Source: Hysterangium stoloniferum (Eukaryota; Basidiomycota; Agaricomycetes; Hysterangiales; Hysterangiaceae). Taken from it: 64,000 bases of DNA. Shown here in pieces: positions 1 through 64,000 of the stretch (positions are counted from its first letter, which is position 1; every line of letters begins with the position of its first letter). The DNA lies in NCBI GenBank assembly GCA_015178975.1, contig WHVD01000121.1, positions 186,001 to 250,000 on the forward strand. Direction: 5' to 3'. The notes below the pieces were generated by a model, which was not told where the DNA came from, searched no databases, and saw only the letters and a list, made by a program, of their open reading frames with translations. The position numbers were made by a program, and so were the translations under genes.

Positions 1-985
1 CCAAATGCTGTAGCTGCCCCTTCACATTTTTTCATCAGAGAAAAGGGACTGTTGTATTTTCGCGATTCAGACTGGAAAAGTCGGATCTGTGTTCCTAACA
101 ATATGACAACCACAATTCTAAAGCTGATACATGATAATCCCTTTGAAGGAGCTCACGCAGGAGGGCGTAGACTATTCCTGCTCATGAAAGACCGCTTCTT
201 CTGGCCTAGAATGTTTCAGGATTGCACGGTGTATGCTCGCAGTTGTGACACCTGTCAGAAGACAAAAATCGATCACTCTGCACCGCAGGGAGCCCTCAGA
301 CCAGCTGATGTACCTTCTAAGCCATTCAAAGTAGTCTCCATGGATCTCATAACTGGACTACCAACTTCCAGCAGTGGCTCTTACTCGGCCATTTTTGTGG
401 CAGTCGACAAGCTGACACACTTCATTATCTGTGAATCCCCCTCTTCTAACTTGTCCGCTGAAGCATTTGCACAGATCTTCATAAACCAAGTGGCATCACC
501 TTTCGGACTACCCTCCAGGATTATCTGCGATAGAGACAAAAGGTGGACCTGTAGGTTCTGGAGGGAAGTTTGCAAGATATATGGAACCACTCTAGCTGTC
601 TCTTCATCTCACCACCCTCAGACGGACAGGCAGACAGAAAATATGAACACCACCCTCAAATAAATGCTGAGGGCTTACTGCTCATCAGCCAAGGAAGAAT
701 GGTCAAAATGGATTGGGATAGTAGCCAACACTTAAAACTCCACCGTTCATAGTTCAACTAGCTACGCTCCCACCTTCCTCTTAATGGGGTACTTACTGAG
801 GGGAATGTCCAGGGTACTAGGAGGAGATGATCCTATAGTTCCCAGGGAACTGTCTGAAAGTCCTATGGTGGACTCATGGATCATGGAATTGGAAAGTCAC
901 AGACAAATGGCGAGGAACTCAATCGCCCAAGCACAAGAAACCCAAGCTCAATCCTACAACAAGCATCAAAAACTGGTCAAGGAAA
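1..985 (+). pseudogene. Ty3/gypsy integrase fragment
   Basis: The frame is open from base 1 to the TAA at 661. It encodes the integrase zinc-binding His/Cys module (His of GAHAGG, then CDTCQK), followed by a DDE core: first Asp in MDLITGLP, second Asp in CDRDKRW, and Glu in QTENMN. The same frame continues past the TAA at 661-663 and a second TAA at 733-735 into a region typical of the end of the core (SYAPTFLLMGY), and then to a Gln-rich stretch near 960. The first stop is explained by CAA to TAA. The fragment ends where an LTR lying on the opposite strand begins (about 986). No RT or gag lies upstream because the window starts here. The sequence differs clearly from the two chromovirus integrases further right, so this is a different element lineage. 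It is dead. Confidence 0.85.
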
Positions 986-1898
986 TCTCGGAGCCTGTGG
1001 GAAATCCAGTAGGACTTGGCTTCAGCCTATAGGCTGCACCCTTGCGAGATCATGTTGTCCAATTTCAAATGGGTGGACAGGAATCCCGGGGAGTCAGGTG
1101 GAGTTCATGGGTTGAGGGGTTGTGGGTCAAGAGGTTGTGGGTCAAGAGGTTGTGGGTCAAGAGGTTGTGGGTCAAGAGGTTGTGGGTCAAGAGGTCATGG
1201 GTCAAGAGGTTGTGGGTCAAGAGGTCATGGGTCAAGAGGTTGTGGGTCAAGAGGTCATGGGTAAAGAGGTCGGGGAGTCAAGATAGATAAGTCGGAGGTT
1301 GAGTGATAGATGCGTCAGAGCCCGTGGGCTCTGGCTAGCGAGAGTGGTGTAATTCAAAGAGGAGTTTAGAGTGGAAAATGTACTACATTACTGGGGAGAA
1401 TATAAGCTGATTTTGTGAGTGGATTGTATGCACAACATCTGCCAGACTATATAGACTGTGGAATGAATAACATACCAAATCCAGTAATAATGAAAACAAA
1501 ACTAGCAAAAATAAAACAAGATAAGTAAATAACAAATTTGGTGTTAAAAATGGAATGGAATGAAGCAGAGTCCAAATTGTGACAGGTCATAAACCATAAT
1601 GGGAAATGGAGTGGGAGCGGAGTCTCATTTGACTATAACAGGAATGGGGCTCAGTTAGAGGGATGACAGGTTTTCTGAGTGGGGTCCAATTACTAATGCA
1701 TGGGACAAGGTCAGACATAGACAGGGACAGAGTCTGGTGGGTGTTCTGGTGACTAATACACAAGTAACGAAGTCGAACGTGGACAAGTCTGATGTACAGA
1801 GTCTGGTGGGAATTCCAGTAAACTGACAATTTGTGTGTATAAGGTGTGGGTGCATATAAGTTAGTGCCCGGAGTCTGGCGGGAATTCTGGTTGTAATA
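986..1898 (-). mobile_element. Solo LTR, family A (minus), 5'-truncated in + coordinates
   Basis: Read on the minus strand, this matches the 800-825-bp family A LTRs at 22630, 50699, 53236 and 58737. Its LTR start (TGTTA-like, here TATTACAACC) is at 1898. The terminal 25 bp or so of the LTR 3' end are missing at the integrase junction near 986. The conserved box GCAGCCTATAGGCTGAAGCC lies near 1020-1040 on the minus strand. It is longer than its relatives because an internal 15-bp satellite expanded. I found no target duplication. Confidence 0.75.
1120..1269. repeat. 15-bp minisatellite, 10 units, inside LTR A
   Basis: There are ten perfect or near-perfect tandem copies of TTGTGGGTCAAGAGG. 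Units 1-5 carry TTGTGG, then TCATGG and TTGTGG alternate, which gives a 30-bp higher-order period over the last five units. Other copies of LTR A have only two or three degenerate copies of this motif (for example 51300-51350), so the array is a local expansion. All three forward frames stay open through it, which makes spurious Gly/Arg/Ser-rich ORFs. Confidence 0.95.
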
Positions 1899-2434
1899 GA
1901 TCTACCATCAATCATGTCAAATTCCCTCAATAAGGACATCAACAAGAAACCATGGGAAAGTAAGCCTACTGAGAAAGCAGTCTTTACCCCCCAACATGAG
2001 CTAGTAGAACCTATCAGAATGAGAAAGGACATCCCTCAAACTGAATGGGATTCTCATAACCTTCCCAGGAATGATGACATCGATGAGCTGAACTTTGTTT
2101 AGTGTTTAAAGACATTATTATTGATTCACCAGGTCATGAAGCGACCAAGTAAAGTTGTGGGGTGGTAGCATGGTGGGGGCTTGCCCTCCACAGGTCACAG
2201 CCTTGTTCAATATTATCTGGAAATGTATCTGAACACTAGAATGATTAAGTAAGCAGAGTTTTGAGAAGGCCATGGGTTCCAGGTAAGTCAGAACATTGGC
2301 ACAGAGAAGGTGTGACAAGGATGATCTGGTGAAGGTTGGGCCACAGACCAAAGTATTTAGAACAAACACCAGCAGTCTGACTAGAAGTCCAGGCCAAGAA
2401 ATGACTAGGAACATGTGGAGAACTCAACTGTCAA
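1899..2434. other. Intergenic or unassigned repeat sequence
   Basis: There is a 62-codon ATG-initiated frame (1914-2102, hydrophilic, no recognisable motif) and otherwise no gene I can support. The sequence may continue the element interrupted by the LTR to the left, but I see no chromodomain or other diagnostic motif. Confidence 0.3.
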
Positions 2435-2458
2435 AAAGTGGAGTCTGATAGGTTCCAG

Positions 2459-2782
2459 TATTAGAATATGGTAATGAATGATTAGTACAATACCATATCT
2501 CATCTTGACCAGTTCACATCATGTAATTGTAATTATTATTAGTCTTTGTGCCTTAGTCACACCACCTTAGGTTTAGGTTTGTCCAGATCTTAGTAGTCCC
2601 ATGACAGTGCACAGGCCATGTATACTAGTATATAGTTACATCCAGTTGAGAGTAGAACCTCAACTGGAAGCCTAGTTATATCACCAGTTTAGTTTCTACC
2701 CACTCTTTCTTACATAAGTAGCATTTGCTCCAACTGAATGAGAGGACTCATACTGTGATCACCAGGCTTGCAGTTTTTAACA
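2459..2782 (+). mobile_element. Solo LTR E2 (copia-type), 324 bp
   Basis: It is bounded by the 5-bp direct repeat TCCAG (2454-2458 and 2783-2787). Termini are TATTAGAATATG and GCAGTTTTTAACA. It is homologous in opposite orientation to the 309-bp element at 10427-10735. It has no coding content. Size, termini and 5-bp duplication fit a solo LTR. Confidence 0.85.
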
Positions 2783-2903
2783 TCCAGGTCATACATATGT
2801 AACAGGAGGTATCTAGTCAAGGGCAGAATACCAGAATGGGATTTGGATTGAAGGGTACTTGAGGGATGAGGGTCAGGTTCCAGTGGATTCCAGATCTTGA
2901 TAC

Positions 2904-3248
2904 TGTTGGAATGTACATCATAGACAACAGATTCCGAAGACCACATCTATTTTTAGGACAACAAAGGAATCATGTCACTTGACCAACTTCCCTTTGTTGC
3001 ACCCTTTTCTTTGTTCTGCTGCTTATTGTTCTAACTATCTCATTGTTCTACCAAAGATATATAAGCAGTAGATAATAGTTTACTTTACCTCAGTCCATTA
3101 TACTTCTTATACAAGACTGAGGTAATCTTTCTTTTAGTATACATACATGGCATGCTTTATTCATGTATTTTATAGATGTTTTAGATACTTAACATAGTCC
3201 ATTATACACTACTGTTATACAAGACTGAGCTACAATATTTAGGTAACA
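2904..3248 (+). mobile_element. Solo LTR F1 (copia-type), 345 bp
   Basis: It starts TGTTGGAATGTA and ends AGGTAACA, with the exact 5-bp duplication GATAC on both sides (2899-2903, 3249-3253). The pre-insertion sequence is preserved in the related repeat near 33870-33890, which has a single GATAC. The interior contains two similar motifs (CAGTCCATTATAC followed by ACAAGACTGAG) in tandem. Confidence 0.93.
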
Positions 3249-3330
3249 GATACTAGTCTGGAAGATGGTTCGGAACCTGATATGATATCCAGGAAATACT
3301 CCATGGAGTTTCTGGGAACAGATCTTCACA

Positions 3331-4223
3331 CTAGTTCTATTTGCCAGTCTCTGAACAATTTCAAAATATTGCAACAGTTTTGCACATCACTGTATATGAC
3401 AAGCCTGGGAAGCCATGCTATGCTGTGGGGTCGTCACTCATTCCTTGCAACCTGCCTGGCTGCTCTGCTGCAGCCTCTGGCTTGTCAGGGGGTGGACCCC
3501 CTTAACCCCCTGTGCCAACAACTCTTAAGTGCTCACAGCCTTCTTGTTAAAAAAAAATCAAAAAATCATCTTAAAACATTAATCTAATAATACATCTATG
3601 TACTCTATATGTGCAGTTCTCTCAATGGTTTGGACAGGCACAATAAGAAAGGGCTACCTGTCAAGGGTTGAATCCACTGTCAGGGGTTGAACAGAATGGT
3701 CAGGAATGCAATAAATGGAACAATTGGAATTTACTTGAATTGATTAATGATTTTTTGAGTAGTCAGATATAGGCACAATTAATCACTGGTTTTCTGATTT
3801 TATTGGTATTTTTCCCAAGTTTTAATTTAATTTGTTTGACTTTATATATTTTTATTTTTATTTATTGTATTTTATTTTACCTATTCCCGGATTTCATTGT
3901 CATTCCCCGGAGTTTGGTGTGTGCATACCTGGTGTAATTTCCAGGAATTGGATCCAGAAATGCTCCCATGGCTGGTAAAAATGCTTCTGTGATGCCAAAT
4001 GCTCCCACATATTCAAAAGTACTCCCATGCCGGCAGAAATGCTCTCATACTCACACATTATATGGCGCTAATTGATGGTACCTTTTACCTGTGCCCATAA
4101 CTCACAGTACAGCTTTACTTTATATGACCCAGCAACTTTCATTTATAGGATGAGGATAGAGGTGATATATATATAGATAGATAGATAGATCTCTTAACAC
4201 ATCTGTATGCTGTGTCTCTGGTC
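3331..4223. other. AT-rich gap with short tracts
   Basis: No gene is supported. The stretch contains A and T homopolymer runs (3549-3560, 3800-3880) and a TATAGATAGATAGATA microsatellite near 4160-4190. At its right end are 30-40 bp shared with the DUF2235 upstream region of copy 2 (CTCTTAACACATCTGTAT). Confidence 0.5.
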
Positions 4224-4228
4224 CATGA

Positions 4229-4535
4229 TGTTGGAATGTATATCACAGACAACAGATTCGGAAGATCACATCTATATTTAGGACAACAAGGGAATCATGT
4301 CACTCAGCCATACAACCCCTTCCAATATTATCAATAGTATATATACCGTACATAACGCAAGCTCACACCTCAGTCCATTATATATATAGACGAGACTGAG
4401 GTGAGTCGGTTTATCTCTCCACATGTACCTTACCAATACTCATGTGTCCTAGTTTACTATCAGGTAGTATTCTACTATAGTCCATTATACATGTATACGA
4501 GACTGAGTTTAGTATTAGGGTCTTGATTTTCAACA
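4229..4535 (+). mobile_element. Solo LTR F2 (copia-type), 307 bp
   Basis: It starts TGTTGGAATGTATATC like F1 and ends TTTTCAACA. It is flanked by the exact duplication CATGA (4224-4228, 4536-4540). It sits in the upstream region of DUF2235 copy 1; copy 2 (49640-49690) lacks it. Confidence 0.92.
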
Positions 4536-4831
4536 CATGAATTCAGTGCCGACTTTGATGGTTTCTGCCGGCTATGCCCACTCGACTCACTGATTGATGT
4601 TGAATGTTCACCAGCATGGAAGGAATGAACTCTAAACTGACGGCGTCTCTCGTCGAAGTAAGAGGAGCAACGGTGTCTCCAAACCAACCAGGGGATATCC
4701 ATCAAGCTCGAGCAAGATGGCCAACAACCCGAGGTCAGCAATATACTAATAGTGTCGATCATTGATGTTCCACTTAGTGTTACTCGCTCACCATGTAGTG
4801 AAGAAACTCGATGCAAATGTAACCCACCTGA

Positions 4832-5102
4832 TGTTAAATTTGATGATGAAACACACCTTTTTATAGGGGGAGTCCACCAATTATTGCAACTTTTCATATG
4901 AAGATGCTAATTGTGGACCATGTATTTGGAGGTTAATGTGTGTCAGAACCACTATACACCTCCCAGAGCATCCAACCTATATTGTCAGGAGGTGCTACAC
5001 TAACTGACACAAGATATTGAGACACAATTACTTTTATTACAAGCTTATTAAACTCTTGTATATTGTGTATTGCAATAGAGTCAACTCATACTATTTTTAA
5101 TA
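4832..5102 (+). mobile_element. Solo LTR H1, 271 bp, in exon 2 of DUF2235 copy 1
   Basis: It starts TGTTAAATTTGATG and ends ACTATTTTTAATA, flanked by CCTGA on both sides (4827-4831, 5103-5107). Copy 2 of the gene shows the uninterrupted exon (…CCACCTGAAGGGAAG). It differs from H2 at 46468-46738 by about two substitutions. It contains CTTTTTATAGGGGG, a possible TATA-like element. Confidence 0.95.
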
Positions 5103-8100
5103 CCTGAGGGGAAGCCTAGCAGAAGGTTGATCGTCTGCATTGACGGTACCTCCAATCAATTTGGAGAAAAGGTAACTACATATGTCTTCCAGAAGTTTTA
5201 CAATGTCTTAGACTTAGCTCTACAGAATACTAATGTCATCGAGTTATACAGTCAACTCGTTAAGGATGACGGGTCACAACTCACTTAATATAACAGTGGT
5301 ATCGGTACTTATGCTAAACCGTCTTGGAAGTCTTGGAGTTACCTGAAACAAGTTGTTAGCAACAAAATCGATTTGGCGATTGCCTGGTATGTCAACATTG
5401 TGTCTGCTTGTAGTCAACTAAACACCGCATCTCCAAGGAATTTTGAGAAGATTGTCATCAGTGCCTACCGGTGGTTGGCCGATAATTACCAAGATGGCGA
5501 CAAGATTTATTTGTTCGGTGAGGTAGAACAAATTTGGCGCTTTATGACACTCATTAAATGATCACACCCGTGGATGATAGGATTTTCACGCGGCGCTTAT
5601 CAAGTGCACGTTTTGGCCGGAATGATTGACAAAGTAAGGCATTACGCCGTATTAGCCATCTGAAGATTCTACGAGATCTTGATATGATTAGGTTGGTCTC
5701 ATATACAAGGGAAACGAAGAACAGATTCCATTGTGAGATGGGTTTCCGCATATGAATCCCAGGGGACTAATGAGGTCTTATTAGTGCATACGAGTTATAT
5801 GCAGATCCAAGGAGCGATGGGACCACCCCCACCTAGCCGTCGCTTTTCAAGGCCATGGAAAAGGAGGTCATCTCTCTTGAAGGAACCTATTGAACAGGAG
5901 CATCAATCGGAAGGCCCGTCTCTGGAGGGATTTCTCAAATGTGGAAAATTTCGAAAATACTTCAAGAGATCTCGATCCTCATCACTAGCAGAGCCCCTGA
6001 ACTTGGCAAAACGTTTCAAGGATACTTTTTCGAGAAAAGGCGTACGAGTGCATTTTATTGGAGTCTGGTACAATTGATTACCTTCTTGTTCGGTCTTCCC
6101 TATTAATAATGAGCCCCTATGCATTATCAGGGATACCGTCTCTTCCATCGGAATTGTGAGAGGTCGGAATCTTCCCGGCACAGTCAAACTGGATCATACT
6201 TGTTATTTCGGCCATGCACTGGCCCTCGATGGGCGCCGAGTTAAATTCCTTCCCGAGTACGCGTGTGGTGGAGTCATGGTTGATGAAAGTAAGTCGTTGC
6301 ATAACGGCATGCATTTATTATAACTGCTTTTCGCAGAATCATCGGAGAATCCGCGGCAACGTCCTCCGCATAACGGCCCGAACCATCCAATCCCTCACAC
6401 CCCAAGTGAAAGCCCTACCTTTCCGAAAAAGAGACAGCAACCACAGAAACTTCCGCACATCAAGGAAGTGTGGTTCCCTGGGACCCATTCAGATATGTCA
6501 GTCTATCGATGTTATCTCTTCACTATACTCCGTGCTAACTCACTACTATGTGCAGAGGTGGAGGAAATGTTGTTAATGGCAACCTAGACCGCAGATATCC
6601 TTCCTTCTTATGGATGACATTTGAAGCTGTGTGGGCAGGTCTGAAACTAGACCGTTCCAACGTAGCCTGGAACTGGGATGAGCTAGATTCAATGCGTGAA
6701 TCCCTGACCCTTCCTTGGCAAATTCTGGAGTATCTACCTATGAAACAACTATCCTACCAGTCAGCCGATAGTATCACTTGGTGGTATGCACATGCCGTCA
6801 ATATAAGATGAATATACTAATTGTTCCAACATAAAAGGCCCCATCGTCGTCGTGGACGCAAAATACAACCAGGACAGAAGGTGCACGTCTCGTTGGTATA
6901 TTGTGTATTACCATATTTGCCCAAGGCTCTTCTGCCTGTGGGTAAAGGAACATGGTCCGATTACGTGAGCCCTTATAAGCCGAAAGCCGACTATTATCTC
7001 CCATGGTCGGTTCAGGATGACAAGAAAGAGCTATTCGAACTTGATATATTTGATGCCGATGACACGGAGCACCACGGAGCACATCATGAAAACGATTGAA
7101 AGCGCAGCTGACCCAACCGGGGGCTGCACCGTCTGGGAATTATGCTCAAGTCATGTTCCTCATTCACCTATTATATCTTCCCAACGCATACTAATATATA
7201 TGTTGTAGACAAGGGGCGAGAAGCTTTGTGCTCCCTGGACAACGCTGGTAATCGCTTGGCGTCAATTATGCCACACATTCCTTCACAGCTTAGATCGACT
7301 ATAATCCATCATCTTGCACATTATCCCGAGAACATCGATCTATTCTTCTATCCCCGGGATTGTTTTACTAGTACAGATGGCGATGCTGACTCATCCACAA
7401 AGTGTCTTGTAGAGGTTCTCAGCACATGTGACGAAACATTTTTTAAGGAACTTGTAGCATACCGACAGCAATCAGAAGTCACCCAAGGGGACTTCCGAAA
7501 TTGGACTTCTGTCGCACTGGAAGGTGTTTTGCATAACGGTAAAGCAGTTTAACGGACAGAAATAGTTCACGTGTTAACTTGTTAACTTGTATGATAGATG
7601 CCGTCCGCCGTCACCTGATGAACGCCGGCATTATCGAGTCCGTTTTATCCCCGCTCTCCGATCAGACCAAAATGGTCCGCATACTTGGCATCGAATTTGC
7701 AGCGCGCTTGGCTTTCGATGGTACAGTGCCTTAACATATTGGTGATAAGCCGCTCATGTCATATAGATGAGATCCGCGGCAGGGTTGACTGGGAACAATG
7801 TCTGGCGTTCCTCCCGAGATGGGCTAGGAGATGACGATAAGAAGATTCGAGAGTCCTCCTGGAGGTCAGTAGCATATATTTGGGCAAGTGGTACGCCAGG
7901 TGCATTCCGTGTCAGAATCATCAACTAAATAACATCAGTTGACCTGAGGCCTTTCGTGTTGGCATCGAGTTTCATCGAAATTGCTTTGGATACGATGGTT
8001 TTTCGGTCGCGGGCTGATGAGCGGTTCAGTGATTTCTTCATGATTAATGAGGCCTTACGCGTGATGGCGCGAAATGGTGAGCGCCGTACAATATCCGCTG

Positions 8101-8584
8101 ATTTAACTCAATCAACGACAGACGAGTTGCGAAGTCGAATCTTAGCTTCCAACCTCGTCAAGCATTGTGTAAACGTTTTTTCAGCGGATCTCATCTGGGA
8201 AGATCCATTATTTGAATTTTCATTGCCCGTCCGTTTCATTCGCACCTTCATGAAATATGGTTAGTAATAGTTCGACTTGGCGGTGTTTGTACGATATCTG
8301 AACCCCACCTCAGATGATGGACGCAAAGAAATTTTGTCGTCTGGCATTTTCGACGCAGTTGTCAACCGCATTTTAGTTAATGAGAACGCTGTGAGGTACA
8401 CTCCGTATGAGTTATATAATGTGGTGTTATTCCTTGCGAACATGCTGCAATATGGTAATACACAATAATATCTCCAACTAAATCCCTGAAGTACTTATCG
8501 AGTACAGACGTGTTTCAAGCTCAGATGAAGACATTTGACTTTAGAAGTTTTTTCAAGTCCGTCTTCAGCCTCAAACCCGACGGA

Positions 8585-8608
8585 GATGACGACGACGACG
8601 ACGACGAT
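8585..8608 (+). repeat. GAY codon tract encoding eight Asp
   Basis: GAT, six GAC and GAT stand in a row in a late exon of DUF2235 copy 1. The equivalent part of copy 2 (about 45550-45570) has no Asp run. It is a trinucleotide expansion in frame. Confidence 0.9.
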
Positions 8609-9122
8609 TATATGCGTGCCAACATCCTAGACCGACTTTCAAAATTCGGTAAGTAGCTCTCCATTGACATGTGACAAGATCATATATAACAAGATATTTA
8701 ATGCTGCTCCAGACGAGATTCGCTCCCAAATTCCCACTCAAGAAACTCACACCTTGATAGGACGATGTCTGAAAAGTGACCAGGAAGACATCCGCGAATG
8801 CGCTCCACGGCTTGAGGCGGTTCTTGCACGTTGTGGTGGTGTGTCGTTATCATACAGAAAGTTTTGTATTTTTTTGCGTCCTCAATCTTAATTTATTTAG
8901 ATGATCCCCAGACCAGCAGGACAGGAAACGACGGTCCACCGGGGGTCCCGGAGGAGCAAATAAAGTCTGAGGGAACCAATCCTATGAGGGGGAGCGGAGC
9001 GAATCATGAAGCGAGAGAAATAAATGGCAGCTTTCTGACTTGAATGTTGCGCCATCGCAGCGCCAGCTCAGATTCATTGCCGCCACCACGAGATTCAAAG
9101 ACTACCTCAATATCGCCCCCGA

Positions 9123-9518
9123 TTGATGCATTCCACACATCTGCACCGCCATGCTGACCTCTGCCTCTACAGACCCATTGCCACTGCCCTATTGCCTCCC
9201 ATTACCCTCGTTGCTGCCCTCCATAATGCCACTACGCCCATCCTCACACGTCAACGCCACATCACCCCCCTAACCCGAAAGAACCTTGTTTCCTCGCCTC
9301 CCCGAACCACACTCCAGTCTCTCTGTCACAGCCTACTCCCCTTCCAGATATCTCTACCAAAGTTTGTCTTTCATGCTCGCACTGTAACCCATCTCGATAG
9401 GCTCTGTGCTGGAGATACGGGGGGTTTCACCAGCGAAGATAAAGGCGTCACGAATGACGAGGTGATTATGAAGGATGTTTGGTCAGCCCACGCCAATCTC
9501 GGATTTTTTGCAGGTTGA
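9123..9518 (+). other. Long open frame downstream of DUF2235 copy 1, not recognised
   Basis: The frame is open from about 9042 through 9518 (131 codons from the first ATG) and is partly conserved in copy 2 (45179-44931, minus) before a stop there. Composition is Leu/Pro/Thr-rich with no domain I recognise. The opposite strand over the same bases is the 3' part of a possible small spliced gene. Conservation of the pair reflects duplication and does not by itself show coding. Confidence 0.2.
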
Positions 9519-9553
9519 GTTTGCTCTTAGGAGTGATGACGGGAGGTAAATTG

Positions 9554-9844
9554 CTAGTAAAATAATGAAAAATATGAGAATGTGTAAACGGGGAGATAAT
9601 GTAGCGTGCTGAATGTGAACAGCTCCCATTTGATAAGAGGACTACCCAAGAAGAAGGTCAAAGCAGAGTAATCACTGTACCAGAATCGCGTTGAAATAAC
9701 ATACCAGTACATACTGAAGTGTGTATGAGGCGGACATGACGGGGATGACGGTGGTTTCGGTTTGGCGAGAGTGACACGGTGTGACTTTACCTTGAATTTC
9801 GTCACGAAGACACGCGCGGCTTGAGTGACTTGGACATTCGACAT
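9554..9844 (-). CDS. Small spliced ORF convergent to DUF2235 copy 1 (unrecognised)
   Basis: Reading on the minus strand from ATG at 9844, the first 18 codons (MSNVQVTQAARVFVTKFK) are followed by a plausible GTAAAG donor. CAG acceptors follow near 9714 and TAG acceptors further on. The later exons would give a short hydrophobic, possibly membrane-spanning segment (HILIFFIILLAIYLP). The copy-2 counterpart on the plus strand at 44390 starts the same way (MSNVQVT) but stops at codon 9. The ATG sits in a repeat also present in part at 25263-25375. Function unknown; it may be a non-coding repeat with a chance ORF. Confidence 0.3.
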   Translation of the reverse strand: MSNVQVTQAARVFVTKFKVKSHRVTLAKPKPPSSPSCPPHTHFSMYWYVISTRFWYSDYSALTFFLGSPLIKWELFTFSTLHYLPVYTFSYFSLFY

Positions 9845-10426
9845 GGGTCAAATGAGATGGACGGAGTAAAGAGAGAGAGAGAATCAATTTAGGTGCGTTT
9901 ATGGTGCACCGTAACTATACTATCTATACATGGGCTAGCCTAGATTGTCCATAAGAAGATTTCGCTTAAAGATAGCTAGGTAAGGGAGAAATGTGTATGT
10001 CGGTGGGATGCGCCAGGCCTTTGGGGAGGCTGAAGATACGGTTCTAAACCTGACATCTATTTTGATTCTCGGAACCATGGAAATCTCAGTCTCTTAGGGA
10101 TCCAGCAGTGCCTTTCCTCTGCCATTGTACAACTGCTCATTGTAACAAGCATGGCTGGAAGTGTTAGATGTGTTTTCATGCATCAATAACCACCTCTCAC
10201 ACTTGAATATCATCCATAGCCCACACAGTCCATATGGCACCTTTACCCTTCATATTGCTCCATACAACTGAATCTCACCCAGCCCTGCTGCTCCTTTAGC
10301 ACTCATGATCAAACACTACACCGATTCTTTTTCAAGTGTCACAACAATGCCAGGACTGCAACCAGCATCATGGTCTGTCTCTGACATGTCTCTACAGCCT
10401 TTCGTCCCACCGCCCACCACCCTGCC
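9830..10426 (+). repeat. Dispersed repeat D, copy 1 (left part)
   Basis: Homologous to 26845-27328 (same strand), and the first 130 bp to 44259-44400 (inverted) and 25263-25375. No coding signal was recognised. It resumes after the LTR at 10736-10850 with GCCACCCTTAAGTCTCAGCA, exactly as the copy at 28057 does. Confidence 0.8.
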
Positions 10427-10735
10427 TATTAAAATCTGCTAGCCTGGGAATCACAGTAAGAGGACTCTCTACTGTTGGAGTGTAGCCACTAGAGTAGAGT
10501 GGGTAGATACTAAGCTGGTGATATTGCTTGGCTTTCGGATGGGGGATCTACTCCTCATCTGAACTAACTATATACTAGTATACATGGTCTGTGCACTGGT
10601 CTGTGCACTATGGCATGCTACGGATCTAGTGAACTCTAACTAAATATATCAATCACACGTGTGAACTGGCTGGAACCTATACAGTCACAAGATGAGATAT
10701 GAGATTACAATTAATCACATTATCATATTCTAACA
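10427..10735 (-). mobile_element. Solo LTR E1 (copia-type), 309 bp
   Basis: It is flanked by CTGCC on both sides (10422-10426, 10736-10740). Read on the minus strand it starts TGTTAGAATATGATAATG and ends CAGATTTTAATA. It is homologous to E2 at 2459-2782 and interrupts repeat D. Confidence 0.88.
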
Positions 10736-11392
10736 CTGCCACCCTTAAGTCTCAGCATCATGCTGCCCAGCTGGCCACCATAAGGACCCCTGTGACTGCA
10801 CAGCCATCAGCTCCAGCTGTTTTTGCTCACGCACTGCATTTTTCATGATGCGTAAACACTTTGCTGGAAAAGAAAGGAGAGGCCAATGCTGGATAATGTC
10901 AGTTCTGGATGGCATCTGCAAGTCTTCGTTGATGCAATTGACTGTGGCGGAAAGAGAAATGAAAAGGCATGGACTAGATTTAAGTGCAGGTTTAGGTTCA
11001 AGAGAGAGGCTGGGTGGATGTATTGGTTTCCTGGTAAGTCTGGCTCAGCTATATAGATATGGCATCACAGTTTTGAGCTAGATGAAATGTGATGGTTGCT
11101 GTCTCGATCAGCCATAGTGACATTGCAGTCACATAAAATGTATCAGTTATCTTGTCTTCACACCCACACCTTCCTCTCATCTTCAACTTCAACCTCACTT
11201 TTGAGTCACCCTCATACTTTGACTACCTTGTGTCTGCCTTTGCCTTTACTTTTATTTTCACTTTTGACTGACCCTTGTTTTCAACTTATCCTCATCACCG
11301 CCGTCATCATCATATCATCTCCAACCCTCCCCTTCGGCTCCAGTTCCATGCTCTCTATAAAGGTAGTTATAATTTCTTCATTATTTATTTTA
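10736..11392. other. Repeat D right part, then unassigned sequence
   Basis: Bases 10736-10850 continue repeat D. A 78-codon frame at 10845-11081 and a Leu/Ser-rich frame at 11096-11416 show no motif. I would not call either a gene. Confidence 0.4.
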
Positions 11393-11888
11393 TATCTTGG
11401 GCTGAACATGATGTGATGAAGAGCCAGCTTCATTGTTGTGTCCTTTGTCACAGGGTGATATACATATGTGATGAGTATATTCTGGATTGCCAACCATACT
11501 TGGTGGTCTCATTGCTTATAATGTGAATGGCATTACATATTTTTATATTGTTGCTGTCAAAGGGTCAGGCTGTCAGGGCATGTCTTAATGCCAACCCTAG
11601 ACAGATAAATCTATATTTGTTGTCCTATCTGACTTGCCAAGGTTTGGGTTATAGTGCTATAAATGAATATTTTTACTAGTGTTTAGATATTAGATTACAA
11701 GGTCTGTGCACAGATTGATGATTGGTCTGTGCATGACACCTAGTACTGCTTTAGGTCTTAGCTAGATGCACAACCATGTATATATGTAATCTAGGTAGTT
11801 AAGGACAGTAGGTCCTTAACTTTGTAATTGACTTGGGTACACAGCATCTGGATGGCATAGAATGGATGGTGGATAGTGTCTGCCAGGT
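11393..11888 (+). repeat. Left arm of a near-identical 0.5-kb inverted duplication
   Basis: Bases 11393-11888 match 31629-32122 as reverse complement with only scattered differences, about 20 kb apart. It contains a small perfect hairpin (AGTTAAGGAC…GTCCTTAACT, near 11799-11823). No coding sequence was recognised. Confidence 0.92.
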
Positions 11889-12632
11889 GGGGGACTTTGT
11901 TTTCAAGAAGTTCAGGGGCTGTGGTGTTCTCAGTAACACTGCAGTACTGTCAGGGTGTAACAGTGAGGTTATCTATAATACCATAGTGTGTCTATTCCTT
12001 TGATTTGGGGGTAGGTAAAGTATGTATTATTGTTCACCTGCAATATGGCTCACATATATAAAAGATAAATTACTAAATACACAACTATTCAGAATGTAAA
12101 ATAGCAGTCCTAGAGCATATTAATCAAGGTTAGGCTAGCTAGCAGACACCTGAGATAGCTAGTATACCCCAACTTGTTGTAAAAAAAATCCCATTTGGTA
12201 AATAACTGGGCTTGGCTTGTTATACTACTGTATCTAGCTAGGTATCTACACATTCTACAATTTCCTGATGCATGCTTTGTTTCAAGTGTTTATCCTCAGT
12301 CTCACTAACTGAAATTTACTTGTTCTTCTGACTGGGAATATAAAGAGGAGGATCACCTTGAGTCCAGATGTTGGATATAGATAGGATACAGTTGCAGACA
12401 ATCAAAGTCAGCAAGTTTGATATCTTGTGACGATTTGTATTCAGCTAGTCAACATACATTGAAAACACTTTTCTTATATTTTTCCCATGAGGTTTTATAA
12501 TAGCCAAATTCTTTCAAAGTATGGAAAGTTTCGTGGGCTAGTTAGGGTTTAGAACAGCATCAATCAACATTATTGCAGTATTAGAAACCTGACCATGTTG
12601 TTTTTGCTTCCTGACAGCCCATGTGGCAGTAC
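11889..12632. other. Intergenic, no gene seen
   Basis: AT-rich sequence with no recognisable ORF, RNA gene or element ends. Confidence 0.5.
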
Positions 12633-13710
12633 TGTCAGGAACCGGAAAACCCGCCTGCCTCCGGACCCCTGGACCCCATCCTACATGCTCCTGACCCTCT
12701 ATATTGTATAGTTACAACCAGAGTTCCTGCCAGAGCCCACACATCAACTTGTTTATGCCTGACTCTTTGTATGCACCCCACCTGTCTGCACCTAACCCTC
12801 TGTGTCTCATACACCAGTCCTCGGACTCCACTGGACTCCGGACTCCACCCTACATACACCCGACACTCTTTGTCTTATGGACCAGTCACTGGACTCTGAC
12901 CGGACTCCTGGAACCCCTCTAACTGAGCCCCGCTCCAGTTATGCCAGAGCCCACACATCAACTTGTTTATGCCTGACTCTCTGTATGCACCCCACCTGTC
13001 TGCACCTAACCCTCTGTGTCTCATACGCCAGTCCTCAGACTCCACTGGACTCCGGACTCCACCCTACATACACCCAACACTATCTTGTGCACCAAGTCAC
13101 CGGACTCTGACCGGACTTCTGGAACCCCTCTAACTGAGCCCCACTCCAGTTATGGTCTAATGACCTGTCATGATTCGTTCTCTGCTCCCATTCTGTTCCA
13201 TCCCTAATTCCCAGTTTAGTATTTACATGTTTCGTTTTATGTTTAATAGTTCTGCCTCTCATTAATACCAGATTTGGTATTATTACATTTAACAGTCTAT
13301 ATAAGTCTGCTATATTCATGTACTTAGAATCCAGTTTCAATCTCGAACAAGTTTGACCTTCGAAGAGTCTCTAGTCCTCTCATCTGTCTGCACACTCAAT
13401 TCCCAGAACTCCCAAGGGAACTCCGGAATCTATATCTTCCTGTACGCATTCTGTCAGCTCGAAATATGGATGCCCGAATGAGTGTACGAGGGTGCAGCCC
13501 ATAAGCTGAAGCCAAGTCCATCTCAGTCGTTACTTACCTTTCCATTAATTATTGTATACCACCTTCCCTTGTACTAATAATCCCTGGAAACTCCCCCGGA
13601 CTTATTGCCCAGGGACTCCATGGGACAATTCCCGGAAGCTAGTGTGTGTTTGGAATAATTACTGGAAACCTCCACGGGACTATCTGTGGAGCTTTGTTCG
13701 CAACTTAACA
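12633..13710 (+). mobile_element. LTR B2 (plus), with internal 213-bp duplication
   Basis: Homologous to LTR B at 32910-33956. It starts near TGTCAGGAACCGG and ends CAACTTAACA. The conserved box GGGTGCAGCCCATAAGCTGA lies near 13493. The 5' end is approximate and no convincing target duplication was found. ORFs here are Pro/Ser/His-rich frames caused by CTCC/CACC-rich repeats, not genes. Confidence 0.7.
12730..13154. repeat. Two-copy 213-bp tandem duplication in LTR B2
   Basis: 12730-12942 and 12943-13154 are about 95% alike; both begin GCCAGAGCCCACACATCAAC. LTR B at 32910-33956 carries a partly comparable duplicated block around 33480-33780. Confidence 0.9.
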
Positions 13711-13847
13711 CACACTACCAGTACACCCCTTCTGCTATGCACTTGTTCAGGTGCTCCAGTGTTTTAGACAGAGTGGATAGGATGAAGAACTCTAGACAAC
13801 ACTTAGATCATTTGACTGGAGGGCCAAAATGCTAAGAGTTGTGGGAT

Positions 13848-14423
13848 TGTTAAGTTGCATATTGAGAGGTCGGAAGTCCAACAGAGTCCAAACAGAAGGA
13901 TGTGGCTCCAGCTTGTGTGCTACACCCTCACAAAGTTGCCGTCAGCTGTCCTTGAATTTCAGATATGTGATAACTTATCTATTGGGAATCTGAACAGTGG
14001 ACAAACTGTCAGATTCCCAGGTTGGTAGGGGGCAGAGAGAGAGAAGATTGTGGAGGTCTGAGTGAAGAGTGAAGAATTAGTGGAGCCACTAAGTTGATAT
14101 TCCAATTGTCCTGTAACTACTTTTACAGTTCAGTATATATACATATTTCTGGCATTTCACAGTACCAATGAGGAGACAAGGAAAGTACCTAAAGTAGAAC
14201 AAGAGCATGACAAATTGGGAATACAGCACGTATGGGTTTCTGATATTCAGAGAATACAAACTTGGATGAAAGAACATAACACATTCGGACATATGGGGTG
14301 TACTAATCAGGACATAAGAGAATGGCCTAAAAACAAAATCCAGTATCCAATGGTTATCTGAGAATGAGGGGCAATGTCAGGTGGTTCGGAGGTCCTACAG
14401 GTTTCTGAGCACAGGTCGTAATA
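13848..14423 (-). mobile_element. 3' LTR of the minus-strand chromovirus (family J), about 576 bp
   Basis: Read on the minus strand it starts TATTACGACCTG at 14423 and ends CTTAACA at 13848. It is preceded (14424-14437) by a polypurine tract AATGAGGAGG followed by GTAC, the same arrangement as GGGAGGGTAC before the 3' LTR at 58737. The conserved AAGCTGGAGCC box is near 13890-13915. Confidence 0.8.
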
Positions 14424-14605
14424 GTACCTCCTCATTTGGCTGAGTTCCCAAGGAGGCTGAAAAAGGGTGCTTTTACATAATAAAAGTTAGTTGGTAACCT
14501 GAGTATGTGTCAAAGTGTCAGGTGACCTGGTAGTTTAGTCAGGGATTACACATTAGAGAAAAAGGATGATTTTTTCTTCTCTTTTAACTACCACTGTCAT
14601 TTCCA

Positions 14606-14947
14606 ATGGCTCCAAAACCTACACCTATGTCTCAAAGAAAAATGATACAGGTTCTGGTGGGTTTCTGGGACTTGAAGAGATGCAATGACAGATGGAGCAA
14701 CAGCACCTGCAGGGCAAGAAGGAGGAGTGTGATGAAGCAGAGTTGCTGAGGATTGTGAGGTCGAGGAGGCTGAGCAGAAAGCAAAGGAGGTGGTGGCAGA
14801 GGTTGAAAGGTTGAGGAAAGAGAGGGATGAAAGGTGAGTAATGGGTTTTCTTGGGTTGTCTGAAGGTTTCTAAATGGTCAACAGTGTAAGGCAAAGAGTC
14901 CTTCAGACTCCAAGGAGGAGGACAAGGTGGGGTCCCCTAGCCCAAAG
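14606..14947 (+). pseudogene. Antisense ORF in chromovirus J: coiled-coil exon plus acidic exon
   Basis: It lies between integrase and 3' LTR, opposite to the element. ATG at 14606 opens MAPKPTPMSQ, which resembles MGPKPMPKQ of the antisense ORF at 58527. A Glu/Gln/Lys-rich helical stretch follows (frames shift; KAKEVVAEVERLRKERDER is readable) up to a GTGAGT donor at 14834. The intron is 51 nt with CAACAG at its end. Exon 2 (14885-14947, 63 nt) is Ser/Asp/Glu/Lys-rich and ends SPSPK before GTAGGA. Exon count, sizes and character parallel the other element (52-nt intron, 57-nt exon ending NPKK). The third exon with the Cys cluster is absent because a deletion joins this point to integrase. 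Frame breaks make this copy a pseudogene. Confidence 0.6.
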
Positions 14948-14953
14948 GTAGGA

Positions 14954-15745
14954 TTAAATTGGTCTATGTGCTGGTTGTCTGACTTTTGACAGAAACATAA
15001 ATGGGCCATCAAAACATTCCTGGTGAAGCTCATCAACATTTGTGACAAAGTCTTGAGTGTGGGCCAATGCGAGATCACATTCCAGATGGATAGCAATGTT
15101 GGGGTTGTAGCCTTTATTTGCAAAGAAAGATGAAATACCAGTAGTGGTATTCAGGGTGTTGTTATATGTGAATTCAGCAAGTGGAAGTAGTGATTTCCAA
15201 TTGTCTTGTTGATAATTACTATAGATGTGAATGTATTGTTCCAATGTTTGATTTGTGTGCTCAGTTTGTCTGTCACCTTCCAGGTGATATTCAGAGATGA
15301 AATGAAGTTTCATGTCAAGTGCTTTTCTGAGTGACTGGAAGAAGTGGGAAACAAACTCAGATCTGTGGTTGGATGTGACAGGCAATGGAATTCCATGCTT
15401 GGAAAATACATGAGTGATAAATAATTCTGCCAACTGTATGGATGTTATCATGTCATAAGTCAGAATGAAAATACTTTGCTTGGATAGCTGATCCACAACA
15501 ACTAGGATTGAAGTATGACCTTCGGATGCTGGTAGGTGTTCAATGAAATCCATTGATATCGAGTTCCATAGTTTTTCTGGTATTGGTAATTGTTTGAGTA
15601 AGCCATACAGTTTGTGATGCTGTGATTTGGAGTGTAAGCAGGTTGTGCAAGATTTACAATAATGCTTAGTGAAATCTCGGAGTCCAGGCCATGTATATTC
15701 TCTGCAAATGAGCACCAGAGTTTTATTGAGTCTGAAATGTCCCAA
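14954..15745 (-). pseudogene. Chromovirus J integrase, truncated
   Basis: The frame has 263 codons. The zinc-binding end is visible as CKSCTTC. The DDE core has its first Asp in SMDFIEHLP, but the second Asp is replaced by Asn (VTSNHRSEF where the related element has TSD) and the Glu is kept in QTEHTNQTLE. After DELHQE the frame runs into unrelated sequence at about 15000, so the C-terminal domain and chromodomain are missing. Strand transfer activity is not expected. Confidence 0.88.
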
Positions 15746-16613
15746 TATTGGGTGGTCATGATTATGTTGTAGAACTCAAAGTTGGAGAGTGTTGGAGTCC
15801 AGGACATAAATGCAGTCATCAAGCCCTATGAAGCCTTGTGGGTCAAGTGACTATTGGGGCTGGTTGGGATTAGCTGGGTTTTCAAGGTGTGCTTTGGTAA
15901 TAGGATCTAATGGAATTGCCAATAATATATCTTGATGTAATTTCTTGGAGTCCATGAGAATAACACTTTGCAAGACTGGATGTATAAGGTACATAAGTAG
16001 CTCAGATTGACATGAAAAGTTGTTCAGATGAAAATATAAACTTAAAATTATGCAGATTCACTGTGGTGTGGTCACTACTCCCCTCTTTAGGGTAGATGTC
16101 CCATCATCTAGTCATAGCATCGGGTTTTCCACCAAGGCAGCTGGGATGGAATTGGATTACCATATTAAAGGCAGACAGATATTCGGACCAGTGGGCTTGT
16201 TGGCAGGTCAATAGTTTAGTGGTTGAAAAGTAGACCAAATTATTGTGGTCATTAATTATATCTATTGGGATTCCAGGTCCTTCTAGATAGTGTCACCATG
16301 CTTAAATGCTTCAAAAATTGTGAATAGTTCTTTGTCATGAACATCATAATTGAGTTTGGGTGCAAAGAATGTCCAGAATAAAAAAGCAACTGGGTGGACC
16401 TCACCATTGGTCTCCAGGTGCATAGTCTGAGGCATCAGTTTCCACAATTATTTGAATGTTGGGTTTCCAGTGCCACAAAATTGGAGCAGACATGAACACA
16501 CTTTTTAAATCATGGAATGCCATGCAGCATTCCTCAGAGAAATTCCAAGGGGGATCTTTACAGGTAAGATGTATGAGAGGAATGGTAATTTTTGAATAAT
16601 TGTGAATAAAATG

Positions 16614-17160
16614 TCAATAAAAGTTGGTGAAGCTGAGAAAGGATTGAATATCTTTAACCTTTTGGGGTTCTGGCCAGTCTTGGATGACTTGAATTTTAGC
16701 ATTGTCCATGCAGAGTCCATCGGGACCCATCATGAAGCCTAAATATTCAACTGTGTCAACATCAAAAGCACACTTTTTACCATTTGTGAAAAGACCATGT
16801 TTTTGGAGTCTTTGGAGAACTTTGCAGACATGTTCATCATGAAGTTTGGGATCTTCAGAAAATATGAGGATGTTGTCAAGATAGACAATGATGTAGACAT
16901 CTAGTAGGTCAGAATTGACAAAATGTTGGAAAACCAAGGGTGTGTTGGTAAGCCCAAAGGGCATAACCAACCATTCGAAAGAGCCATAGTGAGTTCAGAA
17001 GGCTGTTTTCCACTTGTCACCTTCAGCAATCTGCACTCAATGATAGGCATGTTTCAAGTCTATCTTAGTATAGATTCAAATGCAAAGTTATAATAATCCA
17101 TCTTTTTTCTGAACAAAAAGGACAAGGGCTCCAAGGAGACTTTGAGGGTCAGATAAAACC
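16614..17160 (-). pseudogene. Chromovirus J reverse transcriptase fragment
   Basis: The 119-codon frame starting VMPFGLTNTPLVFQHF contains the palm motif as YLDN instead of YLDD, and the thumb region [12 protein letters not shown]…EYLGF. Upstream finger sequence (16970-17160) is frame-shifted. The Asp to Asn change at the second catalytic position (GAC to AAC) would abolish polymerase activity. RNase H remnants lie at 15850-16610 with many frame breaks. Confidence 0.88.
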
Positions 17161-17416
17161 TATAGCTAAATGTTCATCAAGGAAATCCCAGATTGCTGAG
17201 AGTTTGGATTGCAAAGGGGATATACTGGGCCTAGGGGTGGGTTTGCACCTCCTTCAATATTGATTTTCAAGTCATATGATCTATGAGGTGCAAGCCGATC
17301 AGCTTTTTCCTTACTAAAACCATCTGCAAAATCATGATATTTTTTCGAAACACCTTCTAGGTCTGCAATAGGTTCAGACACTGGGGTTGCAAAACATCTG
17401 GTGGCTTTGTCAAATT

Positions 17417-17900
17417 TTAGGCTGATGGAAAATGCTCAGGATCCTTCCAGCTTGGTTGCTCTAATAAATGCTGTGGCTTAATAAGAGAGGCAGAAGGGGA
17501 TTCCTTTTCACTCAGATTTGCCATGGGGGCCAGGTTTGCCACAGGGGCTGGATTTGCCTCAGGGGTCAAAGTAGACGGAACAGTCATGTTGGATGCCATG
17601 GTCGTCCAGAATGTGATACTGCCCAATACCCAGTCAATCAATGGATTGAATTGGGTGAGCCAGTTGTGTCCTAGGACTACTGAGCAACTTGAGTCCAACT
17701 GTGTTACATAGAAAGTAACTGTCTGAAAGGTTCCACATGATAACCAGAGTCAGAGATTGCATGCTCAGGAAATTATGGAGTTTGATGTACCATTGAAAAG
17801 AGGGATTGGATTCACAGAATGGGTTTTTATTCAGTGTTTTCGGGAAAAATGTATATCTATAAAACAATGGGTTGAGCCAGAATCTACAAGTGCTCAAAAA
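17417..17900 (-). pseudogene. Chromovirus J protease C-terminal part and linker
   Basis: [26 protein letters not shown] matches the end of the retropepsin domain in the second element (53140-53230). An Ala/Pro-rich linker leading to RT follows, and EPIADLEGVSKKYHDF at 17330-17380 is the usual RT lead-in. The catalytic DSG/DTG region is degraded. Confidence 0.75.
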
Positions 17901-18035
17901 ATGAGGTTCCCAAGGACTTCCAAAGTAAGATCTATAAACAAGGAATTGGGGTCATAAAGAGCAGACACATTAAGATGGAAAATATCTGGTGTGCAGGTAG
18001 ATTCAACACAACTCTCTATCTGCATGGAGAGTTGC

Positions 18036-18511
18036 TTATTCTTTTTTTGACTCAGAGGCTGGCTTGTCAGCTGGCTGAGAAGTCAAAGTGGAATTCACAG
18101 ATTGGGCTTTGGTTGCTTTGGGGCAGTTGGCAATGCGGTGTCCAGAATCAACACACAACAAACAGAGATTATTGTCCATGTGGCATTGTTTCTCCTGTGG
18201 TGTGAGCTTTCCATCAGAACTGAGTTTGCTGGTAAGGTTGGGTTTCACAGGGGTTTGACATTTGCCAGATTGCTGACCTTTGCCCTTATTGCCTTGATTG
18301 TTGTTTGAACCCCTATTGTCAGGTTTCCAGTCAGATTTGTTGTCATTATTACCAGTGTTTTGAGTTCCATATTTATTGTTGGCAGACTTGTTATGGGGTT
18401 TTGTTGGATTCATCTGGCAGGTTTTTGCAACTTATTTCCAAACATCTTTCCCAATAATGAGCATCTACATTCTGAGCCTTGAGATGCATGATGTTATGAG
18501 CTGTTCCCAGA
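18036..18511 (-). pseudogene. Chromovirus J gag C-terminus with zinc knuckle
   Basis: After the conserved segment HLKAQNVDAHYWER the frame is Asn/Lys/Gly-rich and ends in a canonical CCHC knuckle (C-x2-C-x4-H-x4-C in CLLCVDSGHRIANC). The knuckle is better preserved than in the second element. The upstream part of the same gag continues at 19042-19160 beyond an inserted LTR (CGDPTLHYQLYSGLP). Confidence 0.85.
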
Positions 18512-19041
18512 TGTTTTAATATCCAACTTCTGACTTCCGACTTCCAACTACAGAACATCATAGTTACTGTATCTTCTGTATTCTTCCCTTGTTCTGCATT
18601 TAGTAATTTGTCTGTTGACAAGTATTCACTTGTTTGTTTATTATATTCCCATTTCGGAATATTGTCTCCCCAATTCATCTTATTGTATTCCTGTTTCAGA
18701 ATACTTCCATTTCCATCTTATTGTGGTCTTAGTTTGTAGTACAATAATGAGAAGACTTATATTAGTTTCTGTGAATTTGTACTTTACTTTAGATCTGATA
18801 TCAACTTAGTTTCTTATTCCCTCTTCCATCTTTCTGTATGCTCGATATTCAGAACTCTTTGGAACTCTGAATATCTGTATCTTCCATTGTAAGTCTTGCC
18901 TTTGAAATTAAGGACTTCTAAGTGTTTGCGTAGAGGTGCAGCACATAAGCTGAAGCTGACATCCTGACCCTATCTGATAGTACCCGACTTACCAGTGACT
19001 TTCCAATAGTTCTGGAATAAGTCCCAACATGGCACTTAACA
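18512..19041 (+). mobile_element. LTR I inserted in gag of chromovirus J, 530 bp
   Basis: Gag homology stops at 18511 and resumes at 19042. The insert starts TGTTTTAATATCC and ends GGCACTTAACA. It carries the box GGTGCAGCACATAAGCTGAA near 18934. Flanking pentamers are CCAGA and CATGA, so the target duplication is imperfect or eroded. Confidence 0.75.
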
Positions 19042-19160
19042 CATGAGTGCCAATGTTTTCAGCTTTCCAGTTTCACCTTTAGATACTTCATATTTGAGAT
19101 GAGATGGAAGTCCAGAATAGAGCTGGTAATGGAGGGTGGGGTCACCACAGTTGCAATGTG

Positions 19161-21229
19161 TGGCTGTTAGGGCAACACTGACAAGGCTACCAAACACAAG
19201 ATAGAATATAGAAATATGAAGTGAAGAGGGGACAGCTCAATGACAGGGGAACTCACATTTGTTTTAGTGGGATTCCTAAGAGATTGAAACTAAAGACTAG
19301 CTATGTACATGCCCCCTATTTATACTATTTATTTATTATTTATGAGAAATTAAAAGAAAGTGCATATACATATGCACTGCTATTGAGCAAACCAGCACCT
19401 CAGCACTTATGTCAGCACTGACTTTGTCTGCAGTGGCAGGGTGCACATCTGTGCACAGGGACAGTTTTAGACGCACAGTGCAAAGTATTGTGTGTCAACC
19501 AGGCTGTGGGCAGCAGTGGTGGCCTTATGATGATGGCAGCTGCTGTGACCTCATGATTCATGATGATGGTGACAGTGGCAGCAACCTTGTGATAGCAGCA
19601 TGGCCTTGCAATGGCAGTGCAATTATGTAACTGTGCTCACACCTGTATCTGTGTGTAAGTGCATATATGCACCTTATAAAATATAGAAAAATATAATAAA
19701 CTTGAATAAATGGCAACAGCTAGGTTGTTGTGATGTATTAGCTTTATTTTAATACTATCTTCTGAAAAAGGAGTCCAATGCTCTATCAAAATGTGCAAAT
19801 ACTCAATTCACTGCAAGGTAAAATAATTTAAGTATTTGATATTAATCAGTGGCAGCCTGAATAGACTTAGAACCCCTGAAGTCAAGAGTTTACTTGAATA
19901 TATGCACCCTACTTTGCAAAGAAGGTTTTGAGAGCTGCTTTTGCAAGCTGTTCTTTTTCTGTGAAAAAAATTACTAAACTATGAATAACAATTCACTGAT
20001 TCCAAAACTAGATTCTACTTCAATTCTAGCTAGTTTATATATATTTTATACTATTTATCAAATAGTAAAAATATTTATAAACAGGTCAAAAGATTAGATA
20101 TAGAATAAAACACTTATTTGGCTAATATATGCTTTACTTATACTAACCTACCAGATCTACTGTGACACTAACTTATTAGGATCTTAATGTAGTCTTAAGG
20201 ATTCTGCAAGAATATTCTCAGTATTTATTTATGCCTAAAACCAGGAGAAACTAGAATTATATTTCTAATCTCAAACAATGATAACCAAGATTTTTTTTAT
20301 TACTTTAATTGATAACCAACAACTCAACTAGAGGTGGATAAGTAATAAAGGAAAGCCACCTACTCAACTAAAAGGTGGCAAAAGGGGAACAAGATTACTT
20401 GTCAGAAGCTCAACTAGAGGTGACAAGGTTATAGGATTAATACCAGAAGCTCAACTAGAGGTGGCAGGGAATCCTGATTGGTCAGAAGCTCAACTAGAGG
20501 TGGCAATAAATTGCTTGCTGCAGTGACACACAGATGTGTAAATGGTTGATAAGATGATATGATATTTTATTCAAGGCTGGAGCTGAGCTCCTTATATACA
20601 TTTTAGTCTGAGACATTTTAGAAGATTCTAGAAGATTGAATGACATCATTCTGAGATGAATGATGTCATTTGGAATTTTCTAGAATTTTCTAAAGCATTA
20701 TAGAAGATTCTACAATATTCAATCTACTGTTTGTACCTATTTCTACCTGTTATACCTCAAAACTACTGGAACATTCCAGGGGTTTCTGCTATATTCCAAA
20801 ATAGCATATATGTGACAATATTTTCCTGTGTGTCACACCGGGTGCATGTCACATACTAAGTAGCCACCTGTTTCCTGGTTAGATATTATTATATAGTTAT
20901 TATATTTATTTTAGCTAGTTATAAATATAATACTATTTTATTATAATAATATATAAATATATGTATATTGCCTTGACTTTGTGTGATTATATCACATCAC
21001 ATTTTGTCCTTGTCGGAGTTTGAAATGTCATGTGAATATCATGTGATCTCTCGCATTTACTGCTAGCCGATGAATTCTATTTTATTAAAACAAAAAAGAA
21101 TTAAATTCATACTCTAGCTTAGATTTGGCTTCAAAAATATGAAATAAATTGTAAAAATTCAATTTATTTCTTAAGAATACATACATAGTACATACCCTTG
21201 GCTACAAGATTGCTCCCTGGGTCATGTGA
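19161..21229. other. AT-rich repeat sequence, no gene
   Basis: A TGTTAGGGCAACAC motif at about 19167 may be an LTR terminus where gag was cut, but I could not find its partner end. Purine-rich GATGG/GTGGC sequence lies around 19490-19620. No coding region was recognised. Confidence 0.4.
20311..20510 (+). repeat. Diverged tandem repeat with core CTCAACTAGAGGTGGCA
   Basis: Five copies of the 17-bp core occur, spaced 40-55 bp apart. The last three are near perfect and preceded by CAGAAG. Confidence 0.85.
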
Positions 21230-22538
21230 TTTGGGCCACAGGGTGTAGAGATATGATCAATTTAAAACAGCAATACCATGGAAAGGGTATTTACATATTA
21301 TCAGTACTTGGTATAACCACCTTTTCCTTTAAGCACTGCCTGAGCCCTTCTAGGCATGCTTTCAATCAATTTCTGACACTCCTCAACTGGTATTCTATCC
21401 CACTTCACTTGAACCCTTTCCCACAATTCATGGATTCCATTGGGGGGGAGGGGGGGTTCATGCTCTGCAAGCCTTCTCTTGAGACAACCCCAGAGATGTT
21501 CAATAGGATTCAGGTCTGGAGACTGTGCAGGCCAAACCATAGTCCTGAATTCTTGCTCCTCTAGCCAGTTCTTGACCAGCCTGCAGGTATGCTTGGGGTC
21601 ATTATCCTGCTGAAAGATGATGTCAGGAGGATTGAGACCATAATACTCCAGGGTTTGCTGGAGCTCATCCTACAAAATTTGAAGATAGAGGTTCCCATCC
21701 ATCCTACCATCAATCTTGCTAGCAAAGCCAACTCCCTCCCAAGTCATACAGCCCCACATCATGAGAGAAACTCCTCCAAACTTCAGAGTTCCCTCTACTA
21801 GCCTATCATTCAGGCCTTCACCTGCCCTTTTCCATGCCCATTTACATCCATCTGACCCTAGGCGATTGATTTTGGTTTCATCAGACCATGTGACCTTCTT
21901 CCAGTCCTCCATAGTCCAATCCTTGTGGGCATAGGCAAAGTCTAAGTGAGCTTTGTGATGCCTAGCAGAAAGAAGGGGGTGTTTTGACTTGACCACAGCC
22001 TTCATACCAGCTTTCTTCAAGTGGAGGCAGAATGTATTGGCAGAGAGGGGCTGGTTGATAATGTTGGTGAGGGCTTTGGTCACTTGGACAGCATTTTCAG
22101 CTTTTCCAGAGGTGATGAGATGTTGAGGATGTCAGATATTGGTATCGGAAAGCTTTGAGGGATGACCCCCAACAGCTTTGGGAAGGAGAGAACATTGTTT
22201 GGAGTGAATTTTGGATATGGCAGATGGCTAACACCAGCTCTCTTGGCAATGGCTTCACCAGAGTGGCCAGAATCAAGCAAGGAGAGGATGGTGTTTTGTT
22301 GAGTAAGAGAGAGGGATCTGACCATGATGGTGGTTAGGAATTAAGATGTGTGGAAGTGTGGGAACAATTTTAAACTCAGACATACTATTTACATGTATAT
22401 ATTTGTTTGTACTAACAAATAATGGCCATTATTCTATGATTTGACTGAGATCCTAGTCATCAGTTCAAAAGTGAAAAAAACACTTTCCATGGTATTGCTG
22501 TTTTAAATTGATCATATCTCTACACCCTGTGGCCCAAA
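21230..22538 (-). mobile_element. Tc1/mariner element, 1.31 kb
   Basis: Terminal inverted repeats of about 55 bp (TTTGGGCCACAGGGTGTAGA… at the left; its complement at 22483-22538) enclose one transposase gene. The right end abuts TA. The left has GA, a likely mutated TA duplication. Size and structure are typical of Tc1. Confidence 0.92.
21301..22325 (-). pseudogene. Tc1-type DDE transposase, inactivated
   Basis: ATG at 22325 opens an HTH region (MVRSLSLTQQNTILSLLDSG), followed by a frameshift near 22225 and a TGA near 22133. The central part 22083-21670 carries KDWTMEDWKKVTWSDETKIN (first Asp). A single TAG at about 21671 interrupts the frame before FQQDNDPKHT (second Asp). The 3' part 21540-21301 has SPDLNPIEHLW (third acidic residue, Glu), giving the DD34E pattern of Tc1. 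Few lesions suggest moderate age. Confidence 0.9.
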
Positions 22539-22629
22539 TAATGTGGTACCACCTTTCCCTGCTATAGATGTTGACAAAGAAGTCATTGGATTACTTGAAC
22601 ATGAAATGTTTGAGACTTCAAAAGCAGCT

Positions 22630-23454
22630 GTTACAACCAGACAATCCTGCCGGACTCCAGGCACTAACCCGTATGCCCCCACACCCCACATGCACCAAAT
22701 GTCTGTTTATAGGATTTCCCGCCTGGACTCCATATGTTAAGACTTGTTACGTTCGACCTCATTACGACACATATCAGTCACCGGACTTCCCCCAGACTCT
22801 GTCTCTGTCTATGTCCGTCTTTGTCCCACACATCAGTCACCGGACCCCACTCAGCATCCCATCACCGCTCTAACTGAGCCCCATTCCCATTTTAGTCAAA
22901 TGACCTGTCACGATTTAGGACTCCGCTCCCACTCCGTTTCCCGTTATGGGTTATGCTTTGTCACAATTCGGACTCCGTTCCATTCCATCCCATTCCTAAC
23001 ACCAAATTTGGTGTTTACTATTCCTGTTTTATGTTTTGCTGGTTTCATTTCATTATTACTGGATTCGGTATGACATTTACACCACGGTCTATTTAAACTG
23101 GCAGATGTTGTACATACAATCCAGTCAGAAAATTAGCTTAGATTCCCCCCAGTAATCTAATCCATTTTCCCGCTCTAAACCCTTGCTTGATTCACATCAC
23201 TCGCACTAGTCGGAGCCCATGGGCTCCAGTGCATCTATCTCTCTCGACTATCTCGACTCATGACCCACAACCTCTGACCTATGACCTACAACCCACGAAC
23301 CCTGCCTGGACTCCCCAGGATTCCCATCTGCCTGTTTGAAATTGGACAACACGATCTAGTGAGGGCGCAGCCTATAAGCTGAAGCCAAGAGCCAAGTCCT
23401 ACCAGACATCCTGCGGGTTTCTCCGGAGACCTGCCCTGTGTGTGTATCCTAACA
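22630..23454 (+). mobile_element. Solo LTR A2, 825 bp, with perfect target duplication
   Basis: Starts TGTTACAACC, ends GTATCCTAACA. GCAGC is duplicated at 22625-22629 and 23455-23459. It contains TATTTAAA near 23090 and AGTCAGAAAAT shortly downstream, as in the full element at 50699. Confidence 0.96.
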
Positions 23455-24835
23455 GCAGCCGGGCCTGCCAGCTTTCAACAATGGGGATTGGATGCAGGTA
23501 ATCATCAGAATAAATGGAGTCCATATTCTTTTGTTCCCTACTCTTGGAATGAATGTGATATTCCTGAACCAGAGGAGACTGAATATCAGGTATTTTACTA
23601 TCAATTTTAAAATCTGATATAGATTAATACTCATACTTTCATATAGCATGGACCAGAATTTAGTGAAGGCAGTGAACCAGACACTCAAGAATCTCATATT
23701 TTCCCTCTAAATAGACCAAAACCCTGACCAGTTCAGAAGAGCACAGCAGAGGGAATGTGTGAGGAAGCTTTGTTTGAGAAGCAGTCTGAAAGAATATTTA
23801 GAAAACAACCCAGGTTGAATTATAAAGAGACTTAAAGTAATAAAATACTTTAATGTAAATAAACAGAGTTTCTGTATATATAATTTGCATTTTAAGGATA
23901 TATAAAACAATATAGAGCATTTCACACATAGTATTTGACATTTTTTAGAGCCTCTGTCATCCATAAGTAAGGTTGTTATTCAATGTGCCAAAATAGAAAG
24001 GGAATGGTGGTTTTTCTGTAGAGAGAAGTAAGTTTGAATACAATGTGATGTAACACCATATTCAGATTGGATTGCAAATACTATTTCTACATGTATATAT
24101 AGACAGAGGAGTTATTTTAATATGTAAGAGGTTATCCAAATATCAAAACAAGTTTATATACAGTTCTGATTGAGGTCACAATGACAGTTGAATCTGAATC
24201 ATATCACATTCATCACAAATGAATGGATTATTTCCAAGGTTACTAACCCTTCCTTCATGTTGACAACCAATATAGACCAATTATGATATTGATCATAGTG
24301 AATGTGGTCATTGGTAAATCCCTGTCATTGCCATCACCAGTATGTCCACAGTGACATGAGATTGGAAATAGTGGAGTCCATATGCTTTTATTCCATACTC
24401 TTGGAATGAATGTGATATTCCTGGACCAGAAGAGACTGAATATCAGGTATTTTGTTATCAATTTCAAAATCTGATACTCATACTTTCATGTAATGTGGGT
24501 TTAGTGAATGCAATGAACTAGACACTCAAGAATTTCACATTTGCCTCTAAATATATCAAAATTCTGATTAGCTCCAGAAGTACATACAAAGCAGAGTGAA
24601 TGGGTGAGGAAGCTATGTTTCAGGGGCAGCCTAAAAGAATACTCAGAAAATGACCCAGGGTGAATTATGAAAAGACATAGAGGTATGATAGGTCCTGACC
24701 TAACCCTAACCCTAACCCCTAATAACAAAGTTTTTTGTATATAATATTCACTTTTAAGAGCATATAACACAATATAAAGTGTTTCACTAGTATTTGACAT
24801 TTTTAAGAGCCTCTCCCATCCACAAGTACAGTTGT
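23455..24835 (+). repeat. Repeat family K, two tandem-like copies
   Basis: 23511-23970 and 24365-24830 are homologous with an offset of about 854 bp; a third, partial copy is at 28095-28270. Shared landmarks are CTTGGAATGAATGTGATATTC, GAATATCAGGTATTTT and GAGGAAGCT. Between them is AT-rich spacer. No coding sequence was recognised. Confidence 0.8.
24699..24722. repeat. Interstitial telomere-like tract
   Basis: CCTAACCCTAACCCTAACCC, about three and a half TTAGGG units on the minus strand, lies inside repeat K. The K copy at 28095 has a degenerate tract at the same place (CCCTAGCCCTAACCC, about 28184-28198); the copy at 23511 lacks it. Confidence 0.9.
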
Positions 24836-24846
24836 TTCAGTGTCAC

Positions 24847-24950
24847 AGCAGTTACCTTCATTAGGAAGTGCCATGTCATGGCAGTTGGCCTAATTAGGAA
24901 GGACAACTGCTGCACCCTGCATGGCACTTCCTAATTAGGAAGGTAACTGC
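24847..24950. repeat. Long inverted repeat, 28-31-bp arms
   Basis: The left arm (24847-24874, GCAGTTACCTTC…GTGCCATG) pairs with the right arm (24920-24950) with one small gap. The loop itself contains a related shorter inverted repeat (GGCAGTTGGCC, GGACAACTGC). It could form a cruciform or hairpin RNA. Confidence 0.85.
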
Positions 24951-26347
24951 CACGACATGCAAGTTTTTCATGTAAACCTAGAACCCATGTCATTTTGAAG
25001 TTACATTTTATTATTTGAGAATTAATACCACTCAAGGAAGGGCTAAAATTAAGTATGTGCCAATTAAAGTGGTGTACAAGGTATATTTCACCAGGAAAAT
25101 GTACACCAGATGTAACAATTCTCATGTTTTGATGATATGTATAATGTCAAATATAATTTTATTTTGGTAATTTTCAATATAAAATTGATGAAGTATCTAC
25201 AGATTTTGAAAAAAGAAACATGTCACGGCACTTGCATGGCAGTGCGACACCCTGCATGGCACTTTCCTATAGCCTGAGTGGCTTGGATATTTGACATGAG
25301 TCAAATGAGATCAATGAGTAAAGAGGGAGAGAAAGATTCAATTTAGGTGCATTTATGGTGCCCATAACTATACTGTAATGTATTCAGGGGATTCTCTTAG
25401 ATAGCTCAATATATGCTATAGTGCCACAGAGCTTCAACAATAAAATAAGCAAAGGTCCAGTAATTTAAATACTGATAGATTAATGAGCTGCGCTATGAAG
25501 CTTAAACAACTCAAATCAATGCTTATTTTGATTATTGAAAGGTTCAATAGAACTGTGTATGACTCTTTTAGCAAATAAAAGAACTATTCCTTGAGAATAG
25601 GGGCTGGAAGCTGAATATATGTGCAGTAACTTGGCAGAGACTTGATATAAGAGCTTCGGATTCTTGTATGCTTATTTGTAACTATTAATAGTTATTTAAC
25701 AAGGTGTTAAATAATTTATTAATAGAGAAAATAATATGTATTGGATTATCTGAGTGCTTGTACTTGATTAATTCAATAAACTTAGGGCTGGGCCTTGAGT
25801 AATCTAGTATTGGCAGGGATTTCAGTAAGGATACTTAGATACTTATTAGGTTTATTATCTAATTAATAAGCCTAAAGGGTAGCTGTGAGACTGGGGAACT
25901 TAGATGATTAGCTAAGTCCAAGAGTTGCTGACAAAGATTCAAGATGCTGCAAGTGTAGGTGCTTGCAGTGAGTGTATCAGACTAAGGCTATTATTGTCCT
26001 TAGGATGATGAGGTAAGCTTCTGTGCTGTACTGTAAAATATGTGTGAGATAGATGATTTTATTGGAAACTTGGCCCTCCTTATATACATTTTGATAACTC
26101 AATGATTAGCTAATTATTTAGTTTATGAGGTCACTAGTTAGATCATAATGACCTCATATTCTACTCATTATTTATCCTTTGTTTATCACATGATTCCCCT
26201 CTCTGAGACAAGGGTTCTAAGCTTTGGCTTGAACATGAAGGTTCAAGGCCGTGGTCCCGGGGATGGAAGCAAGCGATGAGTCGGCGGGATCAAATAATGA
26301 CTCGGGTAGTCACATTCGTGACCTGTGTGACATCCCGATACCGGACC
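24951..26347. other. AT-rich repeat sequence, no gene
   Basis: 25263-25375 is a fragment of repeat D (TTGACATGAGTCAAATGAGAT). The rest is AT-rich with GCTTGG and CTTAGAT motifs recurring. No protein or RNA gene is supported. Confidence 0.4.
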
Positions 26348-26562
26348 GTGACTTGTGTGACAGTCACTCGTGTGACTAGTGTTACAGTCACCCGTGACTA
26401 GTGTTACAGTCACCTGTGACTAGTGTTACAGTCACCCGTGACTAGTGTTACAGTCACCCGTGACTAGTGTTACAGTCACCCATGACTAGTGTTACAGTCA
26501 CTCGTGTGACTAGTGTTACAGTCACTCGTGTGACTAGGGTTACAGTCACTCGTGTGACTGTA
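26348..26562. repeat. 22/24-bp tandem array, nine units, each a small inverted repeat
   Basis: The unit is GTGACTAGTGTTACAGTCAC plus CC or TC. Inner units are 22 bp; units near both ends carry an extra GT (24 bp). GTGACT and AGTCAC at the unit ends are complementary, so each unit can fold. The array is locally CpG-containing (CACCCGTGAC). There are no spacers and no cas genes, so it is not a CRISPR. Confidence 0.92.
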
Positions 26563-26844
26563 GTCATGTGACGCCCGAATGCACACATACAAGCAAGTAA
26601 TGTGCCGGACAGTAATAACTAAGGAAATAAAATATAAATAATTAGTTAAAAATTATTATAAATTAATTGAGTAATAATAGCATAATATGAGTCCATATAT
26701 GCTATTATTTATGCGAAGTTAAAAGGAATAAGGCCTATTTTTCACAATAAACATAGTAAAAATACAATAAAAATTCGAGAAAATATTAAATAATTCAAAG
26801 AAAATTAAGAGAACATTATGAGATGATGCTGATACATCACATAT
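26563..26844. other. AT-rich spacer
   Basis: No feature was recognised. Confidence 0.4.
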
Positions 26845-27328
26845 ACTATCTATACATGGGCTGGCCTAGATTGTCTATTAGAAGATTTCACTTAAAGATA
26901 GCTAGGTAAGGGAGAAATGGGTATGTTGATGGGATGCACCTGGCCTTTGGGGAGGCTAAAGATACAGTTCTAAACCTGCTATCTATTTTGCTTCTTGGAA
27001 CCATGAAAATCTCAGTCTCTGAGGGATCCAGCAGTGCCATTTCTTTGTGATTGTACAACTGCTCATTGCAACAAGCATGGCTGGAAGTCTTAGGTGTGTT
27101 TTCATGCAATGATAACCATCTCTCACACTTGAACATCATCCATAGCCCACACAGTCCGTATGGCACCTTTAGGCTTCACATTGCTCCATACAACTGAATC
27201 TCACCCAGCTGTGACCACACCAATGATCTTTCATATCTCATGACAATGGCAGGACTACAACCAGCATCATAGACTCTCTCCCACATGTATCTACAGCCTT
27301 TCCTCACACATCCCACTACCCTGCCACC
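26845..27328 (+). repeat. Dispersed repeat D, copy 2 (continues at 28057-28100)
   Basis: It matches 9915-10426 over about 480 bp. It is interrupted by LTR C and truncated at about 28100, where repeat K copy 3 starts. Confidence 0.85.
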
Positions 27329-28056
27329 TGTTAAGAACTGAAAACTGACTAATGTCGGTAGGCTGAAAGGGACCGATCGGAAGGACTTGGCTTCAGCTTA
27401 TGTGCTGCACCCTCCCAATTATCTGTCAGGTGTCCTTAAATTTCGGACGGGCAAAGACTAGTCCTAACAAATACCTCTTGGCAAAACTACCAATTGGAAA
27501 TGAAGGGTAAGTCAAGTGTTGGGCCAAGGGGTCAGAGACCGAAAGTGGGTGAGCACACATGAAGGCGGATAGTGGAGTACTTAGTATGAGACTTCTAGAG
27601 GTGTAAGAGGGTATTTCTGAGTCAATATACTGATTGCATAGTAACTACAACTACAACTGATTCATATACAAGTATTCAGCATCTAGAAAATACTAACTAG
27701 GAGAAGAGGGAAAATGGTATTGACAAATAAGCTTGACTATGAACGGGAAGGTTATGATTAGTTTGGAGGCTGTGCATTAACCAAGAGTGGGATTACGAGA
27801 AAAGGAAAAAGTCCGAGAGTTCTGAGTATATAGACATGTGTGAAACATAGAGTAGAACAGATCATCATAATAAAAAGGACGTATCAGAGTTTAACCAGAT
27901 AGTATGAGTATATTTTGACGGGGGCGTAAATGGAGTTTGATCACTGCAAAGGCATACGTCAGCATCAGGAAACTGACAGCTTCCCATGTGAGGACTTGAA
28001 TCGTCAATAGGTGGCAATAACCTTGGGGACCATCGGGTTGCGACATGGTTGTAACA
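27329..28056 (-). mobile_element. Solo LTR C, 728 bp
   Basis: Read on the minus strand it starts TGTTACAACCATG and ends AGTTCTTAACA. CCACC is duplicated exactly (27324-27328, 28057-28061). It carries the shared box GTGCAGCACATAAGCTGAAG at 27383-27413 (minus). It sits inside repeat D. Confidence 0.94.
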
Positions 28057-28094
28057 CCACCCTTAAGTCTCAGCATAATGCTACCTGGCTGGCT

Positions 28095-28554
28095 GCTGTA
28101 GGACCCCTGTGAAAGCAGCCTAAAAGAATACTCAGAAAATGACCAAGGCTGAATTATGAAAAGACTGAGAGGTATAGTAAACCCTAGCCCTAACCCCCTA
28201 ATAAAAAGGTTTTCTGTATATACATAATATTGAGCCTCTGTTATTTACAAGTAAAGTTTTTTCAGTGTCACAACAGTTACCTTCCTAATTAGGAAGGTAA
28301 CTGCTGTGACTTACAAGTTTTTGGTGTAAACCTAGAACCCATGTCATTTAGAAGTTACGTTTTGTCATTTTAGACTTTAATAAGTTTATTTGAGAATTAA
28401 TACTACTCAAGGAGGGGGTAAAACTAAGGACATGCCAATTAAAGTGTTGCACAGGGTATATTTCACTAGGAAAATGTACACTAGATGTAACAGTTCTCAT
28501 GTTTGTGCAGCAGCATGACATCCTGTGTGGTACTTTCCTATAGCCCATCTTATA
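28095..28554. repeat. Repeat K copy 3 with palindrome
   Basis: Homologous to 24600-25140, with the telomere-like tract at 28184 and a 44-bp palindrome at 28267-28310. Confidence 0.8.
28267..28310. repeat. 44-bp near-perfect palindrome
   Basis: GTCACAACAGTTACCTTCCT is followed directly by its complement, with one mismatch. The homologous spot at 24847-24950 has the same arm sequence but extended arms and a loop. Confidence 0.95.
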
Positions 28555-28812
28555 TATTATAATTCAAGACCCATATTATGAGGGATTCATGGATAAGTAT
28601 AATCAACTACTTGTAACTATACAGTAGTTGCCTCATTTATATACGTTTTCTCAATTATGTAGGCACAGGGGGAGTTGGGGTGATATGCCCGAGAACAAAG
28701 GGCGGAAGAACCTTTATGTCTCAGGTCATATTGCCCCCTGATCGGGAAAAGCAGAACGGTGTTTTCTTCACCTTCCAACACTCCTCCTCACTGATGCTTT
28801 TCTACCGCTGTC

Positions 28813-28893
28813 TTATTGTAGACCAAGTAGTCTTCGTAGTCCCATGGATTGTGGACCTTCCAGGGCCTTCGTGAATATGTCAGTCATGGATGG
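28813..28893 (-). pseudogene. Copia pol C-terminal tail
   Basis: MTDIFTKALEGPQSMGLRRL followed by LGLQ and a stop matches the conserved end of copia RNase H (A/T-DIFTKAL…LRxLLGL). It lies next to the 3' LTR, as expected. The upstream frame (to 29274) shows no further clear homology. Confidence 0.75.
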
Positions 28894-29203
28894 TGTGCTG
28901 CAGTATATTGAGTGAGATGTGAATGTCGAAGGAAGTCGAGATAATGGAATGGATGATAATAAATTTGGGAAAATTGCCTCCACACTTCGGAAAGTGAGAT
29001 TGTGATACATAGGATCCAATGTGCTGTGGGGGTGGTTGTGATCAGAATTGAAAGTGAATTCGAGTCGTGAATGGTAGCTGGCCATGATCCACTTCGAACT
29101 CTCCAGTCCATTTTTAGTTGTAGGACTTGATACGCCACGAAATAGTCGTGATAATAAAAGTCGAGTTTTCCTTTTTATCTGCTTTGTCGGGTCACGAAAG
29201 GTG

Positions 29204-30970
29204 TAGCAGTCATTGGCCAGACAAGCTTTCTGAGTCGCATAATGTAGGACTAGATTCTCCTTCTCGACTGGCATAGGCTTGTACGAACATCAACGTACTG
29301 TTAGACAATTGTAGAAATAAGTAGCAGTCGTCGGCCAGACAAGCTTGTTGAGTCGCATAATGTAGGACTAGATTCTCCTCCTCGACTGGCATAGGCTTGT
29401 ACGAACATCGATGTACTGTTAAAAGGAAATTGAATGAAATACTGGAGTCGGATTTGCCCTAAGTCGTTGGCCAAAAAAAATGATTGCTAAGTCACATAAG
29501 GGAGGGCTAAATTCTCCTCGACTTGCATAGTCTTGTATAAGGACCAATGATCTGTTGAAAGGTAATCGGATCAAATACTGGGCTAATGAGTGTCCCAGAG
29601 TCGGATTTGCCCAAAAAAAAAATCCGTTGTGCAAGATTGGGAGTTGCCTGCTTTGCCACGGTATATTAATAAGGTCTTATTCCGAAAAGTGGTTGTTCCT
29701 CCCCGATTATGCATGCGCCTGTCAAAAAATAGAAGGATCGAATGTCGAGAAAATGAAATATGAGTTTTATACTCAATAAATTGTGCCATAAATTTTGTCG
29801 CCGAAATGGCCACACAAGGGTGGGTGCGGTGGACTTGGAACAAGGCAGTTCCATAAAAAATTGAGCTATATTGCCGTAAGTTTCGTCACTGGCCAGACAG
29901 AGGTGGTCACAGTCAACTTGGAACAGGCGGTTCCATAAAAATAAGCTATATTGCCGTAAGTTTCGTCACCATCCAGACAGAGGTGGTCACAATTAACTTG
30001 GAACAGGCGGTTCTGAAAGAATTCAAGTTTAAGCTCTATAAATTTTGCCATAAATTTTGTCCCTAAAAGGTAGACTTATAAATGTGCCAATATTTTTGTC
30101 ACCAACAGCAGACATTGGAAAGAGGTGATCTGGAAAAAATGGTGCTGACACAGAATATACGGCGAAATGTTCACTCAGAGGTGATAGTAAGATGACGGTG
30201 CAGAATGCCACAAGAGGTGATAGGATATTTGCACAGAGGTGATAAGTTTGCACAGAGATGATAAGAGATGATGGTGCTAAAAGGGATATAAAAAAACTCG
30301 CTCAAAAGCGATAGTGAGATGGTGGTACCACATGGCACACTAAAAAATTCGCACATAGGCAATAGATGACGGTCCAGATTGGCACATAAAAAAGGTTTCG
30401 CTCAGAGGCGATAATAGGATGGCGGTGTAGAATAGCGCCGAAAACAATTTCGCGCAGAGGTGATAGTGGGATGGTGGTGTAAAGTAGCACCAGAAGGATT
30501 CCTCATGTTAGTGGTGAGGTAAAAATGTCCCCAGAGGCAATAATGAGACGATGTTAATGCATCACAACAGAATTTTGAAATCAATGCCGCCGGAAATTGA
30601 TAGCGGGTGAGATTGCATCGCTGATGGATCTGATTAGACGACAATGCCAATGATGTTGAGCATAGATGCAACAGATGTGGTGGCGATGAGACAATGAAGT
30701 GGGCGGTTATGCGCCGAAGTAAGTCGAAAGAGAAGTTGAACAGGCGACGAGTGTGGTTTGAATAGACAGACACCATTATGCAGCAAGCCTAAACAAAGGA
30801 GGGCCGCTTCCTTCCATGGTACGGTGTTCTCTTATCAACGCTCCTCCTCACCGCTCTCCTTCCTATTGTGCTGTGTCTTAATGCTCCTCCTCACCACTCT
30901 CCTTCCTATTGTGCGGTGTCTTAACTCTCAATGCTCCTCCTCACCGCTCTACTCCTCCTGTTACGTAGTT
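29204..30970. repeat. Four tandem arrays inside the copia element
   Basis: (1) 29204-29590: three units of about 118-136 bp starting GGCCAGACAAGCTT. (2) 29776-30060: three to four units of about 85 bp containing CTATATTGCCGTAAGTTTCG. (3) 30080-30530: degenerate units of about 45-65 bp around CAGAGGTGATAGT. (4) 30837-30960: two to three units around GCTCCTCCTCACCGCTCTCC. Array 4 resembles the bases directly following the 3' LTR (CTCCTCCTCACTG at 28781). Confidence 0.88.
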
Positions 30971-31255
30971 CCCTGCCGGAGACATAGAATGGCGACGAGT
31001 GACGTTATTTGAGTTGTCGATTGTAGAACGGTTGTAAAGTTTTGTGGATGAAATAGAATTATGGTAGATGTGATAAATGGATTTTCAAATGGTTATTGTT
31101 GGGATTAGTCCTGAATAATAAGCCCTAAAGGGAATGTGGGCCAAAGAGCATTTCGAAGATGAATATGCAACCTGTGCAGAAAGTGGAAGGTGGGTCTTGA
31201 GACTCAAAAAGACAATTGGACAGTGTTTCGTCACTTGGTTATACGGCGTGAGCCG

Positions 31256-31267
31256 GGGCCCATAACC
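31256..31267 (-). promoter_or_regulatory. Primer-binding site for the initiator tRNA-Met half molecule
   Basis: Immediately after the copia 5' LTR (minus strand) stands GGTTATGGGCCC, the exact complement of GGGCCCATAACC, the anticodon stem-loop of eukaryotic initiator tRNA-Met. Drosophila copia is known to prime from an internally cleaved initiator tRNA-Met. Confidence 0.8.
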
Positions 31268-31493
31268 TATTATAATTCAAGACCCATATTATGAGGGATT
31301 CATGGATAAGTATAATCAACTACTTGTAACTATACAGTAGTTGCCTCATTTATATATGTTTTCTCAATTATGTAGGCACAGGGGGAGTTGGGGTGATATG
31401 CCCGAGAACAAAGGGTGGAAGAACCTTTATGTCTCAGGTCATATTGCCCCCTGATCGGGAAAAGCAGAACGGTGTTTTCTTCACCTTCCAACA

Positions 31494-31628
31494 TTATATA
31501 CATGGGGATGATATGGGATATATATGGGGGATGTAGTTGATATATAGCTGATCTCTTAACACGTCTGTATTCCTTTCCTCTGGTCCACTAATTCAGCACT
31601 GACTTTGATGGTTTCTCCAGGCTATCAC
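31494..31628 (+). repeat. Fragment of the DUF2235 upstream region
   Basis: About 31550-31628 (CTCTTAACACGTCTGTAT … GATGGTTTCTCCAGGCTAT) matches the sequence upstream of both DUF2235 copies. It stops abruptly at the junction with the 0.5-kb inverted duplication. Confidence 0.75.
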
Positions 31629-32122
31629 CTGGCAGACACTATCCACCATCCATTCTATGCCATCTAGATGCTGTGTACCCAAGTCAATTACAAAGTTAAG
31701 GACCTACTGTCCTTAACTACCTAGATTATATACATGGTTGTGCATCTAGCTAAGACCTAAAACAGTACTAGGTGTCATGCACAGACCAATCATCAATCTG
31801 TGCACAGACCTTGTAATCTAATATCTAAACACTAGTAAAAATATTCATTTATAGCACTATAACCCAAACCTTGGCAAGTCAGATAGGACAACAAATATAG
31901 ATTTATCTGTCTAGGGTTGGCATTAAGACATGCCCTGACACCCTGACCCTTTGACAGCAACAATATAAAAATATGTAATGCCATTCACATTATAAGCAAT
32001 GAGACCACCAAGTATGGTCGGCAATCCAGAATATACTCATCACATATGCATATCACCCTGTGACAAAGGACACAACTATGAAGCTGGCTCTTCATCACAT
32101 CATGTTCAGCCCAAGATATAAA
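31629..32122 (-). repeat. Right arm of the 0.5-kb inverted duplication
   Basis: Reverse complement of 11393-11888, nearly identical. See that entry. Confidence 0.92.
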
Positions 32123-32209
32123 TAGCCTCTAGTTTTGGTGGCAATTCAGCAAGCAATTTAAGTGCCTGTTAATAGTTATTGCAGATAAATTTGCCTTTTA
32201 ATAAAAGAT

Positions 32210-34619
32210 TCAGAAATTAGAATATATACTAGATAAAATAATGATAGGACTTACTGAGTTCTGCATACTTATCAGCATTCCATCATTTGAAATGCAACAA
32301 TACGTATGGCCTGCTTCCTGTGGAATTTTGATGCATGGTGAGTAGGCTGCCACAGTATTTGACTCAGCAAATGCCCACTCACAACCATTGAAGTCTTCTA
32401 GACCATACCCTTCCATATATAATGGATGCCAGTCAAGTTGGCATAAATGGTGATGTGCATGGCCATGGAAAGATCCCACACAGAACCAACAGCCTGAAGA
32501 CCCTAACTTGGGACCAACAAGTGCACTTGTGTTTGCTGTGACTGAAAACCCATAGCTGAAGTCATACCCTAGTAGCAGGTTTACACCAAAAACATCAATT
32601 AACTTGTTAACAATAGTAAGGGGGTACTTCACTCTGTTTTGGAATGTAACATCATGAATCAAATATAACCATGTGGACTCACAACTCCCTACTCTTCATC
32701 ATGTCACACATGAGCAGTGCAGTACCATGATGACAGACTGCCAGGAATATCCTGGTCTTATCAAAGATTCCCCACATCTTTTTGACAGCATCATCAGCAA
32801 GATTTTTCCAGCATTCAACACACATATTGGACTTGTCAACACCATCAGTTGGTTGGCCACCTTCAGTAAGTATTTCAGGCTAAGTTGAGTCAAACCAAGT
32901 ATTACATCATGTTAAGTTCCAAAACAAAGGATCAGTTCTGAGGAAGTCCCATGGAGGTTTCCAGGACTTTATTCCAAACACACTTTCTTCTTCTGGGAAT
33001 GTCCCATGGAGTTCCCAGGTAATAACTCTGGGGAGTCTCTGGGGATATTAGTACAAGGAGTGTATTAGGATAATTACCAGAAGTTACTGCTGAGATGGAC
33101 TTGGCTTCAGCTTATGTGCTGTGCCTTCATACACTCATTCGGGTGTCCAAATTTCGCGCTGACAGAATGCATACAGGATGATGTAGATTCTAGAGTTCCC
33201 ATGGGAGTTCTAGGAATTGAGTGTTCAGACAGATAAGAGGACTAGAGACTGGATCAGGATGTCACTAGTTTTTGAGGGTGTAACTTGTTTGAGATTCAAA
33301 CTGGATTCTAAGTACATGAATATAGGAGACTTATATAGACTGTGAAATGTAATAATACCAAATCTGGTATTAATGAGGGGCAGAACTATTAAACATAAAA
33401 TGAAACAAGTATATACCAAACTAGGTATTAGGGAAGGAATGATATGGGAGTGGGGTCTGAAACATGATAGGTCATTGGACCATAATGGGAACAGGGCTCT
33501 GTTAGAGGGGTTCCAGGAGTCCAGTCAGAGTCTGGTGACTGGTCCATGAGATACAGAGTGTCGGGTGTATATCAGGTGGAGTTTGGAGTCTGGTAGAGTC
33601 TGACAACTGGTACATGAGACACATGACAGACCATTTGACCATAATGGGAGCAGGATTCTATGCTCTGTGAGAGGGGTTCTGGGAGTCTCATTGGAGTCTG
33701 GTGACTGGTCTGTGAGATACAGAGTGTTGGGTGTATATAGGGTGGAATCCAGAGTCTGGCAGGTTTTCTGGGTCATAACAGAAGGTGTCTAGTTGGGGAC
33801 AGACTGACAGAATGGGATGTGAGTCAAAGGGGATGTGAAGGATGAGGGTCACATTCTGGTGGATTCCAGATCTTGATACCGGTCTGGAAGGTGGTTCAGA
33901 ACCTAATATAATATCTGGATGATACTCTGTGGAGTTCCTGGGAACAGGTCTTGACACATCAGTGGAACACACTTACTGGAATATTTACCTTGGGCAACCT
34001 GCATTTTACCTCTGAACTGAACTTATCAACTTCTCCTGGTGTCAGGTAGAAACCATTGATACACTGGCACCCATCAGACTGCCCAAGTGATTCAATAGAG
34101 ATGACTTTGCCTATGCTATCCTTTTCAATACAGTCATGTCATGTACAATGATCAACATGACACCTATATATAAATGTATAAGCAAAGTTCAGAAATATGT
34201 TATACAACTTATGAAGGATTCCAATTGGTGTAATTCTCATAAAAATCCTCTGTGATTGCATTAAACTCCTGAGTATAGATTGAGTTCCAGCTGGAATCAT
34301 CTTTCTCTGCAGGCCTCAGATCTTGCCAACTATACTGGTCCTCAGATACTTCCCAATGATCATTCTGAGAGTTTCTGGGTATGGAATTCACCATATTCTG
34401 TATAGCCTTACAATCTGTGGATGTAGAATCTATGGCAGTTAATTGAAATGCAAAAAAAAGAATAGAGAACTTACTTGAAAGTAATGCAGCTCTTCTGGCA
34501 AGTCTCTCCCAGTGTGCTTGTATAATTTTATTTGGAACATGGATAACAGTGGCAGCAACAGACATGTTGCACTGATTTCTATTGACCATAGTACCCTTTA
34601 CCTTCCGAGAAATATGCAA
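32210..34619 (-). pseudogene. KDZ transposase (Kyakuja-Dileera-Zisupton), split by LTR B
   Basis: N-terminal exons lie at 34619-34209 with a 51-nt GTAAGT…CCATAG intron near 34440-34490. The next block at about 34165-34000 includes GCQCINGFYLTPGEVDKF and has an in-frame TGA. Right of the window's LTR insertion this stops; left of it the gene resumes with CVECWKNLADDAVKKMWGIF, FLAVCHHGTALL and, in 32662-32210, KYPLTIVNKLIDVFG, LLGYDFSYGF, FHGHAHHHLCQLDWHPLYME and LEDFNGCEW. These are hallmark motifs of the KDZ superfamily, with conserved Asp, Cys/His and Glu positions. Frame changes lie between the blocks (32670-32700). No CxC1/CxC2 cysteine cluster was identified with confidence. Confidence 0.85.
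32910..33956 (-). mobile_element. Solo LTR B, 1047 bp, inside the KDZ gene
   Basis: CATCA is duplicated exactly (32905-32909, 33957-33961). Read on the minus strand it starts TGTCAAGACCTGTTCC and ends GGAACTTAACA. It carries the AAGCTGAAGCCAAGTCC box at about 33098-33120 and an internal diverged duplication. Confidence 0.92.
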
Positions 34620-35866
34620 TCATGATTTAGTCATAGAAATCTATATGGCACAAAAGAAAGAGTTAGACAAAGAAGAGTTGGTGAAGTGATTTTGACAATG
34701 TCACCAATGATGAGCTTGAACAGAATGTGAGTGCTAAGTGCTGGAGTGTTTCCAAAAGTACAGGGTGTTTGTGGACATGTTGTGGGGGCAGCTGTCATGT
34801 CTGATAATACCTTTGTGAGTCCATAGGAATACATGAGGAAAAAAAAAAAATTTTATTCAAGACAGAATTATAAAATGGTATGATTTCCAGGAGAGGGAGA
34901 CATTATTTCTGGAAGAGGGAGACATTATTTCCAGGAGAGGGAGATATTATTTCCGGGAGAGGGAGACATTATTTCTGGGAGAGGGAAAAAATGGCTATCC
35001 TATCTAACTATAAAGTGAGCAGCACTAGTGTTCTGTGCCTAACTAGATATGGGTGCATGGGTACCACAGGTGTCAACATCGATCATGAGTAGAAACCATC
35101 AAAGTTGGCACTGAATTAATTGACCAGAGAAAAGCAAGACATACATGATAAGAGATCAACTATATCAACTATATATATATCACCTTTATAGTGAAGGACC
35201 TCTGTAGTAAAGAACCTCTGTAGTAAAGGAGCTTGGTGGGTCTGTGGGTGTTTTTGGATGCCATAAAGCCACCATTTTTAGTGCCATCTCGTGACTTTGA
35301 CACCAGTGTCCACCGGAGCACTGCTGGGCAGACCACCACCTTATCACTCACTGCAATCAGTTGTCTCCTAAGGTCGAACTTTGTCAGCTAAGGTAGAGGG
35401 GAAATGGACTGTAACAGTTTTGAGCTGACAAAAGCTCTCATCAGGGGGATACCCCTACCCCTACCATTTCCCCCTTCCAGAGTTATTGTTTAGGAGTCTA
35501 CTACTGAGCCTGAGAACCAAAGAGAGTGATAAGATAATGGATAATGGATTCATGCTGTCCTACACATGTAACAAAATCCTGAGAATCTTGAGACCCAATG
35601 GCAGGTAGTATACAGGTGGACGGGACACCTGTCAGGAGAGGGAGGCTTCAACCTGTGATCAGCAATCACAAAAGCTGACAGGTCATGGACTGAGGCCAGC
35701 AGGTTTCCCTGCTGGATCGTTTGTTGATGTCCATGCAGCAAGACAATGGTGGAAGGAAGAAACATTCCTATTACAAAAAATGTGGACTAACTTTGTTAAT
35801 GTCAATTTGCTAGCACTGTTTACAGCTTCACCACACAGGTTATTTCATACTTACCCTCTCCACATT
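34620..35866. other. Spacer with short repeats
   Basis: It holds the 24-bp array (34884-34987), a fragment of the DUF2235 upstream region (about 35055-35300, same orientation as 49560-49870, with small TAGTAAAGGACCTCT repeats) and otherwise nothing recognisable. Confidence 0.5.
34884..34987. repeat. 24-bp tandem repeat, about 4.5 units
   Basis: Units of GGAGAGGGAGACATTATTTC plus four bases, purine-rich on the plus strand, just downstream of an A-run at 34840-34850. Confidence 0.92.
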
Positions 35867-36640
35867 ATGAATTATGTTAGCAGCAAGGAGGAAGACCAGG
35901 ATGTTTTCCATTCTGATCCCTGGAAATGGAAGCATTGTTGTTGAACCCAGGTGGATAACATGGGTTTCAACCAGCCTGCCATTCTCTTGCATTCCACAGT
36001 TGGATTTCTTGGAGTATAGTGTTGTTGAGAAGTATGAGATGAAGGAAACCACATGAGTAATGAAAGTAATATGAAAGTTAATGGCATTGAGAAACTGAAA
36101 CTAAGTTCAACTGGAAAGCTTGTGGAATTTAGATGAACATTTCTTGGAGCCATACTGTAGTATCAGATTCCAGTCATATACAGGGATCCCAGGCTTGATG
36201 GGTTCACTCTCGAATTTGCAGCATATTTGAATCTTACTCATCATGGCTTGTACAATGAGGGACTGGTGCCTCATTGTTATGGCTGGCACAATTCACTTTC
36301 GAGATACAGGATGGTGCTGCAATTCAGGTGAGACACCACCCAAGTATGTGGGAAGATGACCTGCCACCACAAGCCCTACTTTTGGAGTATATTGAAGACA
36401 CAGTGCCCCTTTCTCCAGAGAATTATACCCCTCAGATGGCTCCCACTGTTATTGATGCTCTAGATTGAATCCATTCCGTTCGAATAATTCATCAGGCCCT
36501 GCAGATGCTAAACATACTCATTTGTCCCGATGGCATAATGATCCAGGTAAAATCATATTACTCATGCATATTCGAGAGTCTAACGCTTGACTTCAAAAGT
36601 GCTTATGCTTTTCCCCCTGAGTGATGGACTCCCAATGGGT
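35867..36640 (+). pseudogene. Protein-kinase-like pseudogene (decayed paralogue of 42728-43631)
   Basis: It follows the intact paralogue from its ATG (35867) through the HRD-loop region to the exon starting ATTGAC. Recognisable parts are ALLLEYIEDTVPLSPENYTP (36390-36440), the degraded catalytic loop IIHQALQMLNILICPDG (HRD Asp lost) and the last exon beginning near 36600. Many differences from the paralogue are CG to TG or CA (for example GACGCGGTG versus GACACAGTG), and several stops and shifts occur. It is CpG-depleted while the paralogue is not. Confidence 0.8.
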
Positions 36641-36697
36641 TGTATTTCACTCTTACTCTGAGATTTCACATTTGGTCAATCATAAATTAATTATAAG

Positions 36698-36961
36698 TTG
36701 GCCAGTGTTGACTTTCCATCTGGATCTGATACTTATTCTGATAGTATAATGGTCTTAAAACAGCCATGTGAACAGCGACGGTTGCTGCAACATCGTAACA
36801 ACCATTCAACTGCACATAATACCAATCAGATCATGACATTTGAGAGTTGGGCTATCAATTTAAAGTCATCTCCAGCCTGCTCCCCATTGAGGACATTCTA
36901 TGGTACACTTGTGCTGCTTTGTTTTCTCACCATTTTCTTTGTGGCTTTCTTTATCAAGTGA
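36698..36961 (+). CDS. Short ORF with one C-terminal membrane segment, unrecognised
   Basis: 87 codons with a hydrophilic N-terminal half and a C-terminal hydrophobic stretch LVLLCFLTIFFVAFFIK. No motif and no second copy were seen. The start shown is the first ATG-like position. It may be chance. Confidence 0.2.
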   Translation: MASVDFPSGSDTYSDSIMVLKQPCEQRRLLQHRNNHSTAHNTNQIMTFESWAINLKSSPACSPLRTFYGTLVLLCFLTIFFVAFFIK

Positions 36962-37404
36962 AACCACCTATACCGTATATTCTGGGTATGTTGAATCAAG
37001 TAGAAATATGTTCAGATTGACAAATCCATTCCAAAGTAATACATATGTATTTAGAGGTGCCAATGATATACATATGCATGGAATGGACTATCTAAAGGTA
37101 TCTATTTTTTAAAAGTATTAGTGTTTCAAACTACTAATTTTTTTTGTTGTCTACTCATGTCTGGAAAGATTCTTTAGTTTGTAATGTACAAGAGAGTTTA
37201 AAACTTTCAAAAAGTTTTAAAAACCAAATTATGTTTGAATCACATCCCAGATGTTTAAATGACCTTTAAAGTATATTAGAATTTGGTATACTTAATAGTT
37301 TTCAGATATTCTCCATGATTGAGACAATCTCTGATTACCAGAAAATCCTATGTTGCAGCCATTGTCAATGGTGTGAAGGAGTTGTTAAAAGTGTGGAAAA
37401 TGAA

Positions 37405-37479
37405 TGGCCAGACTGGGAATTGAACCCAGGGCTTCTGCATATACATATACCAAGGGTATTACCACTACACCACCTGACC
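37405..37479 (-). tRNA. tRNA-like gene or tRNA pseudogene
   Basis: 75 nt. The acceptor stem GGTCAGG pairs with TCTGGCC (two G-U pairs). The A-box TGGTGTAGTGG and B-box GGTTCAATTCC are both intact, the T stem CTGGG/CCCAG is perfect, the discriminator is A, and TTTT follows about 10 nt after the end. The anticodon arm does not fold into a normal 5-bp stem, so no anticodon can be assigned. It is either a degenerate tRNA or the head of a tRNA-derived repeat. Confidence 0.5.
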
Positions 37480-37658
37480 CTGAGAAACACTGCTAGAATT
37501 ACTCAGTCTAATAGGAGTGCATTGACAAATATGCAATCAAGATACAGTGAGGGACAAAACCCTTCCAATGATTTTTAGTTGTGTGAAGATTCTTGAATAA
37601 CTCAAGAACAACTGTAGATACATACCTGAAATTTGGTGGTTGGTTGGTCTATATGTTA

Positions 37659-39267
37659 CAGTGGCTCAAAAAACTGTCCCAATGTTTTCTCATTTTTGAA
37701 AGTTTAGTTTAGTATGGACCACTGACATAAGCAGAAAATCTAAGTAAATTATCAAAGGTACTATAGGATGATGGCTTAAAGGTAAGCCTTGGTTCATGTG
37801 ATTTGAATCAAAACCCATTAAATAATAAATAAAACAAAACAGCTACTCATTGGGACAGTTTTTTGACCCTTTATTTTTTGACCTGCATTCCTACTGTTCT
37901 ACATCAGTACAAGGCAGAGAAAGGCTGTGGGAACAATAAAACATGTCACATGACTTTATCTGTATTTTCTCGACAGGTTTAAAGTGGTTCAACTACATCC
38001 TGACTTCTTACCACCATCATGAGATCTATTTCTGCTGCTCAACACTCTTCTGTTGTCTCTCTCCTCAATGAAGGCTATTCCTATTGTTAAATCTAGGAAT
38101 GAACTGATCTAGGCAAGAGTACTGTGAATAGGATTAGTAGGGAAGTGCATGGGAACAAGGAGAACAATCCTGGGGCCATCCTTTCAAGCTTTCTGGTCAT
38201 GACAAACAGTCAATGATCTGTCAAATCAGCTCTGGACAGCTTGATAATGCAGTTCAGGCTACCCAATTCATTAATTCAATCATCTCCAACCCTGTCACTC
38301 TCCAAACAGTCAGAAATATTCTGAAGGAGAATGGTTTTTACTCAGCAACAAGGCAAAAGTGACCATTGCTCAAAGCCATTCATTGTCAGAAGTGGCTCAA
38401 ATTTGCCCAATATCATGAGAATTGGGCTGTGGAGGACTGGAAGAGGGTGTTATGGTCAGATGAGACCATGATTAACAGGATTGGGTCAGATGGAAAGTCA
38501 TATGTGTGGAAACAAAGAGGAGAGCCAGTGTCTGACATGACTACAACACCAATGGTCAAACATGGAGGAGGAAATAACCTCATGGTATGGGGTTGTATGG
38601 GTTGGAATGGGGTGGGAAAGCTCATAGATGTGCAGGGGAGGATGGATGCTGAACAATACTGTCAAATGTTGGAGCTGGGAGTAGTGGAAAGTTTTGAAAA
38701 GTTGGAAATGGAGGAGGCCAACTATTACTTTCAGCAGGACAATGATCCTAAACATACATCTTATCTCGGCAGGCAGCACAATGGTTTGAGGATGAGGAAA
38801 TTCAAGTACTATCCTTGCCTCCCCAATCCCCTGATCTTAACCCCATAGAACATCTTTGGGAATCCCTCAAATGCCAACTCCAAAAATATAACACATCACC
38901 CAAGGGAGTACATGAATTAGGAGAGAGTGGTGGAGGAGTGGAATACAATCCAACCAGAAGTCTGCCAAGATCTAATAGAAAGTATGCCTAGAAGGATCAG
39001 GGCAGTTATAAATGAAAAAGGGGGGAATACAAAGTACTAGAAAGTAAAATAATCATAGGTTAAAAAACTGTCCCAATGAGTATCTGTTTTGTTTTATTTA
39101 TTATTCAATGGGTTTTGATTCAAAACCCATGAACCAAGGCTTACCTTCAAGCCATGATCCTATAGTACCTTTGATAACTTACTTAGATTTTCTGCTTATG
39201 TCAGTAATCCATGCCAACCCAACCTTTCAAAAATGAGAAAACATTGGAACAGTTTTTTGAGCCACTG
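37659..39267 (+). mobile_element. Inner Tc1/mariner element, 1.61 kb
   Basis: It starts CAGTGGCTCAAAAAACTG after TA (37657-37658) and ends CAGTTTTTTGAGCCACTG before TA (39268-39269). The inverted repeats are about 205 bp, each bounded by inverted copies of the same 20-bp tip (inner tip at about 37853 and 39066). The element sits inside the outer one. Confidence 0.93.
38019..39040 (+). pseudogene. Transposase of the inner Tc1 element
   Basis: ATG at 38019 (MRSISAAQHSSVVSLLNEG), early stop, and frame breaks to about 38366. The catalytic core 38366-38770 carries VLWSDETMINRIGSDG (first Asp) and FQQDNDPKHTS (second Asp). A shift near 38770 leads to SPDLNPIEHLW (Glu) in another frame, and a further deletion near 38920 precedes the terminal TAG at 39038-39040. 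The pattern is DD34E. Confidence 0.88.
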
Positions 39268-39269
39268 TA

Positions 39270-39780
39270 TCACTGAGCCCCTCTCCTGCCCTTTTCCACA
39301 CCCACTTCCTCTTATCTGACCCCAAATGATTGATTTTTGTCTCATCTGACCAAACAACCCTCCTCCAATCATCCACAGTCCAGTCCTTGTGTACCAGAGC
39401 AAAGTCCATCCTTGCCTTCCTATGCCTCTTAGTGAGTAAAGGCCTTTTTCTCTTCACCACAGCCCTCATTCCAGCCTTCTTGAGTGCTCTATGAACAGTC
39501 GTCACTGAAATGGACTCTCCAGTCATATTTTGAAGGATTTTGGTGACCTCAGTGGCATGTTCTGCCTTACGAGAAGTGATTTGTTGGATAGAATAATGAA
39601 TATCTGAGGGTGAAAGCTTGCATGGACAGCCACCAGGTGCTTTGGCAAGTGATGGGCAATGGGTAAAGTGAATTCTGGATATAGTAGACAGACCTCTGCC
39701 AGTGATTGCAGAGATCTGAGAAGCAGACTTGCCCTTATTGAGCAAATATGGCTAACCTGAGCAGGAGTAAGAGCTTTCAT
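39270..39780 (-). pseudogene. Transposase N-terminal half of the outer Tc1 element
   Basis: ATG at 39780 (MKALTPAQVSHI), one shift near 39745, then an open 160-codon frame: the HTH (SASQISAITGRGLSTISRI) and first catalytic block VVWSDETKINHLGSDKRK. It ends abruptly in the inverted repeat of the inner element. It is relatively well preserved and similar to the transposase at 21301-22325. Confidence 0.9.
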
Positions 39781-40074
39781 GGTGTAGAATGTTGAGTTGT
39801 GGAGATGTTGTTGAACTAGAAAGTGAACAGCTATATATATATCTAATTTTGACAGGTCACATGATTAAACAAAACCCTTCCAATGTGATTTTATTATTAT
39901 TTTATTTATAGTGTGGGAAATACCAATGATTATGTCATAATGTTTTAAGGGCATATAGACAACATATAGACCTAACCAACCACCAAATTTCAGGTCTGTA
40001 TCTACAGTGGTTCTTGAGTTATTCTAGAATATTTACACAACTAAAAATCATTGGAAGGGTTTTGTCCCTCACTG

Positions 40075-42727
40075 TAGTCATGAAGGAAATACTGCCATGT
40101 ATCCTTATGCAGAGTTGATAAGACTTTTGGAGCTGAGAGGTATCATTGGGACAGACATTAATGCATGGGTTCATGTTTGGGCTGCAAAGCTGGTGGACAA
40201 AGCACAGTGTGTGGCAAATGGAGGCTGTCATCAGGATGGGACTCAGTGGTCCAATGAGAAAGAGACTGGGATGTCCAAGGTAGTAGCAATTGAGACCTTG
40301 TGGAGAGTCAATGGCTCACTGCTAGGAGAAAGTGCAAGGGATGAGCAGTCTTCGAGCTGGCACAGGAGCAGTGTCCTGTGCAGCAGTAGGTCCAACTTGA
40401 TGGATTAATATGATGCAGGAACAATATCATGTGCAGTAGTTAGGGTCCAACTCAGTGGATATGCAAGGGGCAAAAGAAGCTGGGAGGTGGAAGCTGGTGT
40501 GACAGACTCAACAGGGAGGAGCAGACTCAAAGGCAGAACAAGCTCAGTACAGTGAATATTAGGGTGTAATGGTGTGAAGCAACAAGACCACTGATTCACT
40601 CCATAATAAAGCAGGTGACGGTATGCAGCACTTGAAAGACATGCCAGGGTGGATAAGGCACAAACAACCTAGAACATCATGCCTGCAGCAAATTTAAAAA
40701 GTGTGCATTTGAAGATATTACAAGTGTGAGATGAAGTAGCACTGCCGGTGGACTTGTTCCCTATGGCTCAGAGGCCTGTCGAAAGGAAAAGAGCAGATGC
40801 AGAAACTGCAAGCATGCTGTGTGGAATAACATAGACAAGAGACAAAGAGTCCTACTGGCGAACAAAGACCGTGGTGGCGCTTACATAGATGTTGTTCACC
40901 AAACCGTAGTGAAGAGAAAGACAAGGCAACTCCTCAACCCATGCAAGCAGCAAAGCGAGATGAATTATTATGGTCTGGGCATAGTAATACGGTTCGGGAG
41001 AGGTGCGAAGAATGTTCATGTGATCGCAGAATGGACAACTATGGGGGTATATGTATTACTCAGGGTACAGCAATACAACCACAATGACTCACTCATCCTC
41101 AGAATGTCATTTGTTAAGGAGGATTTCTACAATATGTTGGATGCATCAGGAAAGTGGAAAGATCAGTAAGTATGCCATCTAGGAGAGCTAGCTAGCTCGG
41201 CTAGACACACTACTTTCGCGTAATCCCTATTTACTAGTCGGAATAAAAGCTTACTATCGATCTAGGGAGGCTAGGGAGTCTACATAATGGGTGTAGACAT
41301 TCCCAAATCCCTGATGCGGCATCTGGAGTGTCCAATCAACTATACGTTAGACATCATTTCCAATCCCCTCTCGTACATTATCCTCAAACACTAGATATGC
41401 AACGTTGAAGGGAATCCAGAAGCCTGGCAAGATTTTATCAAGGCGTTGGGATGCAACACGGTAGCCGGGATACTGAATAACGGGTATCTGGGTTGACCTT
41501 GGTGGGTAAGATAGTTGTCCGACGATTTATATATCCGGAGGCTACCGTAGACGATATCGAGCCCAACCCCATTTTCCAGCAAACGCTGAATCAGGAGGTG
41601 TGAGTAAGCTGTTCATCAACCGTGCACCAAAACTCATATTCGTCGTGTTCGATGTTGTCCTTAACCTTTACTGAGTGAAAATATCTGTCTTATCTTCACG
41701 ATACCACGAACCAATGCTAGGGTTGCCTAGACTAATACATTATTACCACGATATCCTAAGTCCTTTAAGTTACCTCCACTCATGATGTCAGTGCAACCTG
41801 ACTACTCAGATGTCTTCAACCTATTTCATGGGAGACCCATCCTTCAACGTGGTCACAGTGACAAAGTAAAATACGGCTGAAAAAATCGGTGGACACGTCA
41901 GCAACCTACTGAACCGGCACCAGATGATCGCAAGTCCAACAACCAATTATCACTGCCTGCCATACATATACTGAGGTCTTATGCAGCTATATTTATTGCT
42001 GCTGGAGTATGAATAAATCTTATTAGCGCAGTTGATTAGTGAATGCTTGGGGGGCAACGACCTTCCATTTCTGATTTTATCTTTTGAGGGCTATATTGGG
42101 ACATTGAGGAGCCCTGTTGTTGTCTTGATCTGGATACTAAGTAGAACGTGTTATACTATCCATCATTATATCTGAATGATTACACCATAACAGCCGACCA
42201 GGACAGGAAGATTGTAACACCTTTTTGTTGTGTATCAAATACAGACGCGTTTTAATCGCCCCCAATCAATAATGCAAGACGACATTTTTGGCATCAACGA
42301 ACGGTGGCATCTATTTAAACGAAGAGAGTCACAAGTTGTGAACCTGCGATCAATTGGTTTAAATGTGCAAGTGCTGCTTCATGCACCTTGTGATCAGACA
42401 CCAGAACTTGCGCTGAGAAGCAAGCGAGAGAGAATTGAAGTTGATATATGGACATGATAATAGTACCTAGACTGACTGACGACGCATAGGAACTCTGAAC
42501 GCACATAAGATTTGAAAATGGATTGGCGATGTAGAAATGCAACAAAACAGCCAGCAAACAAGGCAGACAGGGAGTATATGAGGTATCTTGAGAAACTAGT
42601 GGGAGACGGCTTCAAATTGACAGTTTGATATTATATTAAAATATCAAGATTTATTATGTTCAATTAAACTCTTTTTGCGATGTCGCAGAAATCGTCGGTG
42701 TTCGCGTGGCTGTAGGCAGTCACCGTT
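40075..42727. other. Low-repeat stretch without recognised gene
   Basis: 40077-41170 holds open but unrecognised frames (40097-40408, 40819-41169 from a GTG). From about 41200 the CpG content is visibly higher than in the repeats, suggesting less decayed or unique DNA, but no domain, intron-linked ORF or RNA gene could be identified. GAGCGCGCGCTC at about 42766 just follows it. Confidence 0.4.
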
Positions 42728-43631
42728 TTATACACTATTAGAATGAATTTCAGACCGAGATGGAGAGCGCGCGCTCACCATATGATAATACATGGTCGTC
42801 CAAATTAACGACATCTCGTAACGACACCGATATATGAACCATTGCGAGTCCATCACTTCAGACGGGAAAGTATAAGCAGTCTCAAAGTCAATCTTAAAAC
42901 ATCGTCAGACTCTCGAACGTTAATGAGAAAGTGCTTTTACCCAGAACGTATTGCCATCAGGGCGTACGACTATGTTTCGTATCTCAGGGTCCCGATGAAT
43001 TATTCCAAAGGACTGGATCCGTTGGAGAGCATCAACCACAGCAGGAGCCATCTGAGGGGTATAATTCTCTGCAGAAAGGGGCACCGCGTCTTCAAGATAC
43101 TCCAGAAGTAGGGCCCGAGGTGCCACCTCGTCTTCCCAAATAAATGGCACATACGGATGGCGTTCTGACAGAACGACGGGATCATCCGAAGCAAAATCAT
43201 ACCAGCCATAACAATGAGGCACCAGTCCCTCATCGCAAAGGCCAAAGTGAGTAAGATTCGAATATGCTACAAGTTCGCGAATGAATCCATCAAGCCTGGT
43301 ATCCCTGTATCTGGATGCGTCCTGATACTATGAATGAAGAAAATTTTCATCTGAGTTCCACGACATTTCCAGTTGAACTTACCACTTTCAAAATGGCCAA
43401 TTTCTCGATGCCATTAACTTTCGTATATACCTTCATTACTTCTGTGCTGTCGTTCGTCGAATCAAACGTCTCAATAACGCTGTACTCCAAAGAATCCAAC
43501 TGTGGAATGCAAGGGAATTGGGGAGTCACTAAGACCCAATTGATCCACTCGCCCTGAATAACCTCCTCCCATTTCCAAGGATTAGAACGGAGAAACTCCG
43601 TGTCTTCCTCCTCGCCACTTGAGTTAGACAT
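42728..43631 (-). CDS. Small protein-kinase-like protein, three exons, apparently intact
   Basis: Exons 43631-43362, 43327-42941 and 42892-42728 join in frame to 273 codons plus TAA (introns 34 and 48 nt; the 34-nt one is unusually short, so that junction is tentative). Features in order: N-lobe IEKLAILKVV (candidate ATP-binding Lys), FIRELVAYSNL (candidate helix-C Glu), hinge region ALLLEYLEDAVPLS, catalytic loop IIHRDPEIRNIVV (HRD…N) and IDFETAY in the DFG position (Asp kept, Gly replaced by Glu). Glycine-rich loop not obvious. This resembles the compact fungal kinase-like proteins common in agaricomycetes. The substrate is unknown. A decayed paralogue lies at 35867-36640. Confidence 0.75.
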
Positions 43632-43688
43632 AATTGAAAATGTGGTGCAAGTATAGAATGATCGTTGTGGTGTTTGGTGATAGGTGCT

Positions 43689-43907
43689 TCACGGCTTAAC
43701 ATGTCCCACGTCACTCCTAAACCTAACATTATGTAAGCCGATAAGATCAAATAGCTCATTGGCAAAGAATGGGGTGGCCATGTCCCATACGAAGGCTTTG
43801 CCGAAACACCGGTCCTTGATGCGATCAAACGCTAAGTTGCCGAGACGCGTCGCTGTGTTTGGTTGTTTGTTGTTGGTAAATTTTGGTCCCGCTTCCCACA
43901 CCGACAC
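43689..43907 (-). CDS. Unrecognised ORF upstream of the kinase gene
   Basis: A 73-codon frame (MSVWEAGPKFTNNKQPNTAT…) whose flanks may be spliced. It is CpG-normal and transcribed in the same direction as the kinase, 60 bp upstream of its ATG. No domain recognised. Confidence 0.25.
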   Translation of the reverse strand: MSVWEAGPKFTNNKQPNTATRLGNLAFDRIKDRCFGKAFVWDMATPFFANELFDLIGLHNVRFRSDVGHVKP

Positions 43908-44258
43908 CTGGTATGCTGTTTCTCAAGTTAGATGATTGACCCAGTCTGAGCTCCCAGCTACAAGTATGTATTTTTTTTATCAGCTGATACACTGTCTCTC
44001 AAGTTAGTACAAGAAATTTTACACCGTCCTTACTAAATACTTGCGAAAACACAAGAAATACGAACCTTAAAAAATTTCATCGTATATTGATCAGATCAGC
44101 AGTCCGGTGAACTATATTGTAGCGGCAATCACTGAAAATTGATCGGCTAAGCCTTCGTATGGGGGAAATAAGATCACCCATCAGTGATGTACAGTCATAT
44201 TTTGGATACCCCGACCCAACAATATAACATCCAGACAAGGGCTACCGATACGTAATAC

Positions 44259-44400
44259 CTAGCTATCTTTAAGTGAAATATTCTTATGGACAATCTAGGC
44301 TAGCCCATGTATAGAATATAGTTACCGTGCACCATGAACGCACCTAAATTGAATCTCTCTCCCTCTCTTTACTCCATCTCATTTGACTCATGTCGAATGT
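44259..44400 (-). repeat. Repeat D fragment at the edge of DUF2235 copy 2
   Basis: Inverted match to 9830-9970. It marks the end of the inverted duplication containing the DUF2235 copies. Confidence 0.8.
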
Positions 44401-44720
44401 CCAAGTCACTCGCTAAACCAAAACCACCGTCATCCCGTCATCCGTCATTTCGTCCTCATACACACTACATTATGTACTGGTATGTTGTTTCAACGTGATT
44501 CTGGTAGTGATCACTCTCGCTGGCCTTCTCCTTGGGTAGCCCACTTATCGGATGGGAGCTGTTCACATTCATCACCCGTTGGTGCATTAGGCAGCACACT
44601 ACATTATCTCTCCGTCTACACATTCTCACATTTTTGCATTATATTACTAGGAATATACCTCCCGTCATCACTCCTAAGAGCACACTCAACCTGCAAGCAA
44701 TCCGAGATTGAGGTGGGCTG
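44390..44720 (+). pseudogene. Counterpart of the small ORF at 9554-9844
   Basis: It starts MSNVQVT at 44390 but meets TAA at codon 9. Downstream blocks correspond to the other copy with indels, so if it was ever coding it is now broken. Confidence 0.3.
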
Positions 44721-45210
44721 ACCAAACATCCTTCATAATCACCTCGTCGTTCGTGACGCCTTCATCTTCGCTGGTCAAAACCCCCCGTATCTCCAGCACA
44801 GAGCCCATCCAGATGGGTTACAGTGCGGGCATGAAAGACAAACTTTGGTAGAGTATCTGGAAGGGGAGTAGGCTGTGACAGAAAGACTGGAGTGTGGTTC
44901 GGGGAGGCGAGGAAACAAGGTTGTTTCGGGTTAGGGAGCTGATGTAGCGTTCACGTGTGAGAATGGACGTAGTGGTATTATGGAGGGCAGCAACGAGGTA
45001 GTGGGAGGCAATAGGGCAGTCACAATGGGTCTGTAGAGGCAGAAGTCAGCATGGCGGTGCAGATGTGTGGAATGCATCAATCGGGGGCGATATTGAGGTA
45101 GTCTTTGAATCTGGTGGAGGCGGCGATAAATCTGAGCTGGCGCTGCGATGGCGCAATATTCAAGTCGAAAAACTGCCATTTATTTCTCTCGCTTCATGAT
45201 TCGCTCTCCC

Positions 45211-48200
45211 TCATAGGATTGGCTCCTCCGGGACCCCCGGTGGACCGTCGTTTCTTTTACTGCTGGTGTGGGGTTCATCTAGATAAATTAACATTGAGGA
45301 CGCAAAAAAAAAATAGATATATTTCCATAAGATAACGACACACCACATTGTGCAAGAACCGCCTCCAGCCGTTCAGCGGATTCGCGGATGTATTTCTGGT
45401 CACTTTTCAGACATCGTCCTATCAAGGTGTGAGTTTCTTGAGTGGGAATTTGGGAGCGAATTTCGTCTGTAGCAGCATTAAATATCTTGACATATGTCAG
45501 TGGGGAGATACTTACCAAATTCCGAAAGTCGCTCTAGGATTTTGGCACGCTTATAATCGCCGTACGCGTCAGGTTTGAGGCTCAAGACGGACTTGAAAAA
45601 ACTTTTAAAGTCAAATGTCTTCATCTGAGCTCGAGCCGCGTCTGTACTCAACAAATGCTTTAGCGATTTAGTTGGAAATATTATTGTGTATTACCATATT
45701 GCAGCATGTTGGCAAGGAATAACACCCAAGAATATAACTCATACAAAGTGTACCTCACAACGTTCTCATTTAAGAAAATGTGGTTGACAACAGCGTCGAA
45801 AATACCAGACGACAAAATTCCTTTGCGTCCATCATCTGAGGTGGGGTTCAGATACCGTACAAACACCGCCAAGTCGAACCATTACTAACCATAGTGCATG
45901 AAGGTACTAATGAGACGGGCGGGCAATGAGATTTCAAAAAATGAATCTTTCCAGATGAGATCCGCCGAAAGAACGTTTGCACAATGCTTGAGGACGTTAG
46001 AAGATAAGATACGACTTCGCAACTCGTCTGTCGTTGATTGAGTTAAATCAGCGTATATTTTACGGGGCTTACCATTTCGCGCCATCACGTCTAAGGCCCT
46101 ATTAATCATGAAGGCATCACTGCTCCACTCAACAGCCCGCAACTGAAACCCTATCGTATCCAAAGCAATTTCAATGAAATCCGATGCCAACATGAAGCGG
46201 CTCAGGTCGACTGATATTATTTAGTTGATGACTCTGACACGGAATTGTGCTTGGCGTACCACTTGCACACATAAATGCTACTGACCTCCAGGAGGACTCT
46301 CGAACTTCCTCATCGTCGTCTCCCAGCCCATTTCGGAGGGACGCAAGGCATTGTTCCCAGTCAACCGTACCGCGGATCTCATCTATATGACATGAGCAGC
46401 TTATCACGGATATTGTAAGGCATTGTACGATCGAAAGCCAAGCGCGCGGCAAATTCGATGCCAAGCATGTTAAATTTGATGATGAAACACACCTTTTTAT
46501 AGGGGGAGTCCACCAATTATTGCAACTTTTCATATGAAGATGCTAATTGTGGACCATGTATTTGGAGGTTAATGTGTGTCAGAACCACTATACACCTCCC
46601 CGAGCATCCAACCTATATTGTCAGGAGGTGCTACACTAACTGACACAAGATATTGAGACACAAGTACTTTTATTACAAGCTTATTAAACTCTTGTATATT
46701 GTGTATTGCAATAGAGTCAACTCATACTATTTTTAATAAAGCATGCAGACCATTTTGGTCTGATCGGAGAGCGGGGATAAAACGGACTCAATAATCCCGG
46801 CATTCATCAGGTGACGGCAAACGGCATCTATCATACAAGTTAACACGTGCTATTTCTGTCCGTTGACCAGCTTTACCATTGTTCAAAACACCTTCCAGTG
46901 CGGCAGGAGACCAATTTCGGAAGTCCCCTTGAGTGACGTTTGATTCTTGTCGGTGTGATAGAAGTTCCTTGAAAAATGCTTCGTCACACGAGCCAAGAAT
47001 CTTCATAAGACACTTTGTGGATGAGTCAGCATCGCCATCTGTGCTATCAAAATGACGCCAGGGATTGAAGGATCGATCGATGCTCTGGGGATGATATGCA
47101 AGATGATGGATTATAGATATAAGCTGTGAAAGAAAGCGTGGCCTGAGTGACGCCAAGCGATCCCCGGTGTTGTCCACAGAGCACAAAGCTTCTCGCACCT
47201 TGTCTAAAACATACAGATTAGTATGCGTTGAGAAGATATAATGGGTGAATTTAGGAACATGACTTGAGGATAATTTTCAGATGGTGCAACCCCCCCGTTG
47301 GGTCAGCTGCACTGTCAATCATTTTGAGGATGAGCTCTGTGGCATAGGGATCAAATATATCAAGTTCAAATAGATCATTCTTGTCGTCCTCAATTCGCCA
47401 CGGGAGGTCATACTCAGCTTTCGGCTTATAAGGGGTCACGTACTCGGACCATGTTCCTTTGCCAACAGGAAGAAGGGCCTTGGGCAAATATGGTTCCACA
47501 GAATATCCCAAGGAGACGTGCACCGTCTGTCCAGGTTGTATTTGGCGTCCCCGACCATGATGGGGCCTTGTATGTGATACAAATTAGTATATTCATCTTA
47601 TATTGACAGCATGTGTGTACCACCAAGTGACACTATCGGCTGACTGGTAGGATAGCTGTTTCATAGGTAGATACTCCAGAATTTGCCAAGGAAGCGTCAG
47701 GGATTCACGCATTGAGCCTAGCTCATCCCAGTTCCACGCTACATTGGAACGGTCTAGTTTCAGACCTGCCCACACAGCTTCAAAGGACATCCATAAGAAG
47801 GAAGGGTGTCTGCGGTCTAGGTTGCCATTAACAATGTTCCCTCCACCTCTGCACATCGTAGTGAGTTAGCAAGGAGTATATTGAAGAAATAGGATTAAAT
47901 AGACTGAAATATCTGAATGGGTTCCAGGAAACCACACTTCCTTGATGTGCAGAATTTTCTGTGATCGCTGTCTCTTTTTCGGCAAGGTAGGGTTTTCACT
48001 TGGGGTGTGAGGGATTGAAGCGATCCGGTCATTATGTGGAGGATCTTGCGGCGGATTCTTCGATGATTCTGCGAAAAGCATGTATAATAAATCCATGCTG
48101 TTATACAACGGCTTACTTTCATCACCCATGACTCCACCACACGCATACTTGGGAAGGAATTTAACTCGGCACTCATCGAGGGCCAGCGCATGGCGAAAAT

Positions 48201-49464
48201 AACAAATATGATCCAATTTCACCGTGCCGGGAAGATTCCGACCTCTCACAATCCTGATGGAAGAGACAGTATCCCTAATAACGCATAGGGATCATTATTA
48301 ATAGGGAATACCGACCAACCAGGTAATGAATTGTACCAGACCCCAATAAAATGCACTCGTACGCCTTTTCTCAAGAAGGTATCTTTGAAACGTTTTGCCA
48401 AGTTTAGGGGCTCTGATGGTAATGAAGGCCGTGGTGATCTCTTGAGGTATTTTTGAAAGAATCCAGATTTGAAAAGTCCCTTATCCTTGGGAACAGGTGT
48501 TCCCTCGGGACGATTCAATTCCGGAGACGGGTCTTCCGATTGATGCGCCTCTTCAATAGGTTCCTTTAAGAGAGATGACCTCCTTTTCCATGGTCTTGAA
48601 AAGCGACGGCTAGGTGGGGTGGTTCCATCGCTCCTCGGATCTGCATATAACTCGTATGCACTAATATGACCTCAGTAGTCTCCTGGGATTCATATGCGGA
48701 AACCTATCTCACAATGGAATCTGTTCTTCGTTCCCTTTGTACATCAGACCAACCTAATCATATCAGATCTCATAAAATCTTCACTTAGCTAATACGGCAT
48801 AATGACTTACTTTGTCAATCATTCTGGCCAAAACGCGCACTTGATAAGCCCCACGTGAAAATCCTATCATACACGGATGTGATCATTTAATGAGTGTCAG
48901 TAAGCACCAAATTTGTTCTATCTCACCGAACAAATAAATTTTGTCACCATCTTGGTAATTATCGGCCAACCACCGGTATGCACTGATGACAATCTTCTCA
49001 AAATTCCTTGGAGATGCGGTGTTTAGTTGGCTACAAGCTAGACACATTGTTGACATACCAGGCAATCGCCAAATCAATTTTGTTGTTAACAACTTGTTTC
49101 AGGTAACTCCAAGACTTCCAAGACGGTTTAGCATAAGTACCGACACCACTGTTATAGTAAGTGAGTTGTGTCCCGTCATCCTTAACGAGCTGACTGTATA
49201 GCTCGATAACATTAGTGTTCTGCAGAGCCAAGTCTAAAACATTATAAAACCTCTGGAAGATATTTGAAGTTACCTTTTCTCCAAATTGATTGGAGGTACC
49301 GTCAATGCAAACGATCAAATTCCTGCCAGACTTCCCTTCAGGTGGGGCTTTACATTCGCATAGTGTTCCTTCGGGATTTTCACTACATGATGAGTGAGTA
49401 ACACTAAGTCGAACATCAATGATAGACCTTATTAGTATATTGCTGACCTTGGGTTGTCGGCCAT
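45211..49464 (-). pseudogene. DUF2235 protein with helical C-terminal region, copy 2 (inverted)
   Basis: Exon 1 is 49464-49448 (ATG, MADNPS); then 49382-49274, 49219-49059, 49006-48927, 48863-48811, 48753-48713, 48660-48337, 48274-48117, 48068-47909, 47848-47621 and 47566-about 47272, then the helical tail to 45211. The DUF2235 motifs LIVCIDGTSNQFGEK, NTNVIELYSQLVKDDG and GFSRGAYQVRVL are intact. Lesions differ from copy 1: the splice donor after exon 9 is TT instead of GT (47907-47908), there is an extra G in a G-run near 47296 and TGG became TGA nearby, and a 271-bp LTR sits in a late exon (46468-46738). Exon 7 keeps about 20 codons that copy 1 lost. Spacing and intron positions match copy 1. 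Confidence 0.85.
46468..46738 (+). mobile_element. Solo LTR H2, 271 bp, in an exon of DUF2235 copy 2
   Basis: Termini are TGTTAAATTTGATG and ACTATTTTTAATA. AAGCA is duplicated exactly (46463-46467, 46739-46743). It is nearly identical to H1, including length. Confidence 0.95.
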
Positions 49465-50501
49465 CTTGCTCAAGCTGGATGGATATCGCCTGGTTGGTTT
49501 GGAGACACCATCTAGCCTCTTACCTCGACTAGAGACACCATCAGTTTAGAGTTCATTCTGGATAGGAACTTCAATGCTGGCGAACACTCAACATCAGTCA
49601 GTGAGTGGAGTGAGCATAGCCTGCAGAAATCATCACAGTCGACGCTGAATTCTTGGACAAGAGAAACGAAATACAGATGTGTTAAGAGATCAACTATATA
49701 AAGATTTAAGTCTCACTAATAATAATAAAAATATCAAGTATATTACCTCTATGGTAAAAAACCTTCATGGTAAAGGACCCCTATAGTAAAGGACCTCTAT
49801 AGGTAAATGAGCCCTTGGGTGGGCGGGGCGTTTTTAGATGCCGTACAGGTACCGTTTTTAGTGCCATCTTACTAAACCCTGGTCCCATACTGGTAAATTT
49901 GTGTTTCGGAAGCATGTTTGAAATTGTGGGAGCAAATCTTCGCGCCACAGGAGCATTTTCATCAATGCCGGAGCATTCCAACTTTTCCCGCGCTCAAAGG
50001 AAGCCCGGAAGCCTGCTGGATAGCCTTGAAGCTGCCACACCTTCTCCCTTTCCCTCTTCCTCTGCTCCCCTCTGCTCCCCAACTCATAATTAGCTACTGT
50101 GGAATATTTTTGAGAGCTGTTAGACCAAAGACAAAGGTGAGTGAATTTGTAAAGCCTGTTCTTTGATCTATTTTTAAATTCTCATGCAATATCAAAGGTG
50201 TGTTCTATTTATTGTTATTTAATTATCATTTTTTTAATGATTAAATAATTTATATCCAGTCAAAACTGCTCCTTCCTGGCAGTTTTCTTTTATTCATTTT
50301 TTGTTATACACAGTATAATGCCCACTCTGAAATTTGAGGTGTGTTCTGGGCCTTTTTAGACTGTTTTGAATTATTTACACATTATTTTTGTATTTTGGGG
50401 GTATTTATTGAAACAGTTGAATAATGCTTTACAGAACACTCTATGAGTGTGTAAGTAAACACTAATATATTCAACTGTAAAGACATACCTGTGAGTGTAT
50501 G
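49465..50501. other. DUF2235 upstream region and spacer
   Basis: 49465-49690 is shared with 4540-4726, 31550-31628 and 35055-35300. At 49690-49860 small TAGTAAAGGACCTCTAT repeats occur. 49990-50060 is pyrimidine-rich (CTTCTCCCTTTCCCTCTTCC). No gene was recognised. Confidence 0.5.
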
Positions 50502-50698
50502 TGTTAAGGGTGCGTACACGGAGGGTTTCCGGAGAAACTGGTGGAAAAGCCGGTAGGACTTGGCTTCAGCTTATAGGCTCTGCCCTCGTGAGATCATCTT
50601 GTCCAATTTCAAATGGGCGGATGGGAATCCTGGGAAGTCTGGGCAGAGTTCATGGGTTGAGAGGTCGGGGAGTCAAGATAGAAAAGTTAGAGGTCGAG
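50502..50698 (-). mobile_element. Old solo LTR A3, left piece (rest at 59548-60164)
   Basis: A minus-orientation LTR A begins here (TGTTAAGGGTGCG) and is cut at 50698 by the chromovirus. It resumes at 59548 and ends CATAACA at 60164. GTATG flanks the reconstructed LTR (50497-50501, 60165-60169). The two pieces sum to about 810 bp, the normal length. Confidence 0.93.
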
Positions 50699-51496
50699 TG
50701 TTACGACTGGAAATCCTGCCAGACTCCGGGCACTAACTTATACACACCCACGCCCTATCCGCACCCATTATCAGTTTACTGGAATTCCCACCGGACTCCA
50801 TACGTCAGCCTCATCTATGTTCATCTTCGTTACATTGTGTTTCAGTCACCGGAAAACCCACTGGACTCTGTTCTGTCTATGTCCAACCTCATCCCGCGCA
50901 TCAGTCACCGGACCCCACTCAGAAAACCTGTTACCTCTCTAACAGAGCCCCATTCCCATTTTAGTCAAATGACCTGTCACGATTCGGACTCTGCTCCCGC
51001 TCCATTTCCCGATATGGTTTATGATTTGTCACTATTCGGACTCCACTCTGTCCTGTCCCATTCCTAACACCAATTTGGTGCTTACATTTCCCGTTTTATG
51101 TTTTGCTCATTCTTTTTCATTATTACTGGATTCGGTATGACATTTACTCCACGGTCTATTTAAACTGTACATACAATCCAGTCAGAAAATCAGCTTAGAT
51201 TCCCCCCAGTAATCTAATACATTTTCCACTCTAAACTCCTGCTTGAATTACACTGCTCGCACTAGTCAGAGCCCACGGGCTCTGGCGCATCTATCTCTCT
51301 CACGCCATCTCGACCCACAACCTCCGACCTACGACCCCTCGACCCACAACCCCTGCCCAGACTCCCCAGGATTCCCGTCCACCCATCTGAAATTGGATGA
51401 CACAATCTAGCGAGGGCGCAGCCTATAAGCTGAAGCCAATTCCTACCGGATATTCCGCAGGTTTCTCCGGAGACCTGCCCTGTATGTATCCTAACA
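50699..51496 (+). mobile_element. 5' LTR of the chromovirus
   Basis: TGTTACGACTGG … GTATCCTAACA. It contains TATTTAAA (51157-51164) and the conserved box at 51414-51439. Confidence 0.95.
51157..51190 (+). promoter_or_regulatory. LTR promoter: TATTTAAA and probable transcript start
   Basis: TATTTAAA at 51157-51164 is followed 23 nt after its first base by AGTCAGAAAAT (51180-51190), which complements the primer site after the LTR. In self-priming elements the complement lies at the very 5' end of the RNA, so transcription probably begins near 51180. Inference. Confidence 0.6.
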
Positions 51497-51498
51497 GT

Positions 51499-51509
51499 AT
51501 TTTCTGACT
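51499..51509 (+). promoter_or_regulatory. Self-priming primer-binding site
   Basis: ATTTTCTGACT lies 2 nt after the LTR and is the exact 11-nt complement of LTR bases 51180-51190. No tRNA 3'-end complement (TGG…) is present. Tf1 and sushi elements are known to use such an 11-nt self-primer. Confidence 0.7.
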
Positions 51510-51532
51510 AAGACTTGCAGATTGTTTTCATT

Positions 51533-52692
51533 ATGCCACCAAGAAGAAATACACGCACACAGGCATCATTACCTGGACTGTCGACTCTTCATTCCACATT
51601 AACTTTGTATACCAGTCAGATGCTTGTGAACCAGTCGGAACCCATGGAAGAAGCCCGTATCGAAGAAGTCCCGGAAAACCAGGACGACTCCGAGCACAAG
51701 GACGAATCCATGGCCCCCGACAAGGGCAAAGGTGTCGAAAATCCTCCGCCTATCGAATGACTGCACTTGAGGGATCCTACTTCTGAATTTCTTGCAGGTA
51801 CTATAGATAAATTTATGACACACCTGCTCGAAGAATGAAAGAAAAAGGAACAAGAATCTCCATGGTCAAAAGTCAATGCTCCAGAACCCTTCACGGGTTC
51901 CAACCCAAACAAACTCTCTACTTTCCTCATGCAATGTTGCTTCAATTTCCACAATCTATCCACCGCATTCTCCACAGACTCCCGAAAAGTCAACTACGCA
52001 CTTTCATACTTGTCAGAATCTGCATTGAAATGGTTTGAACTGGCTTTTAGTGGACTTTCTGAGGAAGAGCTGCTTTGGCTCGAAGATTGGGATGCTTTTG
52101 TTGAGGAGCTTGAAACCACCCATATGATCCAACAGGAGAAGCCGAGAATAGTCTCACAAATCTTCATATGAAGGACATGCAGCGCATCATGGACTATATT
52201 GTCCAATTCAATAATATTGCAGCTCGTTGTCAGTGGGGTGATCCCGCTCTCCACCACCAATTCTATGCCGGTCTGCTGTCCTGCCTTAAAGACGAAGTCT
52301 CGAAAGGAGAAGATGGCAAGCCAAAAACCCTGTCCTGTATGCACCTCAAAGCTCAAAACATGGACGCATGTTATTGGGAACGTCGTGCGGAAGTTGCCCA
52401 CGAGACCTCTGTGGACAAAGTGAACAAGTCCACAGCCAATAAAAACAACAACAACAACTCGTCAACCAGCAACCAGAACTCCACGCAATCTGACAAGAAG
52501 AACAATAAAAAGTCTTCGAACAACAACAACAATAACAACAAGGACAATAACAAGGGTCAACAGTCTGGCAAGCAAGCCAGAAAACCCAACCTCTCAGGCA
52601 AACTCAGACCAGATGGGAAATTGACCCCACAGGAAAGACAATGTCACATGGGCAATAACCTCTGTCTCTTGTATGGGAAACCCAGTCATTGA
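51533..52692 (+). pseudogene. Chromovirus gag
   Basis: ATG at 51533 (MPPRRNTRTQ). TGA codons at 51758-51760 and about 51836 break the frame. The capsid-like domain follows (FTGSNPNKLSTFLMQ … ALKWFE … WEDAF-like segment), a shift near 52165, then HLKAQNMDACYWER, an Asn-rich stretch (52435-52560) and the zinc knuckle. The knuckle reads CLLYGKPSH then TGA: the second Cys is Tyr, so zinc binding is lost. The stops fit CGA or TGG changed to TGA. Confidence 0.88.
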
Positions 52693-52919
52693 GTCCCAGA
52701 ATGTCCACTGGGAAAAGCAAACTCTTCAAAGGGTCGTACAGCCAAGGCCTCCACGGAAACCCCGTCAAAGGACAAACTGGCTTCTGATTCAAAAAAAGAG
52801 TAAGCAACCCCGTGGACTCCATGTAGGTTGGGGGTTGTGTTGCCTCTCCGCACATTCAAGAGTTTACTCACCTCAATGCATCTGCTCTTTCACATTCTGA
52901 TTCATTTTTCATTAAAATT

Positions 52920-53235
52920 ATGTCTAATATGATCCCGAAATTCGTTTTTTCAGCTCTCATAGATTCTGGCTTGACTCATTGTTTTTTAGATACAAAATTC
53001 ATGCAAAAAAGTTCTTTGTCAACTTATTCAATAAATCCTGTCGGCCTTCGCCTCTTCGATGGCACAAGTAATTCAGTTATTACCCAAGCTTGTGATTTAT
53101 CCATCTGTTTCCTGTGTGGAACATCTCAATTGGTCACTTTCTATGTGACCCAGTTAGACTCAAGTTGCTCGGTGGTCCTAGGACATAACTGGCTTACCCG
53201 CTACAATCTGTTGATTGACTGGATAGCTAACAGTA
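52920..53235 (+). pseudogene. Chromovirus aspartic protease (interrupted)
   Basis: ALIDSGLTHCFLD has the catalytic Asp in DSG. It continues to the second fold half ([18 protein letters not shown]) and is cut at 53235 by a solo LTR. The frame resumes at 54050 with ITFWTP, an Ala/Pro/Ser-rich linker. Confidence 0.88.
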
Positions 53236-54044
53236 TGTTACGGCCCGGACAAATCCCGCCGGACTCCGGGCACTAACCTGTATGCCCTCATGTGCTACAA
53301 GCACCAATTGTCTGTTTAAAGGATTTCCCGCCCAGACTCCGTCACGTCAAGACTTGTTATGTTCGACCTCATTACGACACATATCAGTAACCGGACTTCC
53401 CCTGGACTCCGTCTCTGTCTATGTCCATCTTCGTCCCATGCATCAGTCACCGGATCCTGCTCAGAATCCCGTCACCGCTCTATTTGAGCCCCGTTCCCAT
53501 TTTAGTCAAATGACCTGTCATGATTAGGACTCCGCTCCTGCTCCGTTTCCCGTTATGGGTTATGCTTTGTCACGATTCGGACTCCACTCCGTTCCGTCCC
53601 ATTCCTAACACCAAATTTGGTGTTTACTATTCCCGTTTATGTTTTGTTAGTTTCGTTTTCATTATTACCGGATTAGTATGTCATTCACTCCATGGTCTAT
53701 TTAAACTGGCAGATGTTGTACATACAATCCAGTCAGAAAATTAGCTTAGATTCCCCCCAGTAATCTAATATATTTTCCCTACTCTAATCACACCGCTCGC
53801 ACTAGTCGGAGCCCATGGGCTCTGGTGTATCTATCTCTCTCGACTATCTCGACTCACGACTCATGACTCACGACCTCACGACCTATGACCTCCGAACCCT
53901 GCCCGGACTCCCCGGGATTCCCATCCGCCTGTTCGAAATTGGACGACACGATCTAGCGAGGGCGCAGCCTATAAGCTGAAGCCAAGTCCTACCGGATATC
54001 CCGGGGGTTTCTCATGAGACCTGCCCTGTTTGTGTATCCTAACA
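53236..54044 (+). mobile_element. Solo LTR A4 inside the chromovirus, 809 bp
   Basis: TGTTACGGCC … GTATCCTAACA with CAGTA duplicated (53231-53235, 54045-54049). Same family and orientation as the host's own LTRs. Confidence 0.96.
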
Positions 54045-54049
54045 CAGTA

Positions 54050-55170
54050 TAACATTCTGGACTCCCGTGGCAGCTGAGGAAACTGTGCCCATCCTGGTCT
54101 CCACGGCACCCATGGCCTTCCTAGCATCTGCTGTCTCGAGGACTCCTGTGATCCCTATAGCATCCATAGCTTCCCCGGAACCCACAGCACCTCCGTCTAT
54201 TTCTCTGATTAATGCTGCAGCTTGTATTAGGGCTACAAAAATGGACGGGTCCCAGGCATTCACTATCAACTTAAAAATTGATGAAGCAACTGGACATTTT
54301 TCAACCCCGGTATCTGAATCTGAGAAAGCCACTGACCTAGAAGGCATCCCAGAGAAATATCATGACTTCGTGGATGATTTTAGCAAGCGGAAAGCTGACT
54401 GGCTTCCGCCTCACAGAAAATACGACTTAAAATTGATCTCGAAGATGGCACCCAGCCACCCCTAGGACATATTCACCCACTCTCGTCCACAGAACTTTCC
54501 ACAATCCGTGATTTCCTGGATGAACATTTGTCCATAGGTTTTATCCGACCCTCAAAGTCTCCTTTTGGAGCACCTGTTCTGTTTGTCAGAAAAAAGGATG
54601 GATCCCTTAGACTATGTGTTGATTTTAGAGGCCTCAATGCTGTCACCAAAAAGGATAAGTATCCACTCCCACTCATATCTGATCTGCTCGATGCTCCACA
54701 GAATGCCAAGATTTACACCAAAATAGATCTCAAACATGCCTATCATTTGGTCCGGATTGCCATGGGTGATGAATGGAAAACCACTTTTAGAACCCATTAT
54801 GGGGCCTTCGAGTGGTTGGTGATGCCCTTTGGACTCATCAATGCTCCATCTGTTTTTCAGCATTTTATCAATGACATTTTCTCCAACATGCTCGATGTAT
54901 ATGTCATTGTTTACTTGGACGACATTCTTATCTACTCCGAGAATCCCGCAGAACACGACAAACAAGTCCATGAAGTTCTCTGGAGACTCAGACAACATGG
55001 TTTATTCACGAATGGTAAAAAATGTACTTTTGACACAGACTCCATGGAATACCTGGGTTTCATCATGGGACCCGACAGACTCCGCATGGACAAAACTAAA
55101 GTGCAAGTCATCAAAGATTGGCCTGAACCCTGAAAGGTTAAAGATATACAATCCTTCCTCAGCTTTGCCA
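54050..55170 (+). pseudogene. Chromovirus reverse transcriptase with linker
   Basis: The linker to 54465 ends in EKATDLEGIPEKYHDF. A shift follows, then the RT frame 54528-55133: [48 protein letters not shown] and the catalytic [10 protein letters not shown] intact. It ends in WPEP then TGA at about 55131 (CGA expected before KVKDIQSF) and another TGA shortly after. Confidence 0.92.
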
Positions 55171-55299
55171 ATTTTTACTGACATTGTATCTGTGGATATT
55201 CCAACATCACGGTACCCCTTACCCATCTTATGCATAAGGGTACTCTGTGGAATTTTAATGATAAGTGTCAAAAAGCTTTCAATCTTTTAAAAAATTCTT

Positions 55300-55934
55300 T
55301 TTCCTCAGCTCCTATTCTGTCACATTAGAAACCAGACCTCCTGCTCATTGTTGAAACAGACACCTCGGATTATGCACTTGGAGCCATTCTGTCTATCCAG
55401 GACTCTGATGGAGAAGTCCACCCCATGGCTTTTCTGTCCCGGACTTTTACTGGAGCAGAGCTCAACTATGACATTCATGATAAGGAACTCCTGGCAATAT
55501 TTTCAGCTTTCAAAGCGTGGTGACACTATTTGGAAGGCTCAGGAACTCCTATTGACATTGTAACAGATCACAAAAACCTGGAATACTTTTCTACCACAAA
55601 ACCTTTGACCTGTCAGCAGGCCCACTGGTCTGAATATTTATCTGCCTTCAATATGATTATCCGTTTTCAACCCAGCCATCTTGGCGGCAAACCCGACACT
55701 TTAACTAGACGATGGGACATCTATCTTAAAGAGGGGAGCAATGACTATGCTACGGTAAACCCGCACAACCTGAAACCTATTTTCACAAATCAGCAACTTA
55801 CCCCATCGGTCCGTGCAACCTTCCTCATCAATCCCATTGTCCGTGGAATTATCATTATGGATATCGAAAAGTTACATCAAGATATTCTATCGGCAATTCC
55901 ACTAGACCCAATAACTAAAGAAAGCTCACCTTGA
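55300..55934 (+). pseudogene. Chromovirus RNase H
   Basis: LIVETDTSDYALGAIL (first catalytic Asp) lies at about 55350-55400. LNYDIHDKELLAIFSAFKAW leads to TGA at 55521 (CGA expected), then [16 protein letters not shown] (conserved Asp in VTDHKNL) and [12 protein letters not shown]. Confidence 0.9.
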
Positions 55935-56079
55935 CAAACCCGTGGACCCCGATCAACCTTGGTGGTCTCTTGATCAGCATGGTTTCATTAGACTTGACAA
56001 TTGAATCTATGTACTGGACTCCAATGGCCTCCGCCTCAGGATCCTTCAATACAAACATGATCATCCACTCTCAGGACAT

Positions 56080-57345
56080 TTCAGGTACAACAAAACTCTA
56101 TCACTAATAAGAAGAGAATATACTTGGCCCGGACTCAGTGGATTGATTAAGCACTATTGTAAATCTTGCACTACTTGTCCCCGCTTGAAATCTCAGCGAC
56201 ACAAGCCATACAGCCTTTTGAAACAACTCCTGGTACCAGAACATCCATGGAATTCTATCTCTATGGATTTCATTGAACACCTACCAGATTCTGAAGGCTT
56301 TTCTGCCATTCTAGTCATTGTTGACAGATTCTCAAAACAAGGTATATTCATCCCTACATATGACACAATTATGTCTGTGCAGTTAGCAGAACTTTTTATT
56401 ATCCATGTATTTTCCAAGCATGGAGTTCCATCCCACATGACTTCCGATTGAGGATCAGAGTTCGTGTCTCACTTCTTTAGATCCCTTGGGAAATCCTTGG
56501 ACATGACACTACATTTCACGTCCGGACATCACCCAGAAGGCGACGGACAAACTGAACGTGTCAACCAGACATTGGAACAATACCTCCGTGTATATTGCAA
56601 CTACCAACAGGACAATTGAAAATTCTTGTTGCCACTTGCAGAGTTTGCTTACAACAATGCACCCTCGGCCACTACTGGCATTTCCCTGTTCTTTGCAAAT
56701 AAAGGATATAATCCAAATATTACAGTACATCCAGAACGAAATCTTGCCTCTGCCCGTGCTCAAGAGTTCACCATGGACCTCCACGAGCTCCACGAGGAAC
56801 TCCGGACTGCAATAAAGTCCGCCCAAGAGCAATACCAACTTTCAGTAGACAGACACCAGATTCCACCACCCAATTTCAAGATTGGCGACCGTGTTTTTGT
56901 CAAAGCTCAATTCTTCCAGACTACCCATCCATCAAAAAAGCTTGCTGAAAAATATTTAGGTCCCTTTGAAATTATCACACAAGTAGGTTCAGTTTCTTGG
57001 ACTCTATGGCTTCTGGATAGCATGTGTGCGGTACACCCAGTATTTCATGTTTCTATGCTAGAACCTTGTACTGCTAACACTATCCCGGATTGCGTGCAAT
57101 CTCTGCCTCCTCTGGTCATTATTGACGGAGAACCCGAGTTTGAAATCTCGCAAATTTTAAATTCGAAAATTGACAAGTGTCGATGCACTTGTAAACTGCT
57201 TTACTTGGTCAAGTGGGCGGGTTACAAGGGCACTGATGAAGAAACCTCATGGATTTTGGCCACAGAACTCAGTAATGCCACGGAAATCGTTACTGACTTT
57301 CATACAGCTTACCCACTCAAACCCAGACCACTATCGTCTCTCTGA
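56080..57345 (+). pseudogene. Chromovirus integrase with C-terminal chromodomain
   Basis: Zinc module end CKSCTTC, DDE core with MDFIEHLP (Asp), SHMTSD followed by TGA at about 56450 (second Asp kept) and QTERVNQTLE (Glu). Another TGA lies at about 56618. The frame 56626-57345 is open: GDRVFVKAQFFQ, LAEKYLGPFEII, VHPVFHVSMLEPC and the chromodomain at about 57136-57330 (EFEISQILNSK … LLYLVKWAGYKGTDEETSW). The chromodomain keeps the aromatic and acidic residues typical of the fold and would guide integration to modified histones. Confidence 0.92.
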
Positions 57346-57565
57346 CTGCACTCCGTGGACCCCATGTTACAGTACGTATGGACTCATTTTCATTATTCCC
57401 TGTCGCCCTATGTCTCTCTTTGCTTTTACAGGTTCTGACATGTCTTTCAAGTCCTCAAGCGGATTTTCCGCAGACTTTGACTTTGACTTCAATTTCTTAT
57501 GTTTTTCACACTTTACTTTTATGTTCAAATTATTTTTTATTCTATACTACTTTTTCAGTCTACAT
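57346..57565. other. Intergenic between pol and the antisense ORF
   Basis: T-rich spacer between two convergent frames. No motif recognised. Confidence 0.5.
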
Positions 57566-58527
57566 TTATGGGACTTGTTTTTTCCCCGCCTCCTCAGCTA
57601 CCTCCTCAGGAAGCTCTGCGACCTCCATGGCAACCCCATCCTCATCTGACCCAGCATCCTCGGAACTCCCGACTTGCAGCTCTTCATATACATAGCCACC
57701 ATACTCCACCAGGAACTTCCAAAATTCCTCGCGGAGTCCACACAGTTCCTTTGCCACCACTATGTGGACCTTGTTGCTCTTCCAGAGCAACTCGTTTTGG
57801 GCCTCGATGCCCTCGGCGATCCATCCTAAGACTTCATCCAACCCAGAAAACCCGTCCAACCTGCTTATGTCTCGTGCCCCAGACCCTGCGGCCTGCTTGT
57901 GAATGAGTGAGCACCTCACCTTGAGGTGTGTGCATTGATAGCAGCCTGGACCCCAGCTGGACTTTCAGTTGCATTCAGTGTTCTGGTCATTACAACTGGA
58001 ACACCGCAGGTGATTCTGTGTGGGTAGGCAGACTGGCACCACCTTCCTTGCCTTCTGTTGATACAGTCAGTTCCTACGGTTATCCCATGGACCTGAGGCT
58101 TACCTTTTTGGGGTTCTCTGGCTCCCCCTCGGACTCCAACTCCACCTCTGTCGCTTTGTGCTGAAAATAACAAGTCAGTCAGTCAAAAAAGGCAAGTTAA
58201 ATTGAGACTTACCTTTCCCGTGACAATCGTGGCCCTGTCCATCGCCACCTGGGCTTTCTCCGCAGCCACCCAGGCATTCTCTGCGGCCACCCATGCAGCC
58301 TCCTCCTCTTCTTGTTCCCTCTGCCTTGTGGCCTCTTCCTCCACGGCCAATGCCACCTGGTACTCCTGTCCAGAGCCTCCTCAGCCTCCCTGGCCTCCCT
58401 CTCTGCTTCCTCACGAAGTCAGTGCTGCTCTTCATGCCGCGCCAAAAGTTGGGTTGTGCTCCAAGGTGCCCAATATGGAGTGCCTGGCGGTTGGCATTGC
58501 TTGTTTTGGCATTGGTTTGGGTCCCAT
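57566..58527 (-). pseudogene. Antisense spliced ORF in the chromovirus: coiled coil plus Zn2Cys6-like cluster
   Basis: On the minus strand ATG at 58527 opens MGPKPMPKQAMP. An Ala/Glu-rich coiled coil follows (REEAEREAREAEEALDR; EEEATRQREQEEEEAAW; AAEKAQVAMDRATIV). Exon 1 ends 58213 at GTAAGT. Intron 1 is 52 nt. Exon 2, 58160-58104, is acidic (ATEVELESEGEPENPKK). Intron 2 is 49 nt. Exon 3, 58054-57566, has the pattern CX2CX6CX9CX2CX6C starting CSSCNDQNTEC and ending HLKVRC, then a helical region and an acidic tail. That spacing fits the fungal Zn(II)2Cys6 cluster. Two frameshifts and a TGA in exon 1 and a TGA inside the Cys cluster (TGG expected) make this copy non-functional. Role unknown; DNA or RNA binding is a guess. 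Confidence 0.65.
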
Positions 58528-58723
58528 TTTTTCGAAGATGGGGGTAATAAAGAAGAAGAATTTCTATTTTTTCAAATTTTTATATAGGCTCATCGCATTT
58601 GAACCTTACCTTCCAGATCACATGACTTCTTGACACATACATGTAACCAACATGACTTTTGACACATGCGTGTAGCTGACAAGAACCTTATCTAGGTCTA
58701 GAGCCTCTTTGGGACTTCAGCAT

Positions 58724-58733
58724 AAAGGGAGGG
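58724..58733 (+). promoter_or_regulatory. Polypurine tract
   Basis: AAAGGGAGGG followed by TAC directly before the 3' LTR. It would prime plus-strand DNA synthesis. Confidence 0.85.
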
Positions 58734-58736
58734 TAC

Positions 58737-59547
58737 TGTTATGACCAGAAATCCCGCCAAACTCTGGGCACTAACATAAACACACCCATGCCCTATATGC
58801 ACCTGTTATCAGTTTACTGGAATTCCCACTGGACTCTGTATGTCAGCCTCACCTATGTTCGTCTTCGTTACATTGTGTTTCAGTCACCAGAAAACCCACC
58901 AGACTCCGTTCTGTCTATGTCCAACCTCATCCCACGTGTCAGTCACTGGACCCCACTCAGAAAACCCATCACCTCTCTAACAGAGCCCCATTTCCATTTT
59001 AGTCAAATGACCTGTCACAATTCGGACTCCGCTCCCACTCCATTTCCTGATATGGTTTATGATTTGTCACTGTTCAGACTCCACTCTGTTCCATCCCATT
59101 CCTAACACCAATTTGGTGTTTACATACATTTCCCATTTTATGTTTTGCTCATTCCATTTCATTATTACTGGATTCGGTGTGACATTTACTCCACGGTCTA
59201 TTTAAACTGGCAGATGTTGTACATACAATCCAGTCAGAAAATCGGCTTAGATTCCCCCCAGTAATCTAATACATTTTCCACTCTAAACTCCTACTTGAAT
59301 TACACCACTTGCACTAGTCGGAGCCCATGGGCTCTGGCACATCTATCTCTCTCACGACATCTCGACCCACGACCTCCGACTACGACCCCTCGACCCACGA
59401 CCCCCACCCGAACTCCCCGGGATTCCTGTCTGCCTGTCTGAAATTGGACAACACGATCTAGTGAGGGCACAGCCTATAAGCTGAAGCCAAGTCCTACTGG
59501 ATATTCTGCGGGTTTCTCCAGAGACCTGCCCTGTATGTATATCCTAA
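58737..59547 (+). mobile_element. 3' LTR of the chromovirus
   Basis: TGTTATGACC … GTATATCCTAACA, 811 bp. It differs from the 5' LTR at many CpG/TpG/CpA positions and by the 11-bp segment. Confidence 0.95.
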
Positions 59548-60164
59548 CATCGAGTGATAGATGCATTGGAGCCCATGGGCTCCGACTACTAAGAGAGGTG
59601 TGATTCAAAGAGGAGTTTAGAGCGGAAAATGTACTAAGATTATTGGGGAGAATCTAAGCTGATTTTCTGACTGGATTGTATGTTCAACATCTGCCAGACT
59701 ATATAGACTGTGGAATGAATAACATACCAAATACAGTAATAATGTAAATGAAACTAACAAACATAAAACAACATAAGTAAACACCAAACTTGGTGTTAGG
59801 AACAGGATGGAACAGAGCGGAGTCCGAATCGTGACAGGTCATAAAACCATAATGGGAATGGAGTGGGAGTGGAGTCTGAATCATGACAGTCATTTGACTA
59901 TAACAGGAATGAGGCTCAGTTAGAGGGATGACGGGTTTTCCGAGTGGGGTCTGGTGACTGATGTGTAGGACAGAGTCAGAGATAGACAGGGATGGAGTCT
60001 GGTGGGTATTCCGGTAACTGATACATGAAGTAATGAAGTCGAACATGGACAAGTCTGATGTACAGAGTCTGGCATGAATTCCAATAAACTGACAATTGGT
60101 GTGTATAGGGTGTGGGTGCATATAAGTTAGTGCCCAGAGTCTGGCAGGAATTCCAGTCATAACA
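59548..60164 (-). mobile_element. Old solo LTR A3, right piece
   Basis: Continuation of the LTR started at 50502, including the second TCGAG copy. It ends CATAACA and is followed by GTATG, matching the left flank. Confidence 0.93.
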
Positions 60165-60867
60165 GTATGTATGATTGGAAAGTAAACACTAAGGAGACTT
60201 TCCCTCAACCACAGTGGAGTATTCTACTGGGTACTTATCCAAACACACAAGAGTTACCAAACTAAGTAACTCACTAAATACTGCACCTACAGTGTTGGGA
60301 AAAATATTACAAATACCAGAAAAATATAGGGAGAAATATAGGTAACATAATAAACTATGTTAGAGCTGTAGTATCATACTCTCACAGTATTTTGGCTCAT
60401 CTGTCTGAATTTTTCCCCTTGTTCCCTTCCCACTGCTTCTAGACTTTTCCCTGTAAATATAGGAGGATAGTCACAATTTATTAAATATACAAAACTTTAT
60501 GGAAAAGTCCTCATATTTTTAAGTGAAAGTATTTCCTCTGGCTATGACTACATGTTTTAAAATATGTATCCACAAATGTCATGGTTAAACAAGATTATTT
60601 GGGTCAAGACTTCATCTGTGGGATAAAATGCATTCCTTGTTAGGATTCCATCATTTTGGATCCCCATGACCAATTTAGACTTAAAACCCTTTGTCAACTC
60701 ACTATTGGTACCCTTACCCAAGGTATCACTGCTTGCGGTACTCCTGACACTTGTTTAATTATAGTAGTTAGCCCTCTAGCTTTGATTCCATCTCCATCCC
60801 ATCCAATCCCCCATCACCATCTCCTTTTATGTACATATCTCACTTGCCACCTCAGACCCCTTTAGTA
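60165..60867. other. Spacer, no gene
   Basis: AT-rich. A 69-codon frame at 60656-60865 (Pro/His-rich end) has no motif. Confidence 0.4.
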
Positions 60868-61390
60868 CAAGTGGCTCAAAAAATCATTCCAATGTTTTGT
60901 TGTTTTGGAAAAATTGATTCACAATACAAATATCAGACATCAGAAAATTCTAAAGTAATATCCCATATAGTATAGCATATTAACTTTAAATGGATGCTTA
61001 GCCTATGTAATTCAAAGCCAAAATGGTGGAATACTAAATGAAACAAGATATCACTCATTGGAATGATTTTTTGACCCTATATTATTTTAACAGAAAAGCT
61101 ACTATTTCAGTAAAAATATAAGTCTAAACCAATTGTAATAATAATGAACATGCCATGTGACTTTTTTACATCTGTTTGACATGTTGACAGCTGGTTCAAC
61201 CACTTCTTAGCTTTTACCATTACTATGAAAGCTATTTTTGCTACTTAGCACTTTAATATTATCTCTCTTCTTCCAGAGGGGTGTTCCTATCTTCAAATCC
61301 AGACTAACACTGACTCAGGAAGGGATACAATAAGTGTGATCAATTTTGGATAAAGAAAACACCTTAGCTGGCCATCCTTCCAAGTGTGAA
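60868..61390 (+). mobile_element. Left arm and start of a third Tc1 element (relic)
   Basis: CAAGTGGCTCAAAAAATCAT after TA, about 205 bp ending in an inverted copy of the tip (CATTGGAATGATTTTTTGAC, about 61055). Heavily decayed sequence homologous to the first 180 bp of the transposase gene at 38019 follows. No right end was seen. Confidence 0.75.
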
Positions 61391-61989
61391 GAGTGGTGGA
61401 AGTTCTAACCATTCTATATACGAAGAATATCAACTGTTTAGGTACAACACGAAGATGTATTGACTGTCTAAGTCTAATACAGACTAAACGGGTATTGACT
61501 ACTCAGTTCAATACAATTGAGTGAAATAGCTATCTAAAGTAGAATAGAGAGCTAAAACAAATAAAGGGAATTGACTGTTAAGTGCAATTCCAAATGACTG
61601 CTTGAGTGTAGAAGAGAGTAACGAGAGAGTCGAATAATAGAGTAGCATGGATGTAGTCTGCGCAGATTGAGATATAGATGAAGTTTCAACTGGTACAGTT
61701 TGAAACTCTGATTGTGTGGATAGTTAAGGCCTGTCTGTGACGGTCGAGACAATATCCCAATCACAACTTACAGGACACTAACTGGTGTCTGGGTAAGTCA
61801 TGGTTGCAGGGTAAAAAGTGTCTGAGTTCTAACTATGGGCACTAGAATACATAAGCCTGGCATGTATGCACCCACAAGAGTCGATTTACTGCATACATAG
61901 GTTGTTGAACTAAATATAAGTGTATAATAAAATAGAGAGAAAGTAGAAATAATAATGGAAATATAGTATGAGCTCATCCAGACTATATT
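61391..61989. other. AT-rich spacer
   Basis: Several related phrases (TATTGACTACTCAG, ATTGACTGTCTAAG) suggest a degraded short repeat at 61430-61620. No gene was recognised. Confidence 0.4.
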
Positions 61990-63170
61990 TCCTGGGTATA
62001 TTTTGCCATACCTCTCACAGTGCCCCCCAGGTCGAAGAGCTATATCAACGAAGGTGTCAAATGATGCTTGGAACTCCTCCCCATGTGTCCTGCGAGGAAC
62101 ATCTGAGGTGCAGGATAGTGTTTCCCCAGGCGAGACACTTGGTGTGAAAGGAAAGGGCAATGTCTTCCCACTTCAAAATGTTGGTGGCAGATGTCAACCC
62201 ATCCAGTTTCTGTATTGAAGAGACCTAACGGCCGTAGGCCTTCTGGCACATTCAAATGACAGCGTGAACACAATCAGTGGAGGCATCAGTAATGCAGGCA
62301 ATGAGAGGAGGCCGGGGGTGTAGTGATGGTGGGGCAGGAGTGAGAAGAGGTGCGCAGCCCGCATCTCCACCAGAGGGAGGTCCTCCTGAGGGGTCGGAAT
62401 CTGAGAACAGATGCTCCAACAGGTCAACTAGGTCCACAGCCGAGTGGACTGGTGCGTACTCAGGAAGGACACAAGAGGAGTCAACAAGCAGGGACCAGAA
62501 CATGGAGAGCTCAACCCGTTTGATATCCTCCACTAAACACAGCTGTTCCTTAGGGTCATTGATGCATAAGTAAAATGTACTCATGTGATCCAACAGCATG
62601 GGAGACCCACTATACCCTTGGATATGCCCTTTAAGAAGGGGGTGCCACAAGGTTGGCCCCAGGCACATTAATGTGCATCCCACAGTGAAAATGTTGGAGG
62701 GGTAGTTAATGGACACCCACATCCAACCGGTCTGCAAGAAACAAGCCAAGTCGGGTGTGTCTCGAGAGTGAGGGGGAGAGGGTGGCTGTGACAGGGGGTG
62801 GCAAATGGGGTCAGCCCGGGAAAGGGTCAATGGCAAGGGGCTCGTCAACCTGAACATCAGCTTTCCACTTCCCCTTCACTTTTTCACTTAAGGGGGGAGG
62901 CTCCTCAAAGACTTCCATGGCTGGGGGAGGTTCCTTGAAGACCTCCGTGGTGGGGGAGGGTTCCTCAAAGACATCCATGGCTGTTGCAGGCACCTCGAGG
63001 ACTTCCTCCATGACTGAGGAAGGTGCTGCAAGGATTTCCTGGATAGGGTGATTGACATCCAATGTAACATTGGGTTGACGAATGGGGCTCCCCAGGGACA
63101 TGCAAGGTGAGTAAGGAGAGACGGGAGGTGGGCTCCATGCTGGCAGGGGAACAAGGGAAGTGTCTGACAC
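61990..63170 (-). pseudogene. Unrecognised protein-coding remnant, several linked frames
   Basis: Three consecutive minus-strand frames look like parts of one protein. (1) 63170-62811 (GTG or an earlier start) is Pro/Glu-rich with three to four imperfect repeats of xAMEVFEEPPP. (2) 62857-62252 has a globular-looking segment (TGWMWVSINYPSNIFTVGC … DPKEQLCLVEDIKRVEL) and an acidic Ser/Gly tail. (3) 62273-62000 contains CSRCHLNVPEGLRPLG, GWVDICHQHFEVGRHC and, one frame over, RTHGEEFQASFDTFVDIALR. The Cys/His spacing could bind zinc. Junctions may be introns or frameshifts. I do not recognise the family. Confidence 0.4.
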
Positions 63171-63316
63171 TGCAGGGAAAAATGTGCCAGGGTAGAGCAG
63201 GTGATGACAAGGGGGTCAGGGGATGTGTGGGGGGGTGGGGTTGGCCACGGTGCCAGAGAGGGCTTGGGTGCAGGTGAGGGCAGTGGTATGAGGGAAGATC
63301 CTGCAGGGGGAGGGGC

Positions 63317-63522
63317 TATTAAAAGGATAGAATAGAAGGGAGATCAGGGCACATAATAGTGACCCTAGTGGACAAATAGACCACCACTCGGACACAGACA
63401 CAGACTGGTTACCAGAAGTAACCAAACTCAGACGACTGCATACTGGACAGAGTCACAGACATGGATAGGGACTATTATGGATACATGTGGGTACTTAGGG
63501 TTCTGAACCACAAATTCTAACA
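63317..63522 (-). mobile_element. Copia-type LTR (probable 3' LTR), 206 bp
   Basis: Read on the minus strand it starts TGTTAGAATTTGTGG and ends CTTTTAATA. It is preceded by the polypurine CAGGTGGGAG directly adjacent (63523-63532), as for a copia 3' LTR. The body of the element would lie to the right. Confidence 0.65.
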
Positions 63523-64000
63523 CTCCCACCTGGTGAAAGAACCAAAAGAACAAAGCTCCCACCAAATATAGCAATCCACCCATAGTCCAAAATATAAAAT
63601 GCTCCCACCAAATCTTGCCAGTAATAACCTAATAAAAGATGACAAGAGAAGTCTCCACATGAAAAGAAAGTTTGAATAAAGATTGGGAGTTCCATCGTGA
63701 AAGGAAATGGGGGCAAATGAAAATTAAAACCAAAATACCAGCAAATCCAGACTAAACACATCCAGGAAATCCAAAATCCATCAAAGGAGGCACTGGTAGT
63801 GCTCAGGGATGACCATTAGGGAAAGGAATGTTGTTAGACTTGGTGAATATGATATATTGTGGAGAATGAAGATGCCAGGAATGTATGGGATGACACATTG
63901 ACAAGACCATTACCAAAAATGATCCAAAAAGGGATTATTTAATTGGTCAGAAAGGTGGATGGAGATGAAAAGTAGTCATGCTCATTAAAAATTCCATCAG
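63523..64000 (-). other. Probable 3' internal region of a copia-type element
   Basis: The purine-rich phrase GGTGGGAGC occurs three times on the minus strand (about 63527, 63555 and 63600) before the LTR. No pol motif is seen to the window end. Confidence 0.35.

Follow-up and report, generated by a model that had tools for sequence, protein, structure and literature searches.

A Ty3/gypsy chromovirus family in the genome of Hysterangium stoloniferum, a truffle-like fungus (Basidiomycota, Phallomycetidae), carries an antisense accessory gene of three exons as a regular component, and purifying selection has long acted on the reading frame of this gene. That we are dealing with a real protein gene maintained by selection is nearly certain. 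The gene was found in the window, a stretch of 64,000 nucleotides, and was then compared among copies of the element across the genome.

The element in the window is bounded by a 5' LTR (50699..51496, plus strand), delimited by its TGTTA...TAACA ends and by alignment to the 3' LTR, and by a 3' LTR (58737..59549, plus strand), found by repeat comparison and LTR alignment. On both sides the flank sequence shows a 5-bp target-site duplication, TCGAG (50694..50698 on the left, 59550..59554 on the right). The reverse transcriptase part of pol (RVT_1, PF00078, E 2.2e-36) lies at 54528..55133 (plus strand), and the 3' part of pol (56626..57345, plus strand) encodes an SH3_Tf2-1-like domain (Pfam PF24626, E 3.3e-18) and a C-terminal chromodomain (Pfam PF00385, 26.4 bits against a cut-off of 25.1). 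Having reverse transcriptase and a C-terminal chromodomain above the cut-off, between two LTRs with a target-site duplication, the element is a chromovirus. A tract of purines adjoins the 3' LTR (58724..58734, plus strand) and is by convention taken as the polypurine tract. Alignment of the two LTRs over 814 bases gives an identity of only 88.6%, and the gag and pol frames are interrupted; therefore, the window element is an old, dead copy. Nested in it is a solo LTR of the same kind as its own LTRs (53236..54043, plus strand), recognized from the repeat families and the start motif, with CAGTA on both flanks. Among the inverted repeats there is also an LTR of this kind in the opposite orientation, directly adjoining the right end of the element (59552-60208).

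Between the chromodomain and the 3' LTR, antisense to pol, where a preliminary description had placed the gene, the following parts were recognized, all on the minus strand: exon 1 (58213..58527, with the ATG at 58527), intron 1 (58161..58212, GTAAGT...TTTCAG), exon 2 (58104..58160), delimited by sequence and copy comparison and containing the start of an NLS-like basic/acidic stretch, intron 2 (58055..58103, GTAAGC...CAACAG), and exon 3 (57566..58054), which encodes a Cys motif, a helix and an acidic tail. Both introns agree with that description, and so does the six-Cys motif (57911..58003, minus strand), whose spacing of CX2CX6CX9CX2CX6C is exact. The three exons had also been said to join in frame; this is true of the splice phase, while an open frame is absent from the window copy. 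Its exon 1 has three in-frame stops, with the middle part in a different frame, and its exon 3 has one internal stop, inside the X9 loop of the Cys motif. The accessory gene of three exons is thus present in the window in a disabled state.

The whole genome (111 Mb in 554 contigs) was searched for other copies. A DNA search gave 41 rows, the best 40 of 771 candidates, the last row being a short piece of another listed copy; a protein search with exon 3 gave the best 150 of 1372 candidates. The resulting set of 80 copies comprises the window copy, 39 other DNA-ranked places and 40 places from the protein-ranked list; the latter were chosen for lower identity among the best 150 of 1372, which biases them towards a conserved exon 3. 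As the copies are related by descent, pair counts are not independent.

The start codon and the splice sites are kept almost throughout this set. The ATG is present in 76 of the 80 copies, and intron 2 retains its GT in 78 and its AG in 80. Since they lie on the strand opposite to the genomic RNA, the introns escape splicing in the RNA that is reverse transcribed and pass into each new copy; this reasoning, already given in the preliminary description, is sound, and intron 1 has both its GT and its AG in every one of the 80 copies. Intron 1 is 48-64 nt long and intron 2 is 47-53 nt long. A branch-like CTNAY site precedes the 3' splice site of intron 1 by 5-40 nt in 73/80 copies, and one is present in intron 2 in 80/80. 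The donor of intron 2 is GTAGGC in 53 copies and GTAAGC in 22, the commonest form, GTAGGC, being the weaker one. In the ruler copy intron 1 has 49 nt and holds an in-frame stop; therefore, splicing is needed there. In half of the set (40/80) splicing leaves an ORF of 280 aa or more. Relative to the ruler copy, indel lengths are multiples of three in 34 of 74 exon cases and in 6 of 205 intron cases, inherited indels being recounted.

Candidate expression signals, all of them consensus matches, flank the coding part. The candidate promoter is a TATA box, TATATAAA (58579..58586, minus strand), outside the LTR; the motif TATAWA is found 57-61 nt upstream of the ATG in 75/80 copies, and a purine occupies position -3 in 77/80. 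Upstream of the TATA box there are two near-copies of ATGTGTCAA(G)AAGTCATGT (58620..58668, minus strand), a candidate control site. The interval from -140 to -81, which holds these repeats, is one of the most conserved stretches of the upstream region (0.966-0.988 in blocks of 20 nt), and scarcity of CpG sites may account for part of this conservation. The stop codon is followed by AATAAAAAATAA (57530..57541, minus strand), a candidate poly(A) signal, and in 60/80 copies an AATAAA occurs no more than 150 nt beyond the stop. The TATA and AATAAA matches together suggest a complete gene unit.

The gene seems to have been largely missed by annotation, since protein searches gave just three partial models among the matches listed. 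These public H. stoloniferum models (P0001-P0003) are named hypothetical proteins; by eye, P0002 and P0003 agree with the structure given here on where exons 1 and 2 join, and P0003 agrees on exons 2 and 3 as well. In exon 1 of one copy (L028) a unit REEQRCL is repeated, and an older copy (L102) contains tandem repeats of the exon-1 helix codons 5' of exon 2. Exon 1 seems to lengthen and shorten via in-frame repeats.

To what extent the gene belongs to the element was seen from copies picked regardless of it. The genome was searched with the chromodomain (best 150 of 2251 candidates), and the first 13 rows were used: the window (row 2), one known copy (row 4) and 11 new ones. Exon 3 was matched in all 11 of the new copies, in three of them only partly. 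Among the ten copies first compared, the exon-3 match extends over at least 493 nt in seven and is shorter or split in three; the eleventh copy was matched separately. Exon 1 was matched in only 6/11 and exon 2 in only 5/11 at the thresholds used, hence the older chromodomain-selected copies are often eroded. The search of related elements that the preliminary description had called for thus came out, within this one genome, in favour of the gene. Its main proposal, a two-intron antisense protein gene carried by a chromovirus, holds for the family and fails for the window copy as an intact gene. As an ORF that runs opposite to gag-pol, sits between pol and the 3' LTR and occurs in most copies, the gene is of the kind called aORF-3R.

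Seven chromodomain places of other chromoviruses were also inspected; they represent about four families, with paired members 93-96% alike. The antisense gene was not found in the 2.2 kb after the chromodomain; the best tblastn match had E 2.2 and blastn gave none at E ≤ 1, nested insertions shortening the view at some of these places. Two other chromovirus families of this genome have a sense ORF after the chromodomain (L088, 918-1509; L091, 363-843; element sense coordinates). The proteins of this ORF share 51% identity over 156 positions and have no Pfam match at E ≤ 10; it is a second, different accessory gene. On the same contig as the window, another copy (L105, C26 143486-143725) encodes a chromodomain stretch whose protein sequence matches that of the window at 100%, while its antisense region is only 81% identical to the window's in DNA.

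Selection on the reading frame was assessed from pairwise dN/dS, with pairs of dS ≤ 0.02 or with fewer than 60% of codons comparable dropped. In the true frame the medians are 0.33, 0.29, 0.25, and 0.22 across rising dS classes. The two shifted frames of the minus strand give 0.94-1.34, and two plus-strand frames give 0.99-1.43. The third plus-strand frame, which shares its third codon positions with the antisense frame, has values of 0.30-0.40 and contains stops in 80/80 copies. For pol, dN/dS is 0.19-0.24, with 0.40 in the highest dS class (89 pairs), so that in most classes pol is more strongly constrained than the antisense frame. Codon-based maximum likelihood gave omega of 0.44 in the true frame vs. 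1.47 and 1.50 in the shifted ones, and of 0.46 vs. 1.56 in the 40 DNA-selected copies alone; by part, it is 0.52 in exon 1 and 0.40 in exons 2-3, and in the mirror sense frame it is 0.52.

The frequency of variants gives a further view of the same selection. Singletons are divided into 104 synonymous and 236 non-synonymous changes (stops included), and variants present in at least 10% of copies into 120 and 117 (p 1.6e-6). With CpG sites removed, the counts become 64:156 and 44:29, respectively (p 2.9e-6), and in the DNA-selected 40 copies the test yields p 7.8e-5, or 2.4e-4 without CpG sites. The pattern is the same in pol, only stronger. Since the ratios of singletons and common variants differ, changes common to replicating lineages have been filtered for the protein and those arising after insertion have not. 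Constraint also extends to greater depth: between seven older chromodomain-selected copies and eight other copies the median dS is 0.89 and dN/dS is 0.19, compared with 1.13 and 1.46 in the shifted frames. These seven were taken from ten chromodomain-selected copies, three (L096, L097, and L104) being excluded as fragmentary. The dN/dS check proposed earlier, run here among copies in one genome, therefore speaks for the gene (0.19-0.33 vs. about 0.9-1.5 in shifted frames). A chance ORF is rejected by the frame specificity of the selection.

The predicted protein of about 295 aa consists of a charged helix (exon 1), an NLS-like stretch, the six-Cys module, another helix and an acidic tail. The NLS-like stretch, KRKATEVESESEGEPESPQKKARK (KRK...KKARK), was identified by eye, and the protein is probably nuclear. 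In the helix after the Cys module 75% of a/d positions are hydrophobic vs. 43% overall, in the best of seven registers; the figures for the exon-1 helix are 57% and 46%. The coiled coil assigned earlier is reduced to what this crude heptad count suggests. Each of the six cysteines is kept in 79 or 80 of the 80 copies, a conservation that stands out against random six-position sets (p 0.0008) and is only suggestive when set against exon-3 codons other than CpG ones (p 0.07). Their spacing fits CX2CX6CX5-12CX2CX6-8C, which we take to be the pattern of PF00172. As in Gal4-type Zn2Cys6 regulators, the module is followed by a linker and an amphipathic helix. It differs from them in its Pfam score, which is below the cut-off, and in its basic residues, which in the Zn2Cys6 family are in the first half of the module and here are in the second half.

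A search of Pfam with the full protein returned no family at E ≤ 1, bZIP and Zn_clus included. A 63-aa piece gave 14.5 bits with Zn_clus (PF00172), the best stretch covering profile positions 16-31 of 39, and of six longer pieces four gave E 0.97 at best, with 9.6 bits on a 186-aa piece. A true Zn2Cys6 domain, as had been considered for the motif, is therefore not borne out at the Pfam cut-off of 21 bits, and the module may be called Zn2Cys6-like by spacing only. Among solved structures five matches were obtained (E 0.08-0.54, the best being klebicin), none significant, and a second search gave a talin-1 helix at E 0.29, likewise not significant. In a search of 5.8 billion proteins, which required exact sharing of five-residue words and in one run ended at 7997 entries, homologs were found only in H. 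stoloniferum among the matches listed. With no homolog found there beyond Hysterangium, no function can be transferred.

Most likely, the gene encodes a nuclear accessory regulator of the element. As a whole, the data are best explained by a selected minus-strand accessory gene whose nuclear protein tunes its own element, an explanation to which we give an even chance. A TATA promoter of its own, in the spacer adjoining the 3' LTR, would drive the gene; the host would splice the antisense transcript, and its translation would yield a protein of about 295 aa that acts in the nucleus and has a zinc-binding-like six-Cys module. The C-terminal amphipathic helix may dimerize. The protein most likely binds DNA or chromatin and could thereby tune the element, either in its expression (the convergent sense transcript or its own promoter) or in its integration, in a way comparable to HBZ in HTLV. 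That the protein regulates the element encoding it is put forward tentatively; regulation of the element or the host, which the preliminary description had suggested, is plausible. A more specific version, in our opinion somewhat doubtful, would have an HBZ-like module independently evolved in a fungal chromovirus: a selected gene driven by a promoter of its own immediately inside the 3' LTR, a product that forms a zinc-binding dimer in the nucleus and either represses the element or targets it, and an antisense orientation that makes the two introns heritable through reverse transcription.

The main rival, an unlikely one, is counter-defence, in which the protein would shield the element from silencing (RNAi, heterochromatin, CpG methylation) or compete with other elements. 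The excess of transitions among copies (kappa 8.4), as from deamination of silenced DNA, is consistent with it, as is the NLS-like stretch, and the other chromovirus families in the genome make both silencing and competition likely; however, the sequence indicates no target, and there is no significant Pfam match. It is highly improbable that the product is the antisense RNA itself, forming dsRNA with the sense transcript and limiting the element, with the protein incidental. The convergent arrangement would permit this, and the idea has been raised for plant elements (PMC7264820), but codon-aware purifying selection, with ratios low only in the true and mirror frames, requires a protein, and dN/dS largely refutes this reading.

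The gene might also be a passenger, a piece of a host gene that was acquired on a single occasion and multiplied along with the element while doing nothing for it. A captured genomic gene would have brought introns, and such an origin would fit the failure to find the gene at the seven places from about four other families. Nevertheless, dN/dS of 0.19 at a median dS of 0.89 and the recovery of exon 3 from every newly examined chromodomain-selected copy (11/11) imply that selection has kept it, which leaves such a passenger very improbable. A neutral passenger is refuted by selection and presence, and host capture may still be the origin of the gene. Finally, the selected frame might lie on the sense strand as a 3' accessory ORF, the antisense frame mirroring it via shared third positions; sense frame 1 does have low values (dN/dS 0.30-0.40, omega 0.52). 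However, the antisense ratio is lower, and the splice sites, the ATG and the TATA box fit the antisense reading, so that this possibility is almost certainly wrong; a gene in the mirror frame is excluded by its stops in 80/80 copies. Another sense frame is free of stops in 34/80 copies but has dN/dS of 0.99-1.29.

Antisense accessory genes of retrotransposons are already a known kind, and their function is mostly not established. For the Hysterangium gene, copies of different age from a single genome give a measure of the selection on the protein, and they come with a constant exon-intron structure and a candidate promoter and terminator. In plants, aORF-3R genes are described in maize Grande (gene23), rice RIRE2 and Silene Retand (TRP28 proteins), gene23 being nuclear and having its own promoter (PMC7264820, PMC11963269). 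Like the Hysterangium gene, they are antisense, lie between pol and the 3' LTR and are kept in many copies. Retand, however, is a non-chromovirus, whereas the Hysterangium element is a chromovirus; the accounts in PMC7264820 and PMC11963269 mention no six-Cys motif, and the word intron is absent from both main texts, whereas the Hysterangium gene has both features; and the Hysterangium protein shows no Pfam kinship of any sort at E ≤ 1.

The preliminary description had rightly named such ORFs from plant gypsy elements, but they are not confined to plants: the Boty/BcGypsy1 gypsy elements of Botrytis cinerea have an additional antisense gene, brtn (PMC7264820, PMC8365987), and a CHROMO domain is reported in a Boty-like element that carries brtn (PMC4227169, PMC8365987). 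Compared by description only, brtn resembles the Hysterangium gene as an antisense extra gene in a fungal gypsy element. No fungal antisense element gene with introns was found described in the open-access literature, covered mainly by titles and the starts of abstracts, and term look-ups in PMC2864245, PMC3411680, PMC7550596, and PMC5987419 showed none.

Among retroviruses, HTLV-1 HBZ and HTLV-2 APH-2 are expressed from a spliced antisense transcript from the side of the 3' LTR, and the protein feeds back on sense expression; HBZ is a bZIP protein with its start codon in an LTR segment, while APH-2 is without a classical bZIP (PMC3185765). The Hysterangium protein likewise has no bZIP, no Pfam family being matched at E ≤ 1. 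In contrast to HBZ, the ATG and the predicted TATA box of the Hysterangium gene are outside the LTR, two introns lie within its coding part, and its protein has a six-Cys motif. The likeness is one of arrangement. If its product acts on its own element, the gene would be a retrotransposon counterpart of the retroviral antisense regulators, and also a natural case of spliceosomal introns passing reverse transcription on the opposite strand.
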